From Liolophura sinensis (taxonomy: Eukaryota > Mollusca > Polyplacophora > Chitonida > Chitonidae), in NCBI RefSeq assembly GCF_032854445.1, contig NC_088300.1, forward strand, positions 79,647,084 through 79,711,083: DNA of 64,000 nt, read 5' to 3'. The notes under the pieces are model-generated. The model searched no databases. It was given only the letters and a program-made list of their open reading frames with translations, and was not told the DNA's origin. Below, piece after piece: positions 1-64,000 of this stretch (position 1 is its first letter; each line of letters starts with the position of its first letter). Position numbers and translations under genes: made by a program.

Positions 1-745
1 CATCGCAAGCATTTGTTTCGTACACTGTGTACAAGCGCTAATCTAGCGTATGAAGCACATATCTGCTATCTAGCCACCATCACAAGCATTTGTTTCGTAC
101 ACTGTGTACAAGCGCTAATCTAGCGTATGAAGCACATATCTGCTATCTAGCCACCATCACAAGCATTAGTTTCGTACACTGTGTACAAGCGCTAATCTAG
201 CGTATGAAGCACATATCTGCTATCTAGCCACCATCACAAGCATTAGTTTCGTACACTGTGTACAAGCGCTAATCTAGCGTATGAAGCACATATCTGCTAT
301 CTAGCCACCATTACAAGCATTAGTTTCGTACACTGTGTTCAAGCGCTAATCTAGCGTATGAAGCACATATCTGCTATCTAGCCACCATCACAAGCATTAG
401 TTTCGTACACTGTGTACAGGCGCTAATCTAGCGTATGAAGCACATATCTGCTATCTAGCCACCATTACAAGCATTTGTTTCGTACACTGTGTACAAGCGC
501 TAATCTAGCGTATGAAGCACATATCTGCTATCTAGCCACCATCACAAGCATTAGTTTCGTACACTGTGTACAAGCGCTAATCTAGCGTATGAAGCACATA
601 TCTGCTATCTAGCCACCATTACAAGCATTTGTTTCGTACACTGTGTACAAGCGCTAATCTAACGTATGAAGCACATATCTGCTATTTAGCCACCATCGCA
701 AGCATTGGTTTCGTACACTGTGTACAAGCGCTAATCTAGCGTATG
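1..745. repeat. 77-bp minisatellite, ~9.7 copies
   Basis: Near-identical 77-bp units run from the first base to about 745, so the array probably continues to the left of the window. Each unit holds a short imperfect palindrome around gtacactgtgtac. Units differ by only a few substitutions (for example catcac/cattac, attag/atttg), which suggests recent expansion or homogenisation. No open frame spans the units and no gene is seen. Confidence 0.95.
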
Positions 746-861
746 AGTTTAAACATGATAGAGTCAAAACAATTTCCAATCCGTTATTAAACCACACTTA
801 TTTGTATTCAAACTGTAAATTTACTGCTGAAACCACTGAGCGTTACTGACTCCAGGTTTGG

Positions 862-1125
862 GCTTAATCACCTGGTACTCCTTCCTTTATACTGGTATAG
901 CATCAGCTTAATCACCTGGTACTCCTTCCTTTATACTGGTATAGCCTCAGCTTAATCACCTGGCACTCCTTCCTTTATACTGGTATAGCCTCAGCTTAAT
1001 CACCTGGTACTCCTTCCTTTATACTGGTATAGCCTCAGCTTAATCACCTGGTACTCCTTCCTTTATACTGGTATAGCCTCAGCTTAATCACCTGGCACTC
1101 CTTCCTTTATACTGGTATAGCCTCA
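862..1125. repeat. 44-bp minisatellite, 6 copies
   Basis: Six head-to-tail 44-bp units begin at 862, 906, 950, 994, 1038 and 1082, each containing cttaatcacctgg and a ctttatactggtatag core. Units are nearly identical. Its sequence is unrelated to the flanking arrays. Confidence 0.95.
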
Positions 1126-1139
1126 TTTTATCAAGTAGA

Positions 1140-1860
1140 GCCTCTTGTCGTTTTCTCATCAGAATTAGACCTTGTGTCTTGGAACAGTTGGTCATGGCGC
1201 TTTATGAGCTAAATTTGGCTTTTTATCTTGGTACAGTTGGTCATGCCGCTTTTTAGTTGAATTAGACCTTGTATCTTGGTACAGTTTGTCATGTCTCTTT
1301 GTGAGCTGTATTAGGCCTTATATCTTGGCACACTAGGTCATGTCACTTTGTGAGCTGAATCAGGCCATGTATTGTGGTACAGATGGTCATGTCACTTTGT
1401 GAGCTGAATTAGGCGTTGTGTCTGGGTACACTTGGTCATGTCTCTTTGTGAGATGGATTAGGCCTTGTATTGTGGTACAGATGGTCATGTCTCTTTGTGA
1501 GCTGAATTAGGCGTTGTGTCTGGGTACACTTGGTCATGTGTCTTTGTGAGCTGAATTAGGCCTTATATCTTGGTACACTTGGTCATGTCACTTTGTGAGC
1601 TGAATCAGGCCATGTATTGTGGTACAGATGGTCATGTCTCTTTGTGAGCTGAATTAGGCGTTGTGTCTGGGTACACTTGGTCATGTGTCTTTGTGAGCTG
1701 AATTAGGCCTTATATCTTGGTACACTTGGTCATGTCACTTTGTGAGCTGAATCAGGCCATGTATTGTGGTACAGATGGTCATGTCTCTTTGTGAGCTGAA
1801 TTAGGCGTTGTGTCTGGGTACACTTGGTCATGTCTCTTTGTGAGATGGATTAGGCCTTGT
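1140..1860. repeat. 49-bp minisatellite with 147-bp higher-order period
   Basis: About 15 units of 49 bp share ggtcatgtc, ctttgtgagctga and attaggc. Around 1560-1850 groups of three variant units repeat as a 147-bp block, so the array expanded by block duplication as well as single-unit slippage. Confidence 0.9.
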
Positions 1861-2834
1861 AACCTTATAAGCAGATAGCTCTTTACGTCGTACTTTCGAC
1901 ACTGTCGTATATGCCTCAATATGCACATACTGAAAGGAAGCGATGCTTCTTGTACAAGGCTATCAGCACACCTAACAATTGGGTTAAACTTTTCAGGCAC
2001 TAGCTGTCAAATTGGATCTCGGTGTCCTACTGTAGCTGGCCGGGGAGCCTGCTAACGATCTGGTTGCTAACGACTCGAAGGCCTCTAACAGCCACTGACC
2101 GGCTTCTTCTCGAGAACACCCCACTGAGGGATTGCGTTGTGGAGCGCCTAGAGCTTCCGATAATCAGCTGTGGCTGATCGCTTATGTAACACGGTAAAAA
2201 GTGGTATGTACACCTTTAGCTGACGCGGCCTGTGAAAATTTTATGCCATAATAACGTTGTCGCATTGATTCAAAATTAAAGTAGGACATTACGTTCTCTC
2301 CTAATCTGAGTTGTCGCGTTGTCTCACATTTTAAAGAAAAACAAAGCATAGGGCTGAAATCCCCAGTGGTCGCGTTATTTCATTTGTCTCATTGCCTTTT
2401 AGATGAATAGGGCTTTATATCCCCAACAACACTGATTTTACTTATGCTTTTATGTTTGAACTGATTCCACTGATTTACGGCTCAGTAGACTTCACATATC
2501 CAAACGGGCCGGACTGATTCTAGTGTTTTTCGGCTCAGTAGGACTTCACATACCCAAACAAGCCGGACTGATTTCGCGGTTTTATGGGTCACTGTGATTC
2601 ATGATTTCTTAATAGCTGTACTCGTTCGCACATATATATGGAGTCATTGTCACATAGTCTACGCTTTTATGAAGAGCTGAATATATCTTCAGGCAGAAAA
2701 ATGTTCGATATCTTTTACACTGTGGATTTACAAAAATGTTTTGTCGTTAATGAAAATCAATTACTTTGTAGACCAAAGCGTGTGTGTCAGCTTCGTATAT
2801 GTCCTGGGGTAGCTGTTGCGTAAATACATCCCGC
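1861..2834. other. No gene seen
   Basis: Non-repetitive sequence apart from two similar ~60-bp pieces near 2455-2580 (ctgatt...ggctcagtag...cttcacatacccaaac). Only short unsupported open frames occur. No tRNA, splice-supported exon or transposon end was recognised. Confidence 0.6.
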
Positions 2835-3438
2835 GTGATATGGTTAGGACACGACCTAACTACGGCATCCGTCGTGGTATGGTTAGGACATGACCTAACT
2901 TCGGCATCCGGCGTGGTATGGTTAGGACACGACCTAACTACGGCATCCGGCGTCCATCGTGGTATGGTTAGGACACGGCCTAACTACGGCATCCGGCGTC
3001 TGGCGTGGTATGGTTAAGACACGACCTAACTACGGCATCCGGCGTCCAGCGTGGTGTGGTTAGGACACGACCTAACTACGGCATCCGTCGTGGTATGGTT
3101 TAGGACACGACCTAACTACGGCATCCGGCTTGATATGGTTAGGACACGACCTAACTACGGCATCCGGCATCCGGCATCCGGCTTGGTATGGTTAGGACAC
3201 GACCTAACTACGGCATCCAGCGTGGTATATTTTTGGACACGCCTAACTACGGCATCCGGCGTCCGGCGTCCAGCGTGGTATGGTTAGAACACGACCTAAC
3301 TACAAGCATCCGGCGTCCGGCGTGGTATGGATAGGACACGACCTAACTGCGGCATCCGGCGTCCGGCGTGGTATGGCTAGGACACGACCTAACTACGGCA
3401 TCCGGCGTCCGGCGTGGTATGGTTAGGACACGACCTAC
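2835..3438. repeat. ~39-bp minisatellite with internal hairpin
   Basis: About 13 units contain ggttaggacacgacctaac, in which GTTAGG and CCTAAC can pair around a 6-nt loop. Units are joined by a variable number of short ccggcgt/ccagcgt/catccgg modules, giving lengths of about 32-48 bp. This is a nested repeat: a small motif slips inside a larger unit. Confidence 0.9.
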
Positions 3439-4529
3439 CTGCGATAGCGCCACAGGTTAACAGACACAGTGTTTTTCTTTGTGTGCCGGATGTAAAGGCA
3501 GTACTGGTGTAAAATGACATTATATAAGTATCTATAGTCCTCTGTGAGCATATCGTGTGGATAGAATTACAATGATGTATTAGTATATGGTATTAGAAGA
3601 CCTACAACAAATGTCGTATTTATAGCGCCGTTAATAATATATTTATATTGTGTCACGTGTTAACATCACCATGGCTTTGTTGAACCGCCAAGGACACCCA
3701 AGATGTCATCTATGGGAAAGCCAGGTGTCATTTGTGGCAAAACCAGGCGCAGTGGCAAAACCAGGTGTTAGATAGAAAATCGGATGTTATAAGGCAAAAA
3801 CCCAGCACGCCAAATTCAGGCGTTCTGCCTCGTCACTTGAGACTAAATCTCTCACGGTTCCGAAAACAGTGTTTTTAACTTTATTGTTATCTGATAGGCA
3901 AACATGCATGTAAGTTATTAAGATAATTTATTTTCAAGCACTAATAGATTGAATAGGATGTAAAAATAAACATAATCTACAACCATCTCATCACATGGGC
4001 ACACGTTTATAGATGGAACTGAAATGGTTTGTGTCTATGGACTTATGTTCCATCAGAGTTGTCCTTAGGCAATATTTCGGGCTGAATGTCTTTCGTTCAC
4101 CTACACTGATCAACGCTGCCGTAAGCAGTCCCTCACCTACGATGTCGATCAGCTACGATGACGTTCACATACGCTTTCGAACACCGACACTAACTTTCAC
4201 CTACGATGTCATTTGCCTACTCTGTCGATCACCTACGCTGTGGTTCACCTATGCTATCGACTTCCGATATGCTGCACACAAACCCTCATGCATGACTATG
4301 TTGGCACTGATGGAGTAAACAGCCTCGGGTAGGCATTACTAAGTGTTTATCTCTGAAAGCAGATGTAATCGGTTGAGGGATCCAACCCGATGAGAGGCAG
4401 AAATCCTGGTCTTGATGATGATAATGGGTTAATTACTATCGATTTACTGAGTCGCTATGAAGGTGGTGACCGTGTGGAGGTTCTGATCTGCTCGTTCTTC
4501 CCGAGATTAGGCCCCATTGTACAGACGTC
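3439..4529. other. No gene seen; weak repeats
   Basis: Mostly unique sequence. Between 3700 and 3800 a short ccaggtgt...ggcaaaa motif recurs, and at 4095-4260 a cacctacgatgtcgat-like motif recurs about seven times in degenerate form. The 101-residue open frame at 4013-4318 is largely made of that degenerate repeat and matches no family I know. Confidence 0.5.
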
Positions 4530-5540
4530 CAGAATGTTCATGCTTATAGCATACCCCTGGTATGTTCATGTTTACCGCACGCGCCCAGCATGGTCATGTT
4601 TATCGCATGTGATTGGTATGTACAGGTTTACTGCACGCATCTATTATGTTCATGTTTACCGCACGCGCCCAGTATGGTCATGCTTACTGCATGCACACAG
4701 TATGTTCATGAAAATCGCACGCAACCAGTATGTTCATGTTAAGCGCACGTGTCCAATATGTTCATGTTTACCGCACGTGTCCAGTTATGTTCATGTTTGC
4801 CGCAAATGCCCAGTTATGTTCATGTTTGCCGCAAATGCCCAGTTATGTTCATGTTTACTGCTCATGTCCAGTTATGTTCATCTTTAACGCAAATGCCCAG
4901 TTATGTTCATGTTTGCCGCAAATGCCCAGTTATGTTCATGTTTACTGCTCATGTCCAGTTATGTTCATGTTTACCGCAAATGTCCAGTTATGTTCATGTT
5001 TATTGCAAATGTCCAGTTATGTTCATGTTTACCGCTCATGTCCAGTTATGTTCATGTTTACTGCACATGTCCAGTTATGTTCATGTTTACCGCAAATGCC
5101 CAGGTATGTTCATTTTTACCGCACATATCCAGTTATATTCATGTTTACCGCACATGCCCAATATGTTTATGTTTATAGCATGCGTCTGGTGTGTACATGT
5201 TTACTGCAAATGACCAATGAGTTCATGTTAACTGCACGCGACCAATATGTTCATGTTTACCGCACGGTACGAGTATGTTCATGTTTTCCGCACGTTTCCA
5301 GTATGTTCATGTTTACCGCACGGGCCCAACACATTCATGTTTACTACACGCGCCCAATACGTTCATGTTTACCGCACGTTTCTAGTATGTTCATGTTTAC
5401 CACACGCGCCCAATACGTTCATGTTTACCGCGCGTTTCCAATATTTTCATGTTTATTGCACGCGCTTAATACGTTCGTTTTTACTGCACGTTTCCAGTAT
5501 GTTCATGTTTATCTCATTATGTTCATGTTTATTGCATATA
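4530..5540. repeat. 29-bp minisatellite, ~34 copies
   Basis: Units of 29 bp carry tatgttcatgtttaccgca followed by a variable end (cgtgtccag, aatgcccag and so on). Because 29 is not a multiple of 3 and units lack stops, all three forward frames stay open with an apparent 29-residue period. The long open frames here (up to 279 codons) are a consequence of the repeat, not evidence of a protein. Confidence 0.95.
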
Positions 5541-5714
5541 TTTTTTATTTGCTCATGCGGTTTTACTAACCTCTTTTTTCAAATTAACGGCCGCTGCGCA
5601 ATGGAACACGTTCGTCTGCAAATCGAAATGTTGCTAACATTCCATTCTCTTGATTGATGGTAAGTAAATTTGACGAGCAGGTACATTACATGAACAAAAG
5701 AGTAAGATAAGTTA

Positions 5715-6390
5715 ACAATCCTACTCAGGTAGCCTCACAATCCTACTCAGGTTGGTTCACAATCCAACTCAGGTAGCGTCAGAATCCTGCTCAGGTAGCC
5801 TCACGATCCTCCTCAGCTATTCTCCCAATCCTGCTCAATTAGACACACCATCCTGTTAAGCCAGCCTCACCACCCTACTCAGGTAGCATCACAATCCTGC
5901 TCAGGTAACCTCACGATCCTGCTCAGGTAGCCTCACAGTCCTGCTCTGGTAGTTCACGACACACGATCCTGCTCAGATAGTCTCACATTCCTGCTCAGGT
6001 AGTCTTACACTCCTGCTCAGGTAGTCTTACACTCCTGCTCAGGTAGTCTTACGATCCTCCTCAGGTAGTCTCACGCTCCAGTTCAGGCAGCTTCACAGTC
6101 CTGCTCAGGTAGTCTCACAATCCTGCTCAGGCAGCCTCGCAATCCGGCTCAGGCAGCCTCACAACCCTGCTCAGGTAGCCTCACAATCCTGCTCAGGTAG
6201 CCTCAGTGTCCTGCTCAGGTAGCCTCACAATCCTGTTCAAGCAGCCTCACCATAATGCTCAGGAAAACACAAGATCCTGCTCAGGTAGTCTCACACTCCT
6301 GCTTAGATAGTCTCACAATCCTGCTCAGGTAGACACACGATCATCCTCAGGTAGCCTCACAATCCTGCTCAGGTAGACAACCGATCCTGC
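5715..6390. repeat. 22-bp minisatellite, ~30 copies
   Basis: Tandem 22-bp units contain tcctgctcaggtagcctcac with frequent substitutions, so this array is older or less homogenised than its neighbours. Each unit contains ctcag|gtag, a weak donor-like string; no exon is evident beside it. Confidence 0.9.
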
Positions 6391-7394
6391 GTACAGCTGT
6401 TCGACTTTCTGATGCACTAATCTAATATGACATGCTATATTCATCTATGGTAGTAAATCTGTCAGACGAAGCCGTATGCCTGGAGCAATTGACACACGAT
6501 CATAACAACATAGTGTCATTTAGAATAAATGAATTATGACGCTTTACGCAGTATTTAAGCCATATTGTGGAAAATCAATGTTTAGAAAATGATAATTACA
6601 TGCTTATCTTACATACATATATACATGTGTATCAGTCCGGGGCTTCATTGTGTTAATATGCCGATAAACAGGCGTACTACGGAAGGTGCAGTTGAACCTT
6701 GGTGTAAATGTTTTAGCATTGTATCGTAGTATTAGGTCATAGCCTTAGTAAACTGTGGAAATTTCTTATTCTGGCATCACGTGATAGTACACATCGCTAT
6801 ATTTATATAACCTATATATACAAGTGTGTGCAAGGAAAGGAAGCCAAATACATGTATGAAATGATGTTACTCTGTATGGCCTCTGAACCACTTTCATATA
6901 CTTAAGCTGTAGAAATAGAATCAGATTGAAAGATGAGTTGAGGATATTCTAACTGGAGAGGAACGTTCGAAAACTCCTGTAAGAATCCATCTACACTATA
7001 AGCTTATATTTTGTATGATCGTCCATAACTTATTTTCTACTAGTCAATCATACCGAATCATATAATCAACATGTTTGTGAGACAGCTAAACTTAATCTCA
7101 TTTTTCAGACAGGTCACTTCACGTGGTCGTAATACGTATATGCAAATGGTCGTAATACATTTATGCAAAAACCTTGCATGCTATCTTCTGCTTGTAAGCC
7201 TTTGAAGTATGACACAGGTCTAAAATAAGTGATATTTTGAGAGTCTGTATACATACTGTCAGACCAGTTCGACCTATATATTCCCAATTATTGGCAACAC
7301 ACTTCCATAATTTGTCGGATTTGCCAAAATGTTATTATATAATATGCATACATGTAGAACTCTGTAAACAATACTCACACCGTATAACTATGTA
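6391..7394. other. No gene seen
   Basis: Unique AT-rich sequence between two minisatellites. No coding exon, RNA gene or mobile element end was recognised on either strand. Confidence 0.6.
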
Positions 7395-8390
7395 AGGGAG
7401 TATGTCTACGTATGTCTACAGACGTATACATTTGTACAGTACAACTTAGTAAGCAGGTATGTGTACAGACGTGTACATTTGCACAGTACAACTAAGTAAG
7501 CAGGTATATCTACAGACGTGTACATTCGCACAGTACAACTAAGTAAGCAGGTATGTCTCCAGACGTGTACATTTGCACAGTACAACTAGGTAAGCAGGTA
7601 TGTCTACAGACGTGTACATTCGCACAGTACAACTAAGTAAGCAGGTATTTCTCCAGACGTGTACATTCGCACAGTACAACTAAGTAAGCAGGTATGTCTA
7701 CAGACGTGTACATTCGCACAGTACAACTAAGTAAGCAGTTATATCTACAGACGTGTACATTCGCACAGTGCAACTAAGTAAGCAGGTATGTCTACAGACG
7801 TGTACATTGGCACAGTACAACTGAGTAAGCAGGTATGTCTCCAGACGTGTACATTCGCACAGTACAACTAAGTAAGCAGGTATATCTACAGACGTGTACA
7901 TTCGCACAGTACAACTAAGTAAGCAGGTATGTCTCCAGACGTGTACATTTGCACAGTACAACTAGGTAAGCAGGTATGTCTACAGACGTGTACATTCGCA
8001 CAGTACAACTAAGTAAGCAGGTATTTCTCCAGACGTGTACATTCGCACAGTACAACTAAGTAAGCAGGTATGTCTACAGACGTGTACATTCGCACAGTAC
8101 AACTAAGTAAGCAGTTATATCTACAGACGTGTACATTCGCACAGTGCAACTAAGTAAGCAGGTATGTCTACAGACGTGTACATTGGCACAGTACAACTGA
8201 GTAAGCAGGTATGTCTCCAGACGTGTACATTCGCACAGTACAACTGAGTAAGCAGGTATGTCTACAGACGTGTACATTCGCACAGTACAACTAGGTAAGC
8301 AGGTATGTCTACAGACGTGTACATTCCCACAGTACAACTAAGTAAGCAGGTATATCTACAAACGTATAGATTCGCACAGTTTATATATAC
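7395..8390. repeat. 47-bp minisatellite with 376-bp higher-order duplication
   Basis: About 21 units of 47 bp contain gtaagcaggtatgtctacag and cgtgtacattcgcacag. The pattern of unit variants in about 7545-7920 recurs 376 bp (eight units) later, giving two almost identical 87-codon open frames on the minus strand at 7698-7961 and 8074-8337. This indicates a recent block duplication. Each unit has a plus-strand CAG|GTATGT string and a ctacag string. Confidence 0.95.
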
Positions 8391-8867
8391 AGACATATAC
8401 ATTCGGTAAAAGTCCCCTTGCATCAGTTATAGTATCCTGACACATAGTTTATATTGCCTACGTGTCAATGTGGTGTCTATACTAGTGGTGGTGTAGGTCA
8501 CTGTAAGATGCCTAATATAAACAGAATACATGAATGGTATTCAACAGTCTAACATGAAACTGTAGGCGACAGAGATGTTTACTGTATGTACAAATATATG
8601 TTGCAGATCAGGCTGTACATTTAAATCGACTCAATAAGGGACGCGCACTTGATTGAATTATTAATTTATGTTTTTTCTTTTTGGTATTGTTTTTTTCTTG
8701 TGACATTGCGCATCGATGACGCCATGCAATGGAACGATTCGCAGTATAAAAATGAAGATATTTTATATAAAGTATAGAGATTTTACATAATGATGATATA
8801 GCCTAATAATGATTTTTGCCATCACTGCAGTATATTTCTATCGCTTAGCATTATCTTGTCATTCCTT
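8391..8867. other. No gene seen
   Basis: AT-rich unique sequence between two minisatellites. Nothing was recognised. Confidence 0.55.
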
Positions 8868-9028
8868 TGCACTATCGTGTCATCGCCGCGAAGGCCTACT
8901 GTCGTGTCATCGCAGCGTAGGCCTGCTGTCGTGTCATCGTTGCGTAGACTTTCTATCGTGTCATCGTTGCGTAGACCTGCTGTCGTGTGATCGCTGCGTA
9001 GGCCTACTGTCGTGTCATCGCTTCGTTC
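8868..9028. repeat. 27-bp minisatellite, 6 copies
   Basis: Six 27-bp units contain gtcgtgtcatcgc and gcgtaggcctgct. Because 27 is a multiple of three, open frames of about 9-residue periodicity appear on both strands (8809-9144 + and 8822-9034 -). Neither shows a known domain. Confidence 0.9.
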
Positions 9029-11929
9029 CATCATCGGGCGATGGAACTATGGTGGGCTTAACCATCATCGGTATTAACGTGTATATGCTTTTTTATAGAA
9101 GACAAGCGAACATCAGAAGGAAGGTAAACAACCCATCGGTTTAACTTCGACTTCCATTAACATGTAGCTAAACATCCTGGAATGTCTTCACATCAAAAGA
9201 TTTACGTGACCATTTGCAAAAGGTAAAAGTGATCACCAAACATTTGTCTCAAATTTTATACAATCAGTCGCGGTCCCCACCCCTCACCATATCGCCTGTG
9301 CTAAAACTGACGTGAGTAACAATGTCACAGTTCTCATCGATCAGTCAGCTTGACTCTAACAATCCTCAAAACAACGATGCTCTTTGGCCATGATTATACA
9401 CTAAGCTGTGGAATGATGTGGTCTATCGTGGATACTCACCCTTCATGCGGAATAGGTAGACCCTACCACCAATATTGTCAAACTCTCATTTTTATCAAGG
9501 GACCAAAGCTACAATTGTTTGCAATCATGGCATTTTGACACGGTTATTAACGCGCGTCATTTTAGACCAGTCTTTTGTTTGACGTCTCCCGGTCGAACTC
9601 TCACAAGGGCCAAAAATTTACACTAAGCTTGAACAGCATCTACATATTGAAACGACACGGAGTAAATATTACAACTGGCATTTTGTGGACACACTCCACG
9701 GACATAAACAAACAGCGTGTGTTTGTCCCGTAGTCGGTGAAGCCGTCCAGGCTCTACCTAGCAGCAAACGAAAGCCAACGTAAACACCTGTAAATGAGCC
9801 TGTGTTCAGTGGGAAGGATTTAGGCTGCGGTGTGTAGCAGATGAGTGTAGTAGTTGTAGAAGAGACGTTGGGGCGGGTAAGACCGCCAAGCCCTGACAGC
9901 TGAGGATCTGCTCGGTGCGAACAGCAAACCACCACGTAAGTGGAGAAAATCCATCTAACCGTTGGGTTATGTTTACCTGATTTGCGGTTTGTGCTTTAGG
10001 ATTATCTAGCTGTTTTTTTTTTCTTTCCTGAGGTTGTTATATTTTATAATTTTAGTATTACGTATGTGCGGAGAGTGATTGGGTGTGGGTGATGTTAGAA
10101 CACGAAGGCTTCACACCCTGCCCTACGTGTATACTGTTATGTTATTCCAGATGGACACGTTTCTAGGCATTCTGGGGTCTTATGGTTTACTGCCAGTGTT
10201 TTAGATTAAAACTGAATGAAAATTTTTAGATCAGTGGACAGCTTGTTGTATCCAGGCTCCGTACATCGATATATGAACGTGGTGCATTCATAAAATAACC
10301 ATTTTATGTTTCGTTCTGGTTCGTTGCAAATTATGCCAATGCATAATACGTGTATTTTCGAACTGATATTCCAAGCAGTCTGTATACTGACCTGCTATGA
10401 TTTGTAGCTTGGAGTCAATTCGACCTCCACCTTTATGTATTCTCCTCAAATGTGACCATTACAGCCAGGTGAACATGTGTGTAGCCAATGTACAATGATC
10501 TGTGGCTATACAGAGTGTACACTTATATCAAATGTAAGAAATCGCTCCGAAGCTTAGATCCTTGTCTATAATTGTATAGATCTGCCATTTATTGACACGC
10601 CAGAAATTTACTCCAAGTAGGCATCATGCATGGCTGCACGGCATGTACTCAAAGTAGAGAATGAAACCAGTGGCGATGGATCGTGTTAATGATTGACAAA
10701 TTCCGGGCGCCAGGTATTGGCGGCTGGATCGATACGACTTATCGGCATTGTGTATGATGGTGAAGCTTTGGTCTAGCTGCTTATCAGTGCTGCCGAGGGG
10801 CGGAGAAAGAGCAGCTGACCGGAACATGGAGCAGAGACCAAAGGCGGTTAGGTAGATAGCTGTAGAACAGGTAATCCATAATTCTTATTTACACAGCTAG
10901 ACTCAACTAGACTAACGACTTGTTATATGCCCCTTCGGTTCTGCAGAAAGGGTGCATCAGTGTATTGTACAAGCTTTGGTCTAGTTGCATCTCACCAATC
11001 AATGCCCGTCATTATTTGGTTTATCAGACTCACATCAAGCTGTATAACATTTGAAGACATATTGGTACCCTTTCTTTTCGCGGAGTGCACAGAATGGCAT
11101 GGTCTTACTTGCGTGAGTTCTTTGCGATCTTTAAGATCAGCTATAGTTATGCACCTGTATCGTAATATCGTTTTAATGTCAAGTAAATCTGTGATGACCC
11201 TTCAAATGGCTATATTTGTCTATAGTATAAAGCATGTTTTATCGCGTGCGAAATGTACGAAAAAAGCCATGATAAATTCAGGTATCCACATGTCCATATG
11301 GGTAAACTTTTTAAAGCTATACTTTGGCCTCAAGATATTCGCGTATTTGATACTGGCTACATATGTACACTTTGTAATGAGTCAGGTATTCTGTGTGACG
11401 TGGTCCCCCAGATCCATCTATATTTATGTGTAAGGCCAGTTTTACAGCGGTCATATAGACGATACAGTGGTCTGTTTCGTTCAGCATTCTCTCCAGGCAG
11501 GCTAAAACTGCCGCCTTATCATCCCTCAGGTAACCATGTCAGTGTGCATGATGGCTTCCCTCTCACTCAGTCAGTGCCTGTTTACCCACGGGACGCTATA
11601 GGCTCCGTCACACAGACATAATGCCCGGGTAATTTGTACAAACCACAAAGGCAAGCTGGCGTTAGACCCTCATATGAGAGCATGGAATTAGTTGTATGTC
11701 TTCCTCATAGGGCGATTCCTAAAATAAAAGCGCAAATTACGTGATGAGAACATCGTGCAAGTAGGATGTAAGGCAGGATTACAACTGTACCCCTGTGATA
11801 TGACAGGACTGAGGGCATGCCCCGGCGTTACTGTTATTGTTGACTTTAAATAATGAAACAGCTAATGACTTTTACGTGTCAACACCGGAGATTTAAATTG
11901 CAAGCCCAGGGGATTAACGTTCAACATAT
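9029..11929. other. No recognisable gene; possible non-coding exon
   Basis: Mostly unique sequence. A relatively GC-rich stretch at 9680-9935 ends in ccaccac|gtaagtgg, which could be a 5' splice site of an untranslated first exon, and another at about 10640-10870 ends near a gtaatcc donor-like string. Neither encodes a recognisable protein. The open frames at 10927-11433 and 11253-11621 resemble no family. Confidence 0.35.
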
Positions 11930-12785
11930 GCAAGTTTTTGCAGGAACATAGACGTGTTGGAATTTCTGTTCATTTGTCAGCTGCATCTGAAATCTAATTT
12001 TGACGGAATCTTGCTAGTTTGTAGACAGATTGGAATTTTTGTACATTCGTCACCTGCACGGAATCTTGCTAGCATATAGACATGTTGGAATTTCTGTACA
12101 TTCGTTAGCTGCACTTGAAATCTAATTTAGACGGAATCTTGCTAACCTGTAGACATGTTGTCATTTCTGTATATTCGTCACCTGCACCTGAAAATCTAAT
12201 TTTGACGGTATCTTGCTAGCATTTAGACACGTTGGCATTTCTGTACATTCGTCACCTGCACGGAATCTTGCTAGCATATAGACAGGTTGGAATTTGCGTA
12301 CATTCGTCAGCTGCACCTGAAGTCTAATTTTGACGGAATCTTGCTAGCGTATAGACATGTTGGAATTTCTGTACATTCGTCACCTCCACGGAATTTTCCT
12401 AGCATATAGCCGTGCTGAAATTTCTGTACATTCGTTAGCTGCACCTGAAATCTGATATTGACGGAATCTTGCTAACCTGTAGACATGTTTGAATTTCTGT
12501 ACATTCGTTAAATGCATCTGAAATCTAATTTTGACGGAATCTTGCTGACATATAGACACGTTGTCATTTCTGTACATTCGTCAGCTACACCTGAAATCCA
12601 ATTTTGACCCAATCTTGCTGCCATATAGACTTGTTGGCATTACTGTACAGTCGTCTCCTGCGCTTCAAATCCAATTCAGACCTAATCTTTACTGGCATAC
12701 AGACATGTTGGAATTTCTGTACAATCGTCAGCTGCACCTGAAATCTAACTTAAGCGGAATCTTTACTGGTATATAGACTAGATGC
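11930..12785. repeat. ~74-bp degenerate minisatellite
   Basis: About eleven diverged units share tgttggaatttctgtacattcgtcagctgcacctgaaat-type sequence (positions vary), followed by cggaatcttgctagcatatagac. Some units lack an internal ~24-bp block, giving two length classes. Confidence 0.9.
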
Positions 12786-12990
12786 CATACATTTTATTAA
12801 GCTGGAGGCAATATACCCCGTTAAACTAGGTGCTGTATACTTTAGGATGAGGGCTGTAAATGTCATATAAGCTAGGCATGCATACGGCATTTAGCTGGAG
12901 GCCAGATACTTCATTAAGCTGGAGGCTGGATACTTCATTAAGATGGAGACCAAGTGCGTCATAAAGCTACGTGTAGTATACTTCATAGTA
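12786..12990. repeat. Degenerate ~27-bp repeat
   Basis: Diverged units of the form gctggaggc..atacttcattaa follow directly after the previous array. The match between units is loose; this is an old or decaying array. Confidence 0.6.
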
Positions 12991-14585
12991 TACCTTATGG
13001 GGTTAACGTGTAACTGAACAGTTCCTACGAACATTGGTCCTGTCATGTTTTTATGTGTAGACAGAAGACATACACAGAGAGAAGACATACGGTTGCCAGG
13101 ATGAAGCTGGTGTTAAGGTTGTGAGACATTAGCCCAATATGCCACAGAGAAGACTACGTGCTCTGCCGCTCCTCTCTGGCTATACGTTTGCTGCATACTT
13201 TAGCAGGTCATCTTGAAAATAATCAACTTGCCGTTTTAGCCAACCTCCCCAGGGGCTGTATGGCTGCCGACAGACTGCGGGTCTGATTGCTGCACCGCTG
13301 TTGGTCAAAGTTACATCCAACTGATGACTTCAACAGTCAGATTAATCGATCATTTATTTAAAGACTCAATCTGTGTTCACCAGACGATGACTAATGGAAC
13401 GACATACGTATATGCTGAGTAACTACATCAGGAAATGGTAGTGCATTAAGGGGAAACAATTTCATTTTTCATTTTAAAAAAGAATAATTCTACATTCCCA
13501 GCTGTTCGACACTTGTAGCTGAGTAGTTTTAGGGACAATTTCAGCGCATAGATCAGTGATCACATCCAAATGCTGGAATACTTTCTTGGACTAGGTGTAT
13601 TTTAAGAAGAACTAAAATACTTTCTTGGACTAGCTATATTTTTAAGAGGAACTACAGATAACATAGTGACTGTGGTAAGAAACAGAATGAAAATAGCTTA
13701 AGGGGAAAAGTGATGGTCCTTGGGAAATTACGTCACGTCAGCAGGTACCTGATCACACCTGTCCATCTACATTCTACGGAAACCATCTGAGGTCACACCT
13801 GTAAATGTGGGTGACTTGCCATTCATCTGGATAGAAAAATCAAGGAAGGCCACGAGTCACTGGACAAACCAGCTGAGGTCACACCTGTAAATGTACATTG
13901 TAAATACCTCGTAATGATTTATATTTGGTGATTCACCTGCATATGGTTATTAGGATATCAAAGGAAACGACGAGACAATATGTACACAAGGGTGTGGTTT
14001 GGTTTAGTTCAGATTTAAGACGAGCAGAACGCAACAACAACCTTCGCCTGATTCAATTCAGGCACCTGTCGACTCTGCACCTAAGTACCGGCTTGGCAGG
14101 TGTACGGCAGGCGAGATGTACACAGCTGGAAAATGGTAGGCGTAATTGTTGTGAACGTGAGCAATAAATTGTTCAGTAAAATTGATTTCATTATGCCAAG
14201 TACACCCACACATCTCATTATTACTTACTTATTATTACTTACTTACAGTGCACCTCTCTACATCACATAGAGGCGCCACATTTTACAGTGCTCCTATCCA
14301 CAACACAATGGTATGGACTAAAACTTGCAGAACTTTTTTTTTTTAAATTTGACACATAACCACCGAAACTAAGACATGAAAAAAGCCTTTCAAATTCGTC
14401 TAGGGCACCCTATACACATTTCTGGGAATTTCTAACAGTAGTAGTATTAATTAATCCTTCAAAGTTTAGTGAATTCATGAATATAGAGTTAAACATCGAT
14501 CAAATAAATAAATAAATAATCGAAGTTTATTGTTTGTGTCAGTGACATGCCTCTAGCTACTCAGCAATAGAATCTATAACATTTT
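12991..14585. other. No gene seen
   Basis: Unique sequence with one local duplication: gaggtcacacctgtaaatgt occurs at about 13790 and 13874. The 80-codon open frame at 13925-14167 has no recognised features. Confidence 0.55.
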
Positions 14586-14589
14586 CCAC

Positions 14590-14735
14590 AGATACACACA
14601 AGGTTGCCTAGACGGACACACAAGGTGCCCTAGATGGACACACGAGGTACACGAGGTGCCCTAGACGGACACATGAGGTACACGAGGTGCCCTAGACGGA
14701 CACACAAGGTTCCCTAGACGGACACACGAGGATTA
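14590..14735. repeat. Short ~22-bp tandem repeat
   Basis: Units of ggacacacaaggtgccctaga with an occasional extra cgaggta module repeat about six times. Confidence 0.85.
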
Positions 14736-16165
14736 GTGTCCAGGCCAATTTATACATACATGTATATGAGAACGGGATATGAAAGTTTTAGCTGATGCCA
14801 GTGTCTTGGCACATGATTATGTCACCCCGATCATGATATTTAAGTATACTCACTGTTTGCTAAGGTTTAGTTTTTGAATCTCATTGTTGTGATAAGTGTA
14901 AAACACAAAGGGATCTATGGTGAAGTATTAATGTGCACAGGAGTATATCAGGAGGACCTTAAGATTTCAGGGAAAGTAGAACTTAGTCGTTGAAAGAAAA
15001 ATGTTTGTATGCTGTTTTAATTTTGTACACAAATCGCGATACCATGCACACCTTCTAATATAAAACATTCCGAACCACCTACCACTAAATACCCAAGGAC
15101 AAGGAGTTTAAGCGTACTAAACTAGGACGTGGTGGTGACTGGCCTGAAAACTTTTATGTTTCACGTTTTAAAATCAGATTAGTGTGTATATTCATGATAT
15201 AGCCTACAGAACACGAGGAACAATTTTAAATATGACATTCACAATCTGAGACTGAAATCAGCCACTTGTAGGCACAAACGTCATTGTTGTACCAGAATTT
15301 AAATTAGTTTTAAATTAGTTCCATCAGGCCCATCTTCGAAAGCCGTTACTAACACATAGGCCGCGCAAACAATATCTCCATTGTTAGTTCTGGTTGCATT
15401 TCATGGCATGAAGGAACACATTCAACTCTAACCTATTCATTTGGGCTCCTTTGAGCACAAAACGGACGTGGGACATACAGAATAGACTGCAATAATACAC
15501 ATGCATCCAGTTGTATTGGTGGAGTATTTTCAGTCAGGGTATAAGCGTCACGCCTGCTCCGGCCTATTGTAGTTCGCCATACATGGAGGCCTGTTTGTGC
15601 ACTGCAGCAAAATATGGACAACTAACGCCGTGACACCGACTGCAAAGAGCTCGCTTTGGTGGTAGTATTTCCAGATCATTCGTCCCATGTATAAGTCAGA
15701 TACACGGCCGTTTACCCGTGTCTTCACCTGCAGAAATCAACAATAGGGTTGGTCCGTAGGTCTTTGCATGAAATTTCTTTCCTAGAAAATAGTAAGTATA
15801 TTTTTTCTAAAGACTGAGTCACGTGATTACGTAACATTTCATATCCACTAGACATTTATATTAAGTACTATATCAGCCGTAATCAAATTTTGTGTTTAAT
15901 ATCTACTTGGAATATATGGCCCATTAGGCCTATACACCATGCACCGTTCACTAGGTTTTATATTTCACAACATACCAGTGGCCTCTTGCACGAAGCGATC
16001 GTAAGCAAATGGTGATTGTGACATATATCTTGAAAATGTGTTGCCATGGTAGTTACAATCAGTTTAGGTTATTACCGCTCTAGCGCCGTATACCTAAACG
16101 ATCATTCAGGGCCATACAACTTTAACTACGTCTTACACGAAGGTCAACAATAATCATTGTCTGCG
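14736..16165. other. No gene seen
   Basis: Unique sequence. No exon, RNA or transposon end was recognised on either strand. Confidence 0.55.
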
Positions 16166-16224
16166 TTTTTGGTTGTCCCATTCTAATAGCGCTTTGAAGG
16201 CCTATGGTCAATTAACGTTACCGG

Positions 16225-16560
16225 ATCATAATGCTGTTATGCGCCAAAGCTTTAGCAAGGGAACGGATAAGCGTCGAAGGTATAGCAAAAGGAGAGATAT
16301 TCGCCAAAGATATAACAGGGATATGCGCCAGAGCTATAGCCAGAGAAGAGATATACGTCAAAGGTATAACAAAAGGAGGGACAATGGCAGGGATATGCGC
16401 CAAAGCTATAGTCAGAGAAGAGATATGCGTCAAAGGTATAGCAAAAGGAGGGATATGCGCCAAATAAATAGCAAAAGGTGGGATATGCTCGAAATCTATG
16501 GCAAAAGAGGGGATATGCACTAAAGTTACAGCACGAGGAGGGATATGCTGTAGGCCTATT
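16225..16560. repeat. 30-bp minisatellite, ~11 copies
   Basis: Units of 30 bp (ggagggatatgcgccaaag + gtatagcaaaa) repeat about 11 times. The period is divisible by three, so a 10-residue repeat (RRDMRQxYSx) appears in the + frame at 16173-16523 and a different 10-residue repeat on the minus strand at 16218-16577. Both strands being open is what a codon-length repeat without stops gives; I do not treat either as a gene. Confidence 0.9.
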
Positions 16561-16602
16561 ACATTACTTGTTGACATCTCAATTCACATTTAACCAGATG
16601 GT

Positions 16603-16732
16603 ATTTTCACGATGTTTCCCCGGGCTCTGCCCGGTTTCCTCCCACCATAATACTGGCCGCCGTCGTATAAGTGAAATATTCTTGAGTACGGCGTAAAACA
16701 CCAATCAAATAAATAAATAAATTTTCACGATG
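16603..16732 (+). mobile_element. 5'-truncated tRNA-derived SINE with target duplication
   Basis: The body at 16615-16720 matches the 3' half of the full-length SINE at 30053-30301: ccccgggctctgcccggtt, ggccgccgtcgtataagtg, tgaaatattcttgagta and an (aaat)n tail. It is flanked by the direct repeat attttcacgatg at 16603-16614 and 16721-16732, the signature of target-primed insertion. The tRNA-like head is missing. Confidence 0.9.
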
Positions 16733-18756
16733 AATAGTTAAAAACACCAGTCAGCTACATGTTATCTCCCTTGAATGAGTGGTTTGAGCGCAACGCAACC
16801 TCCACCCCCCTCCACCCACCGCCCACCACCACCACCACTCCCCACCCCACATCAAACCCCACCCCAATACACACACACCGTTACAGAAGCCCAGGCCATG
16901 TTACATGGGTCTCCATGGATACACGAGAATCCAGTGGATGTGAGTAAATTTTGGTCTTTTCAGATTGAATCTTATGTTACGTCCATATTTCACTCATTAT
17001 GTTCTAAGTCTCAAGTCAGCCGACGGGTCACCCTGACTGGGATTTGAAAGTTTTTGTTGCAGTGACTACAACATGGAAGTATGGCGGTCTTCGAAAGTCT
17101 ATATTAAATCATTATCAGTAATGTCAGTTTTGTTCGTGTGTCACATGCAAATTTGTTGCCTATTAACTTCCTCTCTCGATATAGTCTGCCTCTAATCGGA
17201 TTTATTTATGATCCCCGGGGTCACCCCTAAGAATATTTAAATCATTTTTTGTTGTTGTTGCACGTCGTTGATTACTAGATGTAGAGCATAGGTCTTAACA
17301 GATAGATCGATCTTTACATTGTTATGTCCTGTGATACTGTGTAAAGCAGGCTGTCCAGTTACAGTGAAATTAAATTTCGATTGTTTTCTCTTTACCCTAT
17401 TCTCTATTTTAAAAAAAAGAGAGGAATGTTTCACCACAAGGTGGCGAATCGATGGAATTATCTCCCCTTGTATCTTGCGTTCAGAATGTTACTCTTCAGA
17501 CACAAAGTCAGTCTGCACTATATTTCCCATCATCGGTAATTATTATTACTCTTTCATCTCCCTATATGTTCGCTATACATTCTCTGTAAATCGTGTTTCC
17601 GAGAGAACTTGACCCTCAATGTTTACCACGCCCGATACCACAAATTGAGTGCCTCATCATCCCCAGCAGTACTTATAGCTTAGAAATTTTCACCGAGCAA
17701 TGTGTATCTTGTCGTGCAATATCTTAAGCCTGAAAAACAAATATGAGATTATACACGGTCTGTACTTCTGCTTTTTAAGTCACCTTATATTGCTTATTTA
17801 TGTAATGAGTATAAAGGTACACGTGTATGAAGTTCCTTGTAGATATGAGGATGTGGGCTGGAGCTAGGAGTGTGTTTCCGCATGCATACAGGATTATGGG
17901 TACGTGCTGTTTTACGTGTGTCGCTAGCATGTCACAGAATGTCCTCACATCGTGTTGATGTCGGCATGTTAATCATCAAGCAGGTGAGCGTCCACTGTAG
18001 TCACACATTAGATGCTATATGGAATCTTATTGAGCTGACGTCTATTTTCACCTGTAAACATAACGATTACACATATATTAGCATTGCTGACGAGAGACAC
18101 AAACAGTTAAGGTAGTGACACGACGATAGTCGGGCTCACGGCTTCAGGGAGTTAGGGTAGTGACTCGACGATAGTCCGGCTCACGGCTTCTATATTCACA
18201 TTTCCTCGTCCAATATGATGGAGAGGAACAAAGATTTGATAAGTTTTGGGGTCCAGTCCTTTTTTCTTAAGGCGTGCTCAAGGAGACACCCCGTCCGCTT
18301 ACCAAAGTAAGTAATAATAAATATTGCATTTCGATGTATAGAAAAGTGTTAGGTCTATATCGATTATTAAGATATAGCTTTCAGGACGGGAGAGAATGAC
18401 AAAAAAAGAAAAACAAAAATTAGAAAGTTGTTGTGGCATGTTTTGCATGATTAAATTTCTTTTTCACAAATTTTCCATGTAGATTAATTAGACTGTAAGC
18501 AGGCTAAGTCTGGATAAAACCATTTTACAGTTCTTCTGGGTAATAGGCTGGTTATACGTGGTAATCACGGTCAGCATTTGCCCCGTGATTCAGACTAATG
18601 CAAAAGTGGGGGTTAAATACACCTTTAGCCATGTTTACCATAAGAAAATCATAAATGTTAATGTTAACCATAAATATGTTTTCGCTTCCAGAAGATGTTT
18701 TTCGCATTTTGTATCTAAATAAACTTTTCTCTTAAGGACTGTAAATAGCGTTATGT
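16733..18756. other. No gene seen; C-rich tract and a local duplication
   Basis: A pyrimidine-rich (C/A) tract lies at about 16798-16880. A ~47-bp tandem duplication (gtagtgac.cgacgatagtc.ggctcacggcttc) lies at about 18108-18190. The remaining sequence shows no recognised exon or RNA. Confidence 0.55.
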
Positions 18757-19170
18757 GTGAATGCCGAGCAGGTCCCGAATTACCCTGACGGCCGACGGCC
18801 AAATAACGGCCTGTCAATTTAGGATATACGGACGCGGCAAAATGATATCCCCTGAGTTGTGTGTGACTGCCGAGCAGGTCCCGAATTACCCTGACGGGCC
18901 GACGGCCAAATAACGGCCTGTCAATTTAGGATATACAGACGCGGCAAAATGATATCCCCTGAGTTGTGTGTGACTGCCGAGCAGGTGTCTCATGAATTGT
19001 GTGTGACTGCCAAGCAGGTGTCTCATGAATTGTGTGTGACTGGCGAGAAGGTGTCCCATGAGCTGTGTTTGACTGCCGAGCAGGTGTCCCATGAATTGTG
19101 TGTGACTGCTGAGCAGGTGTCCCTTGAATTGTGTGTGACTGCCGAGCAGGTGTTTCGTGAATTGTGGGTG
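18757..19170. repeat. 33-bp minisatellite preceded by a ~108-bp duplication
   Basis: At 18757-18960 a block containing gccgagcaggtcccgaatta and gacgcggcaaaatgatatcc occurs twice about 108 bp apart. It then passes into about seven 33-bp units (tgtgtgactgccgagcagg + tgtcccatgaat). Because 33 is divisible by three, 11-residue repeat peptides appear on both strands; this is a by-product of unit length. Confidence 0.9.
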
Positions 19171-19204
19171 TCGATTGCCGACGGTTACAACGATTTAGCA
19201 TAAG

Positions 19205-19412
19205 CCACACATATGGTGTGTTACATCATTTTGACACACGTATAGTGTGTCACGTCAGTGTGACGCCTGTATGGTGTGTCACATCAGTGTGACACGCGTA
19301 TGGTGTGTCACACCAATGTGACGCATATGTGATGTGCCACATCAGTGTGACACATGTGTGGTGTGTCACATCAGTGTGACACATGCATGCTGTGTCATGT
19401 CAGTGTGACATG
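19205..19412. repeat. ~29-bp minisatellite
   Basis: About seven units of gtgtgacacgtatggtgtgtcacatca with palindromic gtgacac/gtgtcac halves, giving each unit hairpin potential. Confidence 0.88.
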
Positions 19413-19789
19413 TCAGAGATCGAGACTGAGTCAGTGTATTTAATCAAGGTTAATTGTCGATGTTTCATCACCTATACTTGTAATCTTAAATCACTAATAG
19501 TACATATTACATATGCTACACGTAAAACTAAGACCACTAACGCTTCTCCATTTAGCTGAATTACCTCGTTTGCCCATAACAACTGGCAAAACTTCATGTT
19601 TACAAATGACAGCCAGACGTCAGATTTACAAATGAGAAAGACGTCATTAGTTCAGACTCCTTCGACAATAGTTATTTGAGAAGTTGTGTTGTCAGGGTCA
19701 GTGGCTCGAATCTTGCTTAAAATTTTGAATTAATTAGCTATCTAATTTATGGAAAATTTTACTTGAGTACTTTTTCTCAGAAAAAAAAT
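19413..19789. other. No gene seen
   Basis: Unique AT-rich sequence between a minisatellite and a MITE-like element. Nothing was recognised. Confidence 0.55.
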
Positions 19790-20002
19790 CTGTTACATTT
19801 AACAGAAAGACTCATGTCTAAATGATGCTGGAATGCATTATGCTATTGCAGCAGATTATTCTGTTAAAAATAAAACATATATTTTATTTATTCAACTTAA
19901 ATATTCTATTACATTAACAGGATATTATGTTGAATATGCCAGAATATTGTGTCATAATAACAGAATACATCACTAAAACAACAGACTTTCTGTTAAAATT
20001 AA
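19790..20002. mobile_element. MITE-like element A, copy 1
   Basis: The ends are inverted: atttaacagaaagact at the left (about 19797) and agactttctgttaaaat at the right (about 19984). The interior is AT-rich with several internal tctgtta/taacaga motifs. A related copy lies at 41980-42195, where aacagaaagtctgttgtctg begins the same internal order (ctgctattg, atattgtgtcat). Two dispersed copies with inverted ends and no coding capacity fit a MITE; the superfamily is not determined. Confidence 0.65.
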
Positions 20003-20097
20003 AACATTCACCTTTTGATTGATATGTGTTTGTATGAAAATCATCTGTATAAATACTTATGTCATCTTGTATAATTGATATGTTCCTACTAGTTCCA

Positions 20098-20384
20098 GTA
20101 CTAGTGTGGTGAATGTGTTAACGGACTGTTATCCTGTGTAGTGAATCTGTTAACGGACTGTTATCCTGTGTGGTGAATCTGTTAACGGAATGTTACAATA
20201 TGTAGTGAATCTGTTCACGGAATGTTATCATGTGTAGCGGGTGACTGAATCTGTGCTGTCATATGTAACGGGGTGACTGAATCTGTTAACGGAGTGTTAT
20301 CCCGTGTAGCAGGGTGACTGAATCTGTTAACGGACTGTTATCCCGTGTAGAGGGGGGCGGGGGCACTGAATCTGTTAAAGGACA
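20098..20384. repeat. ~41-bp minisatellite, left half
   Basis: Units contain gtgactgaatctgttaacgg and tgttatcctgtgtagcggg. The same unit resumes at 20820, after the foldback element at 20385-20795, so the two halves were one array split by an insertion. Confidence 0.9.
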
Positions 20385-20795
20385 ACTGAGACCTGTGCGT
20401 AAAAATAAATTCATTTCTTTTTTTCAGATTTTTTGAGAGTGTTTAAAGGCATTAAAATATTTGAAAACTATGGTGGGCTTTATGAGCCATACTAACGGTA
20501 GCGAGGAACTCTGACGTCACATCATCTTTTTTCCCCGATGTTCACCTGAAGGAAGGAATTTTTGGGAACATTATTTCAGTAATTTTTCACTCATGGGTAA
20601 AAAAGAGTTATTCCAACATTCAGTGTCGTGATGAGGGTTTGATAAACTTCATGTGACGTCAGAGCCTCTAACCTCTGGGGGTCCATAAAGCCCTCCTTAA
20701 AAGTCAAATGTTTGAACGCCTTTCACAAGAATCTGAAAAAAGGAATGAAACTTTATTTATACATAGTTATAAGTGGTCTACTTAGTGATGCCTAC
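20385..20795. mobile_element. Foldback (long-TIR) MITE-like element inside a minisatellite
   Basis: The left arm (about 20396-20530) and right arm (about 20645-20785) are inverted copies. Plus-strand left ttttttcagattttttgag and ggtgggctttat pair with right-arm agaatctgaaaaaagg and ataaagccctcc. Both arms carry TGACGTCA-type strings (ctctgacgtcac near 20510; gtgacgtcagag near 20652) at matching places. The arms are about 120-140 bp with a ~110-bp loop and no coding capacity. It lies inside the 41-bp array. The exact ends and target duplication are not resolved by eye. Confidence 0.75.
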
Positions 20796-20819
20796 TTCGA
20801 TTTTTAGAGGTCTTTTCCT

Positions 20820-21010
20820 TTAACTGAGTGTCATCCTGTTTAACCGGGTGACTGAATAACGGAGAGACTGAATAACGGAGTGTTGTCCTGTTTAGCGGGT
20901 GACTGAATAACGGAGAGACTGAATAACGGAGTGTTATCCTGTTTAACGGGGTGACTAAATCTGGTAATGGAGAGTTATCCTGTGTAGCAGAGTAACTGAA
21001 TCTGTTGACG
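20820..21010. repeat. ~41-bp minisatellite, right half
   Basis: Continuation of the array at 20098-20384, with gtgactgaataacggagag variants and tgttatcctgtttagcggg. About four units remain before the array ends near 21010. Confidence 0.88.
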
Positions 21011-21603
21011 TGCGGACTCATATACGTAATCGTCCTATCTCTAGATTAAGGCGATTAAAGCATTAACTGTATGTGATCACCTGGGTATTTACCCTATGTT
21101 TATATGGCAGATGTAAGGCAGTCTGCTGCGAGGGATACGTGTTCAATGATTGACAGGTAGAGCGTGGGTGCCATTAGCAGTGAAACACTGGTTATAATCA
21201 TTGATTTGGAGGGCGAACAGCACGGTCATTTATACCATTTGTAGGGTTAACTGTATGCAGTTCAGCAGCACCTCTTACCTATCCCTATTGCATTTCTCTA
21301 TTCACATGTGTCAAATTGAGTATTCTTTTCTTTTTTATATGCAGGTCGGCCTGGGACTGGACTGGCAATGACTGGGGGCCGCTGGAGTGAAGCTGGGTGA
21401 CAGCTACAGGTAGCTCCAGTATTAAGAGATGAAAGGTTAACCTTCCGTGTCAAGAAATCGCGCTGTTACGCAATCCTACAAAAATGTATCCCCCATGAGG
21501 ACTTCATGCCAGCTGCACTACAGAGCTAGGTCCTTGTTCATGATTTTGCTAAGTTGTCACTTTTCACTGGAGCGTTAATATTCTTTAAGAAATCGGACTC
21601 ACG
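21011..21603. other. Probable 5' flank and untranslated exon of the first fucosyltransferase gene
   Basis: Unique sequence. A good acceptor-like site, ttcttttctttttt followed by atatgcag, ends at 21344, so a 5'-untranslated stretch of the coding exon could run from 21345 to 21603. No TATA box or promoter can be assigned with confidence. Confidence 0.4.
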
Positions 21604-22598
21604 ATGCGCTTTCATTCCAAGAGAATCGTGACATTTGGCCTAACGGTTTGCATTGGGGTTTTGATTGTCATCAATGTGTATAACATTGACTCGTGGACAC
21701 AACATGCGAGCTCCCCACCCTGGAACCGCCAGTCTCGGCTGGAGTTACACGCTGAGGGCCGAGCTGTACATCTCTCTCCCCAGTACCTCGACGAGAACCA
21801 AGATTTGGGGATGGCTCTGGACAAAGTAGATGTCCGTAAGACCGCAGAGAGGCGGGTGTTGTCACAATCTAACGTTTGGCCAAACTCAGCAGACCCTGAT
21901 GATGACAGAATAGTCAAACAGATGACATATATCCCCAGATCCTTGATGAATTTAAATGAGAGCGACCAACACGGCAGCAAAGTCATCCTCGTGTACACTG
22001 GCATGGGGGGTTGGGCCGTGCAGCCTGGTCAGCAGACCTTCCTAGAACAGAAATGTCCCGTGAACCGGTGCTTTGTCACCAGCAACAGGGAATTCCAGGA
22101 AACTGCAGACGTGATGTTGTTCAAACATGGTGTAAGTGTTCCGTCCATTCAACGGCTCCCGAGGCAAATCTGGGTGCTGTATATGCTGGAGTCTCCATAC
22201 CACACCCCAAGCTTGTCCAGCCTCAGAAACGTCTTTAACTGGACGGCGACTTACAGACACGATTCTACAATTGTAACACCGTATGAAAAATTTGTACCCT
22301 ATAATTCTTCAAAAGTAATGAAAAGGAACAGTAAAAACTATGCTGCCGGGAAAACCAAGAAAGTGGCTTGGTTCGTATCAAACTGTGGAGCTAGGAACGG
22401 GCGAAGACAAGTGGCTAATGAACTGGCCCAATACATAGATGTGGACATCTACGGTGCTTGTGGGCCTTTGAAGTGCCCTCGTTTTCAATCTAACGACTGC
22501 TTCGAGCTGTTGAACAAACACTATAAATTCTACCTCGCCTTCGAAAATTCTAACTGCATGGACTATATAACAGAAAAGTTTTTTGTTAATGGACTGCA
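21604..22598 (+). CDS. Alpha-1,3-fucosyltransferase (GT10) paralogue 1, coding exon 1
   Basis: Encodes the first 331 residues, plus two bases of codon 332, of a predicted 447-residue type II Golgi enzyme that would transfer fucose from GDP-fucose to N-acetylglucosamine-containing glycans. Visible features are a short basic cytoplasmic tail, a membrane anchor at about residues 8-26 (IVTFGLTVCIGVLIVINVY), a stem, then the GT10 domain: NWTATYRHDSTI at 212-223, KVAWFVSNC at 253-261 and the donor-binding signature LAFENSNCMDYITEKFF at 311-327. The exon ends at a GT donor (ca|gtaagt) in phase 2; reading on hits TAA at once. The start ATG at 21604 gives the expected tail-anchor layout. The precise acceptor glycan cannot be told from sequence. 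Length and motifs are normal for the family and there are no internal stops. Confidence 0.93.
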
Positions 22599-22914
22599 GT
22601 AAGTATGGATTTTGATATTTTTATACGCACACGATCTTCAGCCCACATAATTCTAAATGTAATTGACATAAGTAACCGTTTTCATGAGCCTCAACAGAGA
22701 ATCTTCCCTCGCAAATGACGCCTCCTAATACATTCACGTCTTGTATATTTACCTGGGAAATTCTCTGTACAAAGTGTTATCATGGACTAGTGATACACTG
22801 ATATGTATACAAATGCATCTGAAATTTGAAATTGCATTTACTTGTAATTAACTCGAGTTGGAAAGTTTGGAAAGTTTTTGTTGGGTCTTGGAATTATAAA
22901 GAACAGTCGCCCCA

Positions 22915-23580
22915 TGGTGCATTCTTCCAGATAGACCAGACGGTTTGGGTTGTGAACCACAGAGCCTGGGATCATGGACCAGAGCGTCTGTAGTTCATGC
23001 CAGAGGGCTGGAGGCCATGAACTAAAGGGCCTACGGTTGCCAGGGATTATGAACTAAAGAGTCTAGGTTCATGAACCAGAAAGCCTCGGATCATGAACCA
23101 GAGGACATGTGGTCATGATCCAGAGGACATGTGGTCATGAACCAGAGGGCCTGAGTTTATGAACCAATGGTCAAATCTGGATATCATTGGGGTTGGGTTG
23201 TGAACAAAGAGGTCTGGGGTACTGGACCAGCGGATTTGGGTTGTGAACAAGGGTGTCAAGGGTCCTGGTTTCCTGGACCACAGGATATAGGCTATAAAAA
23301 AAGAGCATGGGTCCTGGACCAGAGGGTATAGGCTGTGAACATGGGGGCTTGGGGTCCTGACCAGACGGTTTGGGTTGTAAACAAGAGAGCTTGAAGTCCT
23401 GGATCAGACGGTTTCGGCTGTGAACAAGGGGGCCTGGGGTCCTGACCAGAGGGTTTAAGTTGTGAACAAGGAGCCTGGGGTCCTGGATCAGATTTTGGCG
23501 GTGAACAAGAGGGCCTTGGGTCCTGGACCAGAGGGTATGGGATATGAACAAGGGTCTTTGGGTTATGAGGGCCTAGGAGT
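22915..23580. repeat. Variable-length minisatellite in the intron
   Basis: Units of about 28-42 bp contain gaaccagag/gaacaagag, ggcctggggtcctggacc and ggtttgggttgt. Unit length and sequence vary, which marks an older array. An open minus-strand frame (23171-23551) is a repeat artefact. Confidence 0.85.
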
Positions 23581-23817
23581 AGTTAACCAGAAGACTTACA
23601 CGTGTCATTTCGGGATGGATTTAAATATATGTATATAAACGTGTCATAAATAAGCACAGCAGGTTAGCAATGCAGGTTAGCAATGCATGTTTGCGGTGCA
23701 ATACCCTGCAGTGCTTATTGTGTGACACCTTTGTGTATATGCTCAGTTTATTCTCGGATAACTTACATGCAGAAATCCTTTGCTGGCACAGCCAATATGC
23801 TTTTCTCGTCCTATTCG

Positions 23818-23908
23818 CGGATTTAACAGTGATTGCTTACCAACTACGCGGATTTAGCAGTGATTGCTTTCCAACTTCTCGGATTTAGCGGTGACTGGTT
23901 ACCAACTT
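23818..23908. repeat. ~31-bp tandem repeat, 3 copies
   Basis: Three units of cggatttagcagtgattgct + taccaacta lie near the middle of the intron. Confidence 0.8.
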
Positions 23909-24564
23909 AACGCTATTCCTCGACTGGGCATCGTTATGATACATCTGTGGCAATTTGGGGATTTACCATTGAACACTTTAATGTGCTTACTTTGTGATAG
24001 TTGATAGGATTGGTTATTCTATAGCCTTTGGCAAACCTTCCAATATTTTCGTGATTTGCGTACCATTTGTGTACAGCACCTATGCCGCTACATCCGCTTT
24101 AGACCATTGCCACCATTAGGAGATTTTGTGCAAAACATCTTCAACAACGCCGACATGACGGGGGTCACGGTGATGAGGCAAGAAGTGATGACATAGAACC
24201 GAAAAGCTCAGTCTCAAACTTTGTTTCTAACAATACTTTATGCACATGTATTCAGCGCGATTATTACCAACTCCTGGAACAATTTCATGGATGCGAGGAC
24301 ACCAGTGGTGAGGCTAAGATTAACCAGCCGGCGAGCATCGTAGAAGCTCCAAATGTCGACCTCGTCTAGTGGTGGCAGTGATATAAAGTATAGAGCGAGA
24401 CAGGGGCACATGCGCTGTAAGGATAAGTCTGTGTATATCTATCCGTATAGATGTATAAACTTGTTTATAATTTTACAGGAGCAAATAAAATAACTTTAAT
24501 TCATTCCTTGGTGGATGTTGCACGGCAATGGTTTTAGCATGTTTCTGTTTTCTCTTTTCGACAG

Positions 24565-24913
24565 GAATGACATAGTCCCTATAGTAATGGGTGCTAGGCC
24601 AGAAGACTACAAGCGAGCGGCACCACCTCATTCTTATATACACGTGGAAGATTTCGAATCCCCGAAACTGCTGGCCGAATACTTGCATAAACTAGACCAG
24701 AATGATGATTTGTACAACGACTACTTCCGGTGGAAGGGCACAGGACAGTTTATCAACACTTACTTTTGGTGCAGATTATGTGCTCTGGCGCATGACGTGG
24801 ACAATTCCCCAACGCCATTTGAAGACGTTGAAAAGTGGTGGAGGGGAAATGGGGTGTGTATAGGCCAGGAGAGGTGGGACGCGTTCTCACGGAGGATGAG
24901 ACAGCTGACCTGA
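24565..24913 (+). CDS. Alpha-1,3-fucosyltransferase (GT10) paralogue 1, terminal exon
   Basis: Encodes residues 332-447 of the enzyme started at 21604. Read after the acceptor at 24563-24564, it gives NDIVPIVMG (the conserved VPxVMG segment that follows the donor-binding motif), then PHSYIHVEDF, YFRWKG (385-390) and a CxxC pair (Cys401, Cys404) typical of the C-terminal part of animal alpha-1,3-fucosyltransferases. The TGA stop is at 24911-24913. The first ATG in this open frame (24515) lies in the intron and is not used. The exon pairs cleanly with exon 1 in phase 2. No polyadenylation signal was identified. Confidence 0.92.
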
Positions 24914-27559
24914 CTGGCAGTCTGAGGGGAAACAGGGTGTATATAGACCAGGACAACGCGGGACGCGTTCTCACGTAGGATGGGCAAGCTGACGTGAGCA
25001 GGGATTGTCTGTTCTGTTGAAGCGAGACGTAGACGAACGGTAGGAGAAGTACGCTGATACCGTCCAAAAGGTGTTTCCTTTAATTAAGCCCCAACTATTA
25101 TATGGTTGTTTAAAACATATCTGTGCATAAAAGAATAGATATAGACGTGACTGGATCAATCACAGAGCGGGGTCAGGTTAACACCCATGGGTCTGAAGGT
25201 GTTAAGTGAGCTATAGCAACAGACCAGGTATAGGGTTCATACCAGAGCTCAGTCACTAATGTTACCAGTTAGAATTATAGTGTCAACAAGTCCAACACAA
25301 TCTAACGGTTGTCTGTCGCCCGCTACATATCCTACGTAATCATCCTCATAATGGATATGTGTTCACATGATAATACATCATGTGAACTGGGCTTAACCAT
25401 CCTGTATAGTTTAAACATAAGAAAGCGTCATCCCATCGTTTCATATTTATACATGAATTCTGTGATTTGTTTTCTCGTGTTACCATTACTAAAGCATACT
25501 ATATTGATAACGTTCCGTAATGACAGAGACCAAAAATCTCATTATTCCAAACGAATCTCAAACAATTTCAATTTGACTTGGCAATATCTTCTCCTTTACT
25601 TTATGATCATGAATGCAGCCGGGTCTAGAGTTCGGGGTTAAAGTTGTTACTAGACTGAAAACACCGAGCATTTTTGTGTAAGGCTGTATATTGCATTTGC
25701 CGTTGTCTAGAATGTTGTTATGGACGCTGATAGAGTTCAGTTGCCATCATCTCGATTTGCCATGACTCAAATTTGCGTAAATTTGATATAGTACACGCAT
25801 AAGGTTGAAAACGTTCACTTGCCATCTCGCTATCTATGTCTCCTCAAAAACTGTACCTGAATTCGAGATTTTACAAGTATATGGCTGAAAACGTTTACTT
25901 GCCATATCGCTTCTCGACCTCCTCAAAACTCTTCGTAAATTGGCCTCATAGCTAAATATGTGTACTTGTTATCTCAAAGCGCTCCGTGAACGCGACGCGT
26001 AGTATGCCTGAAAACAAACACCAGAGCACGCTATCACATGCAGGTGCGACAAACATTAAATACACACACGAAAATTTAGCCTGCTTGCAGTAAGCTTTAT
26101 TGTAGCATATTTTCATCGTTTGGGAGCATGTACATGGGTAAGCCTCTACCGGTTTCCGTTTTCCCACCATGTCGCGAGATCACAACTGAACGCTCAATCG
26201 ATTGTTTCTTTATTATCCGTTTATGGGCAATTGATCCAAATTCATATACATCGTAACTTTGAAAAGCAAAGCTCATATGTCACCACATTTTTGTGATTTT
26301 AAAATTGTTCTATATTTTCAGTGTGAGAAGTATTTTTTTTATGACTCTTTAGGTGAGCTTTAATTGATTGCAACGTTCGCAATTTTGTATAAACTTGTGA
26401 TGCAACCTGTGGAGCTGACATCGACCATGTCTGGTGCATTATCTCTGAACACTGACTTGCCTTTAACCAGATGACTGTTATATACAATACTTGACTCGTG
26501 GGGAAATCTTTAGGTGATAAATAGAACAGGTGTGGTTAGTTGGCATTGTTTGTCAGGTTTAGTTACAACAACCAGAACTGGAAATGGTACAATTTATGTT
26601 CTACTTTAATTTGTTGACTTGTAAACATGTGATGATTACACACTTGTTCAATGAGCAATAAGGGATATGTCACATGTTCCAAGCTAAACATGCAATATAT
26701 CACAATCTAGTTTATCTGTTATGTAAAGCAATTTAAATGATTTATTCTATTGAGGTTATGTTAATAACTTCTGATGTTAAGATAATATTCTTCCGTTTTA
26801 ATGGTGTTCTTAAAAAACACAAAAAGTTGACTAAGAGATGGCTGTGTTTTCGTCACATATCTGTATATGTATTTGCCATTTATCCACAGACGTTTCTTTC
26901 TCTATTCAGAACGGAACTATCAAGGAAATGCTCCCTTGTAAACTGTTCCACTATGTATTTGTTGCCATTTACTTGTTGTAAGGTGTAGTAACTTTTATGG
27001 GCTATGACAAGAGTTATCTGGCGTCTGATCCAGGCTCTGTGGACATTCCAAATGTAGCATTGCCTCAATACACATGCATGTATACACGCCTCTATGTTAA
27101 ACTTCACCATGACAATCACTTCCTAAAAAGGCGTCTTAATTGTAGGGACTAAATATGGCTACCGCTATTTCACTGGGGTCCCCATCTTGTTACAATGGCT
27201 ATTTTTGTTATTTTCTTGGTAAAATGTATTTTTTATTTTGTTAATATTTGCTAACTTTGCTTGTATATATGCAGTGAAGTGACCACAGTGGTACGAATCC
27301 GAAACCGACATAAGTCCGCCGTACGAGAGATTGAGTTGTCTCTGGTATGCTCTTCATACTTATGCCTGCATATTCAAGATCATCCACAACTTTTTACATA
27401 TCAGCCAAAGCATTCAAATTGTACGTGTCCCTAGTGAGTAGTTCGTCATTATGGCACAGTACAGTAACCCATTGTTATGGGAATGTTGGATCGAGGCCAT
27501 CTTGTTCATGCCTTCATGCGTTATATTGTAGATCTTCCGGACAGAAGATCTAGTCGTGC
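24914..27559. other. No gene seen
   Basis: The first part (to perhaps 25,200) is probably 3'-untranslated sequence of the fucosyltransferase; it contains a ~45-bp near-duplicate of the last coding bases (ggacgcgttctcacg occurs in the exon and again at about 24960). Around 25700-25960 a cgttcacttgccat motif recurs. The remainder is AT-rich unique sequence; open frames at 25309-25641 and 26737-26988 have no recognisable domain. Confidence 0.5.
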
Positions 27560-29030
27560 ACAAGGCATTCCATATAGTAATGACATTTGTAACCTTCTGG
27601 CTGTGGCAGAATTTCTAGCCATTCAGGAAGCATTCCATATAGTACCGGGATTCCTCTCCTCCTCGCTATATTTGGTATTTCAGCCCTGCACGAGGCATTT
27701 TACGCAGTAATTGCACTTCTCACCTAGCTATTGCAGTATTTCCAGCCTTGCACGAGAGATTCCATACTGTGACGGTATTGCTCACTTCCTCCTTACTTAA
27801 GGCAGAATTTCTAGCCATGCGCGAGGCATTCCATACAGTAACGGCATAGCTCACCCCCACCCTAAGGCAGAATTTCCTGCCCTTGCATGAGACATTACAT
27901 ACTGTAATGGAATTGCGCACCACCTCCCTAAGGCAGAATCTCCTGCCTTGCATGAGACATTACATACTGTAATGGAATTGCGCACCACCGCCCTAAGGCA
28001 GAATCTCCAGCTCTGTATGAGACATTCCAAACAGTAACGGCATTGCTCACGTCCTCTCAAAGGCACAATTCCCAGCTCTGCATGAGACATTCCATACAGT
28101 AACAGCATTGCTCACCTCCTCCCTAAGGCAGAATTTCAAGCCATGTGCGAGCCATTCCATACAGTCACGGCATTGCTCACCTCCTCCCGAAGGCAGAATT
28201 CCAGCTCCGGACGAGACATTCCATACAGTGACGACATTGCTCACCTCCTCCCTAAGGCAGAATTTCCAGCTCTGCACGATACATTCCATACAGTGACGAC
28301 ATGCTCACCTCTTCCCTAAGGCAGAATTTCCAGCTCTGCACGATACATTCCATACATTAACGGCATTGCTCATCCCCTCCCTAAGGCAGAATTTCGAGCC
28401 ATTCCGTACAGTGACGGCATCGCTCACCTCCTCCCTAAGGCAGAATTCCCAGCTCCGGACGAGACATTCCATACAGTGACGACATTGCTCACCTCCTCCC
28501 TAAGGCAGAATTTCGAGCCATTCCGTACAGTGACGGCATCGCTCACCTCCTCCCTAAGGCAGAATTCCCAGCTCCGGACGAGACATTCCATACAGTGACG
28601 ACATTGCTCATCTCCTCCCTAAGGCAGAATTTCGAGCCATTCCATACAGTGACGGCATCGCTCACCTCCTCCCAAAGGCAGAATTCCCAGCTCCGGACGA
28701 GACATTCCATACAGTGACGACATTGCTCACCTCCTCCCTAAGGCAGAATTTCGAGCCATTCCATACAGTAACGGCATTCCTCACCTCCTCCCTAATGCAG
28801 AATTTCCAGTCATGTGCGAGGCATTCCATACAGTAACGGTATTGCTCATCTCCTCCCTAATGCAGAATTTCCAGTCATGTGCGAGGCATTCCATACAGTA
28901 ACGGTATTGCTCACCTCCTTCCTAAGGCAGAATTTCTTGACCTTACATAAGACATTCCATACAGTAACGACATTGCTCATCTCCTCGCGTAGGCAGAATT
29001 TCCAGCCTTACAAGAGGCATTCCATGCTTG
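27560..29030. repeat. ~65-bp minisatellite, ~22 copies, with 121-bp higher-order block
   Basis: Units contain cattccatacagtaacggca, ttgctcacctcctccctaag and gcagaatttccagctctgca. Between about 28390 and 28770 a 121-bp block (one full unit plus a shortened unit lacking the ctctgcacgaga part) repeats three times, showing block duplication. Minus-strand open frames here are repeat artefacts. Confidence 0.93.
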
Positions 29031-29589
29031 TAGAAATCTATATTGATTAAGATCGAAAAGAACTGCGTGGTTTGAATGGAAGGGTGTTTGTTCATTTATG
29101 GTGTACAATGTTCTCTAGCTTTACACACAGGTGTACATGTGCCAGCTTTACAGTCTTACACACAGGTGTACCAACTGTGAACTAATCACAGCAATAAAAT
29201 GTGCGTGAGCAAAAGGACACGGCAATGCCAATAGCCAATAAGATGTGTGCTTGTAAAAGCACACGGCAATGCCAATAGCAAGGCATTGCTTAGTTAACTG
29301 AGGGCATTAAAATCTAAGATTCTATATATATATATATATATATATGGGTAAGTATGGTATGTATAGGGTGGACAATGTTTATCTGGATAATGTGCCTTTG
29401 AACATGATAATTCCACGATCATTCCAGTCTCTTGTATTTTATTTACGTTTGTTTTTGCTATTTCTGTTCTTTGAACTGTGAAATGTTGATTCCGATCCAT
29501 GGTAATAATTGAAAAGTATTTTGACTGAAAAAAAAAATAAAAGTTATTTTTGGGGTTCTGACATTGGGTTTCGTGTAGATTATCTGCAT
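29031..29589. other. No gene seen; TA microsatellite inside
   Basis: Between two minisatellites. A ~65-bp direct repeat (agcaaaaggacacggcaatgcc / taaaagcacacggcaatgcc type) lies at about 29205-29275. No gene was recognised. Confidence 0.55.
29322..29345. repeat. (TA)n microsatellite
   Basis: About 12 uninterrupted TA dinucleotides. Confidence 0.95.
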
Positions 29590-30415
29590 GTAGTGTTCAT
29601 CCTCTGTTTAAAATGGTGGTCTCTCCTACCTTCCATCCAAAAGGGTGGTATCCATTATCCTCCACCCAAAATGACCGTGTTTGTTATCCTTCACTCAAAA
29701 TGACCGTGTTTGTTATTCTTCACACAAAATTGTAGTCTCTTCTGTCCTCCGCGCAAAATAGTGGTCTCCTCTATTATCCGCGCAAAGTTGTGGCCTCCTC
29801 TATCCTCCGGGAAAAGTAGTGATCTCTATCCTCCGCGCAAAACGGGGGTCTCCGCTATGCACCGAGAAAATTGATGGTCTCGTCTATTCTCCACACAAAA
29901 TAGTGGTCTCCTCTATCCTCCGCGCAAAATTGTGGCCTCCTTTATCCTCTATTCTATCCCCCGCGCAAATCGGTGGTCTCCGCTATGCACCGCGAAAATT
30001 GATGGTCTCCTCCATTCTCCGCGTGACATAGTGGTCTCCTCTATCCTCCGCGGGGCCTCCGTGGCTCAGACGGTTAGCGCGCTAGCGCAGCGTTGTGACC
30101 CAGAAGCCTCTCACCAATGCGGTCGCTGTGAGTTCAAGACCAGCTCATGCTGGCTCCCTCTCCGGCCGTACGTGGGAAGGTCTGCCAGCAACCTGCGGAT
30201 GGTCGTGGGTTTTCCCCGGGCTGTGCCCGGTTTCCACCCACCATAATGCTGGCCGCCGTCGTATAAGTACGGCGTAAAACACCAATCAAAAAAAAAAAAA
30301 ATCTATCCTCCGCGCAAAATAGTGGCTTTGGTTGTTCTTTACTCAAAAAGTGGTCTTCCTTCACTCAAAATGGAGGTTTCCATATCATCGATCCAAAGAT
30401 GTGGACTTCCTCACA
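29590..30415. repeat. ~29-bp minisatellite split by a SINE
   Basis: Units of gtggtctcctctatcctccg + cgcaaaat repeat from about 29590 to 30052 and resume at 30302-30415 after the SINE at 30053-30301. Outer units are diverged; central ones are more alike. Confidence 0.88.
30053..30301 (+). mobile_element. Full-length tRNA-derived SINE with target duplication
   Basis: Starts ggcctccgtggctcagacgg, giving a pol III A box (tggctcagacgg); a B box (gagttcaagacc) lies about 65 bp later. A conserved body follows (ctccggccgtacgtgggaag, ctgcggatggtcgtgggttt, ccgggctgtgcccggtttcc, ggccgccgtcgtataagt), then acggcgtaaaacaccaatc and a poly(A) tail. The flanking tctatcctccgcg at 30040-30052 and 30302-30314 is the likely target duplication, although the same string occurs in the host minisatellite unit. 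It lacks the gaaatattcttga segment seen in other copies, so it belongs to a deletion subfamily. Confidence 0.93.
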
Positions 30416-32261
30416 AAGATGGTCGTTTTCGCATTCCTCCCGACGATGGATTTCCCCCTCTACCAACCCACACCAAGTCTACCGAAATGATGTCGTTTTC
30501 CCATCCCTCCAGGCGATGGATTTCCAGTCTATGAACCCTCAGAAGGGCTACTCTCATGATGTTGTTTTTGTATGAATTCCCTGGTTAAACTTGTATGCCC
30601 AACCAGCCTTATGGGCAGTCAGCTGTGACGTCACCGATAAGGTACCGGGCGACCGGCTGAAGATCGGCCATTTTAAAATGGAAATATACCTACTGCCTCC
30701 GCTGAGAATACATCTCTGGCCACAGACCCCATTAATTTTCCATAAGCGACAATGTTAACGTTTAGCGCTGTAGCTCAGTCCCAAACATTCCGTGGCCAAT
30801 AAGGTTTGGTACCTGCCCCAGCCTGTGAGAAAGAGGCCCCAGCCTGTGCCTCGCAACGCCAAGGGACGTCATTCGCAGCCTCATCACTACCTCACACATT
30901 GTGTGCTCTCGCCAACAATTTCAAACTTTTATCAATAAAGCTCATACCTCCTCAAAGTTTAGACCATTTCCAGCATTTTAATGCCAAGCATGCACCTGTG
31001 CACCAAAAATGGCTGCCTGGGAGCAAAAAAAAAAGACTTAATACCCTAAAATGTACAGAATTACATTTTGCTATACTTGGGTGCCATGCTTTTCACAACA
31101 GCGACGTTGAAAACGAGGCTTGTGCATTACGTCACCTACTTTGAGATGGCTACTTTCTCCTTATGTGAACAACTGCAGGTGATGGCGAACGTACCGAACT
31201 GTTCAGCAGTGCTCTATCAACAGGCGTTCGTGGGTATTATTGTCATGTCCGTCCGTGCTCAGGCCGATCCATAGCCATTTCAATATATTTACACACTTAC
31301 CACTTGATTTCGCATACCAGAATTCAGAGGGGGTACAACAATAGTTATCGTGGGTACCTCACTAGGTTCTCGACGCTGGACGACCCAAGACATAAGCTGA
31401 TATACAAGGCTTTTACCGATCAGACTGCAGTGATATCTTTCTCCTCATATTCCGATTGAAGAGCGGTGACCTGCTTTGCCTTCAACTCTACAGAAACGCA
31501 ATTGTTTGCCTTGACATACGCGATTATTTCTTCGAACTTTCCTTCATGCCGTCTTTCGCAGGCGCCGCCATGTTAAATAACTTAACATTCATTAACTAAT
31601 ACGTGAGAAATGGTTCATTTTTATTTTGGATGTTTTTGATTAATTCGGATACAGGTAGATGCTTGATTTTTACACATTTGGTACAGATTTAGACTCAAGG
31701 AATCTGAAAATATTTATCAAATATCAGATACTCCTCTATCAACAATTATCCCCAAATTTTGGGAAAATCACTGCTGCTAATGGCGCCCATCAATACACGA
31801 GTACGGTAGGATCACGTAGAAAGGTGCGTGATCTCGAATTGAAGATCGTCTTGGGAAGTAAATCGTTGTAATTAGGACCATTAGCTCAATCTGAAGTCAC
31901 TAAACCTTTACAGGATGCATGAAACGCTTTGGTTTTATTTCGTAATGTGCAGATTATGGTGTGTAATAACAGTACAAACAAATCATTCAACTTTCGCTTT
32001 AGTGGGTAAAAATGGCTTCAAAGTACCGGTACAGTTTTCTTAAGGCCCTAGCGGTCAGTCCGGAAATTAACCGAATAGCGGCGGGTGTGTGGAGAACAAA
32101 TCGAATTGGAGCGGGTGCAGGGACCTGGAGGGGGCGATGGTATTTTGTGAATGTCTTGGAAATTTTCTGAATTTAACATCAGTTAAATTTAATGTCTATT
32201 CTAATGGTCAATGATGCCACATCATCACTAACCATGTAACACCCATTCTGTCTGATCAGCA
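30416..32261. other. No gene recognised
   Basis: Unique sequence with a somewhat higher GC stretch at 30600-30900. The open frames at 30806-31144 and 31068-31274 show no known motif or splice support. Confidence 0.5.
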
Positions 32262-32552
32262 AACACTGGTGAGGAACCGATTGTAGCGGATAATATGAAA
32301 GGTCTGGGGTTCAATCCCGAGTCGAGTCACATCTCAGACGATGCCATGGGTTATCTGGGCACTACATTGCATGATAGAATAGGTCAAATACTGATATCAG
32401 TATAATGTAACTGAGTGGGGCGTCATGTTTGTGGTGTCTTCAGCATGGCAGCTCTATAAAAATGTTGGCAGCGGGTCAGCCCTACTACAAGGAGACGCCC
32501 TTCTTATATGACCGAAATAATGTTGAAGGCGATGTTAAACCCTACTCAAACA
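32262..32552 (+). mobile_element. tRNA-derived SINE, second family
   Basis: A tRNA-like B box (ggggttcaatcccgag) at about 32310 is followed by a conserved body (cagtataatgtaactgagtg, gggcgtcatgt, gcagctctataaaa, ctactacaaggagacgccc). The 3' end, atatgaccgaaataatgttg followed by aaggcgatgttaaaccc, resembles the LINE tail at 51193-51260. The A-box side is diverged. Related fragments lie at 39186-39485, 43913-44066 and 46255-46500. Confidence 0.85.
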
Positions 32553-32989
32553 GACACTGGAGATGATCTATCTGTGCCTACAGACAAAATCCCAGGTATA
32601 TGAGCAGCTGAAAAATCATGTCTCTAATGATACACCACATGTACCCAGCAATACCAGTACATATTCTAGAATTTATACGACATATGTTACTAATATCAGC
32701 CACAGGTGTGTTGTTCATTTATAGTTACACATGGTTGCCCACCACAACACCTTCAAAGCAATTTAGTTCCAGAAACACTTTAACATTAATGTCACATGCC
32801 TTTTCACACCACCTGTCGCACCACCTGTTCCAAATAATTACGTAATTACCCACGCCCCTCACCCACTTCCACACCATAACCCAGCACCCCTTCCACCAGT
32901 CACTTGAGGCCTCGATCGAATTAGAATTGTGATATATTTTTAAAAATAAATCATCAAGAGGCTAATCTGATAATGTCAACACTGAAAAC
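32553..32989. other. No gene seen
   Basis: Unique sequence; the 75-codon open frame at 32618-32845 has no recognised domain. Confidence 0.5.
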
Positions 32990-33175
32990 TGGTTTCTGTA
33001 GCACACGAGTCATCTCTCCGTAGCCGTCTATCTATAATCTGATAAAGCTAACTTTGTCGTGTAACATACAAAACTGGTTTCTGTAGCACACGAGTCATCT
33101 CTCCGTAGCTCTCTATCTATAATCTGATAAAGTCAGCTTTGTTGCGTAACATACAAAGTTGGTTTCTGTAGAAAA
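32989..33175. repeat. 85-bp tandem duplication, ~2.2 copies
   Basis: ggtttctgtagcacacgagt starts at 32991 and 33076 and a third diverged start lies at 33161, an 85-bp period. Confidence 0.9.
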
Positions 33176-33622
33176 AGAGTTCTCTATTTGTAGCGCGCTC
33201 TTTAAAGCGCAATGGGTAGGCCTACTATTCTATGCCAGAAAATAGGGCGATAAGTTTTGGACGGCTGTTGTATAGTTACTCCCCCTTCTCTGCCAAGTGA
33301 AAATATAACTCGTATGTTCTGTCAATTTTATAGGGTGTGGAGCTCATAATGAATAAATGATTAAGGCTGAATGTCACGTCGACAATATTTCAGACATATC
33401 CTCGTGAGTTCAGAAGGATGTTTTACAATACAAGAGGTATGCCCTGTTGTGGTGTTGACTCTAATGTTTGGACAAAAACAAAGATTTCAAACCCCGAAAA
33501 AAAATCTCACGTGTGTAGTATGAATGAAAATTGAGGTCATCCTTGTACCCATGACATACTTGTCCCATTCTCCCTGAATATATAAATAAGCTTATCTTAA
33601 CATTCTGTAAGGGAAGGGAGAT

Positions 33623-33725
33623 GGGGGCGAGGTGTAGTGGCTAGAGACTCTTGCCTTTCAATCGCTAGGGGCACACCAGGTGCAAGTTCAAACCTGGCCT
33701 CAGACGAGGAATTTGCAGTCTCCCG
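33623..33725 (+). mobile_element. SINE head fragment (tRNA-like)
   Basis: gaggtgtagtggctagagact followed by a B-box-like gcaagttcaaacctgg looks like a pol III tRNA-type promoter. It is not a usable tRNA: there is no clean cloverleaf. The downstream SINE body is absent or replaced by the 28-bp repeat. Confidence 0.55.
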
Positions 33726-33764
33726 CTCTCACTGTTTGCCGGGCCTTGGTGACAACAGCGCAGA

Positions 33765-33925
33765 TTGTGAAGTCTAGCGCTCGTAGGGCCGATTGAACGG
33801 TCTATCGCTCGTGGGGCCAATTGCGCAGTCTAAAGTTCGTGAGGACGATCGCGCAGTCTAACGTTCGCGAGGCCGATTGCGAAGTCTAACGCTCGTGATG
33901 TCGATTGAGCAGTCTGACGCTCCTG
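33765..33925. repeat. ~28-bp tandem repeat, ~6 copies
   Basis: Units of cgattgcgcagtctaacgtt + cgtgaggc with substitutions. Confidence 0.88.
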
Positions 33926-35919
33926 AGCACGGAATTGGCGGAATGGGGCGGGTTTGCCTCTCTGCCTTCTTCAATCGCCAGCTTCAAAGGACCACAGTGT
34001 GAAAAACGCTGTAGGTTCATCTATATGCTTCTGTGAGGTATTTGAGTGGCTTTAAGCGTCAAGATGACTAATAGGCCTATTGATATGGCAGAAATGCGGC
34101 ATTAGTTGCTATCCACGCAAATGAACAGGCTTGTACGGAAGATGTCGTTATTGTTGGAGAGGTAGCAAATCCTGCTGGCGAGAGAACCCGCGCAAAACTG
34201 GTGGCTGATGATAAAAGCTTTGCTTTTCGAAGACCAAACATAGTCCAATAGCGCATGGTGGGAGGTATGTAGGAATATAGGCCAGCAGTGATCCAAGATA
34301 TATGTTGCATGAGACAGTTTTAGCAATTTAACGTGTGTAACGGGTCATAAAAGATGAGACATGTCAGATTTTCATTGGTTTTAGAGATCTGTATCTTCAG
34401 TCAGCGCTTATTCCCCTGTCCTATCCGGGAAAAGCTGTATACTGTACCCTGGGACCGTTCTACAAGGTTGTAATAACGCTGTGTCAAACGCATTTACCAT
34501 TATCACTTCGGTACCGTATACGTTTTCATGAATGTCATGCCAGCCGCAATATACGACAGCTTTGTAAAACGGGTCCGAGGATCTACAACCAGCAGAGAAA
34601 TACCGTTACATGATTCAAACCCCCCGTTATGTGTGCAAATCACCCGAACCTAGGAAGGGTTCCCTAAATAAGGCTTCCGTACTCCATTGCCAAACTGTGC
34701 AATCCTTGGGCTGTCCCCGATGCGGCTTTTCGTCATGTGGTGTTCCCCGTAAAGCGCGGTTGTTTCGTCCATTGTCAGTGGCATGCTGGCCGAGTCATAA
34801 TGTCATGTGAAGCTCAACGCCTATGAATTAGTAGGCTGTCCGGAGTTATGGTACGCATTATTAGCCTTGTATAAATGAATGTATGGTTGGAATTTGCGCC
34901 CTAATAGCGGCAGGCCCTATTAGGGCCACATCGTGGTGACTAAACCTATACAGCCCGAAGGCCCTGTTTACATACAGACCGTATTGTAATTACAGGTTAG
35001 CATGTGCTAGTACCTGGTTCGTACTCTTTGTCATACAACTCCTGTCTGTCGATCTGGTGATGGACGAATATCTATGTACATGTGGAATGGATGGATAATC
35101 CCTTACAATGACTGCCCTGGGATTAAACATACTGGAAATAATTACTAGAGCATGGCACAGAGCTTTGTAGAAGCATCCAATAATCCGTAGCGGTCAGTAT
35201 AAAAAAAAAAAAAACATTGAAAGTGTCATCACAGATACACCGTTTCGTTCCTCTGTCCACATACATGACAACACTAAGACTAGGCCTCAATGGCACTCAT
35301 AGGCCAACTGCGGGCTATTTACACACTCTCAGCCAGACACGGTGTTTGTTCGGCAAGCCTTTTCAGTCAGGGCACTGGAGAGAGTCCGCATTTCCCAGTA
35401 TATGATGTGATACAGGTTGATCCCCTGGCGATACCACCGTTATAGGTGACGTATTCTGGATCCAAGCGATTAGGTTTGTGCCCAGTGAATGCTTACCGTA
35501 CTATAATAACAACTTCGACCGGCAATTTTGAGGAGAATACAGAGGCCTGTTTATCAGGACATAAAATCTACACTTTTCTGAAGGCATGTCAGAGTAGGCC
35601 TCTAAAGCCAAACCAGAAAATAAAGAATAGATTAGACTGTATACTAAACAACATTTATGGATTCAAAATACGAATCCAATATACGAAGGCCTACATAAGG
35701 CAGCCCGTAGTCTAAGATACGGTCAACGTGGATTGGAATTCATCGCTCGACACATAAAAAACCTTATAAAATGGGTCAAGCATTTGTACTTGGGATTATA
35801 TTTAGTGCCGTAAAAGCCTATGTCTACTATAAACGTAAATGTCATGTCTTACAGGTACTAGATAGGGTCCATGATACCGTCCGCTAATGCAGAGCCTGTT
35901 TCTAGAATCAGATAAAGTT
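33926..35919. other. Upstream flank of the second fucosyltransferase gene
   Basis: No gene recognised up to about 35850. An acceptor-like tgtcttacag ends at 35854, so an untranslated part of the coding exon may begin at 35855. A 14-codon upstream open frame (ATG at 35871, TAA at 35913-35915) overlaps the first in-frame ATG at 35887 and ends just before the ATG at 35920. Confidence 0.4.
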
Positions 35920-36872
35920 ATGAGATTCTCACGCAGGAAGCTTTACCTCAGCGCCATCTGTCTGTGTTCGGTCAGTTCATTGTTGTTTACTTCCCCTGAT
36001 CTAGATGCTGATGAGGTGCACTTCCACTCCCCGACTTTGTGGAATGTCATCCGCGGTTATAGAGAGCGCAAATTCATCAGTGCATTTAAACTACGACACG
36101 ATCCCTCGGTTATTCGGAAAAAAATTGTTGCCATGGGGAAGAAACTCTCAGAGGGACAAGTTTGGCCACATTCAGGTGAAGATGACAGAATCATTGCGCA
36201 GTTGAACGCCAATCCGTACCCTCTCGCGAAAGGGGATGGGAATGGGAAACTTAAGAACATCCTTCTATGGTCCGGTTTGGGAGGACAGGGTGTAGTTGAA
36301 GGACAATCACATTTCTTCTTACAGAGTTGCCACGTGAACACGTGTTACATACACGGGCAGAGATACATGGCTGATGAGGCGGATATGATCATGTTCCATT
36401 CCGTGGGTCATCCCTGGAAGCCGAGGAGACCGAATCAGATTTGGATGATGGCCAGTCTAGAATGTCCACTTCGGACAGAGGACTGGTCAGAGATGAAAGG
36501 GGTAAATTGGACAGCTACCTACCGCCATGACTCCACTATAGTCACTCCCTATGAGAAATTTGCGCCGTATTCCAGTCTGGACGATATACAAGTGACCGAG
36601 AGAAACTATGCTATTGGGAAAAGTAAGCAGGTAGTTTGGTTCGTGTCAAACTGTGGGAGTGACAACGGGCGCCTGGAGTACGCCAGGGAGCTGGCCGAGT
36701 ACATCAGTGTGGATATTTACGGGGAGTGTGGGGAGTTCGACTGTCCACGGGGTCTGAACGACGAAGAGGAGTGCTACTCAAAACTCAACACTGACTACAA
36801 ATTTTACCTGGCGTTTGAAAATGCCAACTGCAAAGACTATATCACAGAGAAATTCTTTGTCCTCGGATTACA
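35920..36872 (+). CDS. Alpha-1,3-fucosyltransferase (GT10) paralogue 2, coding exon 1
   Basis: Encodes residues 1-317, plus two bases, of a predicted 438-residue type II Golgi fucosyltransferase. I chose the ATG at 35920 because its MRFSRRKLYL aligns with MRFHSKRIVT of paralogue 1. An in-frame ATG at 35887 would add 11 residues. Features: basic tail, membrane anchor (about residues 8-25), short stem, NWTATYRHDSTIVTPYEKF (nearly identical to paralogue 1), VVWFVSNCGS and the donor-binding LAFENANCKDYITEKFF. The exon ends at ca|gtgagt, phase 2, exactly where paralogue 1 ends. The stem region is diverged while the catalytic blocks are conserved, as expected for duplicates under selection. Acceptor preference is unknown. 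Confidence 0.92.
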
Positions 36873-37439
36873 GTGAGTACTATATCATGCTTAGCTGTTT
36901 TGTGGTACTCATCTGTACACGATTTCCAATCAGTCATTAACTTCAGTTTTATTATATGCCGTCTTTTTCACAAAAGGGAAAATTTCGATCTGAAATTGTA
37001 AATTATCAGTCTTTGGATAGTTGTAAATGTGTTATATATCAAATTGCCCTGCATATGGCATATGCACATACCTGGCCATGTAGCATTGTTAGATCATGTG
37101 CTAGACGTGATGACTGTGATTTCAAGTTGTTGATCCAAAAACCAGAGTGCCAAGAATACTCCTTCAGACGACTTCACTCCTAAGTTTCTCATATTCCACA
37201 GTGAATATAACACTGTTGTTGAGAGTGCAGACAGCGCATTCAAGATCTCAGGGTATCTGTGTCATCTATAATTCATCTTAACCCGGTGATAGCGACGGAA
37301 TAAGCATCCATGTTTAGCAGTAAAATGGCACTTTTGTGAACTGAATGGAAGAGCTTCAGTTAAAGCGTGACCGAGATACCTACAATTGTATTCGACCAGA
37401 AAATTATTCACAAACTATGAATCTGAAATTTAATCTTGT

Positions 37440-37600
37440 TAGATTCTGGTTTCCCCTCTCTGCTAGGGCACGTGAATATGAGAGTCCCAGGTATCCTGAA
37501 TATGTTAGGGTACGTGAATATGAGAGTCCCTGGTATCCCATATCTGTTGGGTTACACGACCTGGGATTAAAAGACGGACGGATATGAAGCTCTATTATTC
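37440..37600. repeat. Dispersed repeat, left arm of inverted pair
   Basis: Contains cacgtgaatatgagagtccc twice and gggattaaaagacggacgg with atatgaagctc. The reverse complement of the last part matches tttcatatccctccgtcttttaatcc at 40075-40105 (written here by position; key shared core is ttaaaagacgga). Confidence 0.6.
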
Positions 37601-38827
37601 TCGCTCAGTCAGGCTTGAGAATCAGGCCTCGCTGCGCTTGGTCACGCGGCAGTCCGAGACTTCACGAGATTAACTCAACAGCCACAGAACTTAAAAGAGA
37701 AGACATCGCTTAATCTTTTCCGTAGAAGGGTCATATACACCCAAAGTCAACCACCAGATTCCGGAAAAGTCTACTGAGTTCAGTATAGTATGTTTGTTTA
37801 CGTATTAATTCAACTATGATGAATTCGACAGGTATTTACCGCCGAAATTAATTCTCTATTTCTTGTGATATGATCGAGATTGCCGTCAAAATGGCGCAAC
37901 ACTGACTTTTAATCAACGTGATTTCGGAAAATGTACATATAGTAAATATGTCTTTAGATAACGTAAATTTGCTGCATTTTTCTGTTGTTGAAATCGTCTA
38001 AAACACAGAATTTTCAAATTTTCCTTAGTGTATTTAGTTTTCACCTAAGTTTTTTAAAGTTTAAAAGACGACTCAACTTTTGTTTTGTTTAGGCATTGAG
38101 CTCTTGTAACACTTTCATTACACAGTTAACTGCGTGTGAAGTTAAAGTTTGGTAGTGCTACCTTGGACACAATTAAAAAAGAAACCGCTACGGAAATCAC
38201 ACTTAAAAATTGCAATGCTATCGGGTCTGTTAGTCCTATCAACTGATCAAGACGACTCGTCCAAAATTCAGTCACCATGCCCATTGACTAAAATCTCGTA
38301 GATTACAGATTGTAATTGCCATGTAAATAATTTTACGTCCATGGGTCGTCTTCTTTATTCTCAATTGCATAAAAAAAAACTCAAAAAAGGACGCTTTATT
38401 TACGCTGAATAGTCATTTTTTGGACATTTTTGTACATTCTCAATTGCATAAAAAAATTGCATATAAAAAGCAAGCTTTAGTTACGATTTATTTGTGTCAC
38501 TAAAGATGCAAATTTCATTAAGCTACTCAAATTATTTCTCTGCACCCCATTGTTCTATCAGAATGTTTCCAAATATTGATACCAGTGGTGGTTGAAGAAT
38601 TAGGGTAACGCTTGCATGTATATCAGTTGTAAAATAAATGATGTACGCATAATTTCTGAAGTTAAACAAAATATTGTTTTCATTTAAGGCGGTGTCTTTT
38701 ATTGCCTTAGAGATTTGCTTTAACACCTATATTTTTAAGTCAAAACAGCTACGGGGTCGGGAAACTGTGTTAACAATCGCAGATCATATAACAATGGAAC
38801 GTCACACAGAGAAGGACTTTCACACCT

Positions 38828-38925
38828 ATTACTATTTACTTATTTCATTGGTGTTTTATCTCGTACTCAAGAATATTTCACTTACTCACGTACTCAACAT
38901 TATGGTGGGAGGAAACCAGGTATAG
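38828..38925 (-). mobile_element. SINE 3'-end fragment
   Basis: Reads on the minus strand as the 3' end of the first SINE family: ggtttcctcccaccataatg, then tgaaatattcttgagta and a tail. The plus strand shows cattggtgttttatctcgta and aagaatatttcactta. Only about 95 bp remain. Confidence 0.8.
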
Positions 38926-39185
38926 ATCAGGCCATATCTGTGTTTGTAGGTCACAGCGGGGAGGGGAGGGGCGGATAAACAACACGTGGGAGATCATGAA
39001 GAAATGGTCATACATACCCTGAGAATATCTTTCGCAGGACTGGCTTTATGAACAATACCGCCAGCGTCAAGGTCAAAAGAAGAAAAGAAAACATGAAAGC
39101 CGCATATAAAGTTTTCTGAGTGTCCTGTCCTGTTGCTTGACCTTCATAAGTATGCACAAGAAAATCATTACACTTCAGGGTATCG

Positions 39186-39485
39186 TGAGTGAGTGCTTGG
39201 GGTTTAACGTCGTACTCAACAATTTTTCAGTCATATGACGACGAAGGAATCCTTAGGGTGCATGTAAGTGTAATGTGCCTCCTTGTAGCAGGACGGATTT
39301 CCACCGCTCTTTTATCTAGTGCTGCTTCACTGAGACGACACACGGAAGGCAAGTAAGCCGCTCCGCGCAAGCCATTATACTGATACTGGTCAACCAGTCG
39401 TGGCACTATCCCCTTCATGCTGAACGCCAAGCGAGGAAGTTACAACTTCGTCTTATGTGTGACTCGACTCCAGGGTATCGGGCGT
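39186..39485 (-). mobile_element. tRNA-derived SINE, second family, minus orientation
   Basis: The tail is at the left (gtgagtgagtgcttggggtttaacgtcg, positions 39186-39213) and the tRNA-like head at the right, ending in an inverted B box (gtgactcgactccag near 39460). The body includes gaaggaatccttagggtgca, ggacggatttccaccgct and tgctgaacgccaagcgagg, which is shared with 43913-44066. Confidence 0.8.
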
Positions 39486-40896
39486 ACACACAACTCGTTT
39501 ATGACGGGACATAAGATGCATTTTTTCTACTTCGTCAGTGATGAGTACGCTCCATGTTGTATAAAAACATCACCTGAGCTGTTCAAAAACACCTAGACTA
39601 TCTGGAAAGCTGAGCATTACACAAATCCAACGAATACACTATGTCGACATCGATTTAAAAATAGACATTTTCCAATATAACATTTTGCCTGAAGAAGATC
39701 TTCACCCACCCTGTTTGTAACCAGCGAATCACATGGTCTCTACCTTCCGGGTTCTCTTATAGCATAGCGTATGATTTCACACAATTATTTGTCGGTATCG
39801 GGAGTCATACTTTTCCATGTATGTGAAGAAACGACAGCGGGGGGCGATTTGACCCTAACCTAGTGGGATTTATGGCAACAGGCGTGTTGACTATATTCAT
39901 TAGGTCTGTATGATATTACATCGGCTCTGTCCTCTAGACCTCACTCTGGCAGCCGATGGCTCCCGAAGCAGTCTCGACATGTCCGGGCTAGCCGTGCGCT
40001 ACCCAGATTTTGTGGCGCCACTGACCGGGCTAAAATAATAGCGAGTTTAACACCGCGGGTTCTGAGTTTGGAGTTTCATATCCCTCCGTCTTTTAATCCA
40101 AGATATGACAATGATATGCCGTTTTGTCATAGTACGTGAATATGAAAATGCCTAGTATACTTAAAAAAAGCTGGATAGTAAAAGCGGAACACGTAACCGG
40201 GTTGAGCAAAATTAGACACAACTATAAAACAGATCACCAGAGCTCTTGTAGACATTTAGCAACCTTGAAGTTTAGAAGATTGATGGTGTATCTTTGACAC
40301 ACTATTTTTTTCTGAACTAGAACCCTTCTAAACGTACCTGCGAAGAAAAACGAGTTGGAGAACCCATCCGCATGATCTCTGCCTACACAAGGTCTAGGCC
40401 GGATAGTTGAGAAACGTCATGTCTCTTATTAAAAAAAAGGTTATCGATTTATTTTGAGGATACGAAGATTCAGTTTTCTAATTTACAAAAAAACATGACC
40501 AGTCGGGAAGAAGGGTTTCTTCCCTGGGGGCTCAGCGTCGACGTTTGGATGTTAAGTCCGGTGTGTTCGACGTAAGGGCTTAACGAAGGAACGGAATAAA
40601 TTCACGAATGGCATGAAACATGAAAATTGGTTTTTAACTGCTGGTCCAGGCCCAGATGCGACTTCCCACAGTACTTCAATAGTAGAATAGAAACAAGGGG
40701 AGGTAATTCGAATGTATGCATTACGTGCGTGATTTCGTTTCGTTGTAGAAATGTATCTACTGCTAATGTTATAGCAATAAATAGATACTCACTTATAACA
40801 GTAACAAAATATTTGTGGACGAAAGTGTCTGAAACGGCACAATTAAGTGTCAAAATAGTTTTGTTGACAAATATGTGTAATTTTGTACCATTACAG

Positions 40897-41260
40897 ACAT
40901 GACGTCCTGCCCATAGTGATGGGAGCCGCGCCACAGGACTATGAACGAGTGGCGCCATTACACTCGTACATTCACGTGGAGGAGTTCTCTTCGCCGAGAG
41001 AACTCGCCGACTTTCTCCATCTGCTGGACAGAAGAGATGACCTGTACAACACGTACTTCTCCTGGAAAGGCACTGGCACTTTTATCAACACACATTTCTG
41101 GTGCCGTGTCTGCGCCTTACTCCACGACGAGACCCGGCCCGTCAGCGAATATAAGAAGCTAGGTGACTGGTGGTCTGGAGAAGGTGTGTGCATAGGAAGC
41201 GATCGATGGGATTCACATCGCCGGAAACACGAAGACACCCATGGGGGTCTGTTTGCCTAG
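40897..41260 (+). CDS. Alpha-1,3-fucosyltransferase (GT10) paralogue 2, terminal exon
   Basis: Continues the enzyme begun at 35920 and ends at TAG 41258-41260. After splicing it reads HDVLPIVMG, then PLHSYIHVEEF, DDLYNTYFSWKGTG and FWCRVCALLHDE with the same CxxC spacing as paralogue 1. It encodes 120 residues after the junction codon, slightly longer at the C terminus than paralogue 1. The open-frame ATG at 40883 lies in the intron. The two genes therefore share exon structure, intron position and phase, strong evidence of gene duplication including the intron. Confidence 0.92.
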
Positions 41261-41979
41261 AAAACCATCTGTACAGTCAACCAGCAAAGTGGACAAGCAG
41301 TTTGCTAAACATCTAATGTGATTTGCGATTTGCGAAATATTATGTGGATATTGTGGATTTAAGAGAGATGTTATGTAGTGCACAGTGGGTTTATGTGGGA
41401 AGTATTTTGTGGATATTGTGGATGTAGGCGGGAAATGTGCAGGGTCATTGTGGGTGTAGGCGAGTGGATAGAGTGCGTGTGGAGGGGAAATGTATAGATA
41501 AATTGAGTATTCCTAGACCGGTGACATCTAGAAATATAATGCACTATTTGAACTAATTCTGCATAAACCATGGGGCGTTTAAGTTGCAATTTTTCATGTG
41601 TACCTTACCTGAGGTAAAGTGATAAAAGGCAATATTTCACGGATTACTTGTGATCAATGGTCAGTTGACACTGTCGTCGCTGCTCGAATTTTACTCTGTG
41701 TTGTATAGTGTTTGATATTATAGTGGATGTAGACGGAGAATAAGTGGACACAGCCTCGTGGGAGTAAAGTCATCTTGCAAGCCCGAAATCTGTAAGCTCG
41801 ATCGCTATAAGCTGTTAACTATATATCAGACGAGATAAAATACAATATCTCAATCATTTTAACACTGGAGCGATGGTCATCTTTATGCACCGTTTCCATA
41901 AAAGGATATTTACCGCGTGACCATGTGTAGCACTTAAAGCTAATACTAGCTGTAGGCCCAACACTCAAAAATTTAATCT
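41261..41979. other. 3' flank of paralogue 2
   Basis: Probably begins with 3'-untranslated sequence. A degenerate repeat of gtggatattgtggatgtagg lies at about 41345-41480. No polyadenylation signal was identified confidently and no further gene is seen. Confidence 0.45.
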
Positions 41980-42195
41980 GTTAATTTTAACAGAAAGTCT
42001 GTTGTCTGCTACACGCTAGAATGTATTCTGCTATTGTAACATAATATTGTGTCATATTCAACACAATATCCTGTTAGTCTGATAGAATATTTATGTGGAA
42101 TTAACAGAATATGTGTATATTTAATAGATATAATGTGCTGCAACAACAGGATTTAACCTTCCGTCACTCAGATAACAGGCTTTCTCTTATGTTTC
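41980..42195. mobile_element. MITE-like element A, copy 2
   Basis: Begins ttttaacagaaagtctgttg and ends near caggctttctc, with the same order of internal motifs as copy 1 at 19790-20002 (gctattg, atattgtgtcata, taacagaata). The copies are clearly related but diverged. Confidence 0.6.
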
Positions 42196-43004
42196 ACAGA
42201 TTATTTTCTTGAGAGTTCCTGAGTTTTGGATCAGGAGATCCGAGTTCAAACCCCCTTGTAACCTATACAGTAAATTCTTCAACCATTACATCCGGGCTTT
42301 ATGACCTCGTCCTCGCGATCACGCGCACAAGGGTGGATAAGTATGGAGTAAGGCTGTAGGTGAAAGCCACCATATATTAACATTAAGTAACTGTGGGTGT
42401 TGCCTCTCCTCGAAGACAGAACATAATACGGTTTTATATGCGCTTGTCCTTCCAATCGTGTGGTAATGTGTTTTTTGGAAAATTACCGATCTATACACTA
42501 CAAAAGTGGATCCTTTTATTCACGTAAACTGTACAGTCACCTTTTGGCTATAATCCCAGTACTTGCTATGTTAATTTGCTGGTCAGCTTTAGAAGAATTA
42601 GATTAAAAAAGATCTATACCTGGGTTGCAATATTAGACAATGTGCCCCAGAATTTGCGTGCCGGTAATAGGCCTAAGTGGGTAATCTACTGTATACGGGG
42701 GAGTTGGCTCAATGGGCCGGCGTACGTCAATGTGATGAACGAGACAGGAGACACAGGACCCGTCGTCTGTATTCCCCAATAACGGAGAATACATACCTCG
42801 CTGGCCAGTTCAGTAACATATGTTGGATGACCATAAAACCGTGGCACCAACCTAATCTTTAAGCAGGTAGGCATGTGAAAAGCTTAGCATATAAGTAAAG
42901 CACCCATATTCCTTGTGAAAATTGTTGACCGCTTCTCTTCGAATGAATCAAACTTCGATCCCTTGAACCCCATCATTACGGTGACCTTTGCAATGTTCTA
43001 TCCA
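42196..43004. other. No gene seen
   Basis: A tRNA-like string (gatccgagttcaaaccccct) lies near 42240 and could be a decayed SINE head. Nothing else was recognised. Confidence 0.45.
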
Positions 43005-43375
43005 GATTTTCATGTGTCAGTATACATGTGCAAAAGACTCCATGTAGTCCCAAAATATCAACCTATTCATGTGCAAAAGACTCCATGTAGTCCCAATATA
43101 TCAACCTATACATGTGCAAAAGTCTCCATGTAGTCCTAAAATATCAACCTATTCATGTGCGAAAGATTCCATGTAGTCCCAAAATATCAACCTATTCATG
43201 TGCAAAACCCTCCACGTAGTCCGAAAATATCAACCTATTCATGTGCAAAAGACTCCATGTAGTCCCAATATATCAACCTATACACGTGCAAAAGACTCCA
43301 TGTAGTCCCAAAATATAAACCTATTCATGAGCAAAAGATTCCATGTAGTCTCAATATATCAACCTACACAGTTAC
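43005..43375. repeat. 43-bp minisatellite, ~8 copies
   Basis: Units contain catgtgcaaaagactccatg and tagtcccaaaatatcaacct; successive starts at 43026 and 43069 give the 43-bp period. Confidence 0.92.
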
Positions 43376-43912
43376 ATGTATATACAGCGAATTTAAAGCT
43401 CAAAATTTCATCAAAAGGAAAAATGGCAGAATCGGTAAGTTGCAGGAATTCCATTGCCCATTGTCAAGTGATGAATTGGAATATGCATATACCAAACAAG
43501 AAATGCCCACCAGTACATCTCTATTCACCTTATACATATGTGACCGATATACAGGCTGTGATATTCAATTTGGCGTGGGAAAATCAAATTTCAAGCAGCT
43601 GCTCATGCATAGTCAGTCACAGGTTTGAGCCTCCAAGACTTGCATTAATCCTTTGTTTGAGACATGTGCTTAGTATTGTTCATGTTATTCAGTGACCGAT
43701 ATTAAATTCAACTGTAAATTTTTATTATCGAACAGTAGGGTCTTCTTGTCAACGAGCTATAATAACGTTTCGACCAGAGTCCGTATTTGTTTTGTATCAC
43801 ATTGTTGCCGATCGTACAGGATAATTTTCTACTTCCACTTCGCTTCGGGAGCGGTAGATCCAGGGTCAATCTGGGTCAGCTCAGACCTAAGACCTTCATA
43901 GCGGAAGTTGTG
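43376..43912. other. No gene seen
   Basis: Unique sequence. The open frame that spans 43327-43695 starts inside the minisatellite and has no recognised domain. Confidence 0.5.
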
Positions 43913-44066
43913 TTCTTCGCTTGGCTTTCAGCATGGAGAGGATAGTGTAGCGACTGGTTGACCTGTATCAGTATAAAGGCTCGGGCGGGGCCTACTTGCC
44001 TTCGCTCCCAAGTCCCCCGACTTTGAGGCGGGAGCTCTAATCATTAGGCCACAGAAGCGGTCTTAT
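43913..44066 (-). mobile_element. SINE fragment, second family
   Basis: Read on the minus strand it starts with a tRNA-like head (ctgtggcctaatgattagag, A box) and continues through gcctttatactgatacaggt to the cgaagaacac region. Shares the gcttggc-tttcagcat core with 39186-39485. The 3' end is missing. Confidence 0.7.
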
Positions 44067-46032
44067 AAATTAAATAATGTTTTGAAATAAACCATGCACT
44101 TTACCATATTTAAGTCTTATGGCATTCTAGTTCATACTGAGTTTTAATTTAACATGCCGTAAGTAACCCGTGTTGCGGAGGCATTACTATACCGTTTTTG
44201 GACGTGCACTGTGAACACCACAGGTTGTCATCGGTTTGTTCCAAAGTCACAGCACCCCGCAATGCTAACCCCATCATATGTATAATTACGTGGATAACCT
44301 TTTACCAGGTAAAAAATCAATGACATCTGCTGCAAGCCTTCTCTCCTGCACATGAGGAGCACGCCTAACTGACATGATGCATGACCAGTTATTATTCTAA
44401 TCTACCCTGGTGAACGTTTGTCATCATCGGAGTGTCGTTTGCCGCAGAGGTAGAGTTCTACAGCGTGTAGATCGGGACATCGGTGGAATCAAGTCAAGTA
44501 TGAGGTATGGCTCTTTGGCAGGGACTATGGTGAATCTGTTTGTTGTATTATAAAGTACACCTTATGTACAACGGTATGTACAACATAAACTGTAATTTAT
44601 CGCAACAAAAGTTTGCCATATCTATGTAAATGAAGCATGCTGATACCACAATAGAAAGTTGAAAAACTGAATTAATTAGAATCGAAAGAGTTGGGAAATT
44701 CGAATCCCAGTTGTAGAACGTCACTATACTTAGGCACGACCGTCAGTTAAACAGTTCGCAAAGGAATATGTAAGGCCTAATACAAAAAGGCTATCGCGAT
44801 GAAAGCTGATACTCATGTTAAACCGGCTGATGTCAGACTTGAAATGGAAATGTTCAAAACACATTTAATCAGTTCCATACACAATTAAAAAGCAAACAGA
44901 TTTTGCAGCTCTAAGTCCAGTTGAAGTCAATCAAACTTTTGTCATCCATTAATTTAAATCTTGCACTAAGCTTTTAAACAACATCCAATAATGTCAAATG
45001 AAAACACCATTAATGGTGCATGACGGGTACTTTCTCGCTTGATGGGGTGCCTTTCTCGCCTGACGGGGTGCCTTTCTGGCTTAGAGTTAAAAGCTGTGTA
45101 CAGTCTATAGTTATTCATGTCTGTATTTGCGAACACGACTGGGGACAAACTGGTGACGTCATAACCATGCATGTGTTACAAGAGAACAATGGTTCATCCC
45201 GTCTGGTGACGTCATAACCATGCATGTGTTACAAGAGAACAATGCTTCATCCCGTATAGGAATACCCATGTCGCCAAAATGCATCCTATTATTTTAATGC
45301 AATTCTTACGCCTTATTAAATTCCCACAAGTTCAGCACTCACGTTCGTTTTTAATTAAAGATATACTACAGCCCCTCCCAAGCAAAATTCCGCATTTTGT
45401 CGTGTGTTGCCCAAAATATTGATCATCCACATTCAAAAATTTAAATTTCAATGATTATCAATCACTCGTTTAAAACTAGCAAATATATCAAAAATGTGTT
45501 TAAGTATTTAGCTACACCTGTTCAAAATGTCAAAGCGTTATGTGGGAAGATAGACGAGCAATTGAAGTATTTCATCACAGAGCTGAAAATAGGGGGGAAA
45601 TTTTTGGAGCATGTTTGTGTGACAAAATTCGTCATTAATTAGTTTGTAAATTAATTCTAATCAAGAAGTGTCATATTTACGCCTTCAGTCAAAAAGACCA
45701 GCTCATTTATATAAAATGCTCAGTGAAAGTGTAAACTAATGTTTCATCTTGACAGTTCAGAGTAACACCTGCTAAGATGGTGTTTCTTAACCTTCTCTCA
45801 CGCATGTAGGATGATTAAATAAGGCTTTTGTCTTTCATAACATGAAAGTCCTAATGATGACAACAACTGTACAACTTGGCTGAAACCGCTGCTGTTGTGT
45901 CTTGTGTGAGAACGGAACGCCTTGCCCAAGAATGTCAAACCAAATAGCGGAAAGCCAAGGTTTTGAGGACAGAAACTTCAATTTATTCATCATCCCGATG
46001 AGGTCTTGCACGTCTAAGAGATACAGAAACAC
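44067..46032. other. No gene seen; two small duplications
   Basis: At 45028-45080 a gatggggtgcctttctcgcc motif repeats in tandem. At 45150-45260 a ~61-bp unit (ctggtgacgtcataaccatg, tgttacaagagaacaatg) is duplicated. The rest is AT-rich and unrecognised. Confidence 0.5.
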
Positions 46033-46172
46033 AGGTCAATTGGCTGATCCCCTAGTGGCCAACTGGCTGATCCCCTAGACGCCAAATGGGTGATCCCCTA
46101 GTGGCCAAATGGTTGATCCCCTAAAGGCCAACTGGCTGATCCCCTAGTGGTTAATTGACCGATCCCCTGGGA
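46033..46172. repeat. ~23-bp tandem repeat, 6 copies
   Basis: Units of gccaactggctgatccccta + gtg with substitutions. Confidence 0.92.
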
Positions 46173-46254
46173 GTAAATACATATTGTTAAAATTGTACGT
46201 GCAGTACCATATATGGTATCAATATTAATAGATTACGTTCATCAGTCACGATAC

Positions 46255-46500
46255 CAGTGCATGCATATGTATGTGTAGGAGTCATTAGGTATATTGAAGT
46301 ATAATGTCGACGACACCAGACATGACACTCTACCCAGTTACATTATACCTGTACTGACATCGGGCCAAGCAGTCGTTTCCTTGCCCTAACCTTTCAGTGT
46401 TGAGCGACAAGCGAGGCAGCAACAAATATCACTTTTAAAGTCTTTGGTATGACCCGAACGAACTGACGCTCTAACCATTAGGCCACCGAGGATGGGGAGC
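46255..46500 (-). mobile_element. tRNA-derived SINE, second family, 3'-incomplete
   Basis: On the minus strand the head is at about 46500 (cggtggcctaatggttagag, A box), followed by cataccaaagactttaaaag and cagtacaggtataatgtaac-tgggtagagtgtcatgt, matching the body of the element at 32262-32552. The gttaaac tail is not seen. Confidence 0.78.
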
Positions 46501-46544
46501 TAACGCAGAGAAACTAATAACCCTATAGGTCTTTTAGGTGAGTA

Positions 46545-46915
46545 CCAGGGGCCGCCTAGAGTTAAGCTGGTTTAAATCAGAAAGTGGCTTTTGAATTGCA
46601 AGAGGGGGCATTTTATCCGGTTTATTTGCCCCTGCTAGCGACGTTGCTGTAAGCCAGTTTCAGATTTTGGGTCGGTTTATCTGTGCTGTGTGAACGGTAA
46701 CGGGATTAAATGCCCCGGATACGCGGAGGTCAGGATGACGTTGCAATTACTAATCCGGTTTAAATGTGATCATGTTAACGGACAAAGGCTTGAAGTGGGT
46801 TAAAACCGGCTTAGCCATATGGTCGTGCGAACGCACGCATTTTGACAAATTAGATTTAAACCGGTTCAGTTTAGATCCGGATTAAATTTTGCCCGTGGCA
46901 ATGGGGTACAAGCCA
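46545..46915. mobile_element. Possible MITE-like element
   Basis: Both ends are rich in ccggtttaaat-type strings in opposite orientations (ctggtttaaatcag near 46570, gatttaaaccggttcag near 46855). Interior motifs such as gtgcgaacgcacgc are palindromic. The arms match only loosely, so this is tentative. Confidence 0.35.
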
Positions 46916-47177
46916 ACAAAAGCCCTTAGACGGCTAGATGAAAGTCTTGTGAAAAACTCTCATAGGAAAACGTTCGAAAAGGGGTCTTTGGTTTCCGTAT
47001 TACACATTTTGTCTTAAATGTCCGCAAGGGTTCTTTGGAAAGTATATGGTTCTGACACGAGAGCCTCGAGTTCAGCGCGTGCAACAATTTTAAGGAGGAT
47101 ATCTTGTCTTCAAGGTATTTTTCCATCTGACTATTGCTTCTCTGTTTTAAACTGTCTTTTTCTCGTCTCTGTTTCAG

Positions 47178-48331
47178 ACTAAGCCTCAATAGCCTGCTGG
47201 TGGTGGTGATAGGAGCCCTAATGGTGTTAACCGTTTATGTCCGCTTTCGCCTGCCCGTTGAGGACATCGCGGAGTCAAGTAGATGGCGAAAAACTGATCA
47301 TTCCCCATCTAAAGATCACACCACACGTCCCCATATGGAGTTCTGCGGTGAAGAGAAACGTCATGTGGTTTTCATCAAAGTACACAAAGCCGGCAGCAGT
47401 ACTATTGCCAACATCCTATTCCGGTTTGGAATTTCCCGCAACCTGACATTTCTGATGCCAGCCAGGGACGTGACGGTATCCTTACACCTGTCCCAACCGT
47501 GGAGAAACATTCTCCCCGTGCCACCGGGGGCCGATCACTACGATATCCTGAGCAACCACGCAGTTTACGAGAAATCCGAAATAAAGCGCCTGTTTCCTTC
47601 AGATAGTGTTATAATTGCTGTTCTCCGCAAACCTATGGGTCAGCTGGAATCTAGCATGTATTATTACTACAGCAAGCAATATGATGGCCACGATGACAAG
47701 GTTGGTGCTTACCTCAAAAACCCAGAGTTGCTGAGAAGTGATCGTTACATCAATAACTCAATGGCGTACGAGTTGGGCGTCCCCAGGCAACAATTCTTCA
47801 ATGAGAGTTTCGTGCGGGCTCACGCCGAAGTTATCTCAAAAGAGATCGATTTTATTATGATTTTGGAAAGACTGGACGAAAGTTTGGTGCTGTTGAAGCG
47901 GCGGCTATGTTGGAAGCTACAGGACATAATCTATATCATCCGGAATGTCAACAAGAAGAAACCTCATGTACAAACGTACAGAGGAAGAGTTGGAGAGGCT
48001 CAAGGCCATGATGCCGGCACACTTTGTCTTGTACAACTTTTTCTACAAAAAACTCCAGCAAGAAATTTCAGCGGCACCAGGACTGCAAGAGGAAGTGGAA
48101 CATTTCAAGACGTTATTACGACTTGTCAGTAATTTTTGTCAAGACACCTCTGCTTCTGCCAAATATCTGGAGCTTCCCGACAGCAAATGGAACAAGCGCT
48201 CCGTGATTCCCCGACAGGATTGTATAGTTCTGCAGTTAAACGGAGCTGAAATACTAAGACATGCTAGAATTTATCAGTACGGAGAAAACTGGCAGGAATT
48301 CAGGCCTTCCTCAGCAGAATCATTACTATGA
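47178..48331 (+). pseudogene. Galactose-3-O-sulfotransferase-like gene with one apparent frameshift
   Basis: Large exon of a Gal-3-O-sulfotransferase family protein (PF06990-type), a type II Golgi enzyme that moves sulfate from PAPS to the 3-OH of galactose. A membrane anchor (LLVVVIGALMVLTVYVRF) is followed by the 5'-phosphosulfate site IKVHKAGSSTIANILFRF (about 47374-47427) and the 3'-phosphate site VIIAVLRKPMGQLESS (about 47605-47652). The RRLCW and DIIYI blocks are in the first frame. From LMYKRTEEELERL to the TGA at 48329-48331 the frame is shifted by one base; the switch lies about 47941-47962, where one extra base in the AAA run at 47959-47961 would explain it. The exon likely begins at 47178 after tctgtttcag; the upstream ATG at 47134 is probably intronic. 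It could be a true pseudogene or an assembly or base-call error; everything else looks intact. Confidence 0.82.
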
Positions 48332-48428
48332 GTACCTCTCTATACAGTGTTTGAGGAATGGGTCTACAATACGACAATGTTTAGAGAACGTTTCAACCAG
48401 AATACACCATCATTCTGAAGTATACTAC

Positions 48429-48681
48429 TATTTATTTATTTATTTTATTGGTGTTACATCGCACTCAAGAATATTTCACTTATACGGCGACGTTCAGCAT
48501 AATAGTAGGAGGAAACCGGGCAGAGCTTGGCGGAAACCCACGACCATCTGCAGGCTGGTGACAGACCTTCCCCCGTACGGCCTGAGAGGACGCCAGCATG
48601 AACTTGGCTTGAACTCACAACGACCGCACTGGTGACAATGCGCCGCGCTGGCGTGCTAACCCCCTCAGTCACGGGAGACCG
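48429..48681 (-). mobile_element. tRNA-derived SINE, first family, minus orientation
   Basis: (attt)n tail at the left, then gaatatttcacttatacggc, gaggaaaccgggcagagc, gaaacccacgaccatctgca, cttgaactcacaacgaccgc (B box inverted) and a head near cgctggcgtgctaacc at about 48655. Nearly full-length, with moderate divergence from 30053-30301. Confidence 0.88.
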
Positions 48682-50076
48682 TAATGGTAAAATAACGAAA
48701 ATGTCTGCTTTTGCAGGGATATGGGTAGATAGAATGTTAAGAATATAAATATTTACAGACACAGTGCCATGGAATTCATAACATAATTCGGACGAGAACT
48801 ACACGCTTATCACCATGACTGTACCCATACTCAATTATGTTCAATGGAATATTACGTACTCAAATATCACTATGCAATTCTCATTTAGTCATTTCTATTT
48901 ATTATTAACTCTTTCAGTATAAATGTCAAATAAGACAAGCGCCAAAGATAAAAATACAAAGTTATATCATTATCTGGAGTGTACCATTGAGTATTATCAA
49001 CGTAGTGTCATTATTTTCTTTATACATATTTGGCTTGACAATCCGTTTCTATAATAACAATTGGAGAAAATTCAGGTAAGACCTGTTTGAAAGAACCATG
49101 CTAGCATGGATTGGGTTGGGGAATATTTTCATTTTTGCATATTTAAGACCATAATTTAAATAAAACCATAGAGTATTGCAGGTAATTAACAGCAATTCAC
49201 AGGTAAGTATATGTGATGGAATGTCTTGCATTGGTAATTGCCATCACTAAACACATGGAATGTAAATGTAACAGATACTCAACCTGAAGCCGCATACATA
49301 CACAGCAGATAGCTACACAATGAAACAATAAACGTTCAGAATCGTCAATATAAATAAGACGTGAAGAAACATACTCCATGAAAGGTCCACAGTGAAATCA
49401 GGGAACGGCAATTCTGTACTGGATTCAATGTTTTGTTGATCAGATTGTCATCTTCCAGACAAACACAAACACAAGGGTAAATGTCCCCACTAGGGACCTG
49501 TAAGGCTAAGAGCATCCATCAGGAATACTCCAAACACCAGGTCATGTTGCTCATCAAACCATAGCACCAGTCATCTCCAAAGGTCTTCAGTAATATTACA
49601 AAATACTTGAGTCTGTCATTTATTTCATTGTTTTCTGATGATAATTATTAATTCATAAGAAAAATACATGTACATGTAACTCAAAGAAGTTAGCAGCCCT
49701 AGTACATGTAATAAGCAACAGCATTCTACGAAATGGTGGTGACTACTAATACATTAGTTCATGTTCTTAGGTCTGCAGTTTATTAAAATTGTAGTGTGTT
49801 GTGGTGTTGTCATTATATATATCGGTAACTAAAACAGAGGCTAAGTAGACAGGTCATTAATTATACATCTTTATAGCAAGGGAAATACTGCAAGTCTCCA
49901 GTGACTACCCTGATTCCATGTATAGGGCCATCCTCAAGTGGTCTGTAACCTTGTGACCCTCATTAACAGCAGAATGACAAGCAAGCTGGATGCCCTTCAA
50001 GAATGGACAGACAAGACGTCACCAGATAGCACTGGACTCGAATCTCACCAAGACAAACTCTGTGTGTAACAATATC
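48682..50076. other. No coding exon; probable 3'UTR of the minus-strand CLN3 homologue
   Basis: Unique AT-rich sequence. Minus-strand transcription from the CLN3 stop at 50077 would run into this stretch. A minus-strand AATAAA (plus TTTATT at 49779-49784) about 300 bp downstream of the stop is a candidate polyadenylation signal. No other gene was recognised. Confidence 0.45.
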
Positions 50077-50138
50077 TCAGTCAGATTTTAATACAGTGGT
50101 GAACAGTAGTGTCTCCAGGCCTGTTCCCAGGGCAATAC
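50077..50138 (-). CDS. CLN3: CLN3/battenin homologue, terminal coding exon
   Basis: On the minus strand, after a ttctgtctgcag acceptor, this exon completes a glycine codon and reads IALGTGLETLLFTTVLKSD followed by TGA (50079-50077). Human CLN3 ends TLGISLSGLLGLP..., so TLG-IALG is the expected continuation of exon 50491-50656 in matching phase 1. CLN3 is a multi-pass lysosomal/late-endosomal membrane protein, defective in juvenile Batten disease. The C terminus is more diverged than the preceding exon and was found only by joining the splice phases, so confidence is slightly lower. Confidence 0.8.
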
Positions 50139-50490
50139 CTGCAGACAGAAGCACAAGACACTGATGAGGACAACAACCTTTGATTGTTTAAAATAACATA
50201 TGATACCAAAGTTTATGTTGGAAAGTGAAAACTAATTGTACAATCAACATGTCGATATCGGGTTGGGAGTAAAATTTCATTCATAACAGATTTATTTGAA
50301 CAGTATCAGCTAGTTGAGTTTTTGCTTTTGAGAACACCACTGCATCTGTACAAGGACCTCACCAATCTCCAGCATGAAAGCCAGTATCCAGAGGGAGCTA
50401 GAGTCAACAAGCATGCTACCTGGTCCAGTAGACGAATTCTAGCACTAGGCCAGCGAGGCAAAGGGGTTGGGATGTGTGCCATGTCCTTAC

Positions 50491-50656
50491 CCAGTGTCAC
50501 AAACAAGGCAGCCAGGTTGACACACAGCTCCCTGTCCCTGGGTGGATACTTCTCCTCATTTAGAAGCAGATAGAATATATTAACATAGGAGGCGCCACCT
50601 AAAAGTCCCACATAGATCATCAATGCTGGCAGCAGATACACTGGAATGAACTTGTA
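50491..50656 (-). CDS. CLN3: CLN3/battenin homologue, penultimate exon
   Basis: The 166-bp exon sits on the minus strand between a strong acceptor (tttttttttcag, exon starts at 50656) and a gtaagg donor at 50490. It encodes YKFIPVYLLPALMIYVGLLG followed by GASYVNIFYLLLN, then a RELCVNLAALFVTLG end. The GLLGGA(S/A)YVN block is the hallmark of the last part of CLN3; human CLN3 has YEGLLGGAAYVNTF at the same place. Starts in phase 0, ends in phase 1. The segment contains the last predicted membrane helix pair. No stops or shifts. Confidence 0.92.
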
Positions 50657-50811
50657 CTGAAAAAAAAACAGGATTGGTCAGTAACGCCTTTTTATATACA
50701 TTCAGTACGAATAATGAGGAGTGTAACCCCCTTTTGCATATGGTATAGTCAGAATAATAAGTTGCCAGTATATAAGGAATGTCTACATACCACTTAAAAT
50801 AGATGATAATC

Positions 50812-51192
50812 TGCTAAGACAAGAGAAGAGAGCTGTGTGCACTCACATGGACATCTATGATCCACGCAACCATGGTCACTAATATGGTGAGACAAGAGAA
50901 GAGAGATCTGTGCACTCACATGGACATCTGTGATCCACACAATCATGGTCACTAATATGGTGAGACAAGAGAAGAGAGCCCTGTGCACTCACATGGGCAT
51001 CCCTGATCCACACAACCATGGTCACTAATATGGTGAGACAAGAGAAGAGAGCCCTGTGTACTCACATGGGCATCCCTGATCCGCACAACCATGGTCACTA
51101 ATATGGTGAGACAAGAGAAGAGAGCCCTGTGCACTCACATAGGCATCCCTGATCCACACAACCATGATCACTAATATGGTGAGGCAAGAGAA
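50812..51192 (-). repeat. 73-bp array derived from CLN3 exon end, distal part
   Basis: About five 73-bp units like those at 57061-58768. They are the far end of the same array, now separated from the rest by the LINE. Each unit on the minus strand holds tggttgtgtggatcacagat (exon-derived) followed by gtccat|gtgagt. The last 15 bases (51178-51192) form one copy of the LINE target duplication. Confidence 0.93.
51178..51192 (-). repeat. LINE target-site duplication, 3' side
   Basis: ggtgaggcaagagaa. The ggc variant (other units mostly read gagac) is shared only with the copy at 57061-57075, so the two derive from the same original unit. Confidence 0.93.
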
Positions 51193-51563
51193 TGAATGAA
51201 TGAATAATTATGGTTTAACGCCACATCGGCAGTATTTCAGCCATATCGTGGCGAGAGGAAGGTCGAAACACGAGGCGGTTGAGGTTTCCGATATGGTGGT
51301 GAGAACATTAAAAATGGAAACAAATGTTTGGACATGTTTAAAACCAGATTAGAATAACCAAAAACAGTTAAAACTCGAAAACCCTCATATTTTAAAAATA
51401 ATATATCAAGAAATGTATATATAACATTATAGATAAATATTTATATATTAATAAATTATATCTTGTGATAAATATTTATATATTAATAAATTATATCTTA
51501 TGATAAAGGCCAATGGCCTTCAAATAATTGATGACAACATCGCCAGCGATGTTGTCAAACAAA

Positions 51564-54500
51564 TCATATGTAGAGTCGACCGTGTAGAATCTCTGCCGAA
51601 CGTGGGCAGTCTACACAGTCAACCAAGATATGTTTGATGCTATATTGGGCATCGCATCCAACGCACTCGGGAGCACTGCTCCCATCTAGTATGAAATTGT
51701 GCGTTAGACGAGAATGCCCAACACGACACCTTGTTAAAACTACTTGGTCTCTACGAGACTTTTCGCAAGTATAATTGTTGTAGCCAATGACCGGATGAAT
51801 AGCATGCAGTTTATTATGGACCTGCAAGTTCCATTCACCCTGCCAAAGGCAACGAATATATTTAAGAATATTGGTCTTTATGTCAGTATAAGGGATTTTT
51901 ATCTTAGATATGGGTTTATTTGGGGCAGCTTTCGCCTCCCTGTCTGCGACTGTGTTTCCATGGATACCAATATGACTTGGTATCCAGCAGAATATAATAT
52001 TTTTACCTCTTCTAATTAGTTTCCTATGTATGGCTAAAATTTGAAGGATCAATGGATTTTTAAATTAATTATTCTGTATTGCCAATAAGAAAGACGAGTT
52101 AGTGCATATCATTGCCCTCTGGGCACACCCAGAAGAAACATATGATAAGGCCAGGAGTATAGCTCTGGCCTCAGCAGAGAATATTGAAGAAGAGGATGAA
52201 AGACGAAAGGAAGAGACCCGCTGCTCCAGGACAGCCGCAGTCGCAACCCTGTCCCCATCCTTCGACCCGTCAGTATATATAAATTTATAATCCATATAAT
52301 TAGCTTTAATTTCAGCAAAACCTTGCTGAATTATAAGAGAATTTATATTCCATTTATTATATTTACGTAGATCAAATATTAGTTTAGGTTGTGGGAGAAG
52401 CCATGGAGGAGACTCCGGAAAAGAAACCGGAGCTATATCTTCCTTCTTGATGTTAGCTCCCACAATATGGTCCTGTATACGAAGACCGAACGAAGGGATC
52501 TTGTTAGGACATTTAGTATATTTGTCTACATACAATGGATTGAAAACACAGTCGTAGGCAGGGTTTGTTGGATGTGCTTTAAGCTTTGTAGCATATTGAA
52601 GGCTAAGTTTTATACGTCGGTTATATAAAGAAGGCTCATTTGCCTCCACGTATTAACTTTCTACTGGTGAGGTTCTAAAAGCACCAAGGCTGAGCCTCAA
52701 ACCTTGGTGATGAACAGGATCCAACATTTTAATGTACGACTTCCTAGCGGAACCGTAAATGATGGATCCATAGTCCAATTTAGACCTCACCAGAGAACGA
52801 TATAAATTAAGTAAAACTGATCGGTCAGCACCCCAATCGGTGCTAGACACGACCTTAATTATATCCAGAGCCTTTGAACATTTAGCTTTAAGCATTTTAA
52901 TATGAGGTATAAAAGATAGCTTACTATCAAATATTATACCTAAAAATTTTGTTTCTCCAACAATTTTAACCTGTTCACCACAAACATTAAGCTCAGGGTC
53001 AAGATGAAGTTTCCGTTTATTACAAAAATGCATACCGACGGTTTTAGACGTTGAAAATCTAAAACCGTTTTCAGTTGCCCATTTCTCCATCTTATTGAGA
53101 CAAAGCTGCCACTGACGTTCGATATTATTCATATTCTTAGCTCGGTAGCATATAAGGAAATCATCCACGTATAAAGAACCCCCTGTGCCAGATGTTAATG
53201 TTTTTGCTAGGCTATTTATTTTTATGCTGAACAGAGTTGGTGATAGAATGCTGCCCTGGGGTACACCCATTTCCTGCTCATAAGGGTCAGAAAGAGTGGA
53301 ACCCATCCGTACCTTAAACTGACGATCAGATAAGAATTGGGATATAAATATAGGTAAGCGACCTTTTAGACCCATATTAGCGAGATCTTTTAAAACACCA
53401 TATTTCCATGTGGCGTCGTAGGCCTTTTCAAGGTCAAAAAATATGGACACCACATGTTCATTATTGATGAAGCCATCGCGAATAAAAGTTTCGAATCGAA
53501 CAAGGTGATCCATGGTAGATCTACCTTGCCGAAAACCGCATTGAATATTAGATAAAAGCTTGTTGGTTTCAAGAAACCAAACAAGTCTATCATTAATCAT
53601 CCGTTCCATAGTCTTACAGACACAGCTGGTAAGAGCTACGGGACGGTAATTATTTGGATCAGTATGATCCTTACCCGGTTTGGGAACCGGAATAATACAC
53701 GCCTCCCTCCATGATGGTGGAAAATTACCAGTTATCCAAATATCATTAAGCAAGTCCAGGAGAGTCTCCAGTGGCTCAGGTGGTAAATGGTTCAGAAACT
53801 TATAATATACATTATCAGGACCACAGGCAGTATCGTGGGCCCTTTTTAATGCAGTTTTAAGTTCCTCGATATTAAAAGGATGATTATAATCTTCTAAATT
53901 CTTAGAAGAAAAGGGCAATTTAATTTTCTCCTCCTTTAATACGTTGGAATTCTTTAGAGTAATTCTCATCAGAAGATTTGTTTGAAATTGTTTCAGCTAG
54001 TTTATTTGCTATATCGGGTGGAGAAGTTAAAATATTATCTCCATCTTTTAAATGCTGAACTTTTGCTTTATTATTTCTGAACCATGTTCCAGACCTTACG
54101 CATGGGTGTTTTTGACGTAATGCCTGAAACAAAGTTCCGCCAACAAGATCGTCTCTTGGACTTGAGTAATCGACGAGCCTTAGCTCTAAAAATACGAACC
54201 TGGTTTAAGTTATTATCAGTAGGACATATACTAAAATTTCGCTCGGCCTTTTTGCGGTCTTTAATGGCTTTGCGACAGTCCTTATCATACCAGGGTTTGC
54301 TTTTGGATTTTGGATTTGTCGAGGTTTTAGGGATAGTTCTATCGGCAGCTCGTAATACAAGCTCGTTAAATTTTAATATAGGATCATTTGTTGCATTGAG
54401 AGTCTCTGAAAAGATATCAGCCTCGCAGAACATCTCAAATGCGATCCAATTTGCTTTATCGAATTTCCACCTAGCTACACGTTCTAAAGAATTAGAAGTG

Positions 54501-55128
54501 ATATGCTCTAGGATAATAGGAAAATGGTCACTGCCACAAAGATCGTCATGTACCTTCCAAGGAAAATCTGGGAGAAGTGATGGATCTGTGATAGTGAGAT
54601 CGATAGCAGAATAAGTGCCATTACCCGGATGTAAATAGGTATTAGAACCATCATTGAAATAACACAGTTCTTCCTTACATAAGAAGTCTTCGACTATCTT
54701 GCCCTTATTATTTATGTTATTACTGCCCCATAGAGGGTTATGGGAATTAAAATCTCCCATTATAATAAACGGTTTAGGTAATTATTCTGTAAGATTATGT
54801 AACTGAGAAGCTGACAAAGAAGTGTTTTAGACAGTGAAATACGAACGGCCACAGTCTGAAGCTCTATATGCAGAGCAACAGGGCTGTGGATAATACTGTT
54901 ATTAATGAATATCAAGGAGCCGCCTGCAGCTCGCTCTTCTTCATTTGAATAAGTACTATATAATGAAGAATTTTTAAGGGCTACTTTGTTTTTGTCAGAT
55001 GTCTTCAGGTGAGTTTCCTGAAGACATAGGGCTACTGGATTTAAAGATTGAACTAGCTGTGTTATTTCAATAAAATTTACCTTAAGGCCTCGACAATTCC
55101 ATTGCATAATTTTGTCATATATCGCCAT
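51564..55128 (-). pseudogene. LINE ORF2 (APE endonuclease - RT - RNase H), broken
   Basis: Endonuclease: MQWNCRG, CLQETHL (55128-54760 frame), then MGDFNSHNPLWG and GSDHFPI (54760-54071). RT (53969-52653): FFDLEKAYD, GVPQGSILSP and the catalytic LYVDD (about 53174-53160). RNase H: IYTDGSKDG and SAEARAI (52649-52065), then HGNTVADREAK and a CxxC...HxxxxC end (52052-51564). Defects: a small deletion with frame change and a TAA (54784-54782) before MGDFN, frame shifts near 54071-54132 and near 53920-53970, a TAA at 52655-52653, and a stop near 52065. The usual RNase H aspartate in the FTDS block reads CTNSS here. The start overlaps the ORF1 stop by one base (TAATG). Confidence 0.9.
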
Positions 55129-56459
55129 TATGGAGGAAGACGTATTGGGGATTTATGTCTTGACCGAGGACGACCCTTTTTGGGAGATCTACTAGGAGAT
55201 CTCCCAGGTGCAGATGATGTATCCATCAGGTCTGCACATGAAGTTGAAGGATCGACATCCTCCAACGATCCAAACTTATTATAAGTTTGGATTGGGTCCC
55301 TAGTGGCCTTAGAGGGACGCTCCAGGGGGCCACTAGGTTTATCCTTTTTATGATTTTTCTCAGGTTTATTTTTGTCACCCGTTGTTTTCTGTGAAGAATC
55401 AACGGGTTTATTAGATTTAGATTTATTATCACATGAAGTGTGGTCAGATAAAGAAAGTGCTGGATATTCAGGTAAAGTATTAGGTATTTTAGATGGGTTG
55501 ATATCAGTCTGAGATGATGAGCTGGCTGTCTTATTTATGGGTTTCGTGACGAGTTTCTGTGGCTGTTCTTTGTCAATGGGCGAAGTAAAAGTTGTTTGGA
55601 CCCCCACAGAAACAGTGGTTTTCCTTACAACGTTGGCAAAAGTAGATGTTGTAAGGCCATGCGTGACAGAGACCATACGCTTCGCTTCCTGATAGGATAT
55701 ATTATTTTTACATTTTAAGGTTATAATTTCTTTTTCTTTTTTGAAAAGAGGGCAGTCCTTGGAAGAGGCCATGTGGGCTCCGCTACAATTGAAACATTTT
55801 ATTGTTTTTGTGCAGTCAAATCCCTCATGTCCTGCTTCCGCACATCTAAAGCAGACCAGTGTGTTGCGGCATTGACTCCTGCCAACGGTTTGGCCATGGC
55901 AGGAGTCACACCGGGTGGGGTTAGGTATAAACAACTCCACTCGTACGCTATACGGTCCGACAAATGTAGATGACGGAAGGGAAGGTCTGTTAAAAGTTAT
56001 CATATAAGTGTTCGTTTTTATCAGGTTTCCATCTCTTTTTATTATGAAGCGTTTGACCTTAATCACTCCTTGATGTTTAAGTTCTTCAGTTATTTCTTGC
56101 TCTGTCATTTCAGTAAGGTCCTGGTCTCTGTCACGAATTATTCCATGACAGCAGTTCAATGTATTATGTGGAGAAACAGAAACAGGCTGCTCTCCTATAT
56201 TTTGAATTTTTAGTAAATTTATATATTGTTGTTTTCTGGAAACTTCCAACAAAATGTTCCCAGATTTCATTTCTTTGACTTGTTTCAGAGTTCCAGCATA
56301 ACTTTCTAACGTTTTTTTTTTAAGTACAAATGGATTTATTTTCATTTTGCCTTCATTTTTATTAGATATTACTAAGAAGGTATTTTCTCTTTCAATATCT
56401 AATGGAACTTCATTTTTTCTTTTCTTAGCAACGACTGTTGTAATTTCAGAAGAAGCCAT
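55128..56459 (-). CDS. LINE ORF1, gag-like protein with CCHC zinc knuckles
   Basis: Intact 443-codon open frame, ATG 56459 to TAA ending at 55128. The N-terminal half (about 25-165) has an RRM-like pattern. Three closely spaced cysteine-rich knuckles follow at about 184-236: CDSCHGQTVGRSQC, CFRCAEAGHEGFDC (canonical CX2CX4HX4C) and CFNCSGAHMASSKDC. Then comes the ISYQEAKRMV segment typical of I/Nimb ORF1. The C-terminal 150 residues are Ser/Lys/Pro-rich and basic. It would bind element RNA as a nucleoprotein. Intactness of ORF1 beside a broken ORF2 suggests a fairly recent insertion. Confidence 0.92.
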   Translation of the reverse strand: MASSEITTVVAKKRKNEVPLDIERENTFLVISNKNEGKMKINPFVLKKKTLESYAGTLKQVKEMKSGNILLEVSRKQQYINLLKIQNIGEQPVSVSPHNTLNCCHGIIRDRDQDLTEMTEQEITEELKHQGVIKVKRFIIKRDGNLIKTNTYMITFNRPSLPSSTFVGPYSVRVELFIPNPTRCDSCHGQTVGRSQCRNTLVCFRCAEAGHEGFDCTKTIKCFNCSGAHMASSKDCPLFKKEKEIITLKCKNNISYQEAKRMVSVTHGLTTSTFANVVRKTTVSVGVQTTFTSPIDKEQPQKLVTKPINKTASSSSQTDINPSKIPNTLPEYPALSLSDHTSCDNKSKSNKPVDSSQKTTGDKNKPEKNHKKDKPSGPLERPSKATRDPIQTYNKFGSLEDVDPSTSCADLMDTSSAPGRSPSRSPKKGRPRSRHKSPIRLPP

Positions 56460-57060
56460 GTTATATTTTATTTAATTTCACCCTGCGTGTCCCCCACCCA
56501 CCACGGAGTGCCAACAAGGGCGAATCTACCTCTGCGGATGACCAGCAGAGAATAAAAACAGGGAATCCACGCAAGGTATACTCGAACAGATTGAGTTATA
56601 CCAAAAGGTTAAATTCAATCTACTCGATTGACCCATTAGCCACCGCCTTCTGCATTGACCCCAAAGGAAGTGCTGTTGAAGAAGAGCCAACTTGACATCT
56701 CGGTAAGACAAAGAATAACAAACGGGATCAAGTGTAGGGCTAGACATGACCAGCCGATTGATCGGACCGGGCCCATCCGACCTCCCGTCTCTCTCCAAGT
56801 AAGGGCCAAAGTGACGTGTTGGGCTTGAGGATCTCGCAAGACCAACACACCCTCAGCCACAGGATCCCGTCCTCGGAGATTACGGGTCGCAACCCACGGC
56901 AAACAGGTCGCTTCCCGGTTGCCTCTCACACAACCGAGAAGATGTGAGCCTATTATATTCACCGGGCTCACACAGGAGAGCTCTAGGTTAGTCGACTTTT
57001 ACGACAAGCTTGCCTAGAGGGCTGAGGTCCTATTCTTATCACCCCGGAAACCCCACGGGG
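56460..57060 (-). promoter_or_regulatory. LINE 5' UTR
   Basis: The 600-bp leader before ORF1 runs to the junction with the target duplication at 57061. Internal promoters are known for I-type LINEs, so transcription signals probably lie here, but no specific element was identified. Confidence 0.6.
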
Positions 57061-57075
57061 GGTGAGGCAAGAGAA
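57061..57075 (-). repeat. LINE target-site duplication, 5' side
   Basis: ggtgaggcaagagaa, identical to 51178-51192, directly abutting the LINE 5' end at 57060. Confidence 0.93.
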
Positions 57076-58768
57076 GAGAGCCGTGTGCACTCACATGGAC
57101 ATCCGTGATCCACACAACCATGGTCACAAATATGATGAGACAAGAGAAGAGAGCTCTGTGCACTCACATGGACATCTGTGATCCACACAACCATGGTCAC
57201 TAATATGGTGAGACAAGAGAAGAGAGCTCTGTGCACTCACATGGACATTCGTAATCCACACAACCATGGTCACTAATATGATGAGACAAGAGAGCCCTGT
57301 GCACTCACATGAACATCTGTGATCCACACAACCATGGTCACTAATATGGTGAGATAAGAGAAGAGAGCCCTGTGCACTCACATGGACATCTGTGATCCAC
57401 ACAACCATGCTCACTAATATGGTGAGACAAGAGAAGAGAGCCCTGTGCACTCACATGAACATCTGTGATCCACACAACCATGGTCACTAATATGATGAGA
57501 CAAGAGAAGAGAGCCCTATACACTCACATGAACATCCCTGATCCACACAACCATGGTCACTAATATCGTGAGACAAGACAAGCTAGCCCTGTGCACTCAC
57601 ATGGACAGCCGTGATCCACACAACCATGGTCACTAATATGATGAGACAAGAGAAGAGAGCCCTATACACTCACATGGACATCTGTGATCCACACAACCAT
57701 GGTCACAAATATGATGAGACAAGAGAAGAGAGCCCTGTGAACTCACATGGACATCTGTGATCCACACAACCATGGTCACTAATATGGTGAGACAAAAGAA
57801 GAAAGCCCTGTGCACTCACATGGACATTCGTAATCCACACAACCATGGTCACTAATATGATGAGACAAGAGAAGAGAGCCCGGTGCACTCACATGGACAT
57901 CTGTGATCCACACAACCATGGTCACTAATATCGTGAGACAAGAGAAGAGAGCCCTGTGCACTCACATGAACATCCCTGATCCACACAACCATGGTCACTA
58001 ATATCGTGAGACAAGACAAGCTAGCCCTGTGCACTCACATGAACATCTGTGATCCACACAACCATGGTCACTAATATGGTGAGATAAGAGAAGAGAGCCC
58101 TGTACACTCATATGGACATCAGTGATCCACACAACCATGGTCACTAATATCGTGAGACAAGAGAAGAGAGCCCTGTACACTCACATGGACATCTGTGATC
58201 CACACAACCATGGTCACTAATATCGTGAGACAAGACAAGCTAGCCCTGTGCACTCACATGAACATCTGTGATCCACACAACCATGGTCACTAATATGGTG
58301 AGATAAGAGAAGAGAGCCCTGTGCACTCACATGGACATCTGTGATCCACACAACCATGGTCACTAATATGGTGAGACAAGAGAAGAGAGCTCTGCGCACT
58401 CACATGGACATCTCTCATCCACACAACCATGACCACTACTATGGAGAGACAAGAGAAGATAGCTCTGTGCACTCACATGGACATCTGTGATCCACGCAAC
58501 CATGGTCACTAATATCGTGAGACAAGAGAAGATAGCTCTGTGCACTCATTTGAACATCCCTGATCCACACAACCATGGTCACTAATATGGTGAGACAAGA
58601 GAAGAGAGCCCTGTGCACTCACATGGACATCTGTGATCCACACAACCATGACCACTAATATGGTGAGACAAGAGAAGAGAGCTCTGCGCACTCACATGGA
58701 CATCTCTCATCCACACAACCATGACCACTACTATGGAGAGACAAGAGAAGATAGCTCTGTGCACTCAC
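57061..58768 (-). repeat. 73-bp array derived from the end of a CLN3 exon and its donor
   Basis: About 23 units of 73 bp. On the minus strand each carries a copy of the last ~28 bases of exon 58769-58879 (atggttgtgtggatcacaga + tgtccat) followed by the 5' splice site gtgagt and ~40 bp of intron. The proximal unit is the true exon end, so the array grew out of a functional exon-intron boundary. Every unit thus offers an exact copy of the donor. Minus-strand open frames of about 60 codons recur every 73 bp and are by-products. Confidence 0.95.
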
Positions 58769-58879
58769 ATGGACATCCGTGATCCACACAACCATGTTGA
58801 TTAATTGCAGTGCTGAGAGGACATCTACTCTGCGAATCTGAACCAGCTGCACTGAGGACCGAGACACAAAAACTCCAGC
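58769..58879 (-). CDS. CLN3: CLN3/battenin homologue, third-from-last exon
   Basis: The 111-bp (37-codon) exon is phase 0 at both ends. After tatgactttag it reads AGVFVSRSSVQLVQIRRVDV, then LSALQLINMVVWITDVH, then gtgagt. Human CLN3 has QAGVFASRSSL at the same position, followed by a hydrophobic helix; the next exon here continues YKFIPVYLLP. The GVFxSRSS block is a strong CLN3 signature. Its 3' third has been amplified into the adjoining 73-bp array. If a second donor were used instead, 73 nt would be added and the frame would be lost. Confidence 0.93.
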
Positions 58880-58896
58880 CTAAAGTCATAACAAAA

Positions 58897-59154
58897 CAAA
58901 TTTATTGATTTATCTGATTGGTGTTTTATGCTGTACTCAAGAATATTTCACTTATACGACGGCGGCCAGCATTATGGTGGGAGAAAACCAGGCAGAGCCC
59001 GGCAAAAACCCACGACCATCCGCAGGTTGTTGGCACACCTTCTCATATACGGCCAGAGAGGAAGCCAGAATGAGCTGGACTTGAGCTCACAGCGACTGCA
59101 TTGGTGAGAGGCTTTTGGGTCATTACGCTGCGCTGGCGCACTAACCAGCATAAA
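58897..59154 (-). mobile_element. tRNA-derived SINE, first family, inside the CLN3 intron
   Basis: Tail at the left (aaatttattgatttat), then ggtgttttatgctgtactca, gaatatttcacttatacgac, ggcggccagcattatggtgg and a head ending gctgcgctggcgcactaacc at about 59153. The first ~20 bases of the tRNA head are missing. It lies between two CLN3 exons in the gene's sense orientation and abuts a truncated copy of the 129-bp exon array. Confidence 0.88.
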
Positions 59155-60028
59155 GTTCTGGACAGTCATGATTGTACTCCTGCGGAGCTCTGACTTAGGC
59201 AGCACACACTCTGGTCACATACTCAAACAGATACGCTGTATATGTATCACATACCTGATAGCAGAACTGTAGAGCAGTATAAAGTTCTGGACAGCCATGA
59301 TTGTACTCCTGCAGAGCTCTGACTTAGGCAGCACACGCTCTGGTCACATACTCAAACAGATACACTGTATATGTATCACATACCTGATAGCAGAACTGTA
59401 GAGCAGCATAAAGTTCTGGACAGTCATGATTGTACTCCTGCGGAGGTCTGACTTAGGCAGCACACACTCTGGTCACATACTCAAACAGATACACTGTATA
59501 TGTATCACATACCTGATAGCAGAACTGTAGAGCAACATAAAGTTCTGGACAGCCATGATTGTACTCCTGCGGAGGTCTGACTTAGGCAGCACACACTCTG
59601 GTTACATACTCAAACAGATACACTGTATATGTATCACATACCTGATAGCAGAACTGTAGAGCAGCATAAAGTTCTGGACAGTCATGATTGTACTCCTGCG
59701 GAGGTCTGACTTAGGCAGCACACGCTCTGGTCACATACTCAAACAGATACACTGTATATGTATCACATACCTGATAGCAGAAATGTAGAGCAGCATAAAG
59801 TTCTGGACAGTCATGGTTGTACTCCTGCAGAGCTCTGACTTTGGCAGCACACACTCTGGCTACATACTCAAACAGATACACTGTATTTGTATCACATACC
59901 TGATAGCAGAACTGTAGAGCAACATAAAGTTCTGGACAGTCATGATTGTACTCCTGCGGTGGTCTGACTTAGGCAGCACACTCTCTGGTCACATACTCAA
60001 ACAGATACACTGTATATGTATCACATAC
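59155..60028 (-). repeat. CLN3: 129-bp array: tandem copies of a CLN3 exon
   Basis: Seven further copies of the exon at 60029-60138, at 129-bp spacing: 59900-60009, 59771-59880, 59642-59751, 59513-59622, 59384-59493, 59255-59364 and a truncated one to 59235. Each unit is the whole 110-bp exon plus a 19-bp spacer that begins GT and ends AG (gtatgtgatacatatacag). All copies checked except 59771-59880 have AAA changed to TAA in the reading frame (plus gacttagg instead of gactttgg). The copy at 59771-59880 stays open and still encodes a CLN3-like segment (VYLFEYVARVCAAKVRALQE...). Confidence 0.95.
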
Positions 60029-60138
60029 CTGATAGCAGAACTGTAGAGCAGCATAAAGTTCTGGACAGCCATGATTGTACTCCTGTGGAGGTCTGACTTT
60101 GGCAGCGCATGCTCTGGCTACATACTCAAACAGATACA
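60029..60138 (-). CDS. CLN3: CLN3/battenin homologue, fourth-from-last exon
   Basis: The 110-bp exon follows a ttctttcttgatagatgtctgcag region and ends at cag|gtatgt. A G from the upstream exon completes valine (phase 1 entry, phase 0 exit), giving VYLFEYVARACAAKVRPPQE, then YNHGCPELYAALQFCYQ, continuous with AGVFVSRSS of the next exon. Human CLN3 reads VVYFAEYF...YQAGVF in this place. Of the eight tandem copies this is the most upstream in the gene, the only one with a pyrimidine-rich acceptor, and has an open frame, so I take it as the working exon. Upstream exons were not recognised within the window and should lie to its right. Confidence 0.9.
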
Positions 60139-60298
60139 CTGCAGACATCTATCAAGAAAGAACAGCCAATCAATACAGCCACATGCATATTTGATTCAGT
60201 GGTTCTTCGGACACTTGGGCATGTGTTTAGAACATAAACTGCAAAGCTACCATCTAATTAACAATGAAAGGCATGACAATGAGCAATACAAATTAAAC
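60139..60298 (-). other. CLN3 intron, unique part
   Basis: Short unique stretch between the exon acceptor and the 32-bp array. No exon was recognised here. Confidence 0.6.
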
Positions 60299-62215
60299 AG
60301 AATACACTCACCAACAGACCTGTGTCCTCAACAATACACACACCAACAGACCTGTGTCCTCAACAATACACACACCAACAGACCTGTGCCCTCAACAATA
60401 CACACACAAACAGACCTGTGTCCTCAACAATACACTCACCAACAGGCCGGTGTCCTCAACAATACACTTACCAACAGACCTGTGTCCTCAACAATACACT
60501 TACCAACAGGCCGGTGTCCTCAACAATACACTTACCAACAGGCCGGTGTCCTCAGCAATACACGTACCAACAGGCCTGTGTCCTCAACAATACACATACC
60601 AACACGCCTGTGTCCTCAACAATACACTCACCAACAAGCCTGTGTCCCCAACAATTCATTCACCAATAGACCTGTGTCAACAACAATACACTCACCAACA
60701 GACCTGTGTCCTCAACAATACACCCACCAACAGACCTGTGTCCTCAACAACACACCCACCAGCAGACCTGTGTCCTCAACAATACACTCACCAACAGATC
60801 TGTGTCCTCAACAATACACTCACCAACAGGCCTGTGTCCTCAACAATACACTCACCAACACGCCTGTGTCCCCAGCAATTCATTCCCCAACAGACCTGTG
60901 TCCTCAACATTACACTCACCAACAAGCCTGTGTCCTCAACAATAAACTCACCAACAAGCCAGTGTCCTCAAAAATAGACTCACCAACAAGCCTGTGTCTT
61001 CAACAATACATGCACAAACAGACCTATCTCCTCAACAATACACTCACCAACAGACCTGTTTCCTCAAAAATACACTCACCAACAAGCCTGTGTCCTCAAC
61101 AATACACCAACCAACAGACCTGTGTCCTCAACAATTCACTCACCAACAGACCTGTGTCCTCAACAATACACTCACCAACAAACCTGTGTCCCCAACAATA
61201 CAATCCACTGATCGGTTCTGGTCAATACACCCACTAACAGACCTGTGTCCTCAACAATACACTCACAAACAGACCTGTGTCCCCAACAATACACTCACCA
61301 ACAGGCCGGTGTCCTCAACAATACACTCACCAATAGACCTGTGTTCCCAACAATACACTCACCAACAAGCCTGTGTCCTCAACAATACACTCACCAACAG
61401 ACCTGTGTCAACAACAATACACTCACCAACAGACCTGTGTCCTCATCCACTGATCTGTTTTGGTCAATACACCCACTAACAGACCTGTGTCCTCAACAAT
61501 ACACTCACCAATAGACCTGTGTCCCCAGTAATACACTCATCAACAGGCCTGTGTCCTCAACAATACACTCACCAATAGGCCTGTGTCCTCAACAATACAC
61601 TCACCAACAGACCTGTGTCCTCAACAATACACCCACCAACAGACCTGTGTCCTCAACAACACACCCACCAGCAGCCCTGTGTACTCAACAATACACCCAC
61701 CAACAGATCTGTCTCCTGCACAATACACCCACCAACAGTCCTATGTCCTGTACATTACAACCACCAGCAGACCTGTGTCCTCAACAATACACTCACCCAT
61801 AGACCTGTGTCCTCAATAATACACTCACCAACAGACCTGTGTCCTCAACAATGCACTCACCAATAGACCTGTCCTGTACAATAATCCACTAACACACCTG
61901 TCTTATACAATACACCCACCAACAGCCCTGTGTCCTCAACAATACACCCACCAACAGATCTGTCCTGTACAATACACTCACCCACACACCTGTCCTGTAC
62001 AATACACCCACAAACAGATCTGTTACCTGTACAATACACCCACCAACAGCCCTGTGTCCTGTACAATACAACCACCAACATCCCTGTGTGCTGCACAATA
62101 CACTCACCAGTAGACCTGTCCTGTACAATACACTCACCTACGGACCTGCCCTGTACAACACACTCGCAAACTACAGTGTCCAGTACAATACACCCACAAA
62201 CTATCCAATGTCCCA
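60299..62215. repeat. 32-bp minisatellite, ~60 copies
   Basis: Units of acctgtgtcctcaacaatac + actcaccaacag. On the minus strand (CLN3 sense) nearly every unit has ttg|gtgagt. A ~246-bp higher-order repeat is marked by the odd unit cactgatcggttctgg at 61207 and cactgatctgttttgg near 61457. Towards the right edge units diverge (cctgtacaatacacccacaa). A plus-strand open frame of 388 codons (60071-61237) is a repeat artefact. Confidence 0.95.
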
Positions 62216-62523
62216 AACAATTACATGTAGTACCTCCTGCTTTCTCCAGTTTTTACAAAGGAGTTGAGACATTTCTAATGAAACTATTGCTTTAACCATG
62301 ATACAAAAACTGGAATTACAACAAGAAAAATAACTTTGCTCAGGCACTTATATTGAAGTTGATTTTTGACCTTTCTCTAAAACCATAATGGCTATACCTA
62401 AATAACTCATTTTTTAAATATTTCAAAAAATTGAAAATGGTGTACTTACATTTAAGGCAAGCCAAAGAATAAGTTTTAAACACCTGATATATCTGTGACA
62501 TCTGCTCTCCTCTATCACCTCTG
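62216..62523. other. Unique spacer between two arrays
   Basis: About 300 bp with no recognised CLN3 exon. On the minus strand a 32-codon open frame near 62200-62300 has no match to CLN3. Confidence 0.5.
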
Positions 62524-63990
62524 AGTCATCTGTAAACACCACCAAATACATCCCCAATCACTTATCTTACAAGTATGTGCCATATGTGAACACCACCAAA
62601 TACATCCCCAATCACTTATCTTACAACTCTCCGCCATATGTGAACACCACCAAATACATCCTCAATCACTTATCTTACAATTCTGTGCCATCTGTGAACA
62701 CCACCAAATACATCCCCAATCACTTATCTTACAAGTCTGTGCCATATGTGAACACCATCAAATACATCCCCAATCACTTTATCTTACAAGTCTGTGCCAT
62801 ATGTGAACACCACCAAATACATCCCCAATCTTTCATCTTACAATTCTGTGCCATCTGTGAACACCATCAAATACATCCCCAATCACTTACCTTACAATTC
62901 TGTGACATCTGTGAACACCACCAAATACATCCCCAATCACTTACCTTACAATTCTGTGACATCTGTGAACACCACCAAATACATCCCCAATCACTTACCT
63001 TACAATTCTGTGCCATCTGTGAATACAACCAAATATATCCCCAATCACTTATCTTACAAGTCTATGCCATATGTGAACACCACCAAATACATCCCCAATC
63101 ACTTATCTTACAAGTCTGTGCCATATGTGAACACCATCAAATACATCCCCAATCACTTTGTCTTACAACTCTATGCCATATGTGAACACCACCAAATACA
63201 TCCCCAATCACTTATCTTACAACTCTGTGCCATCTGTGAACACCATCAAATACATCCTCAATCACTTATCTTACAATTCTGTGCCATCTGTGAACACCAC
63301 CAAATACATCCCCAATCACTTATCTTACAAGTCTGTGCCATATGTGAACACCATCAAATACATCCCCAATCACTTTATCTTACAAATCTGTGCCATATGT
63401 GAACACCACCAAATACATCCCCAATCACTTTATCTTACAACTCTGTGCCATCTGTGAACACCATCAAATACATCCCCAATCACTTACCTTACAATTCTGT
63501 GACATCTGTGAACACCATCAAATACATCACCAATTACTTACCTTACAATTCTGTGACATCTGTGAACACCACCAAATACATCACCAATCACTTACCTTAC
63601 AATTCTGTGCCATCTGTGAACACCACCAATTTACATCCCCTATCACCTACATGTACATGTAACAATTTGTGAACAACACTCTACTGTTGCTACATCCCCA
63701 TTCACCTATCTTACAGCACTATGCCATCTTTAAATGACACCAAATATATCCCCACTGACATATCTTACAACATTATGCTGTCTAAGAATTACACTAGCTA
63801 CATCACCAATCACCTATATGTATTTAAAAGACTATGCCATCTATAAACGAAACCAAATACATCACCAATTACCTATGTTACAACACTACGCCATCTGTGA
63901 ACACCACCACATACGTCCCCAACCATCTATGTTACAACACTATGCCATCTGTAAAGAACACAAACTACATCCCCGTTACAGCCAGCATTT
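62524..63990. repeat. 54-bp minisatellite, ~25 copies
   Basis: Units of gccatctgtgaacaccacca + aatacatccccaatcactta + ccttacaattctgt. Regular to about 63650, then increasingly diverged to the window edge. On the minus strand each unit contains acag|atggcacagaatt|gtaagat, that is acceptor-like and donor-like strings. Long plus-strand open frames (202 codons) are repeat artefacts. Confidence 0.93.
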
Positions 63991-64000
63991 TGAAATCACA

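Follow-up and report, generated by a model that had tools for sequence, protein, structure and literature searches.

The window analysed here, 64,000 nucleotides of the chiton Liolophura sinensis lying about 2.8 Mb from the end of contig C6, carries exons 9 to 13 of a CLN3 gene on its minus strand. The genome paper names the species Liolophura japonica (PMC11068029), which was later corrected to L. sinensis. Based on a genome search with PF02487 and a further 20 kb of C6 sequence beyond the window, the gene was modelled with 13 coding exons encoding 385 aa, in frame and with no internal stop, and all 12 introns are of the GT...AG type. In the window, the model places exon 9 at 62450-62529, exon 10 at 60029-60148, exon 11 at 58769-58879 (PF02487 match at 58763-58885), exon 12 at 50491-50656 (PF02487 match at 50501-50659) and exon 13 with the stop codon at 50077-50138. 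The 385-aa product aligned to PF02487 in one stretch (residues 10-373 to profile positions 3-384; E 1.2e-54, 186 bits), and no PDB match was found for it at E 0.01. The gene is apparently intact. The PF02487 search also located a second CLN3 locus at C7:28238873-28246457.

Within this gene, TRF and a listing of the copies uncovered a tandem array at 59146-60141 (minus strand), with a period of 129 bp, 7.7 copies and 94% matches. Among the best-scoring candidates of a genome search, it occurs at a single place in the genome. On the minus strand, seven full units, each with 110 nt of exon-like sequence followed by a spacer GTATGT...ACAG, are accompanied by a partial copy of 82 nt; the spacer is 19 nt long in all seven cases. 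Set against the gene model, the array repeats the 3' part of exon 10 (110-113 nt), its donor and 16-19 nt of intron 10. A first-pass annotation had described eight copies of a complete 110-bp CLN3 exon. The 129-bp steps, the 19-nt GT...AG spacers and the expansion of CLN3 exon sequence into a minisatellite were all recovered, but the eighth copy is only the partial one, and the repeated block is not a whole exon. The authentic exon 10 is 120 nt long (60148-60029), in phase 0 at both ends, with the acceptor ttctttcttgatag|ATG and the donor CAG|GTATGT, and the PF02487 alignment runs through it; its acceptor lies 10 nt upstream of the start given before, and the AG at 60139 is internal to the exon. 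The assignment to CLN3 holds for the assembled 385-aa product but not for the 36-aa exon-10 peptide alone, which matched no Pfam family and no PDB chain, and the longer read-through stretch gave a single chance match against Pfam, below the cut-off (UCR_hinge, E 0.37).

Because the true acceptor lies outside the repeated unit, the unit carries a donor without an acceptor. The AG ending each spacer belongs to a 3-bp CAG match to exon-internal sequence, and 6-7 of the 14 positions from -5 to -18 are pyrimidines at the spacer AGs, compared to 11 of 14 at the exon 10 acceptor. With no true acceptor in the unit, the copies are not exons with mini-introns and would be unable to compete as exons, both of which had been proposed. 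The accompanying remark that the spacer is too short to be an intron is correct, 19 nt being too short for a spliceosomal intron. Moreover, exon 9 ends in phase 0, so that an mRNA entering copy 1 at the AG at 60139 would meet a stop at codon 7, and entry into any of the other seven copies at a spacer AG would have the same outcome.

Copies 2-8 (59154-60009, minus strand) are non-coding in the model. A TAA was found in copies 2 and 4-8, that is, in six of the seven extra copies, in agreement with the earlier statement that most copies carry one; copy 1 (60029-60138) and copy 3 (59771-59880) are open. Of 110 positions compared with copy 1, nine are different in copy 3, a divergence close to that of copy 2 (10) and copy 7 (9). 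That this internal copy is open had been noticed correctly, but no route from it into a productive mRNA was found, as its own AG leads to the stop at codon 7 and read-through would place it behind the TAA of copy 2. Read-through from the true acceptor does stay in frame as had been predicted, ending at the copy 2 TAA after 59 aa. The donors of copies 1-7 are seven identical CAG|GTATGTGA sites, the same over 12 nt, and the donor is thus intact in all six full decoy copies. With read-through halted by the copy 2 TAA, and TAA present in copies 4-8 as well, only one donor of the seven would give CLN3. Copies 2-8 thus appear to have no protein-coding role. Of the 1149 nt of intron 10, the array occupies 875 nt; the rest is, by eye, mostly a SINE-like element at 58900-59153 (minus strand, limits by eye), which lies between the array and exon 11 and stops some 20 nt short of the exon 11 acceptor. 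Stretches resembling this element were also met at other places examined.

Four more junctions of the C6 gene are spanned by tandem repeats: the exon 4 donor (two copies), the exon 8 acceptor (47 bp), the exon 9 acceptor (54 bp) and the exon 11 donor (73 bp). The 54-bp array (26.7 copies, 62520-63974, minus strand) includes 10 nt of exon 9. The 73-bp array (23.8 copies, 57061-58796, minus strand) includes 28 nt of exon 11 and crosses its donor, ..CCAT|GTGAGTGC; a second block of the same repeat (5.2 copies, 50817-51192, minus strand) is separated from the first by about 5.9 kb of other sequence at 51193-57060. The same 15 bp (GGTGAGGCAAGAGAA) flank this segment on both sides, so that the segment resembles a mobile element inserted with duplication of its target site. 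A 32-bp array in intron 9 (60301-62148, minus strand) touches no exon; its gene strand contains 29 GTGAGT motifs, and the opposite strand has none. Elsewhere in the window, a 65-bp array at 27557-29025 has a minus-strand unit with GGAG|GTGAGC and is possibly another donor array. Tandem repeats with a period of at least 10 make up 28% of the window, as against 0-32% of the 17 SLC6 loci described below and 2% at the second CLN3 locus.

We surveyed exon edges in 27 other loci, which were chosen and not drawn at random: 17 SLC6 loci (PF00209) picked by several exon matches within 10 kb, nine myosin loci and the second CLN3 locus. The SLC6 exon intervals were reduced from 143 to 120 by removing 22 as repeat copies or doubtful (13 in L012, five in L015, two in L010 and one each in L019 and L013) and merging two pieces in L009; together with both CLN3 genes, this gave 141 intervals. 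Each exon edge was compared with 2 kb of the adjoining intron at a threshold of at least 30 bits. Direct repeats were detected at 11 of 140 donor sides and 7 of 140 acceptor sides, all 18 of which hold a real splice site on reading, and no inverted repeat was detected on these sides at the same threshold. Without the C6 gene, 13 of 256 sides have direct repeats. When the probes were taken from the HMM cores only, direct matches were found for 9 of 83 and an inverted match for 1 of 83 at 30 bits, and the inverted one (in L018) disappeared with edge probes. For the myosin replicate, the criteria were set before the sequences were fetched, and none of its 72 intervals was dropped. Six of 142 sides reached at least 30 bits, of which five were accepted, the match in L022 (71% over 56 nt) being judged a chance one and left uncounted; inverted repeats were found at none of the 142 sides.

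In total, 18 of 398 exon sides in 14 of the 27 loci have such repeats outside the C6 gene, counted on the intron side as searched and not all independent, as there are kindred arrays among the SLC6 loci. With the C6 gene included, the splice-spanning repeats amount to 16 at donors and seven at acceptors, and 15 of 28 loci have at least one. An array confined to the C6 CLN3 gene is ruled out by the repeats at exon edges of other loci. The first-pass annotation took the array as a repeat captured at an essential lysosomal gene; an array does lie in CLN3, but these 18 sides and the four further C6 junctions show that such arrays are restricted neither to CLN3 nor to lysosomal genes. The second CLN3 gene (C7:28238000-28247999) has its own donor-spanning repeat (55 bp, 3.8 copies) at a different exon. 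Donor arrays lie at the homologous exon end in four SLC6 loci (L005, L010, L015 and L019). The arrays of L010 and L019, two neighbouring loci on C8, resemble each other, lie at the same exon and look related, and the others may be independent. In a further SLC6 locus, L012, an 87-bp unit that spans a donor is repeated about 30 times (4631-7299); most of its decoy donors have lost GT, and 9 of 30 are intact.

The positions of TRF arrays with a period of at least 20, excluding the second block of the 73-bp repeat, were compared with the uniform placement of one unit in a gene whose arrays had been collapsed. In the SLC6 and both CLN3 genes, 17 of 41 arrays span a junction compared to 2.66 expected, and in the SLC6 genes alone 11 of 28 compared to 2.02, in a test that takes arrays as independent and exons as complete, neither of which holds. 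The myosin genes alone gave 4 of 25 compared to 1.85 (P 0.098), which is in the predicted direction and not significant. For all loci but C6, 16 of 54 arrays span a junction compared to 3.96 expected, and none of 400,000 draws was as high. The excess was seen both for arrays with at least five copies (9 of 33, 2.42 expected, P 2.3e-4) and for those with fewer than five (7 of 21, 1.54 expected, P 3.2e-4), although low-copy repeats may remain visible longer where one copy is a conserved exon. In the C6 gene without the 129-bp array, 4 of 11 arrays span a junction compared to 0.42 expected. Together, these data indicate a likely excess of arrays at junctions in the sampled genes. We tentatively suggest, without favouring it over other accounts, that splice junctions of this chiton are preferred birthplaces of minisatellites, where a mutational process tied to the boundary, for example one linked to transcription or splicing, might repeatedly duplicate exon ends together with their splice sites, leaving several per cent of exon edges beside decoy arrays that the spliceosome must ignore.

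Signs of function in the copies were looked for across the spanning units. Their periods show no frame preference, and copies serving as in-frame protein repeats are ruled out, as only 6 of 21 spanning periods are divisible by three. Over the 23 junctions, 140 of 174 decoy donors are intact compared to 139.9 expected from other dinucleotides, a comparison that rests on few arrays and in which L012 goes the opposite way. Decoy acceptors are intact in 35 of 44 cases compared to 28.8 expected. Intact counts are not below the dinucleotide expectation, and no selection against decoy splice motifs was seen.

We are highly confident in the anatomy of array and gene proposed here, and the 129-bp array is very probably a minisatellite of the kind called a mirage, spanning a splice junction in a working CLN3 gene, with decoy copies 2-8 predicted to be spliced out with intron 10. 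In this scheme, a segment that began 10 nt into exon 10 and ended 19 nt into intron 10 would have undergone tandem duplication, with a 3-bp CAG match at the new joint. This CAG alone is common to the upstream flank of copy 1 and the spacer ends, so that position +19 of intron 10 was probably joined to position +10 of exon 10 there. Expansion to about eight copies, lying in intron 10, would have followed. Exon 9 would then be joined to copy 1, which has the only good acceptor, and use of the copy 1 donor would remove copies 2-8 with the intron. The choice of that donor over six identical ones downstream probably follows a first-donor rule, the copy 1 donor being preferred as the one met first downstream of the acceptor.

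The main alternative is that several of the seven donors are used, the longer mRNAs ending at the copy 2 TAA and being degraded, so that array length tunes CLN3 output. The identity of the donors over 12 nt would permit this, and downstream repeat units do serve as donors in human IFI6 (PMC4526556). We nevertheless regard it as unlikely, as the spanning units show no frame preference, donor motifs are retained no more than other dinucleotides, and the amphioxus repeats are described as leaving splicing undisturbed (PMC3087553, PMC3902484). Mutually exclusive or competing exon copies, as first proposed, could appeal to the open frames of copies 1 and 3, but the frame has already largely refuted them: the copies have no acceptor of their own, all eight meet a stop at codon 7 when entered at the pyrimidine-poor spacer AGs, and six of the seven extra ones contain TAA, which makes this reading barely tenable.

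Two further explanations concern the reality of the array and the standing of the gene. Arrays are error-prone in assemblies, and one misassembled mirage has been reported (PMC3087553), yet an artefact is very improbable here, given that the array of about 1 kb is short relative to the mean HiFi read of 8.3 kb at 14x (PMC11068029), that its copies differ among themselves and that similar arrays occur in 15 of 28 loci. The array might also be junk in a dying gene, the C6 copy being a decaying paralog, in view of the second CLN3 locus on C7 and the divergent C6 protein. Against this stand the 13 exons in frame without a stop, the PF02487 score of 186 bits and the presence of like repeats in conserved SLC6 and myosin genes, and we consider decay improbable. 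Splicing of copies 2-8 out of a working gene remains our preferred reading.

Several known systems resemble the chiton array in part. In intron gain by tandem genomic duplication (the Rogers model), a segment with a splice signal is likewise duplicated (PMC3087553), but a new intron arises there, whereas here none is seen and an intron already present is lengthened by the duplication. Internal tandem repeats in human segmental duplications also include minisatellites at exon-intron boundaries; these differ from one recent paralog to another and are able to give rise to introns, and a junction bias is not among the results in the part of that report available to us (PMC2812944). Human IFI6 (6-16, G1P3) has a minisatellite at an exon end whose units include splice donors, as here, and some of these donors are used, giving three mRNAs (PMC4526556). 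The chiton donors are known here from sequence. The unit is 129 bp long in this chiton and about 12 bp in IFI6.

The closest counterparts are the amphioxus mirages in Adh3, troponin C, the globins BflGb6 and BflGb9, and PGBD5, which are tandem repeats of 10-160 bp units over 5' and 3' exon-intron boundaries, with intact coding sequence, many copies with AG/GT, intact splicing and variable length (PMC3087553, PMC3902484). By its structure, the 129-bp array is such a mirage. The boundary is spanned likewise, each unit holding 110-113 nt of exon 10, the donor and 16-19 nt of intron; the coding sequence is intact likewise, with an open frame of 385 aa; splice signals are kept likewise (140 of 174 donors and 35 of 44 acceptors over 23 junctions); and both boundary types and several genes are involved likewise (16 donors and 7 acceptors, 15 of 28 loci). 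Splicing and length instability were shown in amphioxus, where mirages are marked by polymorphic length and somatic instability, whereas the chiton array is known here from the assembly. Furthermore, mirages were described in cephalochordates, while the present ones are in a mollusc, at up to five junctions in one gene; a limited search of the open-access literature found no report of such repeats in a mollusc. The kind of repeat is therefore already known, and what is new is the phylum, the number per gene, the sampled frequency and the placement test. Amphioxus mirages have so far been described gene by gene; that a mollusc has them too, at 18 of the 398 exon sides sampled, suggests either a phenomenon widespread in animals or more than one origin. 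The chiton genome supplies numerous examples in which the selection of one splice site from among identical nearby ones can be studied, and should the excess over random placement prove to be genome-wide, it would indicate an unexplained mutational process that connects tandem duplication with exon-intron boundaries.
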